A program made the position numbers and the translations under genes. A stretch of DNA of 64,000 nt from Mesaphorura yosii (Eukaryota > Arthropoda > Collembola > Poduromorpha > Tullbergiidae). Each line of letters starts with the position of its first letter. Within the stretch, counting starts at the first letter, position 1. Where the stretch lies: assembly GCA_009869945.1 (NCBI GenBank), contig WIXG01000054.1:186001-250000 (forward strand), read 5' to 3'. Under the pieces are notes generated by a model. The model saw nothing but the letters and a program-made list of their open reading frames with translations, was not told where the DNA came from and made no database searches. This document shows, piece after piece, positions 1 through 64,000 of this stretch.

Positions 1-245
1 AAATCTGAGTTCTATTACGTATTACATTACAATTGACAAAGCATTGGAACGGCGCACGATTCAAATCCCTCGCTTGGCTTGCTTTCAGTGCACTCAATTG
101 TATAGAAGCGTTCCTACACGTTTAATTCACCGGCATTGCATTGACAGTATTAATTCAATCAATTCAGTGCGTGCATTTTTGTGCTTACCAGCAATTAAAT
201 TGTAATTGAGTATCAGTTAGCTATCAGTTTTCATCCTCATTCAAG
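1..245. other. 5' flank and leader of the SNRPE gene
   Basis: No coding sequence is seen. The stretch just before the first ATG is an AT-rich leader with several Inr-like TCAGT/CAGTG words around positions 85-95 and 165-225. It probably holds the core promoter and 5' UTR of the snRNP gene that follows. No TATA box was found. Confidence 0.4.
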
Positions 246-766
246 ATGTCGTTCAACAAAGGCGGTGGCAAAGTGCAGAAGGTTATGGTCCAGCCCATTG
301 TAAGCAAATTAGAATTTAGAAGCATTAAACCTGGATTCGATTCTGATTTTTAAACAACTTGAAATTAACGTTGAAATTCTTTAAATGCTGAAGTCGAAGT
401 GACGAATTCCATTTGATCTTTTGCAGAACCTGATTTTCCGATACCTGCAGCAGAGGACAAAAGTCAGCGTCTGGATATACGAAAATGTTAAACTCCGCAT
501 AGAAGGACAAATTATTGGGTTCGATGAGTACATGAATCTTGTCATGGACAATGCCGAAGAAGTGGATATCAAGAAAAATACCAGAAAACCAGTTGGTAAG
601 TTCGGCCGACCCTCTTTATGTTCACGATGTATCGTTGCCCGGATTTTTGTGAGGGCTAACTTAACGCATGCTTCCTTTCTGTGAATTTGCAGGACGTATC
701 CTCTTGAAAGGTGACAACATTACACTGATCCAAGATTCGAATCCAAAACCATACAGGGATGATTAA
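246..766 (+). CDS. SNRPE: Small nuclear ribonucleoprotein E (Sm protein E)
   Basis: Three exons, 246-299, 427-595 and 693-766, join in frame to 98 residues with GT-AG introns. The product matches Sm protein E nearly end to end. It has the N-terminal stretch [18 protein letters not shown], the Sm1 core [21 protein letters not shown] and the Sm2 core [13 protein letters not shown]. Sm E belongs to the heptameric ring that binds the U-rich Sm site of spliceosomal U1, U2, U4 and U5 snRNAs in nucleus and cytoplasm. The length is close to the family's usual 92 residues. The start is the first ATG, and a short basic, glycine-rich leader precedes the conserved part. Nothing odd was seen. The assignment rests on recognised family sequence, not on a search. 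Confidence 0.95.
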
Positions 767-1218
767 TGAGCGAAAGAACTTTATTGTATCTCATACATTT
801 TTATTCCCTTCTTACTGCTTAAATCTAAGTTTCGTTATATCCTATCTATTCCCGAGTATAATTTAGTACGATGAAGAAAATACAAAAACCACTTATTTAA
901 CTCCAGAAATGTGTTATCTTCCATCTTGAACTCGTTTGTAAAAAAATTTGCCTGAGAACACAGAATATCAGCATTTTGGCAGTCTCCGTGTTCGTTCCTT
1001 CGTTGCAAAAAATCCATTCCCTTATCCAATATCTGCATCGCGTAAATGGTGATAAGATAAAGGAAAGGTGCCAGGGTCCGTGTCTGTAGCTATGAGTACT
1101 CACACGTTTATGTCTAACGTTACGTAGCGGCTCAGTCGATCCGACCGTAAAAGCATTTGTAGCTGTGATCGGTTAGTGTGATTGCATTTTCGACACCGAT
1201 TAATTAGTATTCGGTAGC
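767..1218. other. Intergenic, SNRPE 3' end to next small gene
   Basis: Holds the SNRPE 3' UTR and the promoter or leader of the next gene. No canonical AATAAA was found in the first 200 bp after the SNRPE stop. No ORF here looks coding. Confidence 0.4.
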
Positions 1219-1648
1219 ATGGCCTTATTCCAGAAACTACAGACTGTTGTAGATTCACATAAAAGCACAAGTATGGCAAAAACTGACAATCCACGTCTTT
1301 CCTTGGTCAGCACAATGATCAGAGGAAATAATGATAACAAGGACTACGTGTATCGGACAGTTGATAATGGTAAGTACAATATTTTTATGTCCGTAAGCCT
1401 TACTCTAAATTCTAGGAAGATTTCCAATTCGCTCTTGTGTTTAAAGGCACCATGTTGATTGTGGAACGTCGGATTCCATACTTTTTCCGAGAAGTAACAC
1501 TACAAGAGGCTGGACTCACGAGTAAGCTAAAATATTTTCACTCCGCATTACCCATTTCTTCCGCCTTTGGTAATCCAATGATCCTGTTTTAGGAAGCCAA
1601 AGCGCTCCAGTTTCGCTTGCATCCAGAATGACACTCGCAGGTCGATAG
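1219..1648 (+). CDS. Small three-exon hypothetical protein
   Basis: Exons 1219-1369, 1447-1521 and 1593-1648 join in frame (151+75+56 nt) to 93 residues ending in TAG. Donors are GTAAGT and GTAAGC; acceptors are TTAAAG and TTTTAG. The start is the first ATG of an open frame, in the context AGCATGG. The product has no signal peptide or membrane segment. A central basic-hydrophobic stretch, VERRIPYFFREVTLQEAGLT, is followed by a serine-rich tail RSQSAPVSLASRMTLAGR that could be a phosphorylation or 14-3-3-type region. I do not recognise a family. The two consistent introns argue for a real gene, but the third exon is short and could be a chance fit. It lies 0.45 kb after SNRPE on the same strand. 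Confidence 0.45.
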
Positions 1649-4600
1649 AGCACTCGCTGACGTCGTCTGCCTGCGTCCATCATTTTCATTAGTTGAAACT
1701 CCAAAATTCCATTGAAATACTTTGCCCACTCAATTAAAGACTGATTGGCATGACAGTTGTTGATTATACCTCATCCGGCATTTGAGTAGCTGACTTGACC
1801 TTCACGAGTGGCTTTCCGCGTTCCTTTACTGCTTCCTCACTCAGTCACTTAATCCAACCCAGATTGAAGGAATTCCATTCGTTCCAAACTGACGGCGACG
1901 GGCATATTTACACTGAACTTCTTTAGCACCGTCGTGCCACATCCACGCAATCGCAAATTCATCTTCATCTTCCTCCGCTTGTGTTTATTTATCTTTTCAC
2001 CATCGCGCGTAGTCTCCCGTGCAATATTTTGACACTTTTACCTGCTCACTGCTCAGTTTACATACTTGTTTACTGCAAGTTTCCATTTTAACGACATGAC
2101 ATGAGAGAGTGAGCACGCACGCGGCAGGCGAAACATAGAACAAAACATCAAAAGGGATCGTTCGACTTGTCTAAACAGAACCAATTTGATGGGTTTTTGA
2201 CGACCGGGTCGGTGTTTGACGTGCGCGCCGTGACCGGAGCCGTTGCACGGTGCGTAGGATGATTCATGGAGTAATTGATCGTAAAATCTTGTTCGTTGCT
2301 GCTCCACTCCGAATTTCGACTGTCTACACTGTCTTATTGGCACCAGAAAAGCAGCAGAGTCAGGTGCGCATCCGGTAGTCAGTTCTTACTTCTTACACGC
2401 TGTGCTCAAATCGAGTTCTTCGCGTGTTTGATGAACCCAAATAGTAATTAAATCAGATTGTTGTGTTACTCAGACTCATCTCCGGCCAGCACATCTGCAG
2501 CGTCTACTGCGTCAGACTCTAAGCACAGCTGTTCCGATTCCCAGAGTACGATACAATTCACCAATTTAGTCGACACGGCGCAAGGACCAAACCGACTAGA
2601 TCTTCATTCCAGGTTCAGAGAATAAACGCAAGCACACGTTCACACGTGCCCATTCGTTTTCGGAGTTTTCCTTTGGAATTACAAGCAGCCAATTTGCCAT
2701 TTCGGAATCCGGACCCTGCCGCATTATATTTGATTTGAAACGTGAAACTGAAAAAATCAACAGAACGTTCAATTTGATACCGTGTCAGCCACGGGTTCCA
2801 GAATTCGCACAATAATTTTAGCGTCCACCTGCACTTGATAACTGCGTTGCTCTAATTTGGGCAGGCACAATGCAAGGATCGAGTTCGAGTGTGTGCACGG
2901 CAGTTGAGCCACATAAACACAGCTGGTGTAAATGAGTTTTGATTTCTCCGTGCTATTTCTTTTGCCCACTTGGTAAATAACAAACACCTTTCTCTAATAA
3001 TTGAGTACTTGCATTTTGATGAGTACATTTTAGTATCGCACACGCCTCACGAAACTTCGACAACTCCTTTAACAGCATGGCTTTGTACCTGCATTTTGTA
3101 CTTTATTGACGGCGTAATGCAGTTTATGACTTGAATTTACGTATGAACTGCAGAAAGCTTCCCTCCCGGACAGGCCGATCATGAAAGTGTTAATTAAATT
3201 AATTGGTCCCGGTTTACTTATGAGGGCGTTAGTCATTTACAGGATGCACGGTCCACTGCTCAAAAACATCGACATCAGACAAATAGACGTCGACACCAGT
3301 TAGCAAACGACGGAATTGTGCCTTTACCTTGACTGTTTGCTTTAATGCCAATGTCAGTCTCGTGGCCTCGTTTGCGTAATTAATAAATTTGAAAGCTGAC
3401 ACCCACGGGCATTTCAGCAAGTGTCATCATAAACGTCGACTTTTAATGATGGTTTCCTCCGCTTCCGACTTCAAAGCGTATACAGAAATTAGAGGATGCT
3501 GCTGTCTACGAATGTCTGAAAGCCAGTAGGCGTGCCTTGTGCAACTCGTACCGTGCCGTGTCGCCTCAGCGCTCGTATGTGGTGCAAATTCAGTCTTAGG
3601 GCAAAGATGGTGAGCTGATTTTAATCAGGCAAGGAAGCAAGAACCGGACAGTCAGGGCAAGGACAAAAAGTCTCTTGGACTGGGATACAGTTTGGCATTT
3701 CGCGTAAACCTTCATTTCCTGCTCTCCGCAAATTATTTCTATCTCTTTATTTGCTCGCTGTGCCGTCACATCCCATCAGTTCACAAAATACGAGGAGAGA
3801 AGACACAAGAGGTGAACAAATACAAATAACAAACACAATACGTAATAAGTGTATATAAATAAATAAATTAAAGCCAGAGAAAGTTGACAGAAAAAGCGAG
3901 AGAAGCACGAACAGTGTGGCGGGAGAAACAGAAATCCAATCTTTTCAAGTTGTTGGCGAAGTAATCATCATAGCTTGGATCTAGTTCTATTTATACGACT
4001 TGCTTGACGTGGCGCAGAAATAAAATAAATTAGACTTTCACCTTGTTTGGGAAGGCGCTGAAGATTGAGTGTAAGCATGGACTTGTAGCAGTGTTTTCGC
4101 AACTTTCCTTGCCAGAATTTTACTGGAGTTGTCAACCTTGATTTGGACTGCTCGCATTAAATGAACGAGACGCGACGAGGGCGAATTCGACGAATGAAAC
4201 CATAATCACAGAGAACACCACAAACGACCGTGACATGAATTCGAGCTTTTATGACAGGTCGCAAACATGATGATGATGCCTTTCCTAATCATGGTGATTT
4301 GCCTGGCAGGCCGAAAATCAATGCTGTCGCGCGCCTTAAATTGGCAGGAAGACATCAAGGCAATGCAATGCAATGGCAAGGCAGAGTGAAAGTTGAAACT
4401 AATAAAATAAAGTTTGGTGGAGGCAAAACCAAAAGTAGAAAAGTTTTGTTGAGGTTTTCATGCATGACATGGAAATGAGAGCAAAGTCGCGAGATATTGG
4501 AGATATTGCTTATGTAAATATATACAAAAGTGAATCTGAATCTCAGCTTCCTTGCATAACTCACCGGTGATGCCTGGTGGTCTGGTGCTGGAAGACATCA

Positions 4601-7600
4601 AACGTGTGCCGCACCGTGACGACCGACCTTGCTTGGAGGCGGAAGGCAAAGCGATGGTGATGAGCAAAAGGTGGAAGAGAGATAACGGAAATGAAACTCG
4701 AAACTGCCTTGCAAAACTGGAGAGACAGATTCACGACCTGAAAGCTTGACTCCTCAAGTCAGAAGGTCGATTTATGCACTCAGTCAGAAGCCAGGTCAAG
4801 ATGCCATAAGTCACAACATCTGTTCATCTCCCTGCACTTTACTCTTGTCAGTGCCAATTTACATGCACTTGCTCCACAAATTCTGTTGCCTTGTACGCGT
4901 CTTGTCCAAATTTGGATTTGCATCGTATCGGATTATTCGCTCTGTCTCAGCATCGCGTCGACGATCAGACACAGAAAATCACAGGAGCGAACTGCTGAGT
5001 CATGTTGCTTAGTTGCTAAGCGCAGTTTTATGGATTCGCAGCTTCTTTTGTGAAGCTGCGAGAAATTTGATAGATTCGATTCAAGAATAGACTGCATACC
5101 AGAGTTTTTCACAAAGAAAAGGAGAAAACTGGAGAAAGGAAGCCCAACCAAAAGCCAAGCCAAGCGAGAAAAGAGAAAGGTAATGGAAAGCAGGCACGGA
5201 CTTGTTTTCAGTTTCAGGCTAGAGGAAAAGAAATTATCTTTCGCTCGCACTCACTCACACTCGCAGGCCGTATATTGCGTATGTACGTGCATGGTCATGT
5301 ACGCCTGGCTTGGCGTAACAACACTGAATTATATTACGCACGTTTTCTCCTGACGTTACTTTCCACTGCCACTGGCTGGTTGGTTGGCTGCTCGTTGCCA
5401 GTGCTTTCTCTCTTCACATCGTTTTTTCTTTCGAGTTTCGACTGAATTGAGTTTCACTTCAGTCAGAGCTCGTCTCGCAGTAGTTCACTTGAATCTCACT
5501 TCTCGTAATTGTCGTGCTACTTGTCCAGTTAACTCATGCATCGTACGTATTCGTCAATTTCAGATTCCAATTTCAAGTGATTTCACATTTCATCAGTGCT
5601 TTTGAAGGTGCTTTCAGGTAAAGCTTTGTATTCGATCAACACATGGACTGATTGTACGTTTTACCCACCTGTTTTATTGTCGTACGTGCAGATACGCCAT
5701 TCTCGAAACGTGTTGCCGTGAAATATTTGTCTTGTATTCAAGATTCGTATCCCATCGCATTTATCTTCGCTGGCACGTCTTCATCTTTTGTTGACGAGTG
5801 CCACCGCTTCCTTTGGGAATTGCTTCCACCGCATTCAGATTCATGACTGTATTTAGCAGCAGAAGCATCTGCACTTGCATTTACAAGCCAACGGCAGTGT
5901 ATGCAGTCGGTGCAGTGACAGTGGAAGACAAAACGCAAACCGCGCCAGGCAAGATTTTGTGTGGTGGAACCGCACTTCGAGAGACAAGCTTTTACGTGAA
6001 TTAAATACGCGTAGGTGAAAGAAACGTGGTTTGAAGAGATAAATGAAGATGTATTATGACTGTTCTTCTGACTACCTTCAAATTGTACTGCTGAGCTGAG
6101 TAACTAAAATAAAAGGCAGCTTTCGTGCTCGCAAACCAAAGCATTTGGCTCGTTGGCTGGCTGGTATTCACCTGGGAATTGTACAATCGGAATCTCTTCA
6201 CTTCCTGAAACCACCATCGTAAAGGTAGGCACTCATACGAATTCCTTACCCGTGCCGTGTGCGTGGCGGCATGAATTTAATATTAACGGGTTGCGAATTG
6301 TGTCTAGTGGTTGAGCATGTGACCGATGGGAGCGGAGTACCACTTTGTTGCCCTCACAGTCCATATTTTATGTATGAGAACCGTTTGAGATGAACACTCG
6401 CCGTGACCTAAAAGTAAACGTTGTGCAGAATGCAACAGATTGGTGGAAATTGAGATTTATTTCATCCAAATTCTCAACGGTGGACGGGATTTGATTCTTG
6501 ATACCCGATGCAACGCAGCTTTGATGAGCTGAACCAACCAAACGATGGTTTATGGCGATTTTCGTAGTTAAAGGCTCCGACCACTTAGCCAACTCTGTCT
6601 CGCACAAGCAAATTCACACTGGAAAGGGATCTGTTTTGAGATTCAATCCATTTTTCTCGTGATATATTTTACTTATGGATTTCGAGTTGCCTGTGTATAG
6701 AAAGTAGGCAAAACGGATAAGGATCGCAGTACAGAATCCAATTTACAAGTCTCGTGAGTTGTGTACTCAGCGAGAGCGTTAAAAAGCAGTAAAACTTGTT
6801 TCTTGGAAAGAAAACCCATAAAGCAGGATGATAAAGTGCGCATACTTTAACAACCCTGCAAAGTGTTGAAAGTACAGATTGCATTTCGGGGAAATGGCAA
6901 GCAAAATGGGATTGTGTCTTTCGCCTTGTGGGAAACGAAATAAACCTTAAGTTCTGCTCTCGGGGGCTGCACAGGCAAGGCTCACTATTCCCGGTCGCAA
7001 TTCGAACTACAAAGGCGACCGACGCCGAGACGACTTCCACGGGAGGACTTTCCGGACCTTTTTTTTAGCGAAGTGTACAGTTCACACATAAAGCAGAGTG
7101 CAGGAAGTTGATATAAAATGCGAAGTGACATAAACACAGCATGAAGTCATCATAACTGGCACTGTCACTGCTGCCACAGCCCCGAGTGTAAGTAGGAACA
7201 AACACACCAACGGCAAAGTATCACCCGTGGAATCATTTCACTTATGATATCGTCATCGACGCCTTGTCTCCCTTGTCGTCCGCTGCGGCATGCGGCACTA
7301 CACGACATTGCCGTCTGGTATTATTTGTCATGTAATACACAATACACTTAAGAAAGGTAGAATAAATATACTTAAAAACTTTCTTTTCGGGTCCGAAGTC
7401 TAAACCCGCCACGGCCATGTGCTGTATGCTTTTGTATTGTGGTTTTCTACATTTCTTTCTCCATGCAACTTCAGTTGGTATTCTTCAACTTAAAGGTTAG
7501 ACTTTCTCTGAAGTACAGTCATCAGACTCGACTTTTATTGTTCTTGTCCTCCGAGCAGTAGCGGCAACTGCAATAGTGAAGGAATTTTCATCTTATGGAA

Positions 7601-10600
7601 CTGCGCTGTCCTAAATAACAAAAATATTTACAAAAGAGCTGAAACGGCAATGCACGCAATTTCAGACCGACAGAACAGCACAAAAACACTCGCTTCTTTT
7701 CTTACACTCCGCACACGGTACGGTCATTTAATTTCATTTGCAATATTGGGATTAAATTTTATGGCTGACTGAGTACGTAGCATACTGCTTACTGCAGTAG
7801 TGAAAACAGCATTCAAGAAAAGTCATGACTAAAGCTACCGCTTTCGCATTTAATAAATGCCAGTTCCAAGCAGGCATAACGCGAAATGTGGAAGACATGG
7901 CTAAAGGCAATTAAATTTATGAATAAGGCACGGCGAGTTGCGGGACGAGTCACCGAAGCGAGTCAACTGACATTTCGTATTCATGACAGTACAAATGTAA
8001 AAATGCAGTGCATTTGTGGATATTTAAATGCGAAATTCATGTCGAATTCTGAGTGCCAGTGCGTCACTGAATAATTATGATGTAGTTGTTCGTGACATCA
8101 CTCGAGTCCTCGAAACTCCGTGCTCATTGCTCGTACGTCGCAATCGAATCGAATGTCGACGGCTATTGAGAGTATTTATCACAATTTTGCCAGTGCATTC
8201 GTGTGCACATTTGAATATTGAATCATGCCATTTGCCATTTATCTGGAAACTGGGTATTTACTCAACAAAAATCAATTTATGCCACTCGGAAGTGGTGCTT
8301 AACTTTGCGACGACGTAATGAATCAATGAGTGGACAATGCGACTGCTCACCTGCTATGACATGACAGAGGACAGTTTATTTTTATCTCGAGTGCGGCTGG
8401 AATGCCCATGTTGTAATAATAATAACAATACATAACTAGAAAGCAACCGAACCAAGTTTGGCAAATGATACAAGGAAATGCCAAAACATACACACACGAT
8501 ACTTCATAATTTGACAGCATGAGGATGACACATGCGTCAACATCAACAGTGCCATGAATTGTTTCGATTTGCGCACTGCGCGTGGCTCAACGCTGACGAA
8601 AACAGTAAGGACACAAAATATTGGACATAGACGTGGATAAATAAGCACTTCAGACTCGAGAGTGTCTGCTTGAGGTCGAGTCCCCCAATTGCATAATACA
8701 TGAACGCTTTTTAAAAATACAATAAAGTTCGTACGAGAAACTGAAAGTAGCAAGTGCTTGACTGTGGAAAGAATCGGAATTGCCAATAAGGCTCATTTAT
8801 TAAATTGGGTGCCGGCAAAGAAGCAAATACATCAAATACCAAAGAAAGAAGAAAGAAGCTAAGGCTGAGGCAACAAGTAACAAGATTATAATTCGCGACT
8901 TGGGTCTTTAGTCTCCGTCTTCCGCTCGTGTGGCTGCCTTTTCGTGGTTGTAGTCTAGTCAAGTCACACGTCGGAGCAGTTCTTTGTACCCTGAGGACAA
9001 GCGACTAGAGAAGGCACCGTGCAGCAGCAGTCGCCGTGCGTCTGGTACGTGTTAAAAGCAATAAATGTCACCTAGAGGAAAGCAAAAACCGACCGACGGT
9101 GTGGCATGTGTGTTTTGCAGTCAGTACGTGTTATGTGAGAAATGCACTGCGAAACACGGCACGCGGGGCCATACTTCAGAAATGATGAATTGCAAGTTGT
9201 AAGTTCGAGTGAGCAGAGAACGCATACACGTCAGAGAAAGTTTGTCTCCTGTTGCTGTTTCTGTTTTAGCCTGCTTCGGCTCGAGAACTCCTTTCTTTTC
9301 TCTGCCCTAATTTATTGTGAACTGTGCCGACCGTTTTACCGTTCCCATTGCCCCTCATCGAATTCTACAAATAATTCATGAATGGAACAGGCAAAATGTA
9401 AAAGCAAGCGCAAAAAGGTACATGAACGATTTTGGTCATTATTATCCCCGACTTGCATTGCATTTCGACTTGAATTGACTCGACAATCGAACCGAACTGA
9501 GCTCTGAGCTGAAACCGTTGCTTTCTGGTATTTGGGCTGGTCTGCCCGTCAAAGTCGGCGCAGCGAGCTTTTTCGTCTTCGTCCTCGAATTTGCGTCAAA
9601 TCCGAATCTAGTCCAATTATAATGACATTTGCGTAATGGAATTTATGGTTGTAATCCAAGAAAGTGAGATTCCACGCGGAGCAGAAGCGCTTTGCGATGT
9701 TGCCCGAGATAATAATGTCTCGTCTTCATTTCAACCACTTTTGTACAGAGTAAGAGCGAAAGAGATGTGAGATTAATACAACACAGGCAGAGGCGCAGTC
9801 GTGCCGGAGTCAGTTCGGTGTAATCTATGCAAGAAGTTATCTTTCCGCACTTCTTGTTCTCTTCGTTCTTGATTCCTTTGAAATCGCACTCCTTTTATCC
9901 TTATCAACATCATCAACGCGTACCTTCTTGCTCTGCCTGCCGTGTTTGCAGTCGCCGCGAATGCGAGCGGCAGAGATGATGATAATGTACTATAAATAAA
10001 ATGGCTCACAAGGTATATTTTTGGTAACTTCATCTCCTTGCCCATTTGCTTGCGTTTGAGCTTGGGTTGCTTCTTTCTACATCATCGTCGTCATTACCAT
10101 TGAGCGCACGGCACGGGCATTGTGTACGAGGCGAGGAGCTGTGAGCTGGAAAAGCCCGCTAATGGGCTGCGGGTCTAATTCTAATCTCTTTAATCACTCG
10201 TCGTCTTCGTCTGCTCTTATTCGCAATTCGGAATTCGCGACTCGCAGTATGCCGAATGCCGAAATGCTGCAAGCGATTCAATGTCCAAGCCTGAGCACAA
10301 GTGCAATTAAAATTTTTCGGATTGTATTCCAAAGGTGACTCGCTTTTCGAGTGACGTACTTTTCTGTTTGCTGCAATTTGCATTATCATTTTCCCTGCAT
10401 AAGATTCAATTAGCAGTTTCCTTTTCCCTGTTCCCTGAAGAAATACGAGACAGAAATTGCTTTCTACGTATACTTAAAGAGCGAGAGAGTTAAATTGAAT
10501 GCTACTTTGGCTACTTATACTTTACTTTTCACTGTTCGAGTGCAGGCGCCAGAATTAATTAACGCAGAAAGTTTATTCCTTTCGTGCACGTACGCCTGTT

Positions 10601-13600
10601 CACATCGTATTTTGTACGCGAGGTGTTGCTAAAAAGAGAAAGCCAATTATTGACAAGTGCACTACAAAAAAGGTATGCATGCATAGTTGCTTTCAGGTGC
10701 GTGTAGGCAATGACAAGGAAAGACAGTGTTCGTTGTTTTACGGCTAAAAGGATTCAGCCATTAACTCCTCTTCTACTTTTAGTACCTACTTCGCTTTAGT
10801 GCCTACTCAGCGTAAGGGACTGGAATTAATGGACTGAATCTAATTTGCCTGACAAGAGGCTCAAAGGTCGGAGATTCGTCGTGGCGTGGTGGTGGTAGTA
10901 GCCACCGGCGCAAAAGTATAGATTTTTAATTACAACAAGACACCTACATTGAAGATACATGGCCAAAACTTGTCAATAGCAACACAACAAAACAGTTTCG
11001 AGTTCAATCTTCAATCAGATTTATGGCACAAGTCTGACTTTTAATTAGTGGCTTACTTTACTACAATTTCAAGCAATTTGAGTCTGTTATTGGAAATTTT
11101 GGAGAGAAAGATAAAAAACGAACACGAAAGAAGTTCTGAGGCTAGGAATTACTAATTCATAATTTGAGTCGTATTGCAATCGCAGCCAGCATACTCGGTT
11201 TCCTATTCATTAGGGATCCTTTGCTTGCCTTTTGCCTCGCTTCATCTTTCGCACCACATCAGGCATCAAGCAGTCAGAGCAGATTTATTGATTAGCTTTT
11301 AGTGAGTGAAAGCGAGTAATATTTTATTACTTTTTCTACTCCAAACTCTCTTCTTTCGTCCAACTTACAGTCGAGACTGACTAGAAATCTCTGCCTGTCT
11401 TGACTCGTGCTCGTACTGCACGAGCACGAGTGAAGTAGGGACTTGACTTGAGTCGACTTACTGAGAGAGTTGAGTTGGTAAGACGAAATGATTTGAGATT
11501 ACTATTACATACGAATTACATGGTACATGGCTCGAGTTCAGCAGTTTCAACTCGAAGTTGTTACATTGCATAGTAGATTCAAGTACGCGGTACTCGAATC
11601 CAATCGAAACCCAGATTACTTTCTCCGTTCGTCTTTTCCCTGAACGGCAGTGGACGGCACAAATTGAGATTGCATTTATTAAGAGAGTCTGTCATGGATA
11701 CTTTTCATAATGCGTAAGCAGTAATCGCAAATTGGCAGAACCTTCGAAAATGCAAAAGGTAAATGGCAATGCAAATTGCGAACCGTAAACTGCCAGAGAA
11801 TTGCTTTGTTCTCGACTTACTTTATTACAAAATTGCAAATGGCAATATAATTTAAGCAGCCGAATCGAATCAAATCCCTTGCGCGTAATGCGTTGCCTAG
11901 CTCTAATCCGACATACACTTGTAACTCGTGTAGGAATTATTAAGAAACTTCCACCGCGTGCCTGCCTGCCAGTTTCGTCTTGATAAAATGCCAGAAACAA
12001 AAAGATTCAGAAATTCTTGGTGTATTCGCATAAAAAGACTTTCGCGTGTTTGAATTGTATTGTCTACCGTTTGGTGTTGAGACATTGTATTGTACATTAC
12101 CTCGGTTCCGCATTGTGTTGTATTGTATTTTGGTACAATAGATTTATGCCCGAGATAATAATCCCACGAGACATCTTCGACTTGGCATAGCAAGCCTGGC
12201 TATGGCATGTTCGTCCGTCGTTCGCGAAACGCGATTCTCGTGCAAGGCACAATTCACAATTCATTCGCGTGGTGCACCGCCACCGCCGTAAGTTATCCTT
12301 CATACCACGGACAGGGAACAAAAATCGAATTCTATGACTAGTTCTGACGCTGGTTCGGTGATTGGAGCTTAGTTGAGCTCATGTAAGGCTGTAAGGTGCG
12401 GATTCCAAGACGCGGTGTGGCGAACAATGCACAAATTGTCCACCAAGACGTTTACAGAAAATGTGAAAACCGGAGAACGATTTATTGTTGTTGGATGCAG
12501 CACAAAATGTCTCTCGCTTCATTGCCATTGCCATCGCCTTGAGATAAATTGCCCTTAACAGGAAACTCGTCCATTGTCGTGTGCCCGACAGCCGAAAAAG
12601 TCAAGATGACAAAGGACAATGGCTGATGACGGCAGCAGCATAGCCTCGAATCGACAATTACGATTCGATTCACTCCGCCGTGAAATCTTGAACTCGAGGC
12701 CGTGGCCAGGGTCGAGCCTAATTATGCAGACCCGAGCCAAGTCTTTTCCTTCTATTGGGTTTGAACTGACAAAGTATACGTCCAAACAATAGCCCATCAG
12801 CATTTTATTCATTTTGCATCCAAAGTATCGATTTCTTTGTTATCAAGTTTAGGACGAACTGGTGAACACGCTAGCTCATTTCAAATCTCCATTCAAGCAC
12901 GACGGCAGTGATCAAACCCTCAATGTCAACCTCCACTTGCCTTTCCTCTTCCACTCATGATGTGTGCTCTGTCCTCGGTATTTTATAATTTCCTGTGCTT
13001 TCACTGGCGTCCTTCTGATAGCATAACAAACATTGCATTGTACGCTTTCTCTGTTGTTCTTCAGTTGTAGATGCAAAAGCAGACTTAAAATGTGTAGCAG
13101 GCAAAAATTACTTTCCTTCTTTTGTTTCACGAACCCTGGTCTGGCCTTTTGTGAACCCGAACCTGTTCAAGTGTTCTGTTCTCGGTCTACCTTTGTTGTT
13201 GCCGTTCGCTGTAGTTTATGTGATCGTAATCATTATAATGCACCCACTACCACATTCGCCAGTGAAAAGAAAGGAAATTATGCTTAGTGGGTGCTAAAGG
13301 CTGGCGTGGCATGGCGGTGGTGATGATGATCTAGCTGGCTGGTGGCTGGCTGGCTGATGGATCGGAACTCGGATGCTGAAAGAGCCGGGCACAGGCACGG
13401 CGCGTGATGGAGCAGTGGCGGACGCAGCCTGTCTGCAATAAGTCAAGTTGGTCGACCCGCTCCTGCTGACTTTGTTCCTCATCTCCGGTATTTAAATGTA
13501 CAATACAATGTACGAGATCAGCTTCTTGGCCCTGGGATCCGCTTTTTATTTTTGTCTAGTCTTACGTGAAGAAAAATTCTAAATTTAGTTCTCATAAACC

Positions 13601-15553
13601 GATCGCATACAATGTTTGCGTTATTTTCGGTACAGCTTTTGCACTGACTCCATCGCGTGCGGGCACCCAGACGTAGAACTAGAACCGAGTCTGAGAGTGG
13701 AGATTAGAATCAGCCGATATTCTATTCTTTGCATACATTTCCTTCCTGTTTGCTCGCTGAGAAGATGCTGGCTGCCTCGATTAGTGGATGAGCAGTGAAT
13801 GCAGTCAGTACCATCCGAGTTTCTCTGTTCAGAACATCTTGAACAACCTGCCGCTCTCGTCTCTGTGCCTGTGCTGTGATGTGAAACTAAAGTCAGTCTG
13901 TTCGCTTTGTCACAGATTCGGTTCGCAACAAAGCACAACGTGCCGAAGAATCCTCCATCAAAGTCGGGATCTGTCTCGGAAAGGTAAAAGGTGAGTCTCG
14001 CCATTATTAACTTGATATCATTTTATTATTAGCGAATGAGAAGAGGGGAAGAAATCAAAGCCGAAGCTACGGCTAAAGTCGAGCCAGTGAATCGAAGTAC
14101 AAAGTATTTTATTTTTGGCAGCCGATCAACTTGGCTTGCTTCGGACTTTGATGGTTTGTTTTTAAATTCAGAAAAAATAGACTCCGGCTCGGGCTCTCGA
14201 TTCCTTTCTCGTTTTGTGGCCGTGGCTCGCGAGTGAGGTGCCTAATGCACGCCGGAGTAACGGTTCGAGTGATATCACCTAAACAATAGAACCCAGAATG
14301 AGACTGGGCAGGAAGACATCAGACTAATGGCCGTTGCGATGCGGTGATTTGAGAATTTGAGGAATTTAAGCCAGGCCAGGACGGCCCGTGGTGGCCATGA
14401 CGGAGAATTAATTTTTAGGATTCCTTCTCTTCTTACTCGACGCAACGGCTTTATTAAAACCCTTTTCTTGTTTTCTGTGGTTTAGGCTGGTCTGAGATTG
14501 ATTTCAAGACAAAAGACGGGGACACCGAACAAAGAAGCATTCGGACAGATAAGCAATTCAGTTCAGTCCAAGTAGGATTTCTGTGAATGTATGAACCACG
14601 AACCACGATATTAAGTGAAGTGAACCTTGAACTCTGAAACTCCTGAAATTAGTCCCGGTCCCAAGTGGCGCTGAATCACGAATCCCCGCCATTAGTCCCA
14701 GTCTATTTGCCAATGCCGATCCCGTTAAAGAGCGGTTCCAGAAAGCGAAATTGGAATTGGAATTGATTGCGCCCACTTTCCTCGGCAGGTCTCCAGTGAC
14801 GATTTGCCATTGCCCGTTAACCTGTTTCTCCATTTCGCTGAAGCGATCGTTAATTCCAAACACAAGCCCACACTCAAGACAAGCCCCACGCAGCACGCAA
14901 GCCAATCAGGGCATTGAATTGAAATTGAATATCAGCCACACGCAAAGGAGGCAAGACGACGACCACGCCATGCCACGCCGGAATTTTAATTAATCTTTAT
15001 TACAGAACTGATGATTATTTACGATATCAGTCTAATTAGTATTCCCATCTTTGCTATTCATTCGACCGCCTGCCTGCCTACGCTTGGATGCAGTGGATCA
15101 GTGTAAAGTTGTTAGACTACGATCGAAACAAGAGCTGAATCTTTATGGACCATTAAAGTAACGAGTCAACCAGGTCAGCATTTGGATTTTATTACGTTTA
15201 ATATCCTGGGACATTGTTTTTACTAGTGTTAGCTACTAGCTACGGATCAGCAGCGAATAGAAGAAAGAGTTTATCGCTGTCGCAAGTGCAATTTAACGCG
15301 AAGCAGCAGAGCTGAGCAACTCAAGCAAACATCATCGTTGAAGTGAATTTGCACGTGTGGCCGGACAAAAACATAACATTTGAGAGCCGCTATCAAAACT
15401 CATAAAAATAACTATCATTTGATAATATTGAGACAGTTTAGAAGAAACTGTGCCACTGTGAAGTCAGCCTGAGCGCATCGTGCGGTTTTCTACTTCAACG
15501 GCTCTCAAAACAGTTGTTACGTTACGAGGTCCAGTTTTGTACAACCGTTGCAG
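1649..15553. other. 13.9 kb gene-poor region upstream of the Na+/Ca2+ exchanger
   Basis: No ORF here resembles a known protein, and none combines a good start, splice sites and amino-acid composition typical of coding sequence. The stretch is AT-rich and mostly unique, with few obvious repeats. Several places combine TCAGT-type initiators with a downstream consensus donor: about 5460-5616 (donor CAG|GTAAAG), 8980-9045 (donor GTACGT) and 13800-13991 (donor AAG|GTGAGT). They could be alternative non-coding first exons of the exchanger gene, or independent ncRNA starts. An NCX-type gene with a very long 5' region and several promoters would be in keeping with the family. RNA data are needed to tell. 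Confidence 0.4.
11403..11431. repeat. Perfect 12-bp inverted repeat with 5-nt loop
   Basis: The left arm ACTCGTGCTCGT (11403-11414) and the right arm ACGAGCACGAGT (11420-11431) are exact reverse complements around ACTGC. The stem is GC-rich in an AT-rich region, so it stands out locally. It could be a palindromic protein-binding site or an RNA hairpin. It is not near any recognised gene. Confidence 0.8.
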
Positions 15554-15806
15554 TCAGTCAGTAGCCGGAGCAGAGTCAGTAGCAAATTGGAAACAATTCG
15601 CAGCTCGCAACACACAAACCAAATCAATAAAAACCTTCAGTATTTTTATTACGACCGGACAAAGGCGAAATAATGGACTTAGCGAAATTACACAGTGCAT
15701 TGTGCTGAAGAACAAGAAATCAGGGAAACCGGAAGCTGTTCGTGACACCAAGTCTGCATCGCTGCTGCCGACTCCTGCTGTATGACTCACGGTGGAATTT
15801 TTTGAG
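15554..15806 (+). promoter_or_regulatory. Candidate start site and 5' UTR exon of the exchanger gene
   Basis: A TCAGTCAGTCAG initiator cluster near 15550-15565 is followed by a stretch that ends in a strong donor, TTGAG|GTAAGC, at 15806/15807. The first strong acceptor downstream, TTCTTGCAG at 18011-18019, opens the exon that contains the exchanger start codon at 18422. This pairing gives a non-coding first exon, an intron of about 2.2 kb, and a second exon with about 400 nt of leader. The reading is inference from motifs and position. Other upstream sites in the gene-poor region could serve the same role. Confidence 0.4.
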
Positions 15807-18421
15807 GTAAGCCATTCCCGATGTCGTGTGCAATTGAGAACTGGCTGAAATACTGGCCACTAGGCCATGCCGTGCTTGCCAATCTGAATGGCCACAACGG
15901 CAAAAACAACCTAATCGGAACAGTACATGAAACGGTAATCAAAATAATCATATTTGAATGAAGCCTAGGCTAGGCCGGCGAATTTTCCCATTACAAAGCG
16001 TTGCTCGGATCACGAAAGCAATCATTATACATACATGAATTAGGCTGGGACTTTAAATTGCGAACAGGAAGGTTAAAATACTCCTTTCGTGTATTACATA
16101 ATAATACTAAGAAGGTATTTCACCAAGACCAAGACTACTGCGCTACGCCAAGATTACGGGGTTCACGCTCAGGAATCGGAGAATTCTAGACAAGAGACAA
16201 GTGTATTGCTTATTTGCATGTTTACCGCTATTTTTAGCCGCTGCGAGCTGGTTATGAAGACTGATTCGACTCATGACTAGAATGCAATGGAATTCGTGTT
16301 GGATTCGTGTGTAACACAGCGAAACGAAAATGCCTGTCTGACTGACAGGACACAAAGTAGTGAAGGGCAATAACAACCAATTAAACCGATGGTTGATAGT
16401 TTTAACTAAGTGCATGAAATTCTAACTGGTTTGTCCTAATTAAGGAAATGTGAGCCCAAAACCAGACCACAATGGGCCAAGGCGCATGACGACTGGCACG
16501 GGTTGTGTACTATGAGAGTCGGCAAACTTTAGACTTCGCTTGACTGTTGCCAAAAATCAAGAAATGAGTTGTTGCTTTCGCTTCGCCCGCCCCGATTGTC
16601 AGCTTTATGACCATTTTTATGACTGGGGGCTCAGGCCAAATCGACGACAGTTGACTGGTCTTGGGTGCTTTGTATGGAAGTCAAATTGAGTGGAAAATAA
16701 TGGCGAGGCCCGCACTAACCACATTTGTCCTGTTTTCGCTTTAATACACTCATGCAAAAGTTATTTCCTGCTCCCGGCACCCGGTTCACGTCGGAGCGAA
16801 GCATTTAATAGCCGGATTAGCTTTGAGAACTTGGAACTTGAGGCTTCTCCGTCTGTCCAGCCTGGGAATTTAGCAGTACGCGAAATGCGAAATGCGATGG
16901 GAAATATGACACGATGAAGTTTTACTTTTTGACTTTGACACGAATAAATGTCAAGCGGTTCTCTCGTGTCATGTGTTACGTTCCGTGTACTGCACGGGGA
17001 CATGCGAGCACCGAGCACGCACAGAGCTGAAGCGCTCAATGTATTAATTATGCACTTAATACCGGACGTGGGAATTTGTAGGACGACAATCAGAATAAAT
17101 GACTTGCATTCTGTTTCCACTTTGTGCTCCAGCCGTACTTCACTGCTCTCCGCTCGATTTGTCTGGTAATTGGTAACCCAATTTCGGTTATCGCGTATTC
17201 AATTTAATGCACTCGAAGAAAGAAAGCATTCACATAAAAATATGAACTGTCGTGGTTCGTGGTAAAAGATTAAGCAGTCGTCAGCCTGGATACGCGCTTA
17301 AGTAGCACATTTGATAACAAAATTACTTTTGGGGCTCTTCCGATATTAAAATATTCACAAAGTGGATTTTCGGTTTATGGCTAACGGCTTGTGGTATTTC
17401 GCGTTTCGCTCTCCTTTGCATTTGCCTTTTGCAAATTTGCATGCATGCATGAAGGAGACTTTTCGTTTCTTTTGTTTACGATTTACAAACGGGTTCCAGC
17501 ATACCAGGTAGAATTGAACCAGTCATGAGCTCGAAGCAGCAACCAGTTTTATGACTTTTAATTATAAATACACGCGTTGACCGGCCGGGCGACCGGCACT
17601 CTGTAGTTATTTCCAGTGCCTTGCCTGTCGTTCCCGTGAGCGGCCGAGGGAGACGACGACGGGTTTTCTATTTTTGCATTTTGCATATCCACTTTATAGT
17701 TTAGTTGGCAATTCTCATCCCCATCCCATCATCAAATATTTAGACAAGTAACTATTATCTCAAGCACTAACGCCAACGTCATAAAATCGCACATCGAGTG
17801 CTGGTTGGTCGACGAATCGAACATTAGCAAGGCAAATTGAATACGCCGAAGTGGAGAATCCACACGAGAGGTCTTTGCATTAAGCCTGCAGCCTGGCTTT
17901 AGAAATTAAGAATGCGGCTCCGGGAAAGAAAAGACATTGTCAGAGAATCTTGTGAGAGCTTGAGATGAAATCCCATTTAATTAATTTTTAATCTCTGCTC
18001 TTTTTGTTCGTTCTTGCAGAATTGAGAATCGTAGTCAAGAATCTTGAAGAGTTACTCCACGCAATTGGCCCAAGAAACTATTTTCGGCTGAATTAGGACC
18101 AGCAATTAGCAAAAAATCGCATCACAGGAACTCGGAACCAACTGAAACAATTGCCTCCACTTTTCTACATCCAGATTATCTCACACTTCAGTCTTGGCCT
18201 TGGATTTGGATTCAACAGACTAAACGTATCAAAACCTCTATCAATCCTGAACGTTGCCTCACCAGTCTTTGTACTGGATCACTGGTAACCTGGACCATTC
18301 ATGCTTTCAGCGTCTTTAAAACTATTCACGTGCTATTATGAATCACATCGGTGACATGTGATACCCAATTCGACACTCAAGTGATCAGTGACTCCAGTGA
18401 TTATTAAACAAATTGGACAAA
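15807..18421 (+). other. Probable 5' intron and leader of the exchanger gene
   Basis: No coding sequence is recognised. The interval from 18020 to 18421 is probably 5' UTR and contains at least one upstream ATG. The rest has an AT-rich, non-repetitive character. Confidence 0.35.
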
Positions 18422-21400
18422 ATGCGGTGGAAACTGCGACCGATTTGCACCTGGACCGGTCGCCATCCGACCGGTCAGATGACGTTCGTTCTGGTGCTAA
18501 CAACAGTACTTCTCCTCGGCATCTGCCAGCTCATCTCGCCCGTTTCCACACAAGACGGGCTGGACGACAAACTCAGCAACGACGATAAAAAAGCTCTGGT
18601 GGAGAAAAAAAGTGATGAAATTATCGCAGCTCAGATAAACGATACGGAGATATGCGAAAAGGGCATCGTCCTGCCCGTGTGGATGCCACAAGAAGGACTG
18701 GGCTTCGGTGACAAGTTTGCTCGGGGTTTTGTCTATTTTCTGGGCATGCTGTACATGTTCATCGGAGTCAGTATAATTTCGGACCGGTTTATGGCATCTA
18801 TTGAAGTGATCACCTCGAAGGAGAAAGAGATTCGCGTTAAACGCCCAAATGGCGACGTGCAAATTGTTGTTGTACGTGTCTGGAATGAAACCGTGGCCAA
18901 TCTCACACTCATGGCGCTCGGGTCGTCCGCGCCAGAAATCTTACTGTCTATCATTGAAATTATGGGGAAATCTTTCGACGCTGGTGATCTAGGTCCTGGT
19001 AAGTGGAAAATTACATTTTAATTTGCACTGCTGCTGTGGCCATAATTTTAATATCCGGTTGCTGTTGTATTTCACAGGAACAATTGTTGGTAGTGCAGCA
19101 TTTAATCTACTCATTATCATAGCTATTTGTGTTTATGTAATACCCGCCGGCGAGGTACGACGGATTAAACATTTACGTGTATTTGGTAAGTAAATTCATA
19201 AGCAATTCCTGCCAAATGCCGGAAATCCAGCTTAGCGGACAAAATTTCAAACCCATCTTTCTATTTGTGCGAATTTCAGCCGTTACCGCTACCTGGAGTA
19301 TATTTGCATATTTGTGGTTACTTATCATCCTGAAGGTGACTAGTCCTGGTAAGTTAAATGCCTAGCATACAAAGTACCAGCGTGTGCGGATTTTAATTTA
19401 TACTGGGCGTAGAATGCGGAGCTTTGCTGACGGGCACGGTTGTCTCGTTGCTGGTAGCGTTGCCCTTGATGGATTGAGAGAATTGCAAGAGATGCAAGAT
19501 TGCAATCTATTTGATTAAAAGAGACTAAAAAGGCTTCAAACTGCGCTTGTGGCGTGGAGACTCGGGCCAAATGTAGCTCTCTACTTTTGGTGCAGATTTT
19601 CCTGGAAGACACGATCGGGCAAAACAGAACGCAGTGAAAGAAAGGGTTTTTAAAAGATGTCGTAAATTCTGTGGCTTAAGACCACATGGAGAGCAATTGA
19701 GGTAGAAGCACACAAGAAAGAAAGTTGCAGGCAAACGGTTGTTGGATGTTGGATTAATTTTAAGAGGATTCGTTCTTGTTCACGCCCGTGCGTGTGGTAT
19801 TTGCTGTTTCCTAACAATTTGTTTGCTTGCCCAGTCTGTTTGCGTTTGTGATGAAGGAGATCTGCGACGCGACGGCACGAAATCTCGGATCTCAGGAGAT
19901 AAATGACACGACACGGAACACGGAGCCCTAGTGTTATTTGTCCCCGAAGCAGTGAGAACGGCAATAAGTAGAGCAGGAAGAATACCCACATTATTAAATG
20001 TCTAATTGTCTCTTGCTCATGTAAAACATTGTGCAATACGAGGATACGACCTTTATTAAAACATCCAAGGCTAAGGCAAGGCGAAAATTGCACTGAAGCA
20101 AAGGCTGAATTCTGATCCAAAGTTTAATTTGACATTTTTGTTCAAAATGAATCTCCAAGAAATCACAGCTTTTAAAATTTGAGACTCATAAATTCCGTCA
20201 GATCTGTTGAGAATTCGTTTCGAATGCTGAAGTTGACGTCAGTTATATATTCTAGCACGTCTTTTTTTGTATAATTTAAGGAGTGGTCGATGTCTGGGAA
20301 GGTGTTGTGACGTTTCTATTTTTCCCAGCTACAGTTATTACAGGTAAGGACAAGAATTGATCCACAAAAGACAAAGGCGTCAATTGTGCTGATGTGATAC
20401 CGATCGGTCCTTTAATACCATTGTCCTTGTCTTGAGCAGCTTATATTGCCGACCGTCGTCTTTTGATCTACAAATACCTGAGAAAAGGATATCGCGTCAA
20501 CAAGCACGGTGTAATTGTTGGTGGAGAGGGTGCTATGCTAGAAGAACGCAAGATGAGTGCAACACCAGGAAGTCAGGAAAGCGGTCTTCGTGTGTTTGAA
20601 GAAGAAAATCTCAGTGAAGAAATTCGTGAGTTCGAGCAGTCGCGGCGCGAGTACATTCAGATTCTCCGCGATCTCCGTAAAAAGCACCCGAATATCGAGA
20701 CGGAGGAGTTGGAGACGATGGCTCGGGAAGAAATACTCAACAAAGGACCGAAAACTCGTGCGTTCTACCGAATGCAAGCAACTCGAAAACTAATTGGTGG
20801 CCAAAACTTGATGAAGAAGGTGCATGAAAAGGCGGTGAGCGAGTCTCTCGGAGACATGGCTGCTGCCGGTGGCGCAGCAGCGCGTGGATCCGCCGGCGAC
20901 ATCACCGAAGACAAGAAGAAAGACGAAGCGCATGTGACCCGAATATTTTTCGACCCTGGGCACTACACCGTCATGGAGAATGTTGGCTCATTTAAAGTCA
21001 CCGTGACGCGTGATGGCGGCGACTTGAGACTAACTGCTCTTGTCGACTACAAGACGGAGGATGGAACAGCGTCAGGTAAGATCCAACTTTTAGAATTTAG
21101 TTTCATTCGTTTACTTAGACAATTCACCCGTCAATTGAGCAACATGTTTGCTTTTCGCTTTCAGCCGAGGCCGACTACATTCCATCCGAAGGAACTCTCA
21201 CGTTTGGCCCTCATGAAAGACATAAAACAATCGCTCTGGAGGTGCTTGACGATGACGTGTTTGAGGTAATTAATCTTTCACGGGCCGATAACTCGTGGTT
21301 GTCAGTTTACGTTGACGAGTTGGGTCTCACTCTGTAGGAAGACGAACACTTCTACATACGGTTATCAAATGCGCGGTTTTCACCCAACGATCTTCTCTAC

Positions 21401-24400
21401 CTGCAAGCAAACGGTGCGACGAGTCCCACTGGCGGGGCGCCACCAACCACAGTTCCTGAAATTCAGCTCGTCAGCCCATTTTTAGCAACTATAATGATCC
21501 TTGATGATGACCACTGCGGAATATTCAATATTATCGAGAAGGACGTGTCCACCGTCGAATCTGTTGGCACGTACGAAGTGAAAGTGGCCCGATGGAGCGG
21601 TGCTCGTGGGCGGGTCGTCGTGCCGTTTAAAACGGTGGAAGGAACGGCTAAACCTGGCAAAGATTACGAGCACATTGAGGGTGAACTGCTTTTCGAGGAC
21701 AATCAAACCGAGTACGTTCAATGCTCACCGAACTTAATTTCCGGGATTAAAATGTCACACTTTCGTTTGCACTTACAGACAAGTTATTCCTGTTCACATC
21801 TTGGAAGAAGACAGTTATGAGAAGGACGTCCTCTTCTACGTCGAGATTTCGGAGCCCCGACCATTAGATGGCAAGTCGAGTTCAATTATGTACAGTTTAC
21901 GATTAGGCCAGCCCCTTTGAGTTTTTGATTTTTCCGTTGGGTTTCTTGTACCTTTCCTCTGGAGTCCCACACTCAGGACTTCAGCCTCAGGAATGCTCAC
22001 CCCGCAATTGCATTACACCACGGCCCACATTTTTGCCAGCCCCTCAGCACTTTTTCTCTCTAATATATGTCCTTTTTCTCTTTTTCTGACGGAGTCTGCC
22101 CCTTTTGAAGCCCCGAAAGCTAATTTCTTAAACAAGATGAAGATAAATTGGAGTTTTCGTGATAGTTGCCAAGAAATGTATACAAATTAACTGTTGACTG
22201 TAACAGTATCCGAGAAATTCAGAGAAATTCCCCAGAAGTTAGCGAAAAGCGCATTTATGATCTTTATCTCGCAGCTTCGTTCTCTTCTCGTCTTGTTAAT
22301 GCGATCTTTATTTATTTATTCCGTGAGACATCTTACTTCTTACACTGTTTTAAAAGTAAGACAAAAGCCATAATTTTTTATTTATTTTACATTGCCCTCC
22401 TTTCGTCGCTCGCAATTTTCTGTTGATCTTGTCTGTCTTCATCTCGTTCTTGGGTTCTACCTTCCTTTCTTTGTTTTGCCTATGTTCACCATTCACCACC
22501 AAACACCAACGCCCGTCCGTTCACGTCCACTTGCACCAATGTCATGTCGTGTGTCCATGAAACCAAATTTTTACGTACCTCGCTCGCTCTGTCCGCTCGC
22601 ACTCTCGGTCGTTGTGCCAAAATTGTAATTCTTGGAATGTCAAACACACACAAATTATTGTTGTCGTTCGTTCAGTAAGTTTTCCACATTTTAATGATCA
22701 TGTACATGTTTTTGACGTGGACATTTTTGAATCCATGCATTCGTAGTCCTTAGCCGGGTGTGAGCTTTAAGTATTAGCTTTCGCATTTTTGAGCTAATTC
22801 AAGCACGTAGCAAATGGCGGCGTACGAACAAGTTCGGTTTGTGCCCACGTATATGAATTTCATGACCAGGCCAATGATTAATTAAAGTTGGTCTTGCTTT
22901 TCCTGCGTTTTCTCATAGCCTCAGTTGGCGAATGGGCCAAGATTGATGTTCTGACCTTTGATTATACTCTCGGAAGATTTTTAGACTGCTGACCGCCACT
23001 TTTTGATGTTTTTCAGTTCATTTTGGTAGAAGATTAACAAATTAGTTATTTATAGCTTCATTTGTTGTAACTCGAGCGCATGATGAACTGCTACATACTT
23101 GAATTTCATTGCATAAATTATTAACGGCATGCGGCATGGTTCGGGTTGGGTTGGCCGCAGCTGTTGGGCTCGATAAAACGCTAAATAACATGGCCAAATA
23201 ATTTGAGATTCCAATTTACAATATTGGCAAGCTCACGCCGCATTGCTTCAATGCAGCAGAGGAGACAGACACGCTGAGACGGTGCGGTGCGGGTCCGGTT
23301 AATTCGAAGAACGAGGTGGAGAGCGACGAGACGGCATTAAATTAGCGAATTAGCCTTTCTGCCTCCGTCTCGCTTTCCTTTCTTTCTTCTTCGTCCCGGT
23401 TCTCCGTGATTAATTCGTTCCATCACGCCGCGGAATTCTGAGCCGCCCGTTGACCTTGACCGACTTGCCAAATTTCACAAGCATGCGAATGTTTATTATT
23501 TTAAGAAATTACCTAATCTTAATAGTCGCGTGATGACGTGTGATAAATAAGGGCCAGCTTCTGATCTCAAATCTTCACGCCCTGCTTTACTTTTCTGCCT
23601 TCCTGTTGAACAGTAATGCATGATCTTGTCCAAATTCATCCTCGTCTTGTCTTGCATGCTTTGACAGTCACTTAACCCAATATATACCTTAACCTTTCTA
23701 AAATGTCTGCCAAATAATGAACTGTTTGATGATTCTGGTCTTGATGCAGATTTGGAGATTAAAGGAAAGGCATTTGCGTTGGCCAAGAAAGACAAGAAGG
23801 ACTTGAACCGGGCGGAGAAAATTGCACTGGAAGGCTGGCCAAAACTCGGGAATGATACGCGGTCACAGATTCGAGTGAAGGAGAGCAAAGAATTTAAAGT
23901 AAGCTGTTCTAACTAGTGTAATATAGAATGGGATTACGTGCTTTGATGATTTGTGTTTTCTGTATTTTAGAATACTGTGGACAAACTCGTGCAACGTGCC
24001 AATGCCTCTCTTCTCGTGGGAACTTCTTCTTGGAAGGAACAATTCATGGAAGCCATTACAGTTAATGGAGGTTAGTCAGTTGATCAGCCGCAGCTTCTGG
24101 CTGAAGTTAATGACTGTTGCATTGTAAAGGCGATGATGAAGATGAGGATGGTGAAGAGCGAGCTCCCTCTTGCGGTGATTATGTAATGCACTTCTTAACA
24201 ATATTCTGGAAGGTTATCTTCGCTTTTGTGCCACCAACTGGTAACCAACCAAACATAGCACGATTAAGATAAAATTACAAAACTGGGTACACAGCGCTTT
24301 GATTGTGGATCACTTTTCAGACATCATGGATGGCTACGTAACCTTCGTTGTTTCAATCCTCGGGATTGGACTGCTGACAGCTTTAATTGGTGACTTGGCG

Positions 24401-25143
24401 TCTCATTTGGGCTGCACAAGTACGGACCGGGCTGTTCGTTTTGAAATAAATTTCCTACTCTAATATAAGAAACTAACGTTCTGTCTTTTAGTTGGACTCA
24501 AGGATTCGGTTACAGCTATCGCCTTTGTGGCTCTCGGAACCAGCATACCAGGTATGCTAGGAACTATCCTGAATTTCCTCACGACCGTCAGTAGAAAGAT
24601 AATATTAAAAATTCTTCGATTGTTCCAGACACTTTTGCTAGTAAAGTGGCAGCTATTCAGGACGAGTACGCTGATGCCTCCGTCGGCAACGTCACCGGCA
24701 GCAACGCTGTGAATGTCTTCTTGGGTATTGGAATTGCTTGGTCCATGGCCGCTATTTATCATACATGGATTAAAGTGATTCCGGATTTCGGAAGTTGTAC
24801 TGAGGAAACTCCCAAATTTTGCCAAAGTTTTCGCGTTAAGCCGGGAAAGTAAGTGCAGGGCCCTGAATTTCTTCCCCTCGTTCAGAGGGCAAGTTCGTAA
24901 TTCGTAAATCATAACATTGTCCTGATGTGTTCTAGTTTGGCGTACTCAGTTACGCTGTTCTGCTCGTGCGCCACGGTTGCCATTTTCGTCATGCTGCTCC
25001 GTCGTCGACCAACATTCGGCGGCGGTGAGCTGGGAGGCCCTGCCCGCTTCAAATATCCAACCGTTGTTCTATTTGTTTGCCTTTGGTTATTCTATGTCAT
25101 TATGTCAAGTTTAGAAGCGTATGGAGTTGTCCAAGGTTTCTAA
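18422..25143 (+). CDS. Calx: Na+/Ca2+ exchanger, Calx/SLC8 type
   Basis: Fifteen exons join in frame to 988 residues: 18422-18998, 19078-19185, 19280-19348, 20281-20343, 20440-21075, 21165-21265, 21338-21711, 21779-21870, 23750-23898, 23971-24070, 24130-24240, 24321-24419, 24492-24551, 24629-24848, 24936-25143. The order is: an N-terminal signal or first helix, the alpha-1 repeat with [13 protein letters not shown], the XIP-like basic segment [14 protein letters not shown], a large cytosolic loop with two Calx-beta domains ([10 protein letters not shown] lies between them), and the alpha-2 repeat with GTSIPDTFASK and [16 protein letters not shown]. It ends [12 protein letters not shown], as exchangers usually do. 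Family role: electrogenic 3 Na+ : 1 Ca2+ exchange at the plasma membrane, regulated by Ca2+ on the Calx-beta domains. The donor after exon 8 is GC (GATG|GCAAGT), in the region where this family is alternatively spliced. Extra cassette exons may lie in the 1.9-kb intron 21871-23749. Confidence 0.95.
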
Positions 25144-25973
25144 ACCTCTACTCGTTGTGCAACTTGTTTACTATTAAGTTTACTGTTATTTAATTGTGCA
25201 GATTTTTCTTTTTGACTTGACTGTTTTTCATTCCCTTTTAAAATACCTTAATAATAAGATGATATTTTGTGGTGCTACATTTTAGCAACACGTCAAGGGA
25301 ACGATGATGAATCTCAATTCCGACCATGACACACAACAAACGTGTTGTTATTACATGAAATGCGTATTTAATTAAATAGCTATATAATCTTTAATCAATA
25401 ATTGATATCTAAATTCTGATTCTAGTCCAAGTTTGACCTGAAATTCTAAAGTAAGGCATGCTATTCGTTTGTCGAAATGCTGTGTGTGTAAGATAGTGCG
25501 TAGTTTGTTATCAGATTCCTATTTCTTGTCGTTTTGGGGAAGAATTGACCCAGACATGGTGAATTAAGGTGCAGACGAGATTCAATATTCAATAACTACT
25601 TAATTTAAGGACTTTTAGACTACTTGGTTGTTGGTTGACTTCCCCAGCTGAGGCACGATTTGACTGCGTCAAACGTTAAACCATGTTTTGTGTTTCCAAT
25701 CAACGTGCAACGTGCTACTGCTTCGTTTGTTCACAATTTGCTTGATGCAAGCAATTATACCTCAACTTGTGTTAGTTTTACTGAAAAGACAGACAAATAC
25801 ATATTACACGTACACGTACATCTCATTATCAAATATCAACTTAATGCTATGAATTTATCCATTCATTATCATTATGAATTACCAAATTGTAAGAAGCAAT
25901 TGTGCTATTTATGTGTAAGAGAAAAAGAAAGGAGCGAATGCTGTTCTAAGATTGCAACACATTAGCATGGATG

Positions 25974-25979
25974 AATAAA
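25974..25979 (+). terminator. AATAAA poly(A) signal, possible end of exchanger transcript
   Basis: A perfect AATAAA lies 0.83 kb after the exchanger stop codon. The interval 25144-25973 has no convincing gene and is probably its 3' UTR. Distance makes the assignment uncertain. Confidence 0.4.
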
Positions 25980-26281
25980 ATCAAAGAACTACATTTTACA
26001 CTTTCATTGGATTCAGTTTATTATCATTGACGCTTCAGTTTCTTAAAAGCAATGAGATACTTGAGAATTACTCATCGAAGGACCATTATCGAAGAGAAAC
26101 TAGTCCGAATTTAGAATGTTTGATCATTTCCCGTGTCGCTGATGTTTGGAATTGAGCCAATATAAGTCCTGTGATCCGACAGGACGAAATATGAATCTGT
26201 AATGTTCATCAATCACAACATTCAAATCACTTTCTTGAGTATTTAATTTACTTTACTCCATAGAATAACTGTTCAACTCAA

Positions 26282-26469
26282 ATGAGATTCACTCTGACTA
26301 CACTGAACATAGTGTACTTGGCTGCTATTCTCCTATTCTTCGGTTACGGAGTAAGTCAAAATTGAAGCACTCGCAAATTTTTTTGACTTTGAACCTTCCT
26401 TTATAGATTTATCATCGATTTCTACTGATTGGAGTCAAGAATGCGAAAAGTCACATAACTCCACGGTGA
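26282..26469 (+). CDS. Tiny single-pass membrane protein, 43 aa, hypothetical
   Basis: Exons 26282-26350 and 26407-26469 join in frame to 43 residues ending in TGA. The donor is GTAAGT and the acceptor is TTTATAG, giving a 56-bp intron. Exon 1 encodes mostly a hydrophobic segment (NIVYLAAILLFFGYG) and exon 2 begins IYHRFLLIGV and ends in a basic tail, KNAKSHITPR. This fits a single membrane helix with a positively charged C-terminal side, as in many small organelle-membrane or complex-accessory proteins. An uncleaved signal-like anchor is an alternative. I do not recognise a family. The gene is short enough that a chance arrangement of splice motifs is possible. The next gene starts 0.47 kb downstream on the same strand. 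Confidence 0.4.
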
Positions 26470-26941
26470 TATTGCACTTGTGAAAGAGGAGCGGGTTCGA
26501 CGGAAAACATCATTTCGAAGTGGAAACGCGGTCCGCACGAAATGCTTACGAGGTACGGAGTAATTAGGGCAGCCAATGACACCACGCAAGAATTTGCATT
26601 TTTGCAGAGGTTGAAATTAGTACAAATGAGAATTAAAGTTGCCAACAGCCATAAGCCATTTAATTTAAAACTGGTCATTCATCTGGTCATACAGTGTCCA
26701 ACACGAGGAAGCTTCCTGTGTGAATATGGACGACCAAGAATGACCTTCACCCTTGGCAAGTTCATAAGTTCATTTTCCGCAATTCAGTCTCTGCTTCGAT
26801 TTAAGATAATAATGTGTTACATAATTGTCTAGCCAGTCTGGTTATGCTGCGGTCACCATCACGTTTTCATCCTGCGGTTCCGCGGCCACTTTCAACTTGC
26901 GAAACTGCGATTTCACTTGTGCCACGAGCTGAAGGGGCAGC
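26470..26941. other. Intergenic upstream of acetyltransferase
   Basis: No coding sequence supported. Probably the 3' UTR of the preceding small gene and the promoter of the acetyltransferase. Confidence 0.3.
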
Positions 26942-27556
26942 ATGACGGATCACAAGTTCCGAGTTCGGCATGGCGAGCGCCGTGACTGTGCCGCAATTGC
27001 TGGTCTGATTAAGGAACTCGCTCTGTACGAGAAAATGGCGGACCAGGCCAAACTCACTGTAACCGGTAAGCCATTCTATCTATCATTGCCTACCTTTCCA
27101 AGCATCAATTCAATTCAAAGCAATGTGCTGGTTAAAGATTTGGAACGGGATGGTTTCGATTCCAACTCACCGTACTTCCACTGCATCGTTGCTGAGTGCG
27201 TGCCGTTGCCGGGCTCCGCATCAGTGACTGATCAATCTGTCGTGGTGGGCTTCGCTCTCTATTTTTACGCATACTCGACTTGGGAGGGCAAGGCGATCTA
27301 CCTCGAAGACTACTACGTGACGCCAAAATACCGTGGCGTGGGTCTTGGAACGAGACTTCTGTGTTTCCTGGCCAAGATTGCAGTTGACGGTGGGTTCTGT
27401 CGACTCAAACTGGAATGCCTGGACTGGAACAAGCCCGCAATTCAATTTTACCTCAAACACAATGCTATCGACATGACGGAGCAGGATGGATGGCATTCAT
27501 TCCGATTCACGACGGAGGTGCTTACGAAGTTAGCACATGGGGCAGAAGATAATTAG
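26942..27556 (+). CDS. GNAT acetyltransferase, diamine (spermidine/spermine) type
   Basis: The frame is open throughout (204 residues), but a 72-bp in-frame intron, 27066-27137 (G|GTAAGC ... TTAAAG|AT), fits better. Splicing it gives LTVTDLERDGF, which lines up without gaps with LTEKDLLEDGF of SAT1. It also removes a 24-residue insert of unusual composition, leaving 180 residues against 171 in SAT1. The acetyl-CoA loop is YRGVGLGTRLL, preceded by IYLEDYYVTPK. The family transfers acetyl groups from acetyl-CoA to primary amines of polyamines or thialysine-like compounds in the cytosol. The ending KHNAIDMTEQDGWHSFRF is also typical. The substrate cannot be fixed from sequence alone. The start ATG follows GGGCAGC and agrees with the family N-terminus FRVRHGERRDCAAIAGLIKEL in position. 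Confidence 0.85.
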   Translation: MTDHKFRVRHGERRDCAAIAGLIKELALYEKMADQAKLTVTGKPFYLSLPTFPSINSIQSNVLVKDLERDGFDSNSPYFHCIVAECVPLPGSASVTDQSVVVGFALYFYAYSTWEGKAIYLEDYYVTPKYRGVGLGTRLLCFLAKIAVDGGFCRLKLECLDWNKPAIQFYLKHNAIDMTEQDGWHSFRFTTEVLTKLAHGAEDN

Positions 27557-28036
27557 TAACTAATGCATTAGATTATGTGCGTCAACATCACATATTACAC
27601 TGTAGCCATGCATCATCACCACGTGAATGTTAACCTTGACGATCTTTCACGTCCACCGCAACTTGAAGCTTTTTATGGCCTGCTCAAGGGCAAAGAGTTG
27701 AAGTCGCAATAAAACCGTGCGTTATGTAATTCGTAAACACCTGCTTGTGCTCACTGGAAACGCATACCACGTACGCCGCAGTCATAAGGCACGGATGATA
27801 TCTGGATTGTTCACGACTTTGTTTCATGCACCGCGAACCCTTCAATCTCTCGTGACTTGTAATCTGCTTCACTTCGGCTTGGTTCAACAAATTTTATACA
27901 CGCTTGTCCTTAAGTACTGGGTTGACTTTTGTTTTCGTCGCGTATATAAAAGTGAATTGACGCGCTACTTCAACACAGTTCTCATGCAAGGAGAGTTTAG
28001 ATATATCAACTTTGTTAATTGCAACTCACAATTACA
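27557..28036 (+). promoter_or_regulatory. Intergenic and P450 promoter with TATA box at 27943-27950
   Basis: TATATAAA lies 94 bp before the P450 start codon. An Inr-like ACAGTT near 27976 sits at the right spacing of about 30 bp. The rest of the stretch has no coding sequence I can support. Confidence 0.6.
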
Positions 28037-29685
28037 ATGATTACTGAAATACTTTTCCTAATTGTTGTGCTAATTGGCTGGCTATGGTATAAAGAGTTAT
28101 CTTCACGAACTCCTGGTTTCCCCAAAGGTTAGTTTGTATCTGTGCTTGTTTAATTCGTACTGTTTTTTACACTGTTGTGGTGTATAATTTTGTATTCACA
28201 GGCCCTCCGTCGTTGCCGATCGTTGGCTCCGTACCCTTCTTCGGCAGAGACGCTGTAGCCACCTTCCAGAAATGGAAATCCCAGTACGGTCCCGTGGTTG
28301 GATTTAACTTTGCCGGGTTTCGTACGGTGATGATCAACGACTACCGCTGGATAAAGGAGGCGTACGAACTGGACGTGTTCAGTGGTCGACCTGCACTTCC
28401 TCCACTCTTGCTGATAACAGGGGGTCGAAAGGTTGGACTCGTTCCCTCCGAAGGCAAGACTTGGAGCGAGCAGCGTCGATTCGCTCTCCGTAACCTTCGC
28501 GACTTTGGATTCGGAAAGAAATCGATGGAGGGCATGATTCACGAGGACGTCGAGAAGGTGTTGGCGGAGTTCAAGGCAAGTGGCGGAGCTCCGATCGCGA
28601 CTGCCGGAATGTTCAGCGTGGCTGTGCTCAGTTCGTTGTGGCAGATAATTGCTGCGGAGAAACCGGCAGACATAGAGAGTAGTGAAAAATTCAAGCATAC
28701 ATTGGACTCACTGCGCAAATTAATCCAGAGTCTGAACGCGGCTTCACCTGCACCGATCGTATACTCATGGCTGGGAAAGATCTTACCAAAACCGCTTGAG
28801 TGGATCAATCCTTTCATGCAAGTAGTTGGACCCATTAAAGCGATGGTCGGCTCCTACATCGACGAACACAAACGAACGTTCGACTCGTCAAATCTCAGAG
28901 ACTTCATTGACGTGTACTTGCAGGAGATGAAGTCTACAAAAGATACCAGCTCGTCCTTCTACGGGAAAGATGGAGGTAAATTCTTAATCTTAAAACTTTC
29001 ATCAACAATAAAGGTGATAATACAACGGATATCCATTTTGCTTTGATTAGATGAAAATATTTTGATCGTAATCTTAAACTTGCTTGCTGCCGGCTCGGAG
29101 ACAACTTCCAACACAATTAATTGGGCCATTATGCTTCTCTCAATTAACCCCAGCACACTGAAGAAGGCACAGGAAGAGCTCGATCGTGTTGTTGGCCGTG
29201 ATCGCCTGCCGAGCCTCGAAGATCGCCCAAATTGTCCGTATATAGAAGCCGTTGTTCAAGAAGTGCTTCGGGTCTCGTCCATCACTCCCTTCGGTGTCTT
29301 CCATAACACGATGAATGCGGTCGACTTCCACGGCTACAAGCTACCAAAAGACACCATGGTCATGGCCAACTTGTATGGCGTTCACTACGATCCTCTGATT
29401 TGGGGCGACCCGGAGAACTTTCGACCGGAACGACACCTGACGCCCGATGGCAAGACGCTGATACACGATAAAGAAAAACCAATCTACGCATTTTCCGTCG
29501 GCAAAAGGCAGTGCCTCGGCGAAGTTCTCGCCCGCAACGAATTCTTCCTCTTTCTCACAGCCATCTGCCAGCGATACGATTTCGTCCCAAGCCCCAACGC
29601 TCCGAAACCGAGCCCACAGGATGTAATTTCTAGCCTCATCCGATTCCCGAAACCATTCGAAATGTGTTTCACTGAACGCGTGTAA
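28037..29685 (+). CDS. Cytochrome P450, CYP2 clan
   Basis: Exons 28037-28127, 28202-28975 and 29051-29685 join to 499 residues, a normal P450 length. The N-terminus is a membrane anchor (ILFLIVVLIGWLWY) followed by a proline-rich hinge, PGFPKGPPSLPIVGS. Other landmarks in order are the C-helix WSEQRRFALRNLRDFGFGKK, the I-helix oxygen-binding motif AGSETTS, the K-helix ExxR as EVLR, the PERF-like FRPERH, and the haem loop FSVGKRQCLG with the axial cysteine near residue 443. The C-helix WxxxRR and DFGFGKKSMEG type sequence are typical of CYP2-clan enzymes such as arthropod CYP15/18/303-like or expanded CYP2 proteins. The role is probably monooxygenation of a hydrophobic hormone or xenobiotic on the ER membrane. 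No exact subfamily is assigned. AATAAA at 29749-29754 is the probable poly(A) signal. Confidence 0.93.
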
Positions 29686-29748
29686 AATTTTAACTTTTTC
29701 AATTCGTCTTTCAATTTAACCAATCAATTTACTCGTCGCGAATAATGA

Positions 29749-29754
29749 AATAAA
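29749..29754 (+). terminator. AATAAA poly(A) signal of the P450 gene
   Basis: Perfect hexamer 64 bp after the P450 stop codon. The convergent minus-strand gene stops only 42 bp further on, so the two 3' UTRs probably meet or overlap. Confidence 0.6.
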
Positions 29755-29795
29755 TCGCAAATTAATTGTGAGTACATGCAAAGTAAAGAAATCAT

Positions 29796-30813
29796 TCAGC
29801 CTAACAGACGCATCTCATCGGCTTTGGCCATTGAATCAATGAAGCGATTGAAGTCAGACGACGACAGCTCGTGCGAGTCAGCAGCAGCAGCGGAAATGGC
29901 CTTCGCTTCGGGCTTGGGCTTGACGAAGGCGGTGGTGAGCTTTGATGGTTGCTCCATGTGTGAAGTGAGTAGAGCAAAAGGAAATTGAGCCTGATCTGCA
30001 GCCTTGAAAGTCGGAGTCTGAGCAACTCCAGTCGCATCAGGTTCAGTCGAGAGCAACTTGTTGATGTACTGGTTCAGACGCATCGCGTTCAATGCGTTGA
30101 GCAGAGTGCTCGACTCCAGCAGCGCCATGAGGTCTGCCTGGTACTTGAGCAGTCGTTCCAATTTGGATTCCTGAGAAGCGGTCGCAGTGGAGGTGGCTAA
30201 AGTCTCTGGAGGAGAAGACAGCATCGGAATTCTGATAGTCTTCGCCAGCGTCGGTGGTGTGGGACGGGGTTTCATTGTTATGGGTGCCGTTGCAAAAACC
30301 TTCTTTGCCATCTGCCACTCGTGCCAGTGCTTTATCAAAGAAAGACCCTTATATTCATTAAAGGAGCTTAATGCTTAATGACAAAAGAGAAAGTCGTACA
30401 CTGAAGAAAGGTGGAAGCCCTCTTGTAGTTGACTCCTGTGGCTTCGGTGTTGTAGTTGTTGGCTGTTGCAGTCCAAATGTGGAGTCCTTAAACGGAGTTG
30501 CTTGTTCCGGAACCTCGGAATCCTTATTGACCGAAACCGAGAAGAAGACATCTGGCATCCCAAATTCGGTGCTGGCGTCCTTCGAGCCGTGCTCATCGGT
30601 GTTCGCGATGGTGATGACGGGCATGGGCTTTATTTCGGGAAAGGACGGAAGTTTTGGAAACAAAATGGGGCCAGAGCCAAAAAGAGAAGGCCCAAATAGA
30701 GAGTGCCCAAAAGCTGACGTTGAGAAGGGCCATCCTGGCTTGGAGGTAGCAGGTGACGAAAAAACGCCAGCGAAGAATTGGACGAGGAGCAGAGAGAAAA
30801 GAAGTCGAGTCAT
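29796..30813 (-). CDS. Secreted protein of unknown function
   Basis: Exon 1 is 30813-30400 and exon 2 is 30329-29796; they join in phase 0 to 315 residues. The 70-bp intron (GTACGA ... ATAAAG) holds in-frame stops, so splicing is required to link the two parts. The product starts with a clear signal peptide, MTRLLFSLLLVQFFAGVFS. Next comes a Phe/Gly/Pro/Ser-rich stretch (FGHSLFGPSLFGSG) and a Thr/Pro/Gln linker. Exon 2 contains a mostly helical, leucine-rich segment (LERLLKYQADLMALLES). No cysteine pattern or known domain was recognised. It is convergent with the P450 gene and has its own TATA box upstream. Extracellular matrix, cuticle or a lineage-specific secreted protein are all possible. 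Confidence 0.7.
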
Positions 30814-30875
30814 TATGGAAGTTTATTTGTTCAGATAAGAAAAGAGAAATAGAAATGAGAGTCAAAATACGTCTG

Positions 30876-30883
30876 AATTTATA
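30876..30883 (-). promoter_or_regulatory. TATA box of the minus-strand secreted-protein gene
   Basis: TATAAATT on the minus strand lies 63 bp before the start codon at 30813. That leaves room for a start site near 30850 and a leader of about 35 nt. Confidence 0.6.
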
Positions 30884-31324
30884 GCCGCAAGTTGCGCAAG
30901 TTGCTTGGTCGAAGTGTTGATGGCGGTCGCTCCTAGCATCAAAAGAGAAAAGTAGGTGTCAGAATGAATCAGAGTCGCCTTGTCGCGGTAAACAAGGCTT
31001 TGTTGATCGTTTGAATCTCCCTTTTAGATGTCTCGGTCGCTTTTGTGCTCGGTGGTGTGATTCAAGCTAAAACTTCTAGAAGGTTATCAGTGATGAAATC
31101 AAATCGAGCCGATAATTTAATTACTTTATTGTTGTCGCCAGTTCAAGGCGTTAAGCAAATTTGGCATAAACAACTTCTTAACAACTGTTCCGAAATGGTC
31201 TTACAATGCAATTAATTAAGTAAGTAATCATACGTAGTATTCCAATTCCAATATTCTAGTACTCATGTACAACGCCAACTTATTCTTGCACACTTGTTTA
31301 CGATATTGAAAGGTCTCGCATGCT
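30884..31324. other. Intergenic between secreted-protein gene and LIM gene
   Basis: No coding sequence supported. Probably the LIM gene 3' UTR and upstream region of the secreted-protein gene. Confidence 0.3.
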
Positions 31325-31778
31325 TCACTGCACTGTTTGTTCGGCAGTGGTGATATAGTCCACCACTTCCGTAAGGTCCTTGCCAGGTTCCAGCGCACTG
31401 CCCGCTCCACGGAATCCAGTCGGGCCAAATCTGCGACCTGGATAATAAACGAAAAGATTACATTAAGAGAAACGGTGATTAGTAGCAAAACCTCAAAACA
31501 GCGTCGTGCTTACCGTAGCATGTCTTGCAGTAAATTTGACCTTGGTGTTCCGAGCAAAGGGTGGAGTCGAGAGCTCGTTTACATGTGGAACACAGGAAAC
31601 ATTCTGAAAATCAGATGACATATGACAGAGAACAAATGAACTGACACGTGGCAGGGGGGATAATTGCGGGTTGCCTACCTTTGTGCCATTTCTGGCCTCC
31701 AGCAATGCGCTCTTCTGCAGCGTAGACAGACTTGCCACACTTGGGGCACTTTGGATTCTCAGCTGCTACGAAAGGCAT
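31325..31778 (-). CDS. Mlp60A: Muscle LIM protein, single LIM domain (CRP/MLP type)
   Basis: Exons 31778-31679, 31603-31514 and 31437-31325 join to 100 residues. The LIM domain starts CPKCGKSVYAAEERIAGG and continues WHKECFLCSTCKRALDSTLC to IYCKTCYG, so all eight zinc ligands are present (CxxC, HxxC, CxxC, CxxC). It is followed by the glycine-rich tail GRRFGPTGFRGAGSAL that is usual in cysteine-rich proteins. The size matches the one-LIM Drosophila Mlp60A. The family acts in muscle Z-discs and nuclei as a scaffold. The symbol is by similarity to the fly gene. An acceptor-like TTTACAG lies just before the start codon on the minus strand, so a separate 5' UTR exon upstream is likely. Confidence 0.92.
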
Positions 31779-33810
31779 TGTACTGCAAACTGTAAATGAG
31801 ACAGCAAACTTTCAAGTAAAGGCCGGCTGAGGGGCGAGGCTCGAACGTTTGTCACTTGTCAATACCCTGTATTTGGGGCTCTGGGATATCTGATTGATAT
31901 TGATGAAGATTATGTGGTTGGTCTGGAGTCGAGTCGTGGAGTGATGTTTTCACGCTAAAAATCGAACAGAGAACGGATTTAAGTCGAGCATCTGAATCTT
32001 GATAGATATATGGGGCCTGATTCTGATTCACGCAGATGATAATGATGCGTCTAAAAATAAAAAGCACAGTCTCATGTTAATGTGTTTTTGTAGTGTGGGA
32101 GTATGGACAGAGTTCGCTTTGGGCCATTAAATTTCCGAATCGCAGTCGCAGATCTTGAATTTTCACTGGTGGTGGAGCGGTTGGAGTGCAAAACGAGTAT
32201 TTATAAATAATCAAACCCAAATATGAGTCCAGAATGGTAGTTGGTGCTGGTGCAGTGGTCGTACGCAGACCGTGACTCAGAGACAGTAAAGGCGATGACG
32301 GACGGAAATAGAATAACATAATAAAGCGAGCATGGGCAATGTCGAAAATGATGACGGCCTTGGAAATGGCCAGTAAACATTGCTGCTGCACGCTGTGTAA
32401 CGCCCCGGATCGTTCGGTCCACAAAATATGCGAGCCTGGTCCTGGATCACTGAACAGCCAAAGGTAATTTGGCATCAATTCAAATTCATATTCATGATTG
32501 TGTACCGAGTTTTGGGTTAATATATGATGTACATAAAAGTAAAGGTGCCAATACATAAACTAGTTTAGCACGTACTGTTGTGGGAATTATGCATGCAATA
32601 CAATTAAACAAATGGTAATGTTATGTAATGATATTGATGTCACAGCTTGCTGGGACTGTTACGGAAACATGTCGTGCCGTATGCACAGTGTTTATTTCTA
32701 CCTAGTTAATAGATCGCTGAACTGGAGACCATGAACCATTGTCAAAGCAGTCTTCTGTAGTGTCCACCGATGTCACTCCAGTCCCACGCAGACACAGTGC
32801 TGGAGGGCGGCTGCATACGGGAACTTCGAAAATACAAAAGAGGCGATTTCAAAGTTAAACGCTATTCAACCTGCCCCGTGCCCATTGTTTCACCCATGAC
32901 ATGACCGGTCAGGTCAGGTCACCAAAGAGCTATTATGCAAATCAGTCACGTAGCCAGGTCACCTCCGTACGTTAACAGCCAGGATCTTGGGTGGTATAAA
33001 TACGGTCGACCAAACCAGTCAATCTCCAGTCTGCAAATCACTCTTCTAACAATCACTTCTCTTTCTAGACCTTAACATGTAAAATCTCCTATCAGTCTTA
33101 ACCTTTCTTGCCTTATCTAATCTCTGGGGAATAAAACCTTGAATTCTTGATTGTTGCGCAACGCGCCGTTCACTCGTCCATAATCTACTTTCCATAGCGC
33201 AACTATGCGCAACACGTCTGAAACTCATCTTCAAATCCTCTTCAATACCGCAAAACCTGTGCTCAAATGAAGATTCGGATTTCGATCTCGCTAATGAGAT
33301 GAATAATAATATTGAATAATCATTCACACAGCGAAGAGAGTCCATGAACCATCAAATGCAAAGACTACACAACCCGGAGTACCACTTTTTATGCGACGAT
33401 GATAATGACAAGTGTAATTAAACACAAGCACGGACGAGCGTGATGCGCTAATAAATGAATGCAAATCGACTTTCGAGTCAATATCAATAGAGCAAAAGCG
33501 TCACGACGCGCGAAGCCAAGTCAGCCACAATTCACAAGTGTCAATTATTCAGTCTGAATACACAAGAGCACAATCGTCACAGTTAATAGTTGGTTACGTA
33601 ACTCGACTCGAATATGCTAAACACGAGTACCTGAACTGATAACAAAGTCAAACTCGATCCAGATTCAGTTTTGTGGTGGCAAGCCACAGATAAGGTACAC
33701 AGGCGCATCTCTTCTTTTCGTAATCAGCACTTTCGGATGGATTTCCTCCGGGACACAGCGGACAAGCGCAGCGGAAACGGCAACCAATGCAAATATGCTA
33801 CGTAGGAAAA
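31779..33810. other. 2 kb non-coding region; plus-strand TATA box at 32995-33002
   Basis: No protein gene supported. The stretch probably holds the 5' UTR intron and promoter of the LIM gene on the minus strand. On the plus strand TATAAATA (32995-33002), followed about 25 bp later by TCAATCTCCAGTC, marks a possible start site for the scramblase-like gene. Its coding exon would then be reached through an acceptor at about 33797-33804 (CTACGTAG). Confidence 0.45.
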
Positions 33811-34880
33811 ATGGATCAGATCTCCAAAGCAGCAATAGCAGCATCTGAAAATGCATTGATGGAACCACTGATCGAGTCGGAATCGCAATTAATATCGCCG
33901 TTGACAAAAGGCAAGATCTCAATTAGAAGAGGTGAAGCATCTACTGACGCAGAAGACGTTGAAGAAACTGGTCTAAGTGAATTGACACGGTTTCAATATT
34001 TTCAATTCAATTCAAATATGCAAAACACTGGTAAGTTTTCTGACAGATGTTTTTGTTAGTTTGACTCTATCTTAGAACCATTTCAATGAATATTAGCACG
34101 ACCTGGCCTCTACCGCTACTGCCAAGGTCAGTGTTGCTGCTGGCATCTATTCTGCGTTCGAGTTTGTAAATCAGAAATCTCGTACATGTTGGAGGGGTCT
34201 GCTACGAACGGCGAACAAGACCAAGAGGGGAAAGAGCCAACTGCGAAAAAGTTCACGCTGACCGGGACCTCCACGCGATGCTCGCCAGGAACTGCGTTGC
34301 ACCTGAATGTGGCTCTGGGAGAACGCCAACTGTTTACCATCAGCATGAAGGACACGGACGGAGGATGTTTCCGCACGTGCTTGGGAGGGGACGAAGAGTC
34401 CGTGCCAGTTAGTGAAATGCCAAATTCTCTGTACTACTGCGGTTTACATGTTCGAAAATTTTGTTAGGTGAACATTAAAATCATTTCCATCGCCACACAA
34501 AGTGTGCTTGGGCACTTCACACTGAGGCACTCCAACTCCAGAGGTCTTGAACCAAAGAAAGGCTGTCGTCTGTACACTATAAAATGCTGGCGCGAGCAAC
34601 AAATCAGAGTGGAGCGTCATCGAAATGTATTCAAGGGTCACGATTATTTAGTAAGCTTTCAAGAATGTTGGACGCGGATGTCCGTTTAAATGTGAGCCGC
34701 GTTCATGATTCAATTTAGTTTCAGGTGGTCAGGAACTGTCAAGAGCAAATCATTGCTGAAATGAAGTCGAAACCAAGCCTTTGCACCATTGAAATGGCGG
34801 AGGATCTCAATTTGAACGCGAAATTAAAAGCAGTGCTGTTGGGATTCATGATTGCTGTGGAAGTTGAAAAATTAAGCTGA
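33811..34880 (+). CDS. Divergent phospholipid-scramblase-like protein
   Basis: Exons 33811-34030, 34097-34407, 34468-34650 and 34725-34880 join in frame to 289 residues. The third intron is 74 bp (GTAAGC ... TTTCAG) and the second is 60 bp with a weak donor (GTTAGT). Landmarks in order: an acidic Ser/Thr-rich N-terminus, a cysteine cluster (YCQGQCCCWHLFC), beta-strand-like segments, and near the end DLNLNAKLKAVLLGFMIAVE. That last segment resembles the DLDVKMKAVMIGACFLIDFM segment of PLSCR proteins, the Ca2+-binding and C-terminal helix region. If so, it is a truncated and diverged member, with the acidic EF-like loop poorly kept. The family is proposed to move phospholipids across membranes. 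Family assignment is tentative; gene structure is better supported. An in-frame ATG at 33787 is an alternative start, but lies before an acceptor-like TACGTAG. Confidence 0.5.
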
Positions 34881-35302
34881 CGAGTCGAAAGTGCAGTCGG
34901 TCTGTGGAGTTTTTCACAACTTGCATTTTATTGAACTTTAACTAAATCAAGAGACTAAATAAGCAGAATGGCCGTCCAACATTTAAATAAGCGTCCTGTG
35001 AATTGATTCATTAATTGTTCAGCAATTGCTATTGTAGCGCAAATCTAAGCCGTGTTGCTGTCGCCGCTTCTTTTGGTCGGTAATAATAAGGAAGGACGGG
35101 CCCGAGTGGACCACCGGAATTCAAATTCAATGAACCTTGACTCGGCCGTGAAGCTGCTGCACCGTCCCTGTCAAAGGCTGCACCCTGAATGTGACCAAAT
35201 CCTTGCCGCTGAGCTAAAAATTACAAGTGAAATTGATTACTGCAGATTCAACACTCTTAAAGCAGAACTAGCAGAAAATGAAACAGCCCATGCCTGGACT
35301 GT
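34881..35302. other. Intergenic between convergent genes
   Basis: Holds the 3' UTRs of the scramblase-like gene and of the minus-strand BET-like gene. A minus-strand AATAAA at 34927-34932 is a good poly(A) signal for the BET-like gene, which would bring its 3' end to within 50 bp of the other gene's stop codon. Confidence 0.45.
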
Positions 35303-37553
35303 TCAATTACTGGAGTTACCTGGCATCGTTGACATCAATGGTGGAGGCATCTTATTCTGTTGACAAAGCACTACAAACTTCTGCAGTTGACGAATCGTCG
35401 CTGTACTTAAGAGCTCGTAATTAATTTGCAACTGATATGTGTTCTGATTCTCGTTCACCGAGAAAGCGTTGACACCTCTTTGGCAGCCAGGCTCACACAT
35501 TTTGATCATTCCAAGCACGGTTCCCATTTCGGATGGCTCGAGAGAATGAATGTCTTCCGCCAGTCGCTTCACTTCCTCCAGCGTGACTTCCTGGTGCTTT
35601 GGTTGAGAGGAAAGTGGCGCTCCTTCTCCCAGACTACACACTCCGTGGTCCCAGCGAACACCGAACGGATTCTTGCGGAACTGTTGTTCCCTGAACATGT
35701 GTGTTGTTGCCTTCAAGGGTACGGGTCCCGGGACCGGAGCTTCGGCTAGTCTGTGTCGTACTTCCGTTTGCAGCCGCCTAATTTCAACTGCGTCCTCAGT
35801 GTTTTGTAGTATGTTTTGCGTGCTTCGTAGGAAGTTCAGCTAAACGAAAGTGAGACAAAACATTATCTGTTATCCGCATAGTGCGTATAGTAGCTAATGT
35901 GAAATTCCACCAAGTACCCGCTCTTGCCACCACAACAGCATCCGTTCACGTTCCGTCTCCGATTCGTCACTCGAGAAATTTTCGAAATCCATTGCCTGAT
36001 TCACGGTCTCTCCTGGATGTTCTGGGCTGAGGCTCACACAAGACTCACTTGAACAGGTACGCGATCTTCGCCTCCTCTGGTCCTGTCGACGCTGTCGAGG
36101 TCGATGTTTTTTGCGTCTTGCAGGTCTTCCACGACCAAGACAGAACTTGCGCCACCAAAATCTGCCACCCAGTATCGACGTACTTTTGGGCTTCGACTGT
36201 CCACCCGTCTTGAGGAAGCATTTCTGCGGCACGCTTGAAAATAATCTTCGGAAAACCCCCTCCAGCTTTTTACCGAGCTCAAATACTTGTGATGTGGGGT
36301 CGTTGTATAAGTAACAGTTCGTCAGCATACGTTTCATGTCATCAGCGAAGTCCAAACTCTCGGCGTATTGGCGTTTGTGAAGTTTCTTTCGGATTGTACT
36401 CAAGTCCATTGGGTCAGTGATGATGGTGAAGTAGTCAGGGCTATTCCACTCGACAGGATCAACGGGCTCGTAAAATGGCCACGCAAAGTCCTATGAAAGT
36501 ACGGATCGCCAAAATTACTTATGTCCACTACTACGTGAAATACCGTCTGAATAAAGGTATGTCTCTTCTTAGGCTTCTTACCTCATATTTCTTTGAAAAC
36601 AACTCGGTTAGAATCCTATCACATGCTTGTAATGACGGGGTCAGCGGTAACTTTTTACGGAGGTCTCGTCGATGGCGCCTTAGTGCAAGTGGTTTCTCAC
36701 TCTGTTGCGGTTGGATCTGCTGGATTGAAGCTCTTATCTTCAACGACATTATGCGTTTCCGAGTGGATGCTGGCGACGGCCGATTGGGTACGATAGCATT
36801 TGGATCATGTTCATCTGTGTTGATTCCAGGCGTTCCTGTACCTTGCAGCATGGCCTTGGGTTTAATTTCTGTTATAGGCACTGTTACGCATACATCGCTC
36901 CACTCGGGCATCAAACTATCCGATTGATGCTGAAACCAATTAACAGAGTTTCCAGTTGAAGTGCATATGGAATATCAAAAGCATAAGATAGAATGTGGTT
37001 GGACAATCATTACCGAGACATTACCAGACGTGTGTACTTGACATCCATTAGAGGTCTCCTTGAAACTGGAAGGGCCATCAAACGAATCTTTTTTAATTGG
37101 TCCGAAATTGTGGTCTCGAATGTAGAACCGGTTTGAAGTCCTAGCTGGTTGCTCCGTTTGCACTTTTTCGTATGAAATACGTGCATGTGAGACATCACGG
37201 TTTGGTGGTGTTGCAACCCGAGTTATGGTAATATCCGGATAAGATTCGGCGGTAGGGGTATTCGTAGAAGCCAAAGCTACTAAGTTTTGTTGAGAAGGAG
37301 TTGCCACACGCTCGTTGACAATTACGCCATGGACAGTTTGAACAGTAGCCTCTGATTGTGGTAACTGATCAGCCTCCGTTACCTCAGTGGATTGCACTTG
37401 ATTATTTGATGATACGGAACTCATATCAATGGAATCAGCATCAATAGTATTGGCAACCTCAAGTGACGGAATGGATTCTCCTATTCCATAGACAGCCGAT
37501 GGAGTTGATACCGCCACCTCGTCCAATGCTGACATTGATGTGTCCAAGTCCAT
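35303..37553 (-). CDS. BET-like protein with one bromodomain and an ET domain
   Basis: Exons 37553-37014, 36929-36582, 36490-35918 and 35839-35303 join in frame to 665 residues. The bromodomain spans about residues 275-370. It starts LQACDRILTELFSKKYE, continues DFAWPFYEPVDPVEW and PMDLSTIRKKL, and keeps the acetyl-lysine-binding Asn in CYLYND. It resembles the second bromodomain of BET proteins. A basic RRKKHRPRQRRQ region and an acidic serine stretch (SSDESETERERM) follow. Near the end is an ET (NET) domain, about residues 572-650 (EEVKRLAEDIHSLEP ... STATIRQLQKFVVLC). BET proteins read acetylated histones and recruit transcription machinery. Canonical BET proteins have two bromodomains; no first one is seen here or in the upstream 1 kb. 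The start ATG follows CAGTA; the frame stays open a little further upstream. Confidence 0.85.
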
Positions 37554-37607
37554 TACTGCTGGTGAGGAATGTGCGGAAGATCGGGGACGTCCCAATTATT
37601 ATCAACT

Positions 37608-38031
37608 GACAAGGAGAGTCCGCAGGTCGTCCCCTTTCAAATTCGCCCCAAAATTTTTGTGGTGACAGTCCCTGCCCTGAATCCATCAGAAGTGGCCTCA
37701 GTTCGCGCAACGCTCAAAGGAACCCAAGATATTGCAAAGAGAATCTTGGAATTTGCACAAGGAGATATGGTAATTTTGTTTGTAACTTTAATCAGCGCCA
37801 CTCGTTTGTTTTATAAATTCGTAAGGGGACTGCACCTCAAATTAACAATTTCACGTGTTAATTCCGACAATGAATTCTTTATATCGACATTTGCGAAAAT
37901 TCTTTTGGCAATATCTTGGGTTCCCTCTGAGCGTTGCGCGAACTGAGATCACTTTAGGGGGTTTCAGGGCAGGGCCTATGAACATGAAAATTTTGGGCCG
38001 AACTTGACAAGGAACGACCCTCCTTGTGAGT
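37608..38031. repeat. Fold-back (inverted-repeat) element at the BET-like gene 5' end
   Basis: The left arm (about 37608-37765) and right arm (about 37893-38031) are imperfect reverse complements. Shared blocks include CAAGGAG near the ends, CCAAAATTTT, CCCTGCCCTGAA, CAGTTCGCGCAACGCTC, AACCCAAGATATTGC. The spacer is about 130 bp. Small indels and substitutions separate the arms, so the insertion is not recent. It carries no transposase and looks like a non-autonomous fold-back or MITE-like element. Its left end lies about 55 bp from the BET-like start codon, inside the probable 5' UTR or core promoter. Confidence 0.8.
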
Positions 38032-38595
38032 CAATTCGGCTCCCTTCCTATCGATTAGAAATAGTAAAATGTCAAATCAATAAGCCCAAACTGGTCTTCA
38101 AATTAAAAATTGCATTTCTCAAAGCCCGGCTACATAATAAGTCACTCAAGAAGAAAATAAACTACATGCTCTCAGGTTTATAAATGCACCAAATGTGACA
38201 ATTTATTGATCAACTTACCAAATTTTGTTCCATCTTTATGTTCGAGCTCTCAATCAACTCCTACCACCCTTCCCGTAGACAATTAATAGCAAGAGACAAG
38301 GACGAACGATGGGCAGGATTGGACAGACGCATAGGAACAGAGGACTCAAAATAAAACAAAAGTTTTGTGATTCGCGCCGTGCGTGCAAATCGCACAAAGT
38401 AACTGTCAGACGCATGTGATACCCGTTGCAGGTTTTATACGTTTACGTATTTATTCCACTACTAAATCATTAACTAAAATTGTCAACTATAAGAAGAATA
38501 TAGTACAAGAATTGTTGTCAGTCTCTCTATAAACTTAATAAACGAAATACAAGGCTATTAGGCCGTAACAAGTTGGTCGAGGTCTGTGATTATAA
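38032..38595. other. Intergenic between fold-back element and SLMAP gene
   Basis: No coding sequence. The left part is probably promoter of the BET-like gene. A minus-strand AATAAA at 38450-38455 is a good poly(A) signal for the SLMAP gene, 140 bp after its stop codon. Confidence 0.4.
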
Positions 38596-40807
38596 TTAAA
38601 TACTCAAGTACTGTGCAATAACATACACGAGGATGATGCTCACAGTCACGATGAATCCAAGCTCCTTCATCCAGATTCCTTCCTGCCCAATCCGCAGCCC
38701 TCTGTCCAATGTATCCAAGTATGTTGTCCGGCGTTTCCATTCAAGCATCTCTTCGGCGCCCTGGCGCAAGACGTGCAACTCAAGCTTTACTTCTTCCATC
38801 TCGGTGCCCTTCGCATGAAGTGAGGTTCGCAGTTTCTGGATGTCACCTTCCAAACGCCGATTCAACATGGCCAAGTCGTTTGCCGTCTTCTCCATTTCCG
38901 TGACCTCAACTCGCAGTGTTTGTATCAAGGATTCGGTCCCCGCAAGTTGGTCGTGTGCCTCCTTCAGCTGTGTGCGCAACTCCACCATCTGCTGCTCTTG
39001 CTCTTGAACCGTGGTTTCAAGCAATTCGGAGCGCTGTTTGTAGTTCTCGAGAGAAGTGCAACTTGCTTCGAAGAAATTGGATAGTTGACTCAGCCGAGCT
39101 TGAAGGGCTTGGTTATGAGTCTGCAACAGTTGGATTTGGGTTTCAGCTTGAGCTTCCGAAGTGGAAGGGTTAACTTCATTTTCTGCAACGTTGTCAACGT
39201 CATTCTTTTCCTTTTTTATAATACCCTCCTCAGCCTGGAGGACAGCAACATTCTCATTCTACACATTTAAAAAAAATGACGTGTTCAAACATGAAAGCTG
39301 TGGATTTTGGTGATAGGCGGAAAGCGTAGCAACTAACCTCGGCTTTCGAGTTTGGTCTTTCGAATAACTCCACCTCGCGTCGATCTCCAGCTCCAAATGG
39401 AATTCGGATCGCCTCGCGATCTTGACCTTTACGAGTCTCCACCCGAACTGCTGTCAAAACGTTGACAAGAGACAAAATTAGATCTGAGTATTGGTTTCCA
39501 TCCGCATTTAGACCAGACTGGTGTTCGAAGTAGTGGATCAAATCGCCCAAATTGTTCTCAGCGTCAAGTAAATTAAAAGGCGTCCCATTAGCTTTAGCCA
39601 CCTCTGGCTCTGGTTCGTTCTGATTCGCCTGGCGTGTCGTACCACCATCTTGGTCGTTTCGACGTTTCATTGATTCAGCCAATTCTCGCTGTAGGGATGC
39701 CACCTTTTGATTGCTCGCTTCCAAATTTTTTGTTAGAACTTCCATTTTCTTTTCGGTTTCCTGAAGCAATTCATTTCTAGTGTCCAATTCCTGTGCAATG
39801 TCTTGATGATCCTCTTCCTGTGAATGGATAAGTTTGATGAATTTTAATCGTTCTTGGGTTGCTTTGGCCAGCCGTTGTTGAGCAACTTTCTGGTAGTTCT
39901 GTTTCTGATCGAGTAAATCCAGGATTGCAGCGTCCTTCACGGCTGAACTGCCGTTAATTCCAAGCACCATTGTAGTGATCGCCAGCTGTTCTTGCGTGTG
40001 AATTAGTCGCGACTCGAGTTCATTTAATTTAGCTTCACTGCTCCCCGCAATTGAGATGCTTGCTCTGGCAAACTTCACAACCTTAGAGATGGCTGCCATT
40101 TTTGCGCCTATGCACTGCTCTCGTCGTGTTGCTTCGTGTAAATTGGTCACGATTCCCTTCAATGCCACGGAATCTGATTCGGTGAGAAGTGATTCTGTTA
40201 TTGGAGTTTCATCGATCGAAAAGGAAGTCTCTACTTTTGTATCAATTTCTTCGGTTGACTGCTGACATATTTTAAGGGTTGCATATACGGCTCGTTCTTC
40301 GGTCCAATCATCGTCACTGTCCTTGTCCAGTGATTCTGGTTGTTGTTCTGCGGCTACAATACCAGCGTCAGAGCAAGCAATGCTTGATTGTTTCTTCGTG
40401 CGAACTGTGATTCCAAACTGAATCGAATCTCCAAAGGACAATTGGGTCGGCGTGCCAGATTTACTCAATTGTTTTCCATTCACAAATGTTCCATTGGTGC
40501 TGTTTGTGTCCCGAATCCAAACCGTGTTGTTTTCGTAATAAATTATTGCATGGTATTTTGACAGGACTCGACTATCAAAGCGACAACTGTTTTCATTACT
40601 GACGCCATTCCCGTTAGGTGAGCTAGAACCTGACGCTGAGACTAATTTCATGCTGGATCGTTGTTGCTGTGTGGTAGGAGTCCGACCGATTATAACTGGC
40701 TTTCCGAGGTTGAGAATTTGGTCTTGAAAAGGATGGGAAATCCTAGGCTGGCATTCAAGAACCACTCGAGGTTGGAATCCTTTCTCACCTCCAGTGTTGG
40801 AAGTCAT
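38596..40807 (-). CDS. SLMAP: Sarcolemmal membrane-associated protein (FHA, coiled coil, tail anchor)
   Basis: Exons 40807-39338 and 39258-38596 join in phase 0 to 710 residues. An FHA domain covers about residues 15-135, with VIIGRTP, LSKYHAIIYYENN and the signature RDTNSTNGTFVNG. Long coiled-coil segments follow from about residue 245. The last 22 residues form a hydrophobic tail anchor (ELGFIVTVSIILVYVIAQYL) that would insert in the ER, nuclear envelope or outer mitochondrial membrane. SLMAP is a STRIPAK component that recruits the PP2A-containing complex to phosphorylated Hippo/MST kinase through the FHA domain. The start ATG is in a good context (AAAATGA). The frame extends further upstream through non-ATG codons and probably belongs to the leader. 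Human SLMAP is 828 residues, so this version is somewhat shorter. Confidence 0.92.
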
Positions 40808-41823
40808 TTTGACCTTACAAAGAATAACGATTCGGGTGATGACAAAGAAGGAAGAAGTTAACTTCTGTGTTGGTGGTATCAATCAAAGGGCTAACCTTCT
40901 GTTTGTTTTGCACCTGGGAAATCGTGTTGGTGCTCCTGTTCTTAATCTTCTGGTCTTTCTGGCTGCTGCTATTTTAAAAATTGACGAAATACTCATTTGT
41001 TAATAAGTCAGTCTACTTGAATTCACTTTTGTAATTCCGCAGCCCCAACAATCCTTACCTTGAACGCGGAACCGGATCGTGTCGTCAGCAATTGATAATT
41101 CAGGCATCAGTTGCTACTTTCTAAAATAAACTAAGAATTACTACTACTAATACGGTTAACTATCGGCTCTTAGTTTAATTGTAATCGGTTTATTGTGATT
41201 GCAACGTTGCTTAATCTACCCCATTACGCCGTCAACACAAAATCCGAAACGCAACGTGTGAATCGAGGTTCTCCCGTTGCGATCACTCATCACAGCTGAG
41301 CTGAGACAACAAAACGCAAAGGCCTTCACTTGACGTTGCTATTCCAAATGATTTCATGACGTTTTGGCTTTCTAGATTTGGTTGAAGTCTCAAGGCTTGA
41401 GTTGCATTTCATAACGCTTCTCAGTACACAAGCCTCAAATCGCTTGTGGTGCGGTGGTTTCATTCTGCAATTAACTTCGGATCGTCAATTATGATCGATT
41501 TGTCATTTTTTTCGCTTTTTAGTCTAACGCAATGCAGTGAAGGAGCAACGAGCAAGTGACACTTTCAGTCTACATCGTGGTTGACGCTAGAAGTTCAAGA
41601 ACTGGGACATTTTGACATGGTGTGGTAAGTTACTGACAAATTATTTTCAACTTCTTAATTCTTAATACAAATCAGTGAACGAGGTTATTGACTAACACCA
41701 TCAGAAGCAGGATCGGAACACTGAGATTTTGGGTAGTGTGGTAAGGCACTGTGATACATTAATTTCAGTTTCCGTTTACTAAATCAGTGAGAGGTGACTT
41801 GTGCTCTTGTATGCAGTATCAGC
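40808..41823. other. Bidirectional intergenic region of SLMAP and Tudor genes
   Basis: The two genes diverge from here. On the plus strand, donor-like GTAAGT near 41623 and GTAAGG near 41740, and the acceptor TGTATGCAG at 41807-41815, suggest one or two non-coding first exons of the Tudor gene. No coding sequence is supported. Confidence 0.4.
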
Positions 41824-43036
41824 ATGGCAGAGACTTCAGCGGCTTCAACTGACTCGTATAGCTCCGTCGTGGACTTGGAATCCCAGCCCCTGCCGCCTTA
41901 CTTGGACGTCGAATTCATAGGGTCGAAGAAATACAAGAATGGATTCCACTCAGATGGCTGGCTGTTCGGACTGCCGAAGAACGACAATACTGTTGGACCT
42001 GACGCAGTAAAATCTTGTGATCAGTCGCGAACACTTCCCTTAAACCGTGAAATGCTGGTATGTAGCGATTAGAATGAATGAATTATATTAAATAATGACC
42101 AACCAACAATTGTTGATCATTACATCTGTTTTTATATCACACAGGTTGAAATCGCTCATGTGAACAGTTTGACAGATTTCTATGTAAAACTTAGACACGA
42201 AGCACCCATGGCTGATCGTGTTAAGTACGCTCTATCAAGCGTCATGTCGTTTGGCTGTAGCGACACGTACCAGCACAAAGCGAAAGATTCACGTACTCAT
42301 ACCGCAGTCATGAAGACGGACATTACGATATGGTAAGTCAATATTCGACAGTCAAGGTCACTAGTCCATCTAGTACAGAAGTGGGTCCAAATTGTGAACC
42401 GATACGTGTCATTTGTACAGGAAACGCCTGAAGATTCTTGAATTTCTTCCTGAGAATAAGGTTAAAGTTTTGTTCATCGATCATGGGCACGAAGATATTA
42501 TTCAGAAGTTGGATCTCCGAATTCTACCAAAGCAATATGAAATGTTTCCTCCAATGGCCTTTCATTGCTCTATGGATATTTTGCCACCAGACGGGAAAGA
42601 CGACTGGGATGAAGATCTCGTCCACTCATTGAGGCATTCATTGGATGGAACTCACACTTCTCCAGAGACTCCAGGGTCGCAGCAACTTCCCAGTGAGGGT
42701 CTGAGGGCGACATGCATTAAAATCAAGGTATGGAACAAGACACAAACCTATCAGAACAATGGACGAAGGTATGTATAATACAAGCCGGTCGATTGTGTGA
42801 TCGTTTAGGAGGACCATACTAGCGTGGTGCTCCTTCATTTAGCCAGTGGAGAAGACTGGGGGACATTTTTGGTTAACTGCCATCGAGCTAGACGCGAAGG
42901 ATCGAATCTGACAAGTCCGCTCGATAAGCCGCCGTTTTTGGAGGAGAATGTTTTCCCGGGTCTGTTTGGGGACCGTGAAGGGAGCGATTTTGGGGTTGGG
43001 CGAGGATGCGGACGCGGACGTGGAAATACTAGTTGA
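41824..43036 (+). CDS. Small Tudor-domain protein with Gly/Arg-rich tail
   Basis: Exons 41824-42057, 42145-42332, 42421-42727 and 42809-43036 join in frame to 318 residues. A Tudor-type region spans about residues 75-190. It starts VEIAHVNSLTDFYVKLRHE, as in extended Tudor domains, and has ENKVKVLFIDHGHEDIIQKLDLRILPKQ, equivalent to the VxYIDYGN core. The aromatic cage normally uses a Tyr where His is seen here (FIDHGH), so methyl-arginine binding is not certain. The C-terminus ends in FGVGRGCGRGRGNTS, a short RG-rich tail that might itself be methylated. Extended Tudor proteins usually act with PIWI proteins and piRNAs in germ granules. Only one Tudor unit is present. The start follows the acceptor TATGCAG by 8 bp. 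Confidence 0.8.
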
Positions 43037-43424
43037 GGATTCCCTTTCAATAAGATTACTGTTTACTCATTCAGCAACGAGGTGAAGGAACCTGAAATAC
43101 ATAAATTATTTACACGACCGATGCTAATAATATAGATGATAGGTTAGTGGGCAGCCTCATGTGTACTGACTCATTTCATTTGCAATAAAATTGTTGATTA
43201 CACATTCCTTAGTTGCCTCGTGCGTTGAACAACCACAACACGTGCAGGGTTCTGACCTAGCGCCTGTATTTGTCACAAACGTTCTTTTGCTGATCTCCGA
43301 CAAATAACAAACGTGACAGATTGCAAGCGTGCGCACTGTAGCTTTCATGGGTCGCCGTCACTTCGTATTCCAATTGGCATCTTTGAACCTTCACTCGGGT
43401 TCGACGCTCGTGCAAGTTGTCAAG
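43037..43424. other. Intergenic, Tudor gene to secreted-protein gene
   Basis: No gene supported. Includes the Tudor 3' UTR (an AATAAA lies at about 43184) and the leader of the next gene, whose frame is open upstream to an ATG at 43347. Confidence 0.35.
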
Positions 43425-44102
43425 ATGAAGCCAATTGCTGGTTATTGCGTACTTTTCGCGTGGTTCTTGGTAACCAGTTCAGACATGAGCGTGGCCACTG
43501 CCGAAGAAACAACCGAAGCCGGGAACACGACGACCGCGACCATGGAAGTGGCAGCTGGTCCCACGCCCCAGCTGACTAAATCCCTCAGTTCCAGCCAGAC
43601 TGTCATCACGGAGGAGGACGATGACGACGGAAAGGGACCGCGCCGCACCAACATGACGACAACGGGCTCAAACTTTCCACCTGTACTCAACGGTAGCGCT
43701 GGGAACATGTCCGTCATTCCGCCGGAAGCGGTGGCCGCCATGACCACATGGCAGAATCCTTCCAAGATGTTCAACGACTTCTTTGGCAATGCTGCAGTCG
43801 TCGGAACCGGACCGAATGGACCCTACGCGGCCGCGGGCTCTGCATCTGCGATGCCCCCACCTGGTTTCTTCGGTGGTCAGGGCCAACGATCACCGTTCGA
43901 CGTATTCCGTCGTCTTCCACCACGCTTCCCACCTGGCTGGGACCCAAACAGCCCGATTCGAGTGCCCACTCAACGCCCGTATCGTGAACCGAAGATAACA
44001 AGACGCAGGCGCAAGCGGGGGCTGCAGGCCGACGAAGGCCTTGCTAGGCAAATGTCGCCAACCAATTTGGTCAACGAGTACGCGGCATTCAACATTTGGT
44101 GA
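43425..44102 (+). CDS. Secreted protein with N-glycosylation sites and a furin-type site
   Basis: A 225-residue product from the ATG at 43425, chosen because it gives a clean signal peptide (MKPIAGYCVLFAWFLVTSS). An in-frame ATG at 43347 would add 26 residues ahead of it. The mature part is Thr/Ser-rich with NMT, NGS and NMS glycosylation sites, then Gly/Pro-rich (PPPGFFGGQGQ). Near the C-terminus lies a strong basic stretch, TRRRRKRGL, followed by a tail of about 28 residues ending EYAAFNIW. This suggests furin cleavage and release of a C-terminal peptide. There is no homology I recognise. A donor at the final codon (TG|GTGAGA) and an acceptor at 44169 would instead give the ending IWF, with stop at 44174-44176. 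A poly(A) signal is at 44274-44279. Confidence 0.65.
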   Translation: MKPIAGYCVLFAWFLVTSSDMSVATAEETTEAGNTTTATMEVAAGPTPQLTKSLSSSQTVITEEDDDDGKGPRRTNMTTTGSNFPPVLNGSAGNMSVIPPEAVAAMTTWQNPSKMFNDFFGNAAVVGTGPNGPYAAAGSASAMPPPGFFGGQGQRSPFDVFRRLPPRFPPGWDPNSPIRVPTQRPYREPKITRRRRKRGLQADEGLARQMSPTNLVNEYAAFNIW

Positions 44103-44273
44103 GAGCAAAGGCGGAACCGCTTCGATCATGCAAGCTAAATTTTTAATATCGTTCATCCATTTGATTCAGGTTCTGAGGGATTTCAACGGCAAAGTCTGAA
44201 GACCAAAGGACAAGCCGTCGAATGCTCTGTCCAGCTTCCCTAGTAAAGAATTATTTGTAACTAAATACTTTGC

Positions 44274-44279
44274 AATAAA
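44274..44279 (+). terminator. AATAAA poly(A) signal of the secreted-protein gene
   Basis: Perfect hexamer about 170 bp after the secreted-protein stop codon, followed by a GT-rich stretch (TTGTGTGCC). Confidence 0.6.
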
Positions 44280-44643
44280 AGTGAAAGAAACATTGTGTGC
44301 CCTTTTTAATGACCATGATTAATGATTAAAAATATACATGTACGCACGTGCGTGGTCTTCAAAGCAAAACAGCCATCTCCGCCGTAAATGTTAGCATTTG
44401 CCGCATTGGACGGCAGTCATATAAGATTTCTGAAAGTGGCTCCTATTTTTACTAATAAACAGTGCTGTTTTATTAGACGATGAATAAATTACATTCAAGC
44501 TATGATTCAAATTCCAAGTGTGATAAATATGAATAAAATTAGCTGTTAATTGTCATTTAGTTTAGTTTAGTAGACAATGCAACATCTTCATTACTCAACT
44601 TGTTGAATTTATGTCAAATTTAAAACACTATCATGCATCATTC
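44280..44643. other. Intergenic, 3' end of the large zinc-finger gene
   Basis: No coding sequence. AT-rich; probably carries the 3' UTR of the convergent minus-strand zinc-finger gene. Confidence 0.35.
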
Positions 44644-47600
44644 TTAGCCGATTTCTCCTCCAGCAGCCTCTTCCATGCTTCTGCCCTCGCTGCCTTCGTC
44701 TTCCTCGCCGCTGTTCAGCTTATTCTCCGACTCGAGGTAGATCCTCACGGCCGTCAAGTGTGAGCTGCTTTGCTTGTGCTCCTCCAAGTCGGCTCTGCTG
44801 CTGTAGTACGTTTCGCACGTGTTGCATTTGTACTGGCCATGGCCAAGGCCTTGAGTCTTTGATTTGGGACCTGGTCGATGTGTGCTGTCGCTCGTTGTCG
44901 TTGCAGCGGATCCCGCACCGTCGATATCTTTTGCCGGAGCTTTGTTCACTGCCTGCAGATGCTTCTGCGTCAAGAAGTGACGCTGAAGGTCACGCTGGCC
45001 TTGGTAACTTGTTCTGCATGTTTCGCAGGATACGCGCGCCCGCTTCCTCGGACTCGGGCCTGCTCGCGGCTGTGCCTGGCTCGAAGCGCTGGCGTGGTGT
45101 CCAGGTGAGACGTGGCCTAACCCTGCGCCCTCATCACTCGATTGCATGTCCTCCTCGCTCTCATTCTTATTCTCTTCTTCTTCCTCACCATCGCCATTCT
45201 CCTCCTCCGAATTCTCCGTGGCCCTGGTCCCACTTTCGCGTCTCCGTGCCTCCAACTCGGCCACCATTTGCTGGTGAGTGTTTGTCAAGTAGTGCTTGCG
45301 CAGGTCTTTGTTGCTGCAGTAGAATTTATTGCAAACTTCGCACTTCGGGCGAGTTTTCTTGTTGGAGCTGGAGCGACTTGAGCTTGGTCTTGCGAGCGCT
45401 CCGAGAAAGTGACCGATGCCCACAATGTCACGCACGCTGCGTGCCTCTTTCTTGCGGTTCTCCACACCCTGGCTGCTCCTCTGCTTTGATCCGATTGTGA
45501 TAACATTCTGGCTTGCTCCTCCAGTTTGATTTTGAACATTGGTACGGTGGAGCAAGGTGCGGAAGTGGCGCTGGAGGTCGTAGTTGCCGCGGTACGACGC
45601 ATTGCACACTTCACAGACGAGACGGCTTCCCGAAGCAGGTGACATCGTGTCAAGGTTGAGCGTGGTTCCCTCCTCGGATTCCTGCTCTTCATCTCCTGTG
45701 TCTTCCTCCTCTGAAGGCTCCAACTTAGCGTCCTCGACTTCCTCTTCCGGCTGAAGTTCTGGATGCACTTTCTTCATGTGCATGTTCAGAGACACCAGGC
45801 TACTGAAAGGTGAAGAGCAAACTGCGCACGATGTTGAGGTTGACGAGGCTGCCGCCTGAGGCTTGACTGGCGAAGTCGACTTGGGCTTAACGGGCAGTGC
45901 AATTCGTATATCGGCAGCCGCGCCTCCCGATGCCACCATCGCCAAATGCGAATTGGTCGCGAAATGCCTGCGCAAATGATTGCCACTCAAATAGAATGTG
46001 TTGCACGCTTCGCACTTGAAGTGACGTCTTGGATCACTAGCGCCCTGCATGGCCGTGATGCTGGTGCGCACCGATTTGGACGTACTGGGCGCATACACTT
46101 GTGCGTCGGAGTTGTTGGTGTCATCATCACTTCCAGTTGATTGCGCTTCCCCGGCAGACCTGGCGCGAGCAAAGTTCTGCTTGTGCATCGGTGTCTCGTA
46201 GTGTCTTTTAATCTGACGTGCTGATTTGTACGTTGTGTCACAAGTCTCGCAGTGGAATATTACGCTGCTGCCAGAAGTTTCAGCCTCTTGATCTTCTGAA
46301 TCCTCGTCCACTCCCTCTAGAACCACATCTGGGATGTCACGTTGAGCTTCGACCTTCCGCTGGTGAGCCTGTGACATGAAATGTCTGCGCAGATGGTAGG
46401 AGTCCTTGAATCTGAACCCGCACACGTCACAGCTGAGCTTCTTTGGTGGTGATGACGTGGCTATGGTCTCCAAGGCTGGCCCTCCAATTTCCTCCTGACT
46501 CAAGCTCAAATGCGCGGTGAGGTAGTGATGCTCCAAGTCAGCGGCGCTTGGAAAGGTTACCGCGCAGTTTTCGCATTCAAATTCGTATGCGACTGTTGCA
46601 TCGTCAGCAGGAGCCATAAACGCATGTGCCTTGGCCAGGTGGGTCTTTGTTGTTTGATGGCGCTCTAATCCCCGCTGGGATTCGAACTCGACAGTGCACA
46701 AGTCGCACCTGTATGGACGAGGTGTCGGGCGAGGAGGCGAATAAGCTCGTTGTGGTGGGTGACGCTGTCGCTGGCTCTGGCGCCGGGGCGCAGCCTCACT
46801 CTCTCTTCGAACTTCTTCATCTTCGTCTGCGGTACCCGTGCTCGCACGCAGCTTCTGTTGATGTGCTGCGGTAAGAAAGTGTCTACGGAGCTTTGATGCA
46901 TCTGACACCGAGGTCTCACAGACTTCGCATTTGAACTCAGAGGGTTTGTGCTCTTTGGAGGAGTTCTCGGCGCCTTCCTGTGGACCTTCACTTTGAGCTT
47001 TCACGTTCGCCTTATGAATGGCTGTACCAAAATGGCGCTTGAGGTGATTAGACGATCCGTACGATGTGTGACACACGGAACAGCCGAAATTGCTCTCCTG
47101 GACTCGGGGCTGTGACTGTTCTGCTTGTTGAACTGCTACTGCTTGGTCGACTACAACTACCGGTTCCGATTGTAACTGCTCCTGGCTTTGGTCTTGTATT
47201 GGTTCTGAACTGTCGGTAGTATTGGCCTCAGGCTCAGGCTCAACTTGTGCACTGTTCTCAGCATCAGCTTTAGCTTTGGCTTCCGCTTCAACAGCATCAT
47301 CATCACGGACTTCAGGTGTTTCAGTGTCGGCAGCATTGGCATTGGTGTTAGTTTCAGTTTCTGCAGCGTCCGTTTTGGTTTTAGCATCTACGTTATCAGT
47401 TTCGGTGTCGGGTTTATTACCAGTTTCGGTATTGTCTTCTTCAGACTCTGAATCTGATTCTGGTTCCGACTCCGGAGGCACAAATTCAGGATGGTGTTTG
47501 CGCGTGTGCATATTCAGCTGGGCCATATTACGGAATCGCTTCTCGCAGTGATCACACTTGTAAGGCTGGACGGAGGCACCGCTCGGGCGTGGCGGTGGCT

Positions 47601-48072
47601 CTGTCGGAGGCGATACCGCAGGCATCTGCTGGTGTTGCTCCTGAGGTGGATGACTAAATGGATTTGCTTGCGCCTCTGAGGTAGAATGTGTCAAAGTTGC
47701 CGTACTCAAATCCATGCTTTCTTGCTGCTCCGTCGAATGGTGCGTAGGCACAGGAGGCAATTGATAAGGCTGCGAAGTACCCATAAATCCATTTCCATTG
47801 TAATTGTAGTTGACGCCAATCTCAGTTAGCGTGCTGTTGGAACTTCCAGAATGTGCGTACGCTGGTTGCGGGGATTGAAAAAAGCCATCAGCTGGTTTCG
47901 GTGTTGAATAAGTTCCGGGAACGCCCTGAAATTGCATGATCTCGTCGTCCTGGTCATTTGATTCGTTTAGCAGGCTGCCAATAGCCTCCATTCCTGCGCT
48001 GATTCCATTGGGTACGTCGCCGGTTGTCGAAGTAGCATGGACGAGAGAATTAGGATCTTGTGGCTCCCACAT
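44644..48072 (-). CDS. Large protein with 13 C2H2 (U1/JAZ-type) zinc fingers
   Basis: A single uninterrupted reading frame of 1142 residues from the ATG at 48072 (AAAGATGTGG). Upstream, the context GTGCAG|AAAG suggests that the start sits just after an acceptor, so a 5' UTR exon lies further up. I count 13 fingers. Most have C-x2-C-x12-H-x5-H spacing, for example CSVC ... LKRHFGTAIH, CDVC ... LRRHFMSQAH, CETC ... LQRHFLTQKH. Such long H-to-H spacing is typical of U1-C/JAZ/ZNF346-type fingers, which often bind dsRNA, unlike tandem Kruppel fingers. The two fingers that end in KHHPEF and KVHPEL use other spacing. Between fingers lie long acidic and repetitive segments (ETDNVDAKTKTDAAETETN, SEEDTGDEEQESEEG). 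The N-terminal 160 residues are Gln/Ser/Pro-rich with no domain. The function is unknown; RNA or DNA binding is likely. Confidence 0.85.
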   Translation of the reverse strand: MWEPQDPNSLVHATSTTGDVPNGISAGMEAIGSLLNESNDQDDEIMQFQGVPGTYSTPKPADGFFQSPQPAYAHSGSSNSTLTEIGVNYNYNGNGFMGTSQPYQLPPVPTHHSTEQQESMDLSTATLTHSTSEAQANPFSHPPQEQHQQMPAVSPPTEPPPRPSGASVQPYKCDHCEKRFRNMAQLNMHTRKHHPEFVPPESEPESDSESEEDNTETGNKPDTETDNVDAKTKTDAAETETNTNANAADTETPEVRDDDAVEAEAKAKADAENSAQVEPEPEANTTDSSEPIQDQSQEQLQSEPVVVVDQAVAVQQAEQSQPRVQESNFGCSVCHTSYGSSNHLKRHFGTAIHKANVKAQSEGPQEGAENSSKEHKPSEFKCEVCETSVSDASKLRRHFLTAAHQQKLRASTGTADEDEEVRRESEAAPRRQSQRQRHPPQRAYSPPRPTPRPYRCDLCTVEFESQRGLERHQTTKTHLAKAHAFMAPADDATVAYEFECENCAVTFPSAADLEHHYLTAHLSLSQEEIGGPALETIATSSPPKKLSCDVCGFRFKDSYHLRRHFMSQAHQRKVEAQRDIPDVVLEGVDEDSEDQEAETSGSSVIFHCETCDTTYKSARQIKRHYETPMHKQNFARARSAGEAQSTGSDDDTNNSDAQVYAPSTSKSVRTSITAMQGASDPRRHFKCEACNTFYLSGNHLRRHFATNSHLAMVASGGAAADIRIALPVKPKSTSPVKPQAAASSTSTSCAVCSSPFSSLVSLNMHMKKVHPELQPEEEVEDAKLEPSEEEDTGDEEQESEEGTTLNLDTMSPASGSRLVCEVCNASYRGNYDLQRHFRTLLHRTNVQNQTGGASQNVITIGSKQRSSQGVENRKKEARSVRDIVGIGHFLGALARPSSSRSSSNKKTRPKCEVCNKFYCSNKDLRKHYLTNTHQQMVAELEARRRESGTRATENSEEENGDGEEEEENKNESEEDMQSSDEGAGLGHVSPGHHASASSQAQPRAGPSPRKRARVSCETCRTSYQGQRDLQRHFLTQKHLQAVNKAPAKDIDGAGSAATTTSDSTHRPGPKSKTQGLGHGQYKCNTCETYYSSRADLEEHKQSSSHLTAVRIYLESENKLNSGEEDEGSEGRSMEEAAGGEIG

Positions 48073-48649
48073 CTTTCTGCACCTGCGCAATCAGAGTCAG
48101 ACATTATACTTATGAATGAGCATGATCCATATCTAATAATCTGCACATACGAGCCTGTGTTTTGAATTATACCTTCTAAGTCTTCTGTAACTTAGTTTCG
48201 ACGTATGGACCGTTCAGGACCCAAATAACTAAAGGACGACTGCTGTGTCCCTCAATTACTGGCATTTATCAGCAGCCACGATAATTATTATAATGGTAGC
48301 AACGACAAAGAAATGGTATGGAACTCAAACTCAATCAAAACAGTAAACTAATTAAGCCAAATAGTCTAAAAATGAAACGGAATGAAAATGAAGCCGACTG
48401 GGCTAAGCACGGTTTGAAAACATGCAGCACGAGAAACGGCTTCGTGGCCGTTGCAAGGAAGCCGAGCCAACACTCACCAACAAACAAAACAAATGGGGGC
48501 AATGAATGCTTGAGCAGCGCATTCCACAAACTAAATCACGTATGTGGAATGGAATGGGGATTTAATTTTATTGCTGGTCAGTCCAAGTTATTGTTAAATC
48601 TGTATGTACAATCATGAAACACTTCATCGTGCATGTTCAGTGTTCCAAA
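48073..48649. other. Intergenic between zinc-finger genes
   Basis: No exon is recognised. Contains the upstream part of the 13-finger gene and the 3' UTR of the next minus-strand gene. Confidence 0.35.
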
Positions 48650-49699
48650 CTACTGGAGCCCAATTCCATACACTGCCGTTTGGCGATGCTTTTCGGTCTT
48701 AAAGTGCCGAAGTAAGGCCAGGTGACGATGGAACGTTTGATCGCAGACCTCGCAATGGACCGGGAGAGCAGCTGCGGCATCCGTGACTTTGGCGGAATCA
48801 TTATTAGCAATGCCAACAGCGGCGGCGTTCTTCTGATGCATCGGAGTCAATTTATGACGCTCTAGCTTATCTCTAGCGTTGTAGGACGTGTTGCACACTT
48901 CACAGGAGTGAGAGCGAACTGGAATATCCTGATCCAACTGGGAGTCTGCATGGCTATCTCCAGGAACTATAATGTTCGTAGGGTCGTTGAGGTATTCCTC
49001 CATTTCCTGTACCGCTTTGTGGGCGTCCGATTCCAGGTGCCAGGTGAGCTTGGACTGCTCCTTGAATTTGAGTTCACACATCCCGCACGTCCAGATCGTA
49101 TCTTGCGCTTTCTCTCTTTTCTGGCGTCCTCGTTTTCGTCGGGGTGGCAACAATTGTTCATAGTTATTCTCCTCGAACGATGGGTCGTCCTCCTGCTGCC
49201 CCGGCCCCGAGTCTTCATCTTGATGCTCGCTATGCTCGTCTTCGTCCCAATCTGGATCTGAATTTACTTCTTGCTTTATTTCAACAAAATCCAGGTCGTT
49301 CGTTGAGTTTGAACGGAAGTGGCCTACGGATCGCTCCGACTCAGAATCAGAGTCCGAGCTTTTGTTCCTCCGTATTTTCTTCTTCGACGTGCGCGCAAGT
49401 CGGGCCGTCATCTTGTGCCGCTGACGAAGTAAATGTCGCCTCAAATTTCGCCCTGTCGCAAAATTCTGGTCACAGACTTCGCAGCGGAACGCAGGAGAAT
49501 CTCCGCCAGGGTCAGAGCTGTCAGGCGAGCCACCATATTCTTCGACGCCAGTTTTGGTGGAGGCATCCGCTGGCGGACAGTCCAATTTTTCAGGTTCATC
49601 CTGTTTATCCTCGCCAAATTCAGCTACTCGATGATCGAACTGGACAAGATTGGTTTGCTGCTCAGATGGAATCGGCCGATTGGTGTACAGTTTCCACAT
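48650..49699 (-). CDS. Four-finger C2H2 (U1/JAZ-type) protein
   Basis: Single open frame, 349 residues from the ATG at 49699 (CAGAATGTGG). The frame is open further upstream and an acceptor-like GGCAG lies about 55 bp away, so an upstream exon is possible. The four fingers are CEVCDQNFATGRNLRRH, CGMCELKFKEQSKLTWH, CEVCNTSYNARDKLERH and CEVCDQTFHRHLALLRH, all with the long H-x5-H end. Between them are acidic, Ser/Asp-rich linkers and basic patches (PPRRKRGRQKREK, KKKIRRNKSSDSDSESE). It is a neighbour and likely paralogue of the 13-finger gene. Function unknown; nucleic-acid binding expected. Confidence 0.8.
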   Translation of the reverse strand: MWKLYTNRPIPSEQQTNLVQFDHRVAEFGEDKQDEPEKLDCPPADASTKTGVEEYGGSPDSSDPGGDSPAFRCEVCDQNFATGRNLRRHLLRQRHKMTARLARTSKKKIRRNKSSDSDSESERSVGHFRSNSTNDLDFVEIKQEVNSDPDWDEDEHSEHQDEDSGPGQQEDDPSFEENNYEQLLPPRRKRGRQKREKAQDTIWTCGMCELKFKEQSKLTWHLESDAHKAVQEMEEYLNDPTNIIVPGDSHADSQLDQDIPVRSHSCEVCNTSYNARDKLERHKLTPMHQKNAAAVGIANNDSAKVTDAAAALPVHCEVCDQTFHRHLALLRHFKTEKHRQTAVYGIGLQ

Positions 49700-50082
49700 T
49701 CTGCGTTTGTGCCAATCCCAATTAGTCAATAGTTCAGGTGGAATTCTGCCACGCAATGAAGTACAAACTACAAACGTTTACTTACATTAAATGGAATCTT
49801 CCACCCTTCCCTTCTAATACTCTTGTCAATCCTCATTAGTTCAAATGGTCTTAGTCAATGGGATTGTAAGCGATGAACCGGACTCGTTTAGGAGCGAGAC
49901 AGTCAGGATTTCAATTGTTCTCTCGCTCAAATCTCGCACCAAAACAAGATAGAAATTCAATACAACATTGGAACAAAGATTACTACAACGAATAATAGTT
50001 TTTCTTCATTAATTTTATTCCGTAAACTTATTACTAAATCAACGAGCAAGATACAGGAAATGCTAAATCAGCGCTGCTTAAA
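49700..50082. other. Intergenic between zinc-finger genes
   Basis: No coding sequence is supported. Confidence 0.3.
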
Positions 50083-50652
50083 TCATGCAAGACATCGGCG
50101 TCTGCGTCTCTTCTTAATAACCGCGCCGTTGACGTTGGGTGGGCGTCCCCGCTTGCGTTTCGGAAGAGTTTCCTGAGTCTGAGGCTGGGTGCCACTGCCG
50201 CTTGAGCCACCGGCATCAGAAGGACCATGACAAGGATCGGAACAGCCAGAAGGGCCATTACCATCGCCAAGAATTGTGGTTATTGCATTCCAATCACGAG
50301 CGTCTATTGCAACCTTAAGCCTTGCCTCCCTTGCCATCATTGCCTTAAGTTTATGCTTCATTGTGTTTTCATGCGCTTTGAGCCCAGCTTTGTTCCGGAC
50401 ATTAACTTGGCAAACTTCACACACCACAGGACTCATCTGACAGTTGGGAGGGCACGAAAGTGATGGAGTCGGTGCCTTGTTTACGACGGGATTCTTGATT
50501 GTAGCCCTGACTTTGACTGCGGCCGAAGTGTGCTGATCGTTGCCATTACTGTTTCTCAGGTGTTTCTTGCTTGTTAAATGCAACCGCCAGGCCTGCTTAT
50601 TTGCCAGTGAGGTGTAACAATGTCTACATTCGTAACGAGGCTGTAGCTGCAT
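50083..50652 (-). CDS. Two-finger C2H2 protein with AT-hook
   Basis: Open frame of 189 residues from the ATG at 50652. The frame remains open about 55 bp further upstream to an in-frame TGA, and an acceptor (ATGAACAG) lies inside that stretch, so the real start may be in an earlier exon. Two fingers of the same spacing are seen: CRHCYTSLANKQAWRLH (H-x5-H) and CEVCQVNVRNKAGLKAH. The C-terminus has an AT-hook core, KRKRGRPPN, then a run of arginines (KKRRRRRC). It is the third of a tandem minus-strand set and is plausibly a truncated or young paralogue. AT-rich DNA binding is possible. Confidence 0.6.
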   Translation of the reverse strand: MQLQPRYECRHCYTSLANKQAWRLHLTSKKHLRNSNGNDQHTSAAVKVRATIKNPVVNKAPTPSLSCPPNCQMSPVVCEVCQVNVRNKAGLKAHENTMKHKLKAMMAREARLKVAIDARDWNAITTILGDGNGPSGCSDPCHGPSDAGGSSGSGTQPQTQETLPKRKRGRPPNVNGAVIKKRRRRRCLA

Positions 50653-51129
50653 TGCAGGAGCGCGTGTCCAACATGGAGATAACACTGGCGGGTCATCATT
50701 ATTCTGTTCATCTCACCCCAAGTCTCACGGCAGCAGTGATGGCGATGGCATAGGCAAAGACACGCCACATTGGTCTGATGCCACTCGTTCGCCATTCTTG
50801 GCTTTCTTTTATCTTCGCCAAAAGAGCCCTGCCATAAGAAAACATCGTCGGCTTCATAAGTGTAGACTTGTTTTTCTTATATGCTCTGAATTCATTGCCG
50901 TCACACTAATTATATCAGGAAATCACGGAACATTTGGCAGGTCTTGTTTACGATTAGTTCGCCGGCAGCTCTGTTTGATTCTCAAATAAGCAATGAACAG
51001 AATCAACTTAATAATATTCATGCTTCAAATGAGTCTCTAGCGTCTATTTCAAAGCATTTGACATAGTCGCCGTGGACAAGCCAGTCATCCAAGCAATTTG
51101 TTTCTCGTTTAGTTGATCCTCATTTCAAA
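50653..51129. other. Intergenic between zinc-finger gene and SSI-like gene
   Basis: Contains the promoters of the two divergent genes. No coding sequence is supported, though part of the minus strand near 50660-50720 may be an upstream exon of the two-finger gene. Confidence 0.3.
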
Positions 51130-51618
51130 ATGATCAGACTACTAGCATTTTCAGCCTTTTTTCTGCTGATCCAGGTGATCGCCATTGCTGAGAGTGGCAG
51201 TGGTGACAACGAGTAAGTTTGCACTTGACCTTCATATATATCGTATCCGTCGCCCAAAAGTTGAAGTGAATTTGACATTTGTTTCTCAATATGTAGCAAA
51301 GTGGAACTGATGATCAGCGTCAACTCACAAGATGTTTTCTTGGCTTGTGACGAAGCGAGCCTGTCGAATCCCGTAAGCGGACCTGGCGACCAGCGACGAA
51401 ATGTACATCCCAATGCAGCCGCCGCGTGTGAAAAGCTGGATGAAATCGACGGTGATTTCGACAATCTAGTTCAGGAGGCTCGACCATGCACCAAAGAGTA
51501 CAACAAACAGGATGTCTCGGTTTTGGGGTACTACAAAGGAAAGAAAGTCGAGTTTATGAAGTCCTATCCAAACCCATGCGTCATGAATTCTTGGGGAGAC
51601 GGTCTGTTCAAAATCTGA
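51130..51618 (+). CDS. Subtilisin-inhibitor-like (SSI family) secreted protein
   Basis: Exons 51130-51212 and 51297-51618 join in frame to 134 residues, with donor GTAAGT and acceptor TATGTAG. The first exon encodes a signal peptide, MIRLLAFSAFFLLIQVIAIA. The mature part matches the Streptomyces subtilisin inhibitor family over its length: HPNAAAACEKLDEIDGDFD, then CTKEYNKQDV, then YYKGKKVEFMKSYPNPCVMN, ending GDGLFKI. Four cysteines stand where SSI has its two disulphides. By alignment with SSI (reactive site C-P-M-V-Y, P1 Met) the P1 residue here is Lys in C-T-K-E-Y, which would favour trypsin-like proteases. The family occurs mainly in actinobacteria. Here the gene has an animal intron and lies between animal genes, so transfer from bacteria is the likely origin. 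The intron and signal peptide argue against contamination. Target protease is unknown. Confidence 0.8.
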
Positions 51619-53849
51619 AGAATTGGCTATTAGATTATTCTTCTAAATCTTAAAGGAACAAATTATATGTCAAATATGTAATAATTAAAAATAACTCTAC
51701 ATATGGCTTCATCTTTCATTCTATTCATTCGGGATGCTTGTTGACTCGAAGAGGTCAATGTCGATGTCAATTTTGGAAGCAACGGTGGCATAAAAGTCTC
51801 AAACCTGCGCTCTCTTGCGGCATTGAAGGTGGAACCAGTAATATCCATGAATCTAGAAAATGGGTAAATCCCCTTGACTCATGACTCGCATAATTTTCGA
51901 TGAAATTCACGACATATGAGACAATCGAGTTTAGCGGCTGCTACAAATCGGTCGTTAGCATTCTAGCGAGATCGTGTCAACGGCCGACCTGGCGATTAGT
52001 CACTGATTTCCTGAAATTCTTTTTTCCGGGTTCAACAACCTCAGATTTGGCACTCGGGTTCATGTGGAGTTCATTTCCTGGTTCACGGAGCCAGAACTTC
52101 ATAAATACGTGCACAGTGCGCATGAAATTCAGTGCCAGAAATCAAAGAGACCCCGGGAGCCCAACAACGAAGACAAGAAGGAGAGGCAGCAGTCCCATCT
52201 GCAACTGACACTAACACTTGAATTTAGAATTTGGGAGCTTCTGTCATTGTAACTTGTTGTAAATGGCAAAGCTTTCCGGTTCTACATTTTTGTGGAAAGA
52301 ATACTGAATTTATGAAGTTGAATGCGAAGCTGACCCAACGAAGAGCGCAGCTGACTCTAGCTCCCCAGCGGTACTCAGAGTTTGAGTACTTATGTATTGC
52401 ATTTCGGCCAGCCGAGTGATAAGTCTTCAAACCCCGAGTGCCGGTGGAGAGCCATACCTGACAAACTGCAATTCATCAGTCACCGCATTCGCACCGCATG
52501 GTCATTCGTCGCCTCAACTGGACTGAACAAGCATCATGCATTCCCATTTCCCGGAGTGGTAAGAATAGCGTGGAGTACTGATGCCATTTTGACCGCAGTG
52601 CTGCCTGCTATCCTTACTATTCTTGGCTATGGGCATCCTTGCATGAAATCATTGACGATTTGACTAAGATTCGGGAATTGAGGCTACCAGTCTGAAGTTC
52701 TTTTCTTTGCAATTGGACAATTGCTTCCTCGTTCAGGGTTCGACGAACTTGCGGGTGAACTCATCGACCTTATTCTTAGCTTTTCTTCCTGGACCACGAC
52801 TTCATTCGCATTTCTGGACGCCCGGCTCCGTTCGTCACCCCCTGAATCCTGCCAACCGACGTGGGACGATGAGATCGGGACAAGCCCCGAATGTCTTCAT
52901 CTAAGTTCAGCGACTGTCGCCTGTCACTGCGCTGCTTGGGCGCACAGGCTCAGTTCCTGAATTAAGATGAAAATATTTCACTCGACACCAGCGACAGTCA
53001 TACGAATTTCTCTGGACGGCGAGTTCATGTTCTGTTTGTGTGTCCGATTCCTTTCTTCGGAGACAAGCACTACATGTTCTCGTCGTCCGGATAACTTTCA
53101 TCCAGGAGCCCCTGAACTTCGCTACCTGGGATGAGTTGTATTTGACTCCAGAAAATCTCTGCTTTCAGTTGTGATCATACTCGATTAAAGCACTCATTTT
53201 CTGGTATCCATTGCAATTCTTGTCACCATCCTGAGAGAAGCGGCAGTGGCGGCTTCAATTCATGCATTTGGCAAGGCTGACTTGACTCGTGACTTTTGAG
53301 TAATGTGGTTCAACTTCGGAGAATGCGAATCTTGCATCAAAATGTCCAACGTGATTTGAGCAAGGTCCCCACTCTTCTCAGTCGGGCCAAAAGCTCAACA
53401 ACCACTCGACAGGTCAATGCTACTACAAAATGTTTTCACGCTCAACTAAATAGTCCGTGTTTATGCTTAGCTAACGACAAATAAAGTAATGATTGCCTGT
53501 TTTTGTCTCTCGGTGTACTTTTGGACTAACTTGATTTTTGAATACATACTCAGGAATTGACTCTGAGCCCAATGGAATTGTCAGCAGCGCTTCGTGATGT
53601 TGTTAAGCTTGATCAAAAACCCTCTTTGGCTGGATGGCCGATAATCCTGATATTTTATCTCTCATACACAATTCCAGGCTGAATTGAAGCTCGGGTCAGT
53701 TGCTGCTGATAATGAGCACTTTATGTACTTGAAATGAACACGTTCACCATGTTTACTCTCCAGCGTACAAACTTTTGAGCCTGAAACGACCAGGAGTTCA
53801 TTCGTAACTCAGTTTTACCACCAAAAGTTCCTTTACATCTGCAACAAAA
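51619..53849. other. 2.2 kb between SSI-like gene and UGT, no intact gene
   Basis: No complete gene is supported. Short coding-like pieces appear, for example at about 53020-53095 (RRVHVLFVCPIPFFGDKHYM before a stop), which recalls the start of insect-type UGTs, and at about 53560-53640 (ELTLSPMELSAALRD), which recalls the end of the UGT donor domain. They may be remnants of a decayed UGT copy beside the intact one, but the match is weak and by eye only. Confidence 0.25.
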
Positions 53850-55580
53850 ATGAAGGCTCCGTTGATCTCGAGCTTGTTCGCAGCCCTGCTGCTGGCACAA
53901 CTGAGCACTGCAGTCCGAATCTTGTTTCTGTTTGCCGGAGGAAACATGAGTCACAAGATCAGCGTGTGGCCCTTCGTGCTGGGTCTCGCGAATCGAGGCC
54001 ATCTCGTCACGTTCATCTCCAGTCATCACAAAACGCCTGTACCGCACGCCAACGTGACGGACCTCGCCCCAGAGGCACTGGTCAAGGAAACGCTCCAGAC
54101 TTACAATGTAAATCGGTTTCAGGCTCGTCAAGCAGGTGTCCAAGGCGAGCTCTGGGAACAGTACGACGAAGTGGCGCTGCGGGCCTGCGACTTGCTGCTC
54201 AAGGCGGCTAAAAGCGAGACGACAATTCGCGAGATTCTGTACCCACCTGCTGGCTCCCACTTCGACCTTCTAATCCTCAACTCCGTGTACGGAGAGTGTG
54301 GGTTCATCTTCGCCACCCATCTTCGCACAAAGTACATTGTATTCAGCACCACCTTGGTCGTGCCTTGGTATCACACGACATACGGAATTCCTTGGCAGGC
54401 TTCGTGGATCCCGAACATGTTCGCGAACTTTGACCCTAAGCCGCTTTCGTTTCTTACGCGAGTAAGTAATTTCTTGTATTACGCCACGACGGCTACGCGG
54501 AGCACCGCCATCAGTGCCGGGATTGAAGCTCTGCATGCACGTCACCTGCCCGAGTCGGCCGGACCCACCTTCATGGAAATGGAACGCAATACGAGTCTCG
54601 TTTTTATTAGCAACCACCCCGCCATTGACTTTGCGCGCCCAATGCCACCGTGGATTGTACAGATTGGCGGGATGGCGTGCTGGACACCAGTTGGGCAACT
54701 TTCTCAGGTAGGGCTGTTTAACTTGTGACCAAGCGAGACGTCGTGGATACCACAACTCCTCAAAAGGTCATTCTAGGCTACACAGACATGTTAACTTTCC
54801 TTTTATTCTGAATTCAATAGAAGTTCCAAGAGTTTATGGACGGTGCGCAAGACGGCGTAATTCTCATCGCTTTTGGCTCCACAATTGACTTGAACAAATT
54901 GTCCACGGAGCACCTCAACATGTTCTTCTCAATGATGAGGAAATTCTCGACGGTGCGATTCATCTGGAGATGGACTGGTGAGTTGCCGAAGGAAGCTCCA
55001 GCCAATTTACTGGCGGCAGACTGGCTTCCACAAAGAGAGATCCTGAGTAAGAAACTTTCGTTTGTGCAACATTAATCATGCCGTTGTAGGTTGAAAGAAA
55101 GTATTTTTTTAAGATCATCCAAACATCCGTGCCTTTATGACGCATTGTGGAGTTGGAAGTGTAACGGAGGCAGCTTGTTTCGGAGTGCCCTTGATCGGCG
55201 TTCCTTTATTCGCTGACCAAGATTTGCAGGCATTTCGAATCGAAGCACAAGACCTGGGCGTGTATCTGGAGGTTGGTGATCTGTCCCAAGACTCCCTCAA
55301 TGCAGCAGTGAACGCCATGCTCACGCGCCCAGAGTACAAGAAGAACATGCTGGCTCGAACTGGGTTAATAAAGGACAGACCGTTGAGTCCAGTCGATACG
55401 GCGGTGTACTGGGCGGAATTTGTGCTCCGCCACGATGACATGTCCGCCTTCAGGCCAATGGGCCTGGATCAGTCGCCTTTCGTCAGGCACATGTTTGACG
55501 TCTTCCTGGCGCTGGTGTTTGCAGCATCGGCGGTGCCGGCCTTCATAATGTACGCGATCGTGAGGTGCATGCGGAGATAA
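53850..55580 (+). CDS. UDP-glycosyltransferase (UGT), copy 1
   Basis: Exons 53850-54707, 54821-55046 and 55114-55580 join in frame to 516 residues. A signal peptide (MKAPLISSLFAALLLAQLS) leads into ILFLFAGGNMSHKISVWPFV, which holds the SH pair of the catalytic histidine region, then GLANRGHLVTFIS. The donor domain has FGSTIDLNKL, WLPQREIL and MTHCGVGSVTEAACFGVPLI, equivalent to the UGT signature (THCG in place of THGG). DQDLQAFRIEAQDLGVYL follows. Near the end is a membrane helix (VFLALVFAASAVPAFIMYAIV) and a short basic cytosolic tail, RCMRR. The enzymes transfer sugar from UDP-sugar to lipophilic acceptors in the ER lumen. The acceptor is unknown. A close paralogue, with the same intron positions and phases, lies 6.5 kb away on the other strand. 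Confidence 0.92.
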
Positions 55581-55957
55581 GTGTGTAGCAAAAGTATCTT
55601 TGCTCAAATAATCTAAACTCTTTGAACTTATTTGAAATCGTGCGTTACATTATTTTTGCATATAAACTAGCATGGAATTGAATCTAAAATAACTTGTAAC
55701 TTGCTCCGGCTCAAGAATGCTTCATCCCTCAATTCAATCTCATTGACCTCGTCCAATCACCCACCGCCTTGTTAGAATGCTATGACGTCAATTTTGTCCC
55801 CCTCTCGACCGTAAACATTGGTTTTGTAGATTCGTTTCAGTACCGGAACGGAGGGCCGAATTTTACGTAAGATCTCGCCTTGTACCTTGAAACTTCTGTC
55901 TACACTTCACTTTACAATATGAATGCACCCATGATACAGGAACGAGTGGATTCAAAT
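55581..55957. other. Intergenic after UGT copy 1
   Basis: UGT copy 1 3' UTR and AT-rich flank. No clear AATAAA. May include the remaining end of the transposon fragment that follows. Confidence 0.3.
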
Positions 55958-56349
55958 CTACTTCCAAGGCTGCCGAATCGGACAAAATGTGCAGTAAAGG
56001 TTCTTCATTCCTTCGTCACTTACGTGACGCCAAATTGACTGCCCGAGATGGAATAGACATCCAGATAACTGAGCCGCGGGGAAAACATCCATACAGGTTT
56101 GAGTGAATGCTAGTTCACAATCTGATACAATAAAGTCAGAATCCATCACCTCACCACATGTTGAATTATTTCCAATAGCTTTGTGTATTGCAGCTTGGAT
56201 TTTCCAGGTAAAAATGCGTACACGAATGGAACAACATCTTTCATGTAGAGTCCATGGATTGTATATAGTTGAGAAAACATTTGTGGACAACATTTAAATG
56301 TGCCATCTCCCAACCATGTTCGACAAGTGGCAAGTTTCTGACAATACAA
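55958..56349 (-). pseudogene. Fragment of a MULE (Mutator-like) transposase
   Basis: Two overlapping minus-strand frames read as one transposase domain with a frameshift near 56150. The first has TWLGDGTFKCCPQMFSQLYT and HGLYMKDVVPFVYAFLPG. The second has DSDFIVSDCELAFTQTCM and GCLFHLGQSIWRHVSD. This is the order seen in MULE/FLYWCH-associated transposases (first catalytic Asp in DGTF, second Asp in SDCE-type sequence, then GCFFHLxQ). No full-length ORF or recognisable terminal inverted repeat is seen. It is a decayed copy. The frameshift could hide an intron, but no plausible splice sites fit. Confidence 0.75.
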
Positions 56350-57235
56350 GCATCAAGTTTGTCGTCATTATAAGTTACAATGCATACGATCTGTTAACTG
56401 TTATCAGCGTAACACGACACTATCCCACCCCTCCGTCAGTACCCCCTGTGTCTCTATCCCCCTTTGACTTTATCCCCCATCCAATGATCGACATAATTTT
56501 AGAGAGGTCTACGATACTGGGCAAACCGGCGAGGTTGAACTCGACTCGTGGATCGCTTGACTCGATGACAGGTTTCGGCAACGCCTTGGAGTCAGCACAA
56601 GAACACGTGCCGAAAATCATTCACATGTCGGCGGCCTCCCATGCCATGAGCACAAGTATTACAAGACAATCGCGACGAAAGCAATCCATAGCGTCAGCGT
56701 TGGTGAAGTCAACACAGTCGCATTCTCAGGTTCAGTCAGCAGCTAAACACAGTCGGCAGTCATCCAGAGCGACCGCAGCGACAGGGAAGAGACGAGAATC
56801 ATCACCATCAGCAGCCACATGAGACATTAATGAAGATACAAAATTAATAGCGGTCATGAATGCAGTGTCACACGCCATTTTCTATGAAGATGCTCCGATT
56901 GGAGCGTGCTCAGGTTTCTTTTTAGTTACTGCGAATTGCAAACTGAATAAATTAGGTTTGGACTGTTTTATCCAACTGCGCTGTGTTACATTCTTCACGT
57001 ATGCCTGATGCCTGTGCTCTATTTTGGCGATATTCGCAATTCCCCTTATCTAGAGCAGAATGAAGATAAGCCGCGTTTGCCTGTGGGCGATAAATCCATG
57101 TGGCTTATTTCTGTCGCTCTGTACTAACGTCAGCGACTGCCAGTGCAAATTGCAAATACCTTGCACATGTTGCAATGTCGATTTGCGAACCCGAACTCGC
57201 CCGCCGTGCTATCGTCGTCGTGCTCCAAGTAGACA
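56350..57235. other. Intergenic with a long open frame (56298-56822) of unclear status
   Basis: A plus-strand open frame of 174 codons runs over the transposon edge to 56822. Its last 110 residues are Ser/Gln/Arg-rich (SITRQSRRKQSIASALVKST) and might be a terminal exon or a low-complexity chance frame. I see no upstream exon that joins it. The rest is AT-rich flank of the next gene. No confident gene. Confidence 0.25.
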
Positions 57236-58799
57236 ATGTCGGGCTACAAGTCTCGGAAGCACCTGCGCATAGTCGTCATCTGCGCCCTTGCGGTTGTGGG
57301 GCTCCTCGTTTACAATGACATTCTGTCCACGACGTACTTGGTGACGATTGACACGTACGTGAAGTCGTCGGTCGGGATTGGGAATCGGAGCCTGGCCGAT
57401 GGCAATGATAGCGAGAGTAAAAGTGGCCTTACGGGCGACAGCGATGAATCGTCTGGCCCTGACAGCGAGGAGTCGGTGACATTGAAGGTAAGCACGCATT
57501 CGTTTGAGCTTGATCGCCGGAACCTCTGCTCTTGACTAATACAGGCCGATCAATTGTCTTTTAGGCGTACCATCGAGAAGAACAAGATGGCAACTTCACA
57601 TTCGTTCCTGTTCAGGTCGCCTCCGACCGCCTGGATCTCGAGTTGCGCTTCAATGTCTGCCTCGCGACGCAAACAACGATTGATCGGTTGGCGACCATCA
57701 ATCTTCTCGCTTCGTACTGGCGCGGACCGATCGAACTAGTAATTTTCTTGCGCACCTTTGACGAATTGGCTATCATCCAGAAGTTCCTCGAGTTCACTTC
57801 TCAGTGTTCGGAGGGCAACGAGTGGATGCTGCGAACTGTGAACATCCAGCTGGCATATACTACCAGCATGTTTCGGGATGAGGACAAAGAGTACGTCCAG
57901 AACATAACTGATAGTGGAAGCTTGGAGGTGGATTGTAAAAATCCTAACAGGACTTCGCTCATTACGCCAGAGGAGCTGCTCAAGGCCCTCTTGCAGCAGC
58001 ACATGCCTGAGGGACCGGACCCTAAATTCGTTTATCCACAGAATCACATGCGAAACCGGGCCAAGCACGTAAGCAGGAAATTCCTTGCCTATAAGCTAAC
58101 TAGCAACATTTGTACGTATCTTCTTGCGCCTTCCCCCAGGCATGCGCAGCTTCCTTCGACTGGGTCACGGTGATGGACGTGGACATCATCCCGAAAATGG
58201 ATTCTGCCCAAGCGCTACAAGAATTTCGGACCACAGAAGAAGCACGCAGTTGCAAGCGCTGCGCCTTCGTCATTCCCATCTACGAGCTTGCCAAGCCCTG
58301 CAAGTACCCAAAGACCAAGCGCGAGCTCGTGGACATGGCCAAGCGAAAGGAGGCGATTCCGTTCCATTTCGGCTTCTGGAAACCCGCACACGAGGCGACC
58401 GACTACGACAAATGGAGCACAACCGACCTGGACGAAGGCCCCGTGCACATTTCCCACGACTCCAACTACAAGCTCAAAATCAAATCAGTGAAAGACGGAA
58501 AGCGACATTCGACGTACTTCTACGAACCATTTCACATTGCCAAGTATCAAATCCCCGATTATCCCGAACGATTCCTGGGATTCGGGTTCACTCGAAGCAC
58601 GCAGGCATTTCTCGCGCTTGTGACAGGGTGGAAATTTCTCGTGCTTAGTCCTGCGTTCGCCACACACTGTGGAATCCAGCCCAAAGTGAAACCTGAAGAC
58701 TTCAAAACTGTGCCACGGTATCAGCAAGTGCAGGCTAATAATAAAATATATAAAGTCTTCATCGATGAGCTGCTCAAACAGTACGGCGATAAGATTTAA
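57236..58799 (+). CDS. GT49-family glycosyltransferase (B4GAT1/LARGE-like)
   Basis: Exons 57236-57487, 57565-58068 and 58140-58799 join in frame to 471 residues. This is a type II Golgi enzyme layout: a short basic start, a membrane anchor (IVVICALAVVGLLVYND) and an acidic Ser/Gly-rich stem. The catalytic part has the metal-binding DVD in VMDVDIIPKMD (residues about 264-274), FVIPIYELA, HFGFWKPAHEATDYDKW, EPFHIAKYQIPDYPERFLGFGF and RSTQAFLALVTGWKF. These match the LARGE second domain and B4GAT1 family, which builds or primes the matriglycan of dystroglycan by adding GlcA or related sugars. The exact acceptor and donor are unclear. Arthropod genomes often hold several GT49 paralogues. The first exon ends in phase 0 at GTAAGC. 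Confidence 0.85.
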
Positions 58800-58883
58800 G
58801 TCGCTTTAAGCCTAAATTATTTTAGACCGTATTTGTAATGGGATGCATTTAATTAGTAGAGTTTCAATAGTCCTTTCAATAGG

Positions 58884-58889
58884 AATAAA
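58884..58889 (+). terminator. AATAAA poly(A) signal of the GT49 gene
   Basis: Perfect hexamer 85 bp after the stop codon at 58797-58799. Confidence 0.6.
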
Positions 58890-59503
58890 TATCAATCTTT
58901 TTAATACCATGGCATAAAATGACTGTGCATAAAAAAAAGCATTGGCATCTGCAACCGTACGCCGCCCCCGAACAAAGGGCAAGGTTGATGGCTAGCTGAA
59001 CAAATTATCTGTTTAAATTAATTGGAATATTAATCTTGAAAGTATTGCAAGCCAGACACACGAGACACAATTTATAGCGTCATGGTGGTTTGTTAATGGC
59101 TCTGGAAAGCTCTTTATTTATATTACATTCATTAGGATAGGCAATTTATTTGTCAGCAATAAAATAAAATTTAATATCTGGCCTACATTGCGAAAAGCAG
59201 AAACAAGACATTAACGTCAAAAGTCCGAATATTTACCCAGGTGCACAATTTATTACAATTTACTGGTAAAGTACAGTACGAAATTACGCCCTCCAGCTTA
59301 AGTTGCACACGTCAACTAGACGTATTGTTAACTCAAGTGCAGTAGTACCTGGAATAGAGAATGAAGAAAGGTCGCATGAAAGTCGTCTGGCCCAGAAACG
59401 TCAATTAGAGGGAGTTGAAGCAAATTGAAATCCATTTTTACTCTTGCCACCAATCTGAATTGTTCTGTTTGCTGCTGGTCCGTAACTTGGAAACTAGAAC
59501 ACG
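58890..59503. other. Intergenic between GT49 and HAD genes
   Basis: No coding sequence is supported. The region is AT-rich. It probably holds the promoter of the HAD gene. Confidence 0.3.
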
Positions 59504-60311
59504 ATGTCTTCCGTCAAGCTTCACCAGTTCAAGGTTCTCACGTTCGATTGTTATGGGACACTGATCGATTGGGAACAGGTAAGTATTAGAAGTTGAAGAG
59601 TTAATTTATTCGATGAATTCTGAAAGCTGGTGTTTATCACTTCATCTTCAGGGCATCATCAACGCCCTGAAGGAGACTGCCGTTTACGGTCTTGTGCCCG
59701 ACCACGAACTTCTTTCCAAAGTCAGCCTGTTCTCGACAGTTATCGAAAAGGAGCACCCTACTATGCTGTACCCCAAAGTGTTGGAGAATGCTTTTATCCA
59801 GCTCGCTGCTGAGCTCGGAGTCGAGTCATCCGATTTCGTACAGGAGCAGGGGCAGGCTTTCGGAGCGAGCATCAAGAACTGGCCCGCATTCCCTGACACT
59901 CCTGGAGCACTGCAGTACTTGCAACAAAATTACAAGCTCGTGATACTGTCCAACGTGGACCGCGACTCGTTTGCGTATTCTGAGGCCAAGCTTGGAGTCA
60001 AGTTTGACATGATTGTCACGGCTCAGGATGTCGGGAGCTACAAGCCGGATCTAAACAACTTCAACCAGGTGCTGGGCAAGATTAAAGAAGAATGGGCCTT
60101 TGGGATGGGGGACGTCCTGCACACTTTCCAGTCGCTGTTTCACGATGCTGTGCCCGCAACAAAGCTCGGACTCCACACGTCGCACATAAATCGGGCTCCG
60201 TTCATCAAAGACGGTCCTGGGAAAGCTAAGCCGGAAGATGAGTATCGTTTGGACTTTGAATTCCCGACGCTGGAGGCCATGGCTGTAGCTCACAGAAATG
60301 AGCAAGCATGA
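59504..60311 (+). CDS. Haloacid-dehalogenase-like hydrolase, type II
   Basis: Exons 59504-59578 and 59652-60311 join in frame to 244 residues. HAD motif I is TFDCYGTLIDWE, with the nucleophile Asp at residue 15. Motif II is LVILSNVDRDSF, motif III is the Lys in SYKPDLNNF, and the last acidic region is LFHDAVPATKLGLHTSHINR. The DxYGTLxDWE start and the HDxxPAxxxGL...INR pattern belong to L-2-haloacid dehalogenase-type proteins. These are common in bacteria and fungi and rare in animals. The enzyme removes halide or hydrolyses small phosphorylated or halogenated substrates; the actual substrate is not known. Start chosen as the first ATG (ACGATGTC). The poly(A) signal is at 60357-60362. This may be a gene acquired by transfer, but animal homologues were not searched. 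Confidence 0.85.
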
Positions 60312-60356
60312 AGGATTCGACACGATTGAATTCTGACTCGAGAGTTCGAATTGCAA

Positions 60357-60362
60357 AATAAA
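60357..60362 (+). terminator. AATAAA poly(A) signal of the HAD gene
   Basis: Perfect hexamer 46 bp after the HAD stop. It sits only 25 bp from the stop codon of the convergent UGT gene. Confidence 0.6.
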
Positions 60363-60385
60363 ACATTAGAACAGCGCGGTGTCCT

Positions 60386-60391
60386 TTTATT
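60386..60391 (-). terminator. AATAAA overlapping the UGT copy 2 stop codon (minus strand)
   Basis: On the minus strand the sequence GGAAATAAAAGG contains the final Lys codon and TAA stop (60387-60389) within an AATAAA. If used, the UGT 3' UTR would be only about 10-30 nt and would end just before the HAD poly(A) signal. Confidence 0.45.
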
Positions 60392-62087
60392 TCCATCTTC
60401 GCAAGCACTTAATAATTGTGTACATCACCAGAGCGGGTACCGCCAATGCCACAAGCACCAGAGCCAGAAGCACGTCAAACATTTGTCTAACAAAAGGAGA
60501 CTGCTCCAGCGCTAGTGGTCTGAAAGCAGACATGTCATCGTGTCGAAGGACAAACTCTGTCCAGTACACCGCCGTATCAACAGGACTCAACGGCTGGTCT
60601 TTAATCAGGGTGGATCGAGCCATCATGTTCTTCTTGAACTCCGGTTTCGTCAGTACAGCCCGCACTGCAGCATTCAGCGTCTCGAGAGACAAGTCACGAA
60701 CTTCAAGATAGACGCCAAGCTGTTGAGCCTCAATTCGGAACGCCTGTAAGTCTTGGTCTGCGAAGAATGGAACGGCGATCATGGGCACTCCGTAACAAGC
60801 CGCTTCGGTCACGCTCCCAGCTCCACAGTGCGTCATAAAGGCGAGAATCTTGGGGTGATCTGTAAGAAAACATTACTCTCAATTAACGACCTAGTGAGCA
60901 TTAAACTTGCAGTAGTGAATTCGGTCTTACTCAGAATCTCCTTCTGTGGAAGCCAATCTGCGGCCAACAAATTGGTTGGAGCTTCTTTTGGGGAGTCACC
61001 GGTCCATCTCCAGATAAAGCGCACCGTCGAAAATTTCCGCATCATTGCGTAGAACATATGGAGCTGCTCCGTTGATAGCTTGTCCAAGGGAATCGTAGAC
61101 CCGAAAGCAATAAGAATCACGCCGTCTTGTGCGTCATCCATAAATTCTTGAAATTTCTATTCAATCAATACTGCGCATGAAAGTTAATTGGTGAGATTGG
61201 CGATTGGTGAGACTTGTTACCTGAGGTAGGCTTCCAACAGGTGCCCAGCACGCCATTCCACCAATTTGCACGAACCATGGTGGCAAGGGTCGAGCAAAAT
61301 CAAAAGTGGGGTGGGTATTGACCAGCACCAGACTTGTATTGCGTTCCATCTCGATAAATGTTGGTCCAGCTGACTCCGGCAAATAGCGTGCGTGAAGAGC
61401 TTGGAGTCCAGCACTGACGGTTTCCGTTCTCGTCACCCTCGTGGCGTAGAACCAGAAATTATGCAAGCGATCGAGAAATGGGAGAGGACTGGAACTACCT
61501 GCAAGCGGGGCTGCTATGTCTGGAATCCAAGACGCCTGCCACGGGAGTCCAAAAGAAGTGTGAAACCAGGACTCTATCGTGGTGGGACAGTACTGAATGT
61601 ATTTGACACGGAGGTGTGTTGCAATGATGAAGCCACACTCGCCGTACACAGCATTGATAATGACCACGTCGTATTTGATTTCTGAAGGCGGATACAGCGC
61701 CTGACGAAGGTGCTCATCTGTCTCGCCCGCCTTAAGCAACAGTTCGCAGGAGTGCTGCGCGAATTCGTCGTACTCGTCCCATGTTTCACTTTCCAGCCCC
61801 TGTTGTCGTGCCTGGAACCGATTCACACCGTACGCCGTTGCCGTAGCCTGGACCAGTGCCTCGGGTGCGAGGTCCGTCACATTAGCGTGTGGCACAGGCG
61901 TCTTGTGGTGGCTGGAAATGAACGTAATGACATGACCCCGATTCGCGAGGCCCAGGACGAAGGGCCAGATGACCGTTTTGTGGCTCAAGTTCCCACCGGC
62001 GAACAGAAAGAGGATCCGGGCACCTGTAACCAGATGGACACAGAGCACGGCAAAAATGACTGCCAATGTCACGAACCTTACAGCCAT
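60387..62087 (-). CDS. UDP-glycosyltransferase (UGT), copy 2
   Basis: Exons 62087-61221, 61156-60931 and 60859-60387 join in frame to 521 residues. It keeps the same layout as copy 1: a signal peptide (MAVRFVTLAVIFAVLCVHLV), GGNLSHKTVIWPFV, GLANRGHVITFIS, a UGT signature (MTHCGAGSVTEAACYGVPMI), WLPQKEIL and a C-terminal membrane helix (VLLALVLVALAVPALVMYTII) with a basic tail, KCLRRWK. Both introns are at the same positions and phases (0 and 1) as copy 1. Many long blocks are identical in sequence, for example SSHHKTPVPHANVTDLAPEA and ADWLPQ. The two are paralogues in opposite orientation. The substrate is unknown. Confidence 0.92.
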
Positions 62088-62791
62088 GTTGATTTGAACT
62101 CGAGACAATTAGACTTACTTGATGAAACTCAAAATACGCAGTAAACGAACCCAAGACCTCTATTAATTGTGATATGTAAGTACAAGTTGTGTGTGAATTA
62201 TGACACGTGCTTCTGTGCTTTATCATCCACAGGCAGTGATAACTCATTTTGGGATTATTTACTGTTTTCATAACTGATTATCTCAATCTGCTTCTTAAAG
62301 AGGTCATCAAATGTACATTATCCAGAATAACCAACAATTTCGTGATTCCAACGAATTGTCGATGAGGACGTTGTATTAAACGAAAAGTGCACACGAAACA
62401 GCCTTATTTAGTGTATAGTCTGTTAACATTATCGTGTGCCTAGTTTTCGGACGAACGATTTCGGCTGGGAGCAACGAGAATTGAAAGAAAGTTTCCAACC
62501 CGTAAAAGTTGCACACGAACTTGCATTGTTACAATTCACGATTCTCGAACAATGCGTGTCAATTCCACGCGAGCTTGGTCAAACACAAAAGAAAGTCATT
62601 CTGCAAGATAAACGAGCAACTCGGGTTTCGGATCGCCGTCTCGTTTCCTATTTCCTGTTTTCAACTGGCAACGAGGCCGTGGTAGCGTCGTAGCTTCACT
62701 TCTTCCTTTCAGTGATTAAATTGCAATCGTGTGATTAATCGCGCTTTGGATGCTTACAAAGTCTTGAATTAGGCCAAATTCCAAGACGGAC
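62088..62791. other. Intergenic upstream of UGT copy 2
   Basis: Promoter side of UGT copy 2. The plus-strand frame at 62436-62693 is open but has no family resemblance. No gene is supported. Confidence 0.3.
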
Positions 62792-63190
62792 TTATCTATA
62801 CGCATGCGATATTTTATTCAAGATTGTTAGCGCTGGATTGTCCGGGTGGGGACCGAGATCGTGCCATGCTTCGTTGACACTGGACTGCGCAGCGAGCGTA
62901 ATATAAGTTTGATAGCCCTCATTTCATTCTATTTTTACGTCTCGTGTCCAGTTGCTGGCCTCCAGCTACAGCTGGACGTTGGAAGCGTTGAAGGAAGCAG
63001 AATGGACGCACACAGGCGCACGCACTGACAAATGATGACCCGGCCTCGCACGCGTCGATCCGCTCACCCACATCAAAGTCTCCTCGTAAAATTTCAGGTT
63101 TGTGAGCCGAATCCAGTGCATTACATCCAGCGTGGCGGAGAGGACATATGAAACAAACTGAATTGCTATCATAAAAAGTAATAAAAACAT
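62792..63190 (-). CDS. Possible small two-exon membrane protein, 71 aa
   Basis: Exons 63190-63068 and 62884-62792 join in phase 0. The first is preceded by an acceptor (AATGCAG) and 16 nt of leader, and ends at a GTGAGC donor; the second follows a TGCGCAG acceptor. The product starts with a hydrophobic segment (MFLLLFMIAIQFVSYVLSATL), then DVMHWIRLTNLKFYEETLMW, and ends KISHAYR. An AATAAA on the minus strand falls inside exon 2 just before the stop. No family is recognised. The splice sites fit, but the gene is short and could be a chance arrangement. Alternative: exon 1 belongs to a longer gene whose other exons I cannot see. Confidence 0.3.
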
Positions 63191-64000
63191 GACAGGTTAC
63201 ATAAACCTGCATTCAACGAGCCTGAACCGAAGTCTTGCTTGGCCAGGCCAGGCGATTCAACCGACGAGAAGAAAAAGACACAGACAAGACGGGCGACATG
63301 ATCATCACAAGAGAATCGTGAAATGTAAAAAATTCAGAGGATGACTGCTCTTCTTCTCCATAGCCAGGCACCAGGCTCGTTATGCATGTTTCAAGACAAT
63401 ACTTTCGTCACCATTGCCATTGTCCGAGATGACCTTCCTTTCTCCGGGACATACTCGTGCAGGTTTAATACAATTTGCAAATTGAAATTGGATTGGAACT
63501 CTTCACTTCACTCGCTGGCTGAAGGACACGAGGATTTAATATTCTTAGTAGAATGCTTGCAGTAAATATTCAATTGCAATAATAAATTAAGAATATAGAG
63601 TCCGGGCAATTATTATGACTGATACTCACGCAAGACATGTTTTTTGATATGATATTGAAGATTGTTTCGTCTGTCCTACTGTATGCATATATTTGTAATC
63701 ACAGGTACAGCGTCTCCTCACAGCGGCGTAGCGTCACAAAAGTCGTAAACAATCCGTGCCTGAAAGAAACAACATCTTCAATTGATCCAATAGTTTTCCT
63801 TTACTAATCATTGATTAGTAATCAATCTTATGTTTCGAGGCATGTTGATTCATGTTCATATTTCCCATGTACACTTCAATATTCCTAATTGTGGAAACTG
63901 CCTCGAGCTGGCCAAATAATCTGACTAACACAAACTGGAACTTTCTTCAATCAGACTAATTCGGGTGTATGCTTCCAATTGAATATTTAACCACAGAACA
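63191..64000. other. Window end, no gene supported
   Basis: AT-rich sequence without a convincing gene. A minus-strand acceptor-like CTTTCAG at 63760-63766 opens a short frame that could be a last exon of a gene starting outside the window, but nothing confirms it. Confidence 0.3.

Follow-up and report, generated by a model that had tools for sequence, protein, structure and literature searches.

The Streptomyces subtilisin inhibitors (SSI; PF00720), which we take to be the Streptomyces subtilase-type inhibitors of MEROPS family I16, are canonical inhibitors with a loop that binds to the protease as a substrate would. SSI proteins are regarded as actinobacterial with two fungi as published exceptions, Choanephora cucurbitarum carrying 11 SSI-like genes and Absidia glauca three, which were judged to be horizontally acquired, the trees being weakly supported (PMC5238444, in the text available). 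Replacement of the P1 residue of SSI by Arg or Lys confers trypsin inhibition and all of the P1 replacements tested kept some subtilisin inhibition (original work cited in the accessible portion of PMC10004685), while the PDB entry 2tld is, by its title, an engineered SSI bound to bovine trypsin. Among springtails, Folsomia candida carries a cluster comprising ACVS, IPNS, cmcJ and cmcI (PMC5490193, available part), and beta-lactam genes have been described in several Collembola, in no other hexapods analysed and in one nematode, Plectus sambesii (PMC10531068, available part). Springtail genomes are public in some number, an analysis of 78 springtail species having been published (PMC13084967). 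The words inhibitor, subtilisin and Streptomyces are absent from the main text of the Folsomia candida cluster paper (PMC5490193), as are subtilisin and inhibitor from the main text of a 2026 survey of arthropod fusion genes arising from horizontal transfer (PMC13389597). A search of the open-licence literature, as far as its texts were accessible, found no report of SSI in an animal. The tick 'subtilisin inhibitor' BmSI-7, met in a reference list, was set aside as unrelated, being presumably a TIL-type inhibitor, and an echinoderm review was discarded as a report of animal SSI since SSI is mentioned only in its reference list. With fungal SSI published (PMC5238444, available text) and no animal SSI in the literature accessible, the gene described here would be a further member of a known family, in a host of a new type.

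The gene lies in a window of 64 kb (the whole stretch of 64,000 nucleotides that was analysed, without any N). The preferred reading, to which we give a probability of about 0.6, is that it encodes a secreted canonical serine protease inhibitor in an arthropod, most likely a springtail, descended from an actinobacterial SSI gene gained directly or via a fungus, with its likeliest role being against microbial proteases. The features of the locus, in window coordinates, are as follows.

51130 to 51618, + strand: SSI gene, ATG at 51130 and stop codon ending at 51618, gene structure read from the DNA.
51130 to 51212, + strand: exon 1, 83 bp (27 codons plus 2 nt), with the start codon, the predicted signal peptide and the first mature residues.
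51130 to 51189, + strand: predicted signal peptide, residues 1-20, from hydropathy, with cleavage after AIA placed by inspection.
51213 to 51296, + strand: predicted intron, 84 bp, GT-AG, phase 2, as judged from the sequence.
51297 to 51618, + strand: exon 2, SSI domain and stop codon, from profile, PDB and predicted-fold matches.
51403 to 51573, + strand: part matched by PF00720, residues 64-120, from the Pfam profile.
51493 to 51495, + strand: predicted P1 codon, Lys94 (C-T-K-E-Y), from alignment columns and homology to SSI.
51684 to 51689, + strand: possible polyadenylation signal ATTAAA, 66 bp past the stop, seen in the sequence and perhaps due to chance.

The two exons (83 and 322 bp) flank an 84 bp intron with the donor GTAAGT at 51213 and an acceptor AG ending at 51296, and the start ATG stands in the context CAAAATG. 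Spliced, the frame encodes 134 amino acids with a hydrophobic N-terminus; unspliced, the exon 1 frame reaches a stop at 51216. Exon 1 encodes the hydrophobic stretch MIRLLAFSAFFLLIQVIAIA followed by ESGSGDN, with the hydropathy peak over 12 residues at AFFLLIQVIAIA. The cleavage site after AIA was placed by the -3,-1 rule rather than by a dedicated predictor and is our assumption; the predicted intron sits at the boundary between the signal peptide and the mature domain. The initial annotation had placed the gene at 51130 to 51618 with a GT-AG intron near the signal peptide boundary and a secretion signal; its start and stop coordinates are correct, and the splice sites, the open joined frame and the hydrophobic N-terminus are present on the DNA. 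Removal of the intron is predicted from the DNA sequence and secretion of the product from the putative signal peptide. A search with 411 bp around exon 1 found no second copy in the genome and no donor gene for the signal exon.

Membership of the SSI family is supported by several comparisons. The only Pfam match of the protein was to SSI (PF00720, E 1.1e-13, residues 64-120), and the same profile gave three hits in the genome of 93 Mb and no hit in any of 14 control genomes. The score (51.4 bits; curated cut-off 23.9) and the lack of a match in the 14 controls show that the similarity is not a chance one. Three NCBIfam models of Streptomyces protease inhibitors also matched, all below their own equivalog or subfamily cut-offs, of which the longer model NF009716 recognised the N-terminal part as well (residues 14-127, E 7.8e-14, below the cut-off of that model). 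A sequence search of the PDB gave seven matches with E < 0.001, all to SSI-type inhibitors (best 6i0i, E 1.4e-8), the remaining five matches, from E 0.55 upwards, being unrelated. An AlphaFold2 model of exon 2 (106 amino acids; mean pLDDT 86.5, pTM 0.76) retrieved by Foldseek 13 structures at E ≤ 0.001, these being SSI, SSTI and sermetstatin structures with 3ssi the best (TM 0.79, rmsd 4.2, E 2.9e-6). The input alignment of 32 sequences contained 31 bacterial SSI proteins among 240 found, so the agreement in fold is partly built in and speaks for compatibility rather than for an independent discovery; the model supports exon 2 being compatible with the SSI fold. The initial annotation had assigned the protein to this family on the motifs HPNAAAAC, GDFD, CTKEY, KKVEF and NPCVMN...GLF, all of which are present, and the assignment stands on the profile (E 1.1e-13), on the PDB chains (best E 1.4e-8) and on the predicted fold. 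A lack of significant similarity to SSI, named there as a result that would speak against the proposal, was looked for, and the similarity proved significant (PF00720, E 1.1e-13).

Cys45, Cys72, Cys92 and Cys122 are kept, and all 39 canonical bacterial rows of the alignment have Cys at each of these columns; from these positions the two family disulfides are probably retained. His65, Gly105 and Asn120 likewise fall at columns invariant in the 39 canonical rows. The predicted reactive loop is C92-T93-K94-E95-Y96 with P1 two residues past the third cysteine, an assignment that assumes homology to Met73 of SSI, and several Streptomyces rows, P0112 and P0043 among them, have the identical CTKEYN loop. 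Lys is the commonest P1 residue of the canonical rows (20/39), followed by Met (8/39) and Arg (7/39). Identity to any row of the tree reaches 38-39% at most, and three departures from the family pattern were seen: Lys98 replaces a Pro four places past P1 that is present in 39 of 39 canonical rows and in 52 of 55 rows of the YGGP type, Tyr107 stands where 37 of the 39 canonical rows have Trp, and the segment from Cys45 to His65 is longer by about a dozen residues. Together these could alter or abolish inhibition. The change of Pro to Lys98 leaves profile membership untouched, but lowers confidence in strong inhibition.

The PF00720 search of the genome revealed two SSI loci beyond the window, on contigs C297 and C824, that the initial annotation did not include.

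C297:38274-38639, - strand: second SSI locus (L002), intact, from PF00720.
C824:17127-17351, - strand: third SSI locus (L003), apparently decayed, from PF00720.

In the C297 gene a short hydrophobic exon is followed by a phase 1 intron with two possible acceptor AGs, nine bases apart and both in frame, and P1 is Met. Its protein carries the YGGP-type motifs CTMQYGGP and RTNGCEISRWN and is 49% identical to row P0121; a YGGP-type model built from 55 bacterial rows gives it 129.6 bits, the canonical model 49.3 bits. The C824 locus has two in-frame TAG codons, Tyr in place of the fourth cysteine and Gly at P1; it scores 46.8 bits as canonical against 28.2 bits as YGGP-type and shares the phase 2 intron of the window gene, whose protein itself scores 69.7 bits as canonical against 31.1 bits. 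A 7TM-like ORF beside C824 had been considered as a gustatory receptor; it matched no Pfam family and the label was dropped. The decay of the C824 locus, with its in-frame TAG codons, replaced fourth cysteine and P1 Gly, lends something to the idea that the window gene too persists as DNA having lost inhibition, either as a decaying copy or in a new non-inhibitory role, and the conserved Pro that the window copy lacks past the reactive site may be a ground for doubting that it inhibits. The frame and splice sites of the window gene are intact, however, and its four cysteines and P1 Lys are kept, and we consider loss of inhibition distinctly improbable.

The window gene is flanked by animal genes on contig C54 (297,175 bp) of a draft assembly (1127 contigs, 93,006,257 bases). 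Two of the flanking ORFs served for comparison.

44647 to 48090, - strand: zinc-finger ORF upstream of the SSI gene, one of several zinc-finger ORFs, tested.
53850 to 54725, + strand: UDP-glucosyltransferase (UGT) ORF downstream of the SSI gene.

Farther upstream in the window are P450, bromodomain and Na/Ca-exchanger ORFs, and no bacterial neighbour genes were seen around the SSI gene. The GC3 of the SSI gene (0.54) is close to that of the zinc-finger ORF (0.55) and the UGT ORF (0.65), compared with 0.92 for a Streptomyces SSI gene. The animal neighbours that the initial annotation had described are therefore confirmed in the zinc-finger and UGT ORFs flanking the gene on the 297 kb contig. 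A draft of 1127 contigs leaves some room for contamination or misassembly having placed an SSI gene in an animal contig. Against this stand the intron, the host-like GC3, the animal ORFs on both sides along 297 kb and the second intact, intron-bearing SSI gene on C297, which is adjoined 2 kb away by an ORF for a V-ATPase subunit (E 1.4e-87). Contamination was rejected on these grounds (intron, host-like composition, animal neighbours and a second copy elsewhere), and we hold it to be scarcely credible.

Other ORFs of the window may be mentioned for their own sake. An ORF at 59616-60308 (+), possibly another transferred gene, is similar to the type II haloacid dehalogenases of model TIGR01428 (E 2.7e-21, under the model cut-off). 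A second UDP-glucosyltransferase ORF at 61164-62087 (-) is similar to that at 53850-54725 (+) on the opposite strand, and between the two lie a Glyco_transf_49 ORF and the dehalogenase-like ORF.

The genome contains 66 matches to PF00379, which we take to be the arthropod cuticle family; contig C314 holds 13 of the 66, some with in-frame stops. On contig C420, at about 15.7-33.3 kb (L103-L104), there is a beta-lactam-type cluster with an NRPS open frame of 3156 amino acids bearing three condensation domains, beside which stands a CmcJ-family ORF (E 8e-73, 245 bits, cut-off 80). The cluster also has a 2OG-Fe(II) oxygenase ORF, and C420 carries an ORF of the D-cysteine desulfhydrase family (E 6.9e-43, below the model cut-off). 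By analogy, the NRPS may be called an ACVS. A further C420 ORF was read as a cmcI homologue; it matched no Pfam or NCBIfam family and the label is unproven. More condensation-domain matches occur outside C420, at C394:29898-31250 (-) and at C1089:6083-6622 (-), the latter with an in-frame TGA. The cuticle domains together with a CmcJ-bearing NRPS cluster like those of Collembola make a springtail the most likely host. A search of the genome for COX1 gave no mitochondrial match.

For the phylogenetic placement of the window gene, 283 domain hits were reduced to 97 rows by removing the fragment L128 and the duplicates L108 and L109 and thinning the rest by shared three-letter words; a second tree left out nine rows, namely C824 and eight bacterial rows, chosen mostly for their long branches. 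The main branch of the 97-domain tree (99/100) has 41 rows on one side, including the window gene and C824, and 56 on the other, including C297. The row nearest the window gene is the plasmid copy of Streptomyces sp. BHT-5-2, with weak support (80/70). The branches of the animal rows are long and their amino acid composition is odd. In the second tree the AU test did not reject moving the window gene off the canonical side (p 0.366) or moving C297 to it (p 0.388); with the long branch, the p of 0.366 makes the exact place of the window gene tentative. In the tree with bacterial SSI called for by the initial annotation, the window gene grouped with canonical actinobacterial rows at 99/100, as a long branch among rows that held no eukaryotic SSI from other species. 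A bacterial affinity is probable on that branch and, taken with the intron, the animal neighbours and the host-like GC3, it gives support to the domesticated horizontal transfer that the annotation had proposed.

The number of acquisitions bears on how the three copies are related. A clade of the window gene with C824 gave p 0.433 in the first tree, and a clade of all three animal copies was rejected there (p 0.004). Divergence of the window and C297 copies after a single transfer, as paralogues, would fit with the intron near the signal peptide boundary common to both, and a clade of the two is not rejected by the AU tests (p 0.123 in the first tree and 0.122 in the second), but such a clade costs 31.0 and 24.7 log-likelihood units in the first and second trees, respectively. 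A single acquisition further sits badly with the rejection of the three-copy clade (p 0.004), with the opposed profile scores (C297 129.6 YGGP vs 49.3 canonical; window 69.7 canonical vs 31.1 YGGP) and with the different intron phases (2 in the window gene, 1 in C297), and we regard it as unlikely. Two acquisitions in this genome are likely, being favoured by the profile scores, by an additional residue in the YGGP type and by the differing intron phases, with the AU tests giving no proof. A broader proposal, which we put forward tentatively and at a little under even odds, is that the springtail lineage took up bacterial SSI on two or more occasions, drawing on two deeply divergent subfamilies (the window gene with P1 Lys and its decayed sister C824; the YGGP-type C297 with P1 Met), each refitted with a signal peptide exon and an intron of different phase, and that together with the Streptomyces-like beta-lactam cluster these form an actinobacterial-style defence kit gathered piecemeal. 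If true, an animal would have assembled both an antibiotic and protease inhibitors of actinobacterial style, and the intact C297 copy of another subfamily would show one protein family recruited repeatedly.

Of 396 Actinomycetota genomes sampled, 19 contained PF00720, in 18 cases above cut-off; of the plasmid records matching it, 7 of 24 were actinobacterial (six Streptomyces and one Nonomuraea), the other listed ones being weak (E ≥ 1), and none of 50,697 phage records contained SSI. In a large protein database the window protein alone shared words with six proteins, none of them scoring. Among the matches listed there (120 of 1560 and 120 of 121) the named rows were all actinobacterial, many rows being unnamed, and no animal SSI appeared by name; the published fungal SSI was also missing by name, so this is weak evidence of absence. 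Springtails often eat fungi, and this feeding habit is one reason to consider that the immediate donor was not an actinobacterium but a fungus of the Mucoromycota whose own SSI was of bacterial origin. The SSI-like genes of Choanephora cucurbitarum (11) and Absidia glauca (3), judged to be horizontally acquired in the available text of PMC5238444, are another. The nearest row, however, is a Streptomyces copy, if weakly so (80/70, in a tree that held no fungal SSI sequence), and a fungal intermediary seems to us rather doubtful as the specific route.

On the preferred reading, the SSI gene would have come from an actinobacterium, either directly or with a fungus as intermediary, and become fixed in the nuclear genome, acquiring there the base composition of the host, a spliceosomal intron and a signal peptide of eukaryotic type, with both family disulfides and the exposed reactive loop kept after transfer. 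The loop C92-T-K94-E-Y would enter the active site of a serine protease like a substrate, Lys94 occupying the S1 pocket, and the enzyme would be blocked. With Lys at P1, the protein is predicted to act on trypsin-like enzymes and to keep some action on subtilisins, and on the basis of this residue, the P1 mutants of SSI (PMC10004685) and the complex 2tld, both trypsin-like and subtilisin-like proteases are expected targets. The likeliest role would be the blocking of microbial extracellular serine proteases in the gut, saliva or haemolymph; that the protein inhibits, what it targets and what role it has are inferred from its sequence. The same gene and mechanism could instead serve as an internal regulator rather than in antimicrobial defence, with the digestive or immune trypsins of the animal itself as the target. 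A P1 Lys suits trypsin-like enzymes (PMC10004685, available part) and a trypsin-like ORF lies elsewhere in the genome on C420, recognised by reading the sequence only, but the P1 mutants of SSI lead one to expect that subtilisin action is kept as well (PMC10004685, available part), and regulation of the host's own trypsins is accordingly held to be the less probable role, a minority view beside defence against microbial proteases.

Many transferred genes have already been described in springtails, and the protein is more surprising here than the transfer. The arthropod SSI copy, as a compact and easily expressed protein, offers a way to study the use that an animal makes of a bacterial protease inhibitor, and raises the question of whether it blocks the enzymes of fungal and bacterial attack or regulates trypsins of its own.

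Compared with the known systems, the window gene is like SSI of Streptomyces in its predicted fold, four cysteines, HP motif, C-T-K-E-Y loop, Gly105, Asn120 and predicted secretion, and unlike it in lying in an arthropod genome with an intron and a GC3 of 0.54, in the insert of about a dozen residues before His65 and in having Lys98 for Pro. The YGGP-type SSI of Streptomyces, Arthrobacter and other actinobacteria belongs to the same Pfam family, and C297 shares its CTMQYGGP...RTNGCEISRWN, whereas the window gene is canonical and without the YGGP marks. With the SSI of Choanephora cucurbitarum and Absidia glauca it has in common being a eukaryotic SSI-domain protein of secreted size for which a bacterial origin was judged, whereas the Choanephora genes are, by their description, single-exon except for one and stand in 11 copies, against three in Absidia (PMC5238444, available text). 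The beta-lactam cluster of Folsomia candida is alike in being a set of bacterial-type genes that a soil arthropod retains in its nuclear genome, and differs in that it encodes biosynthetic enzymes where the window gene encodes a protease inhibitor (PMC5490193, available part).
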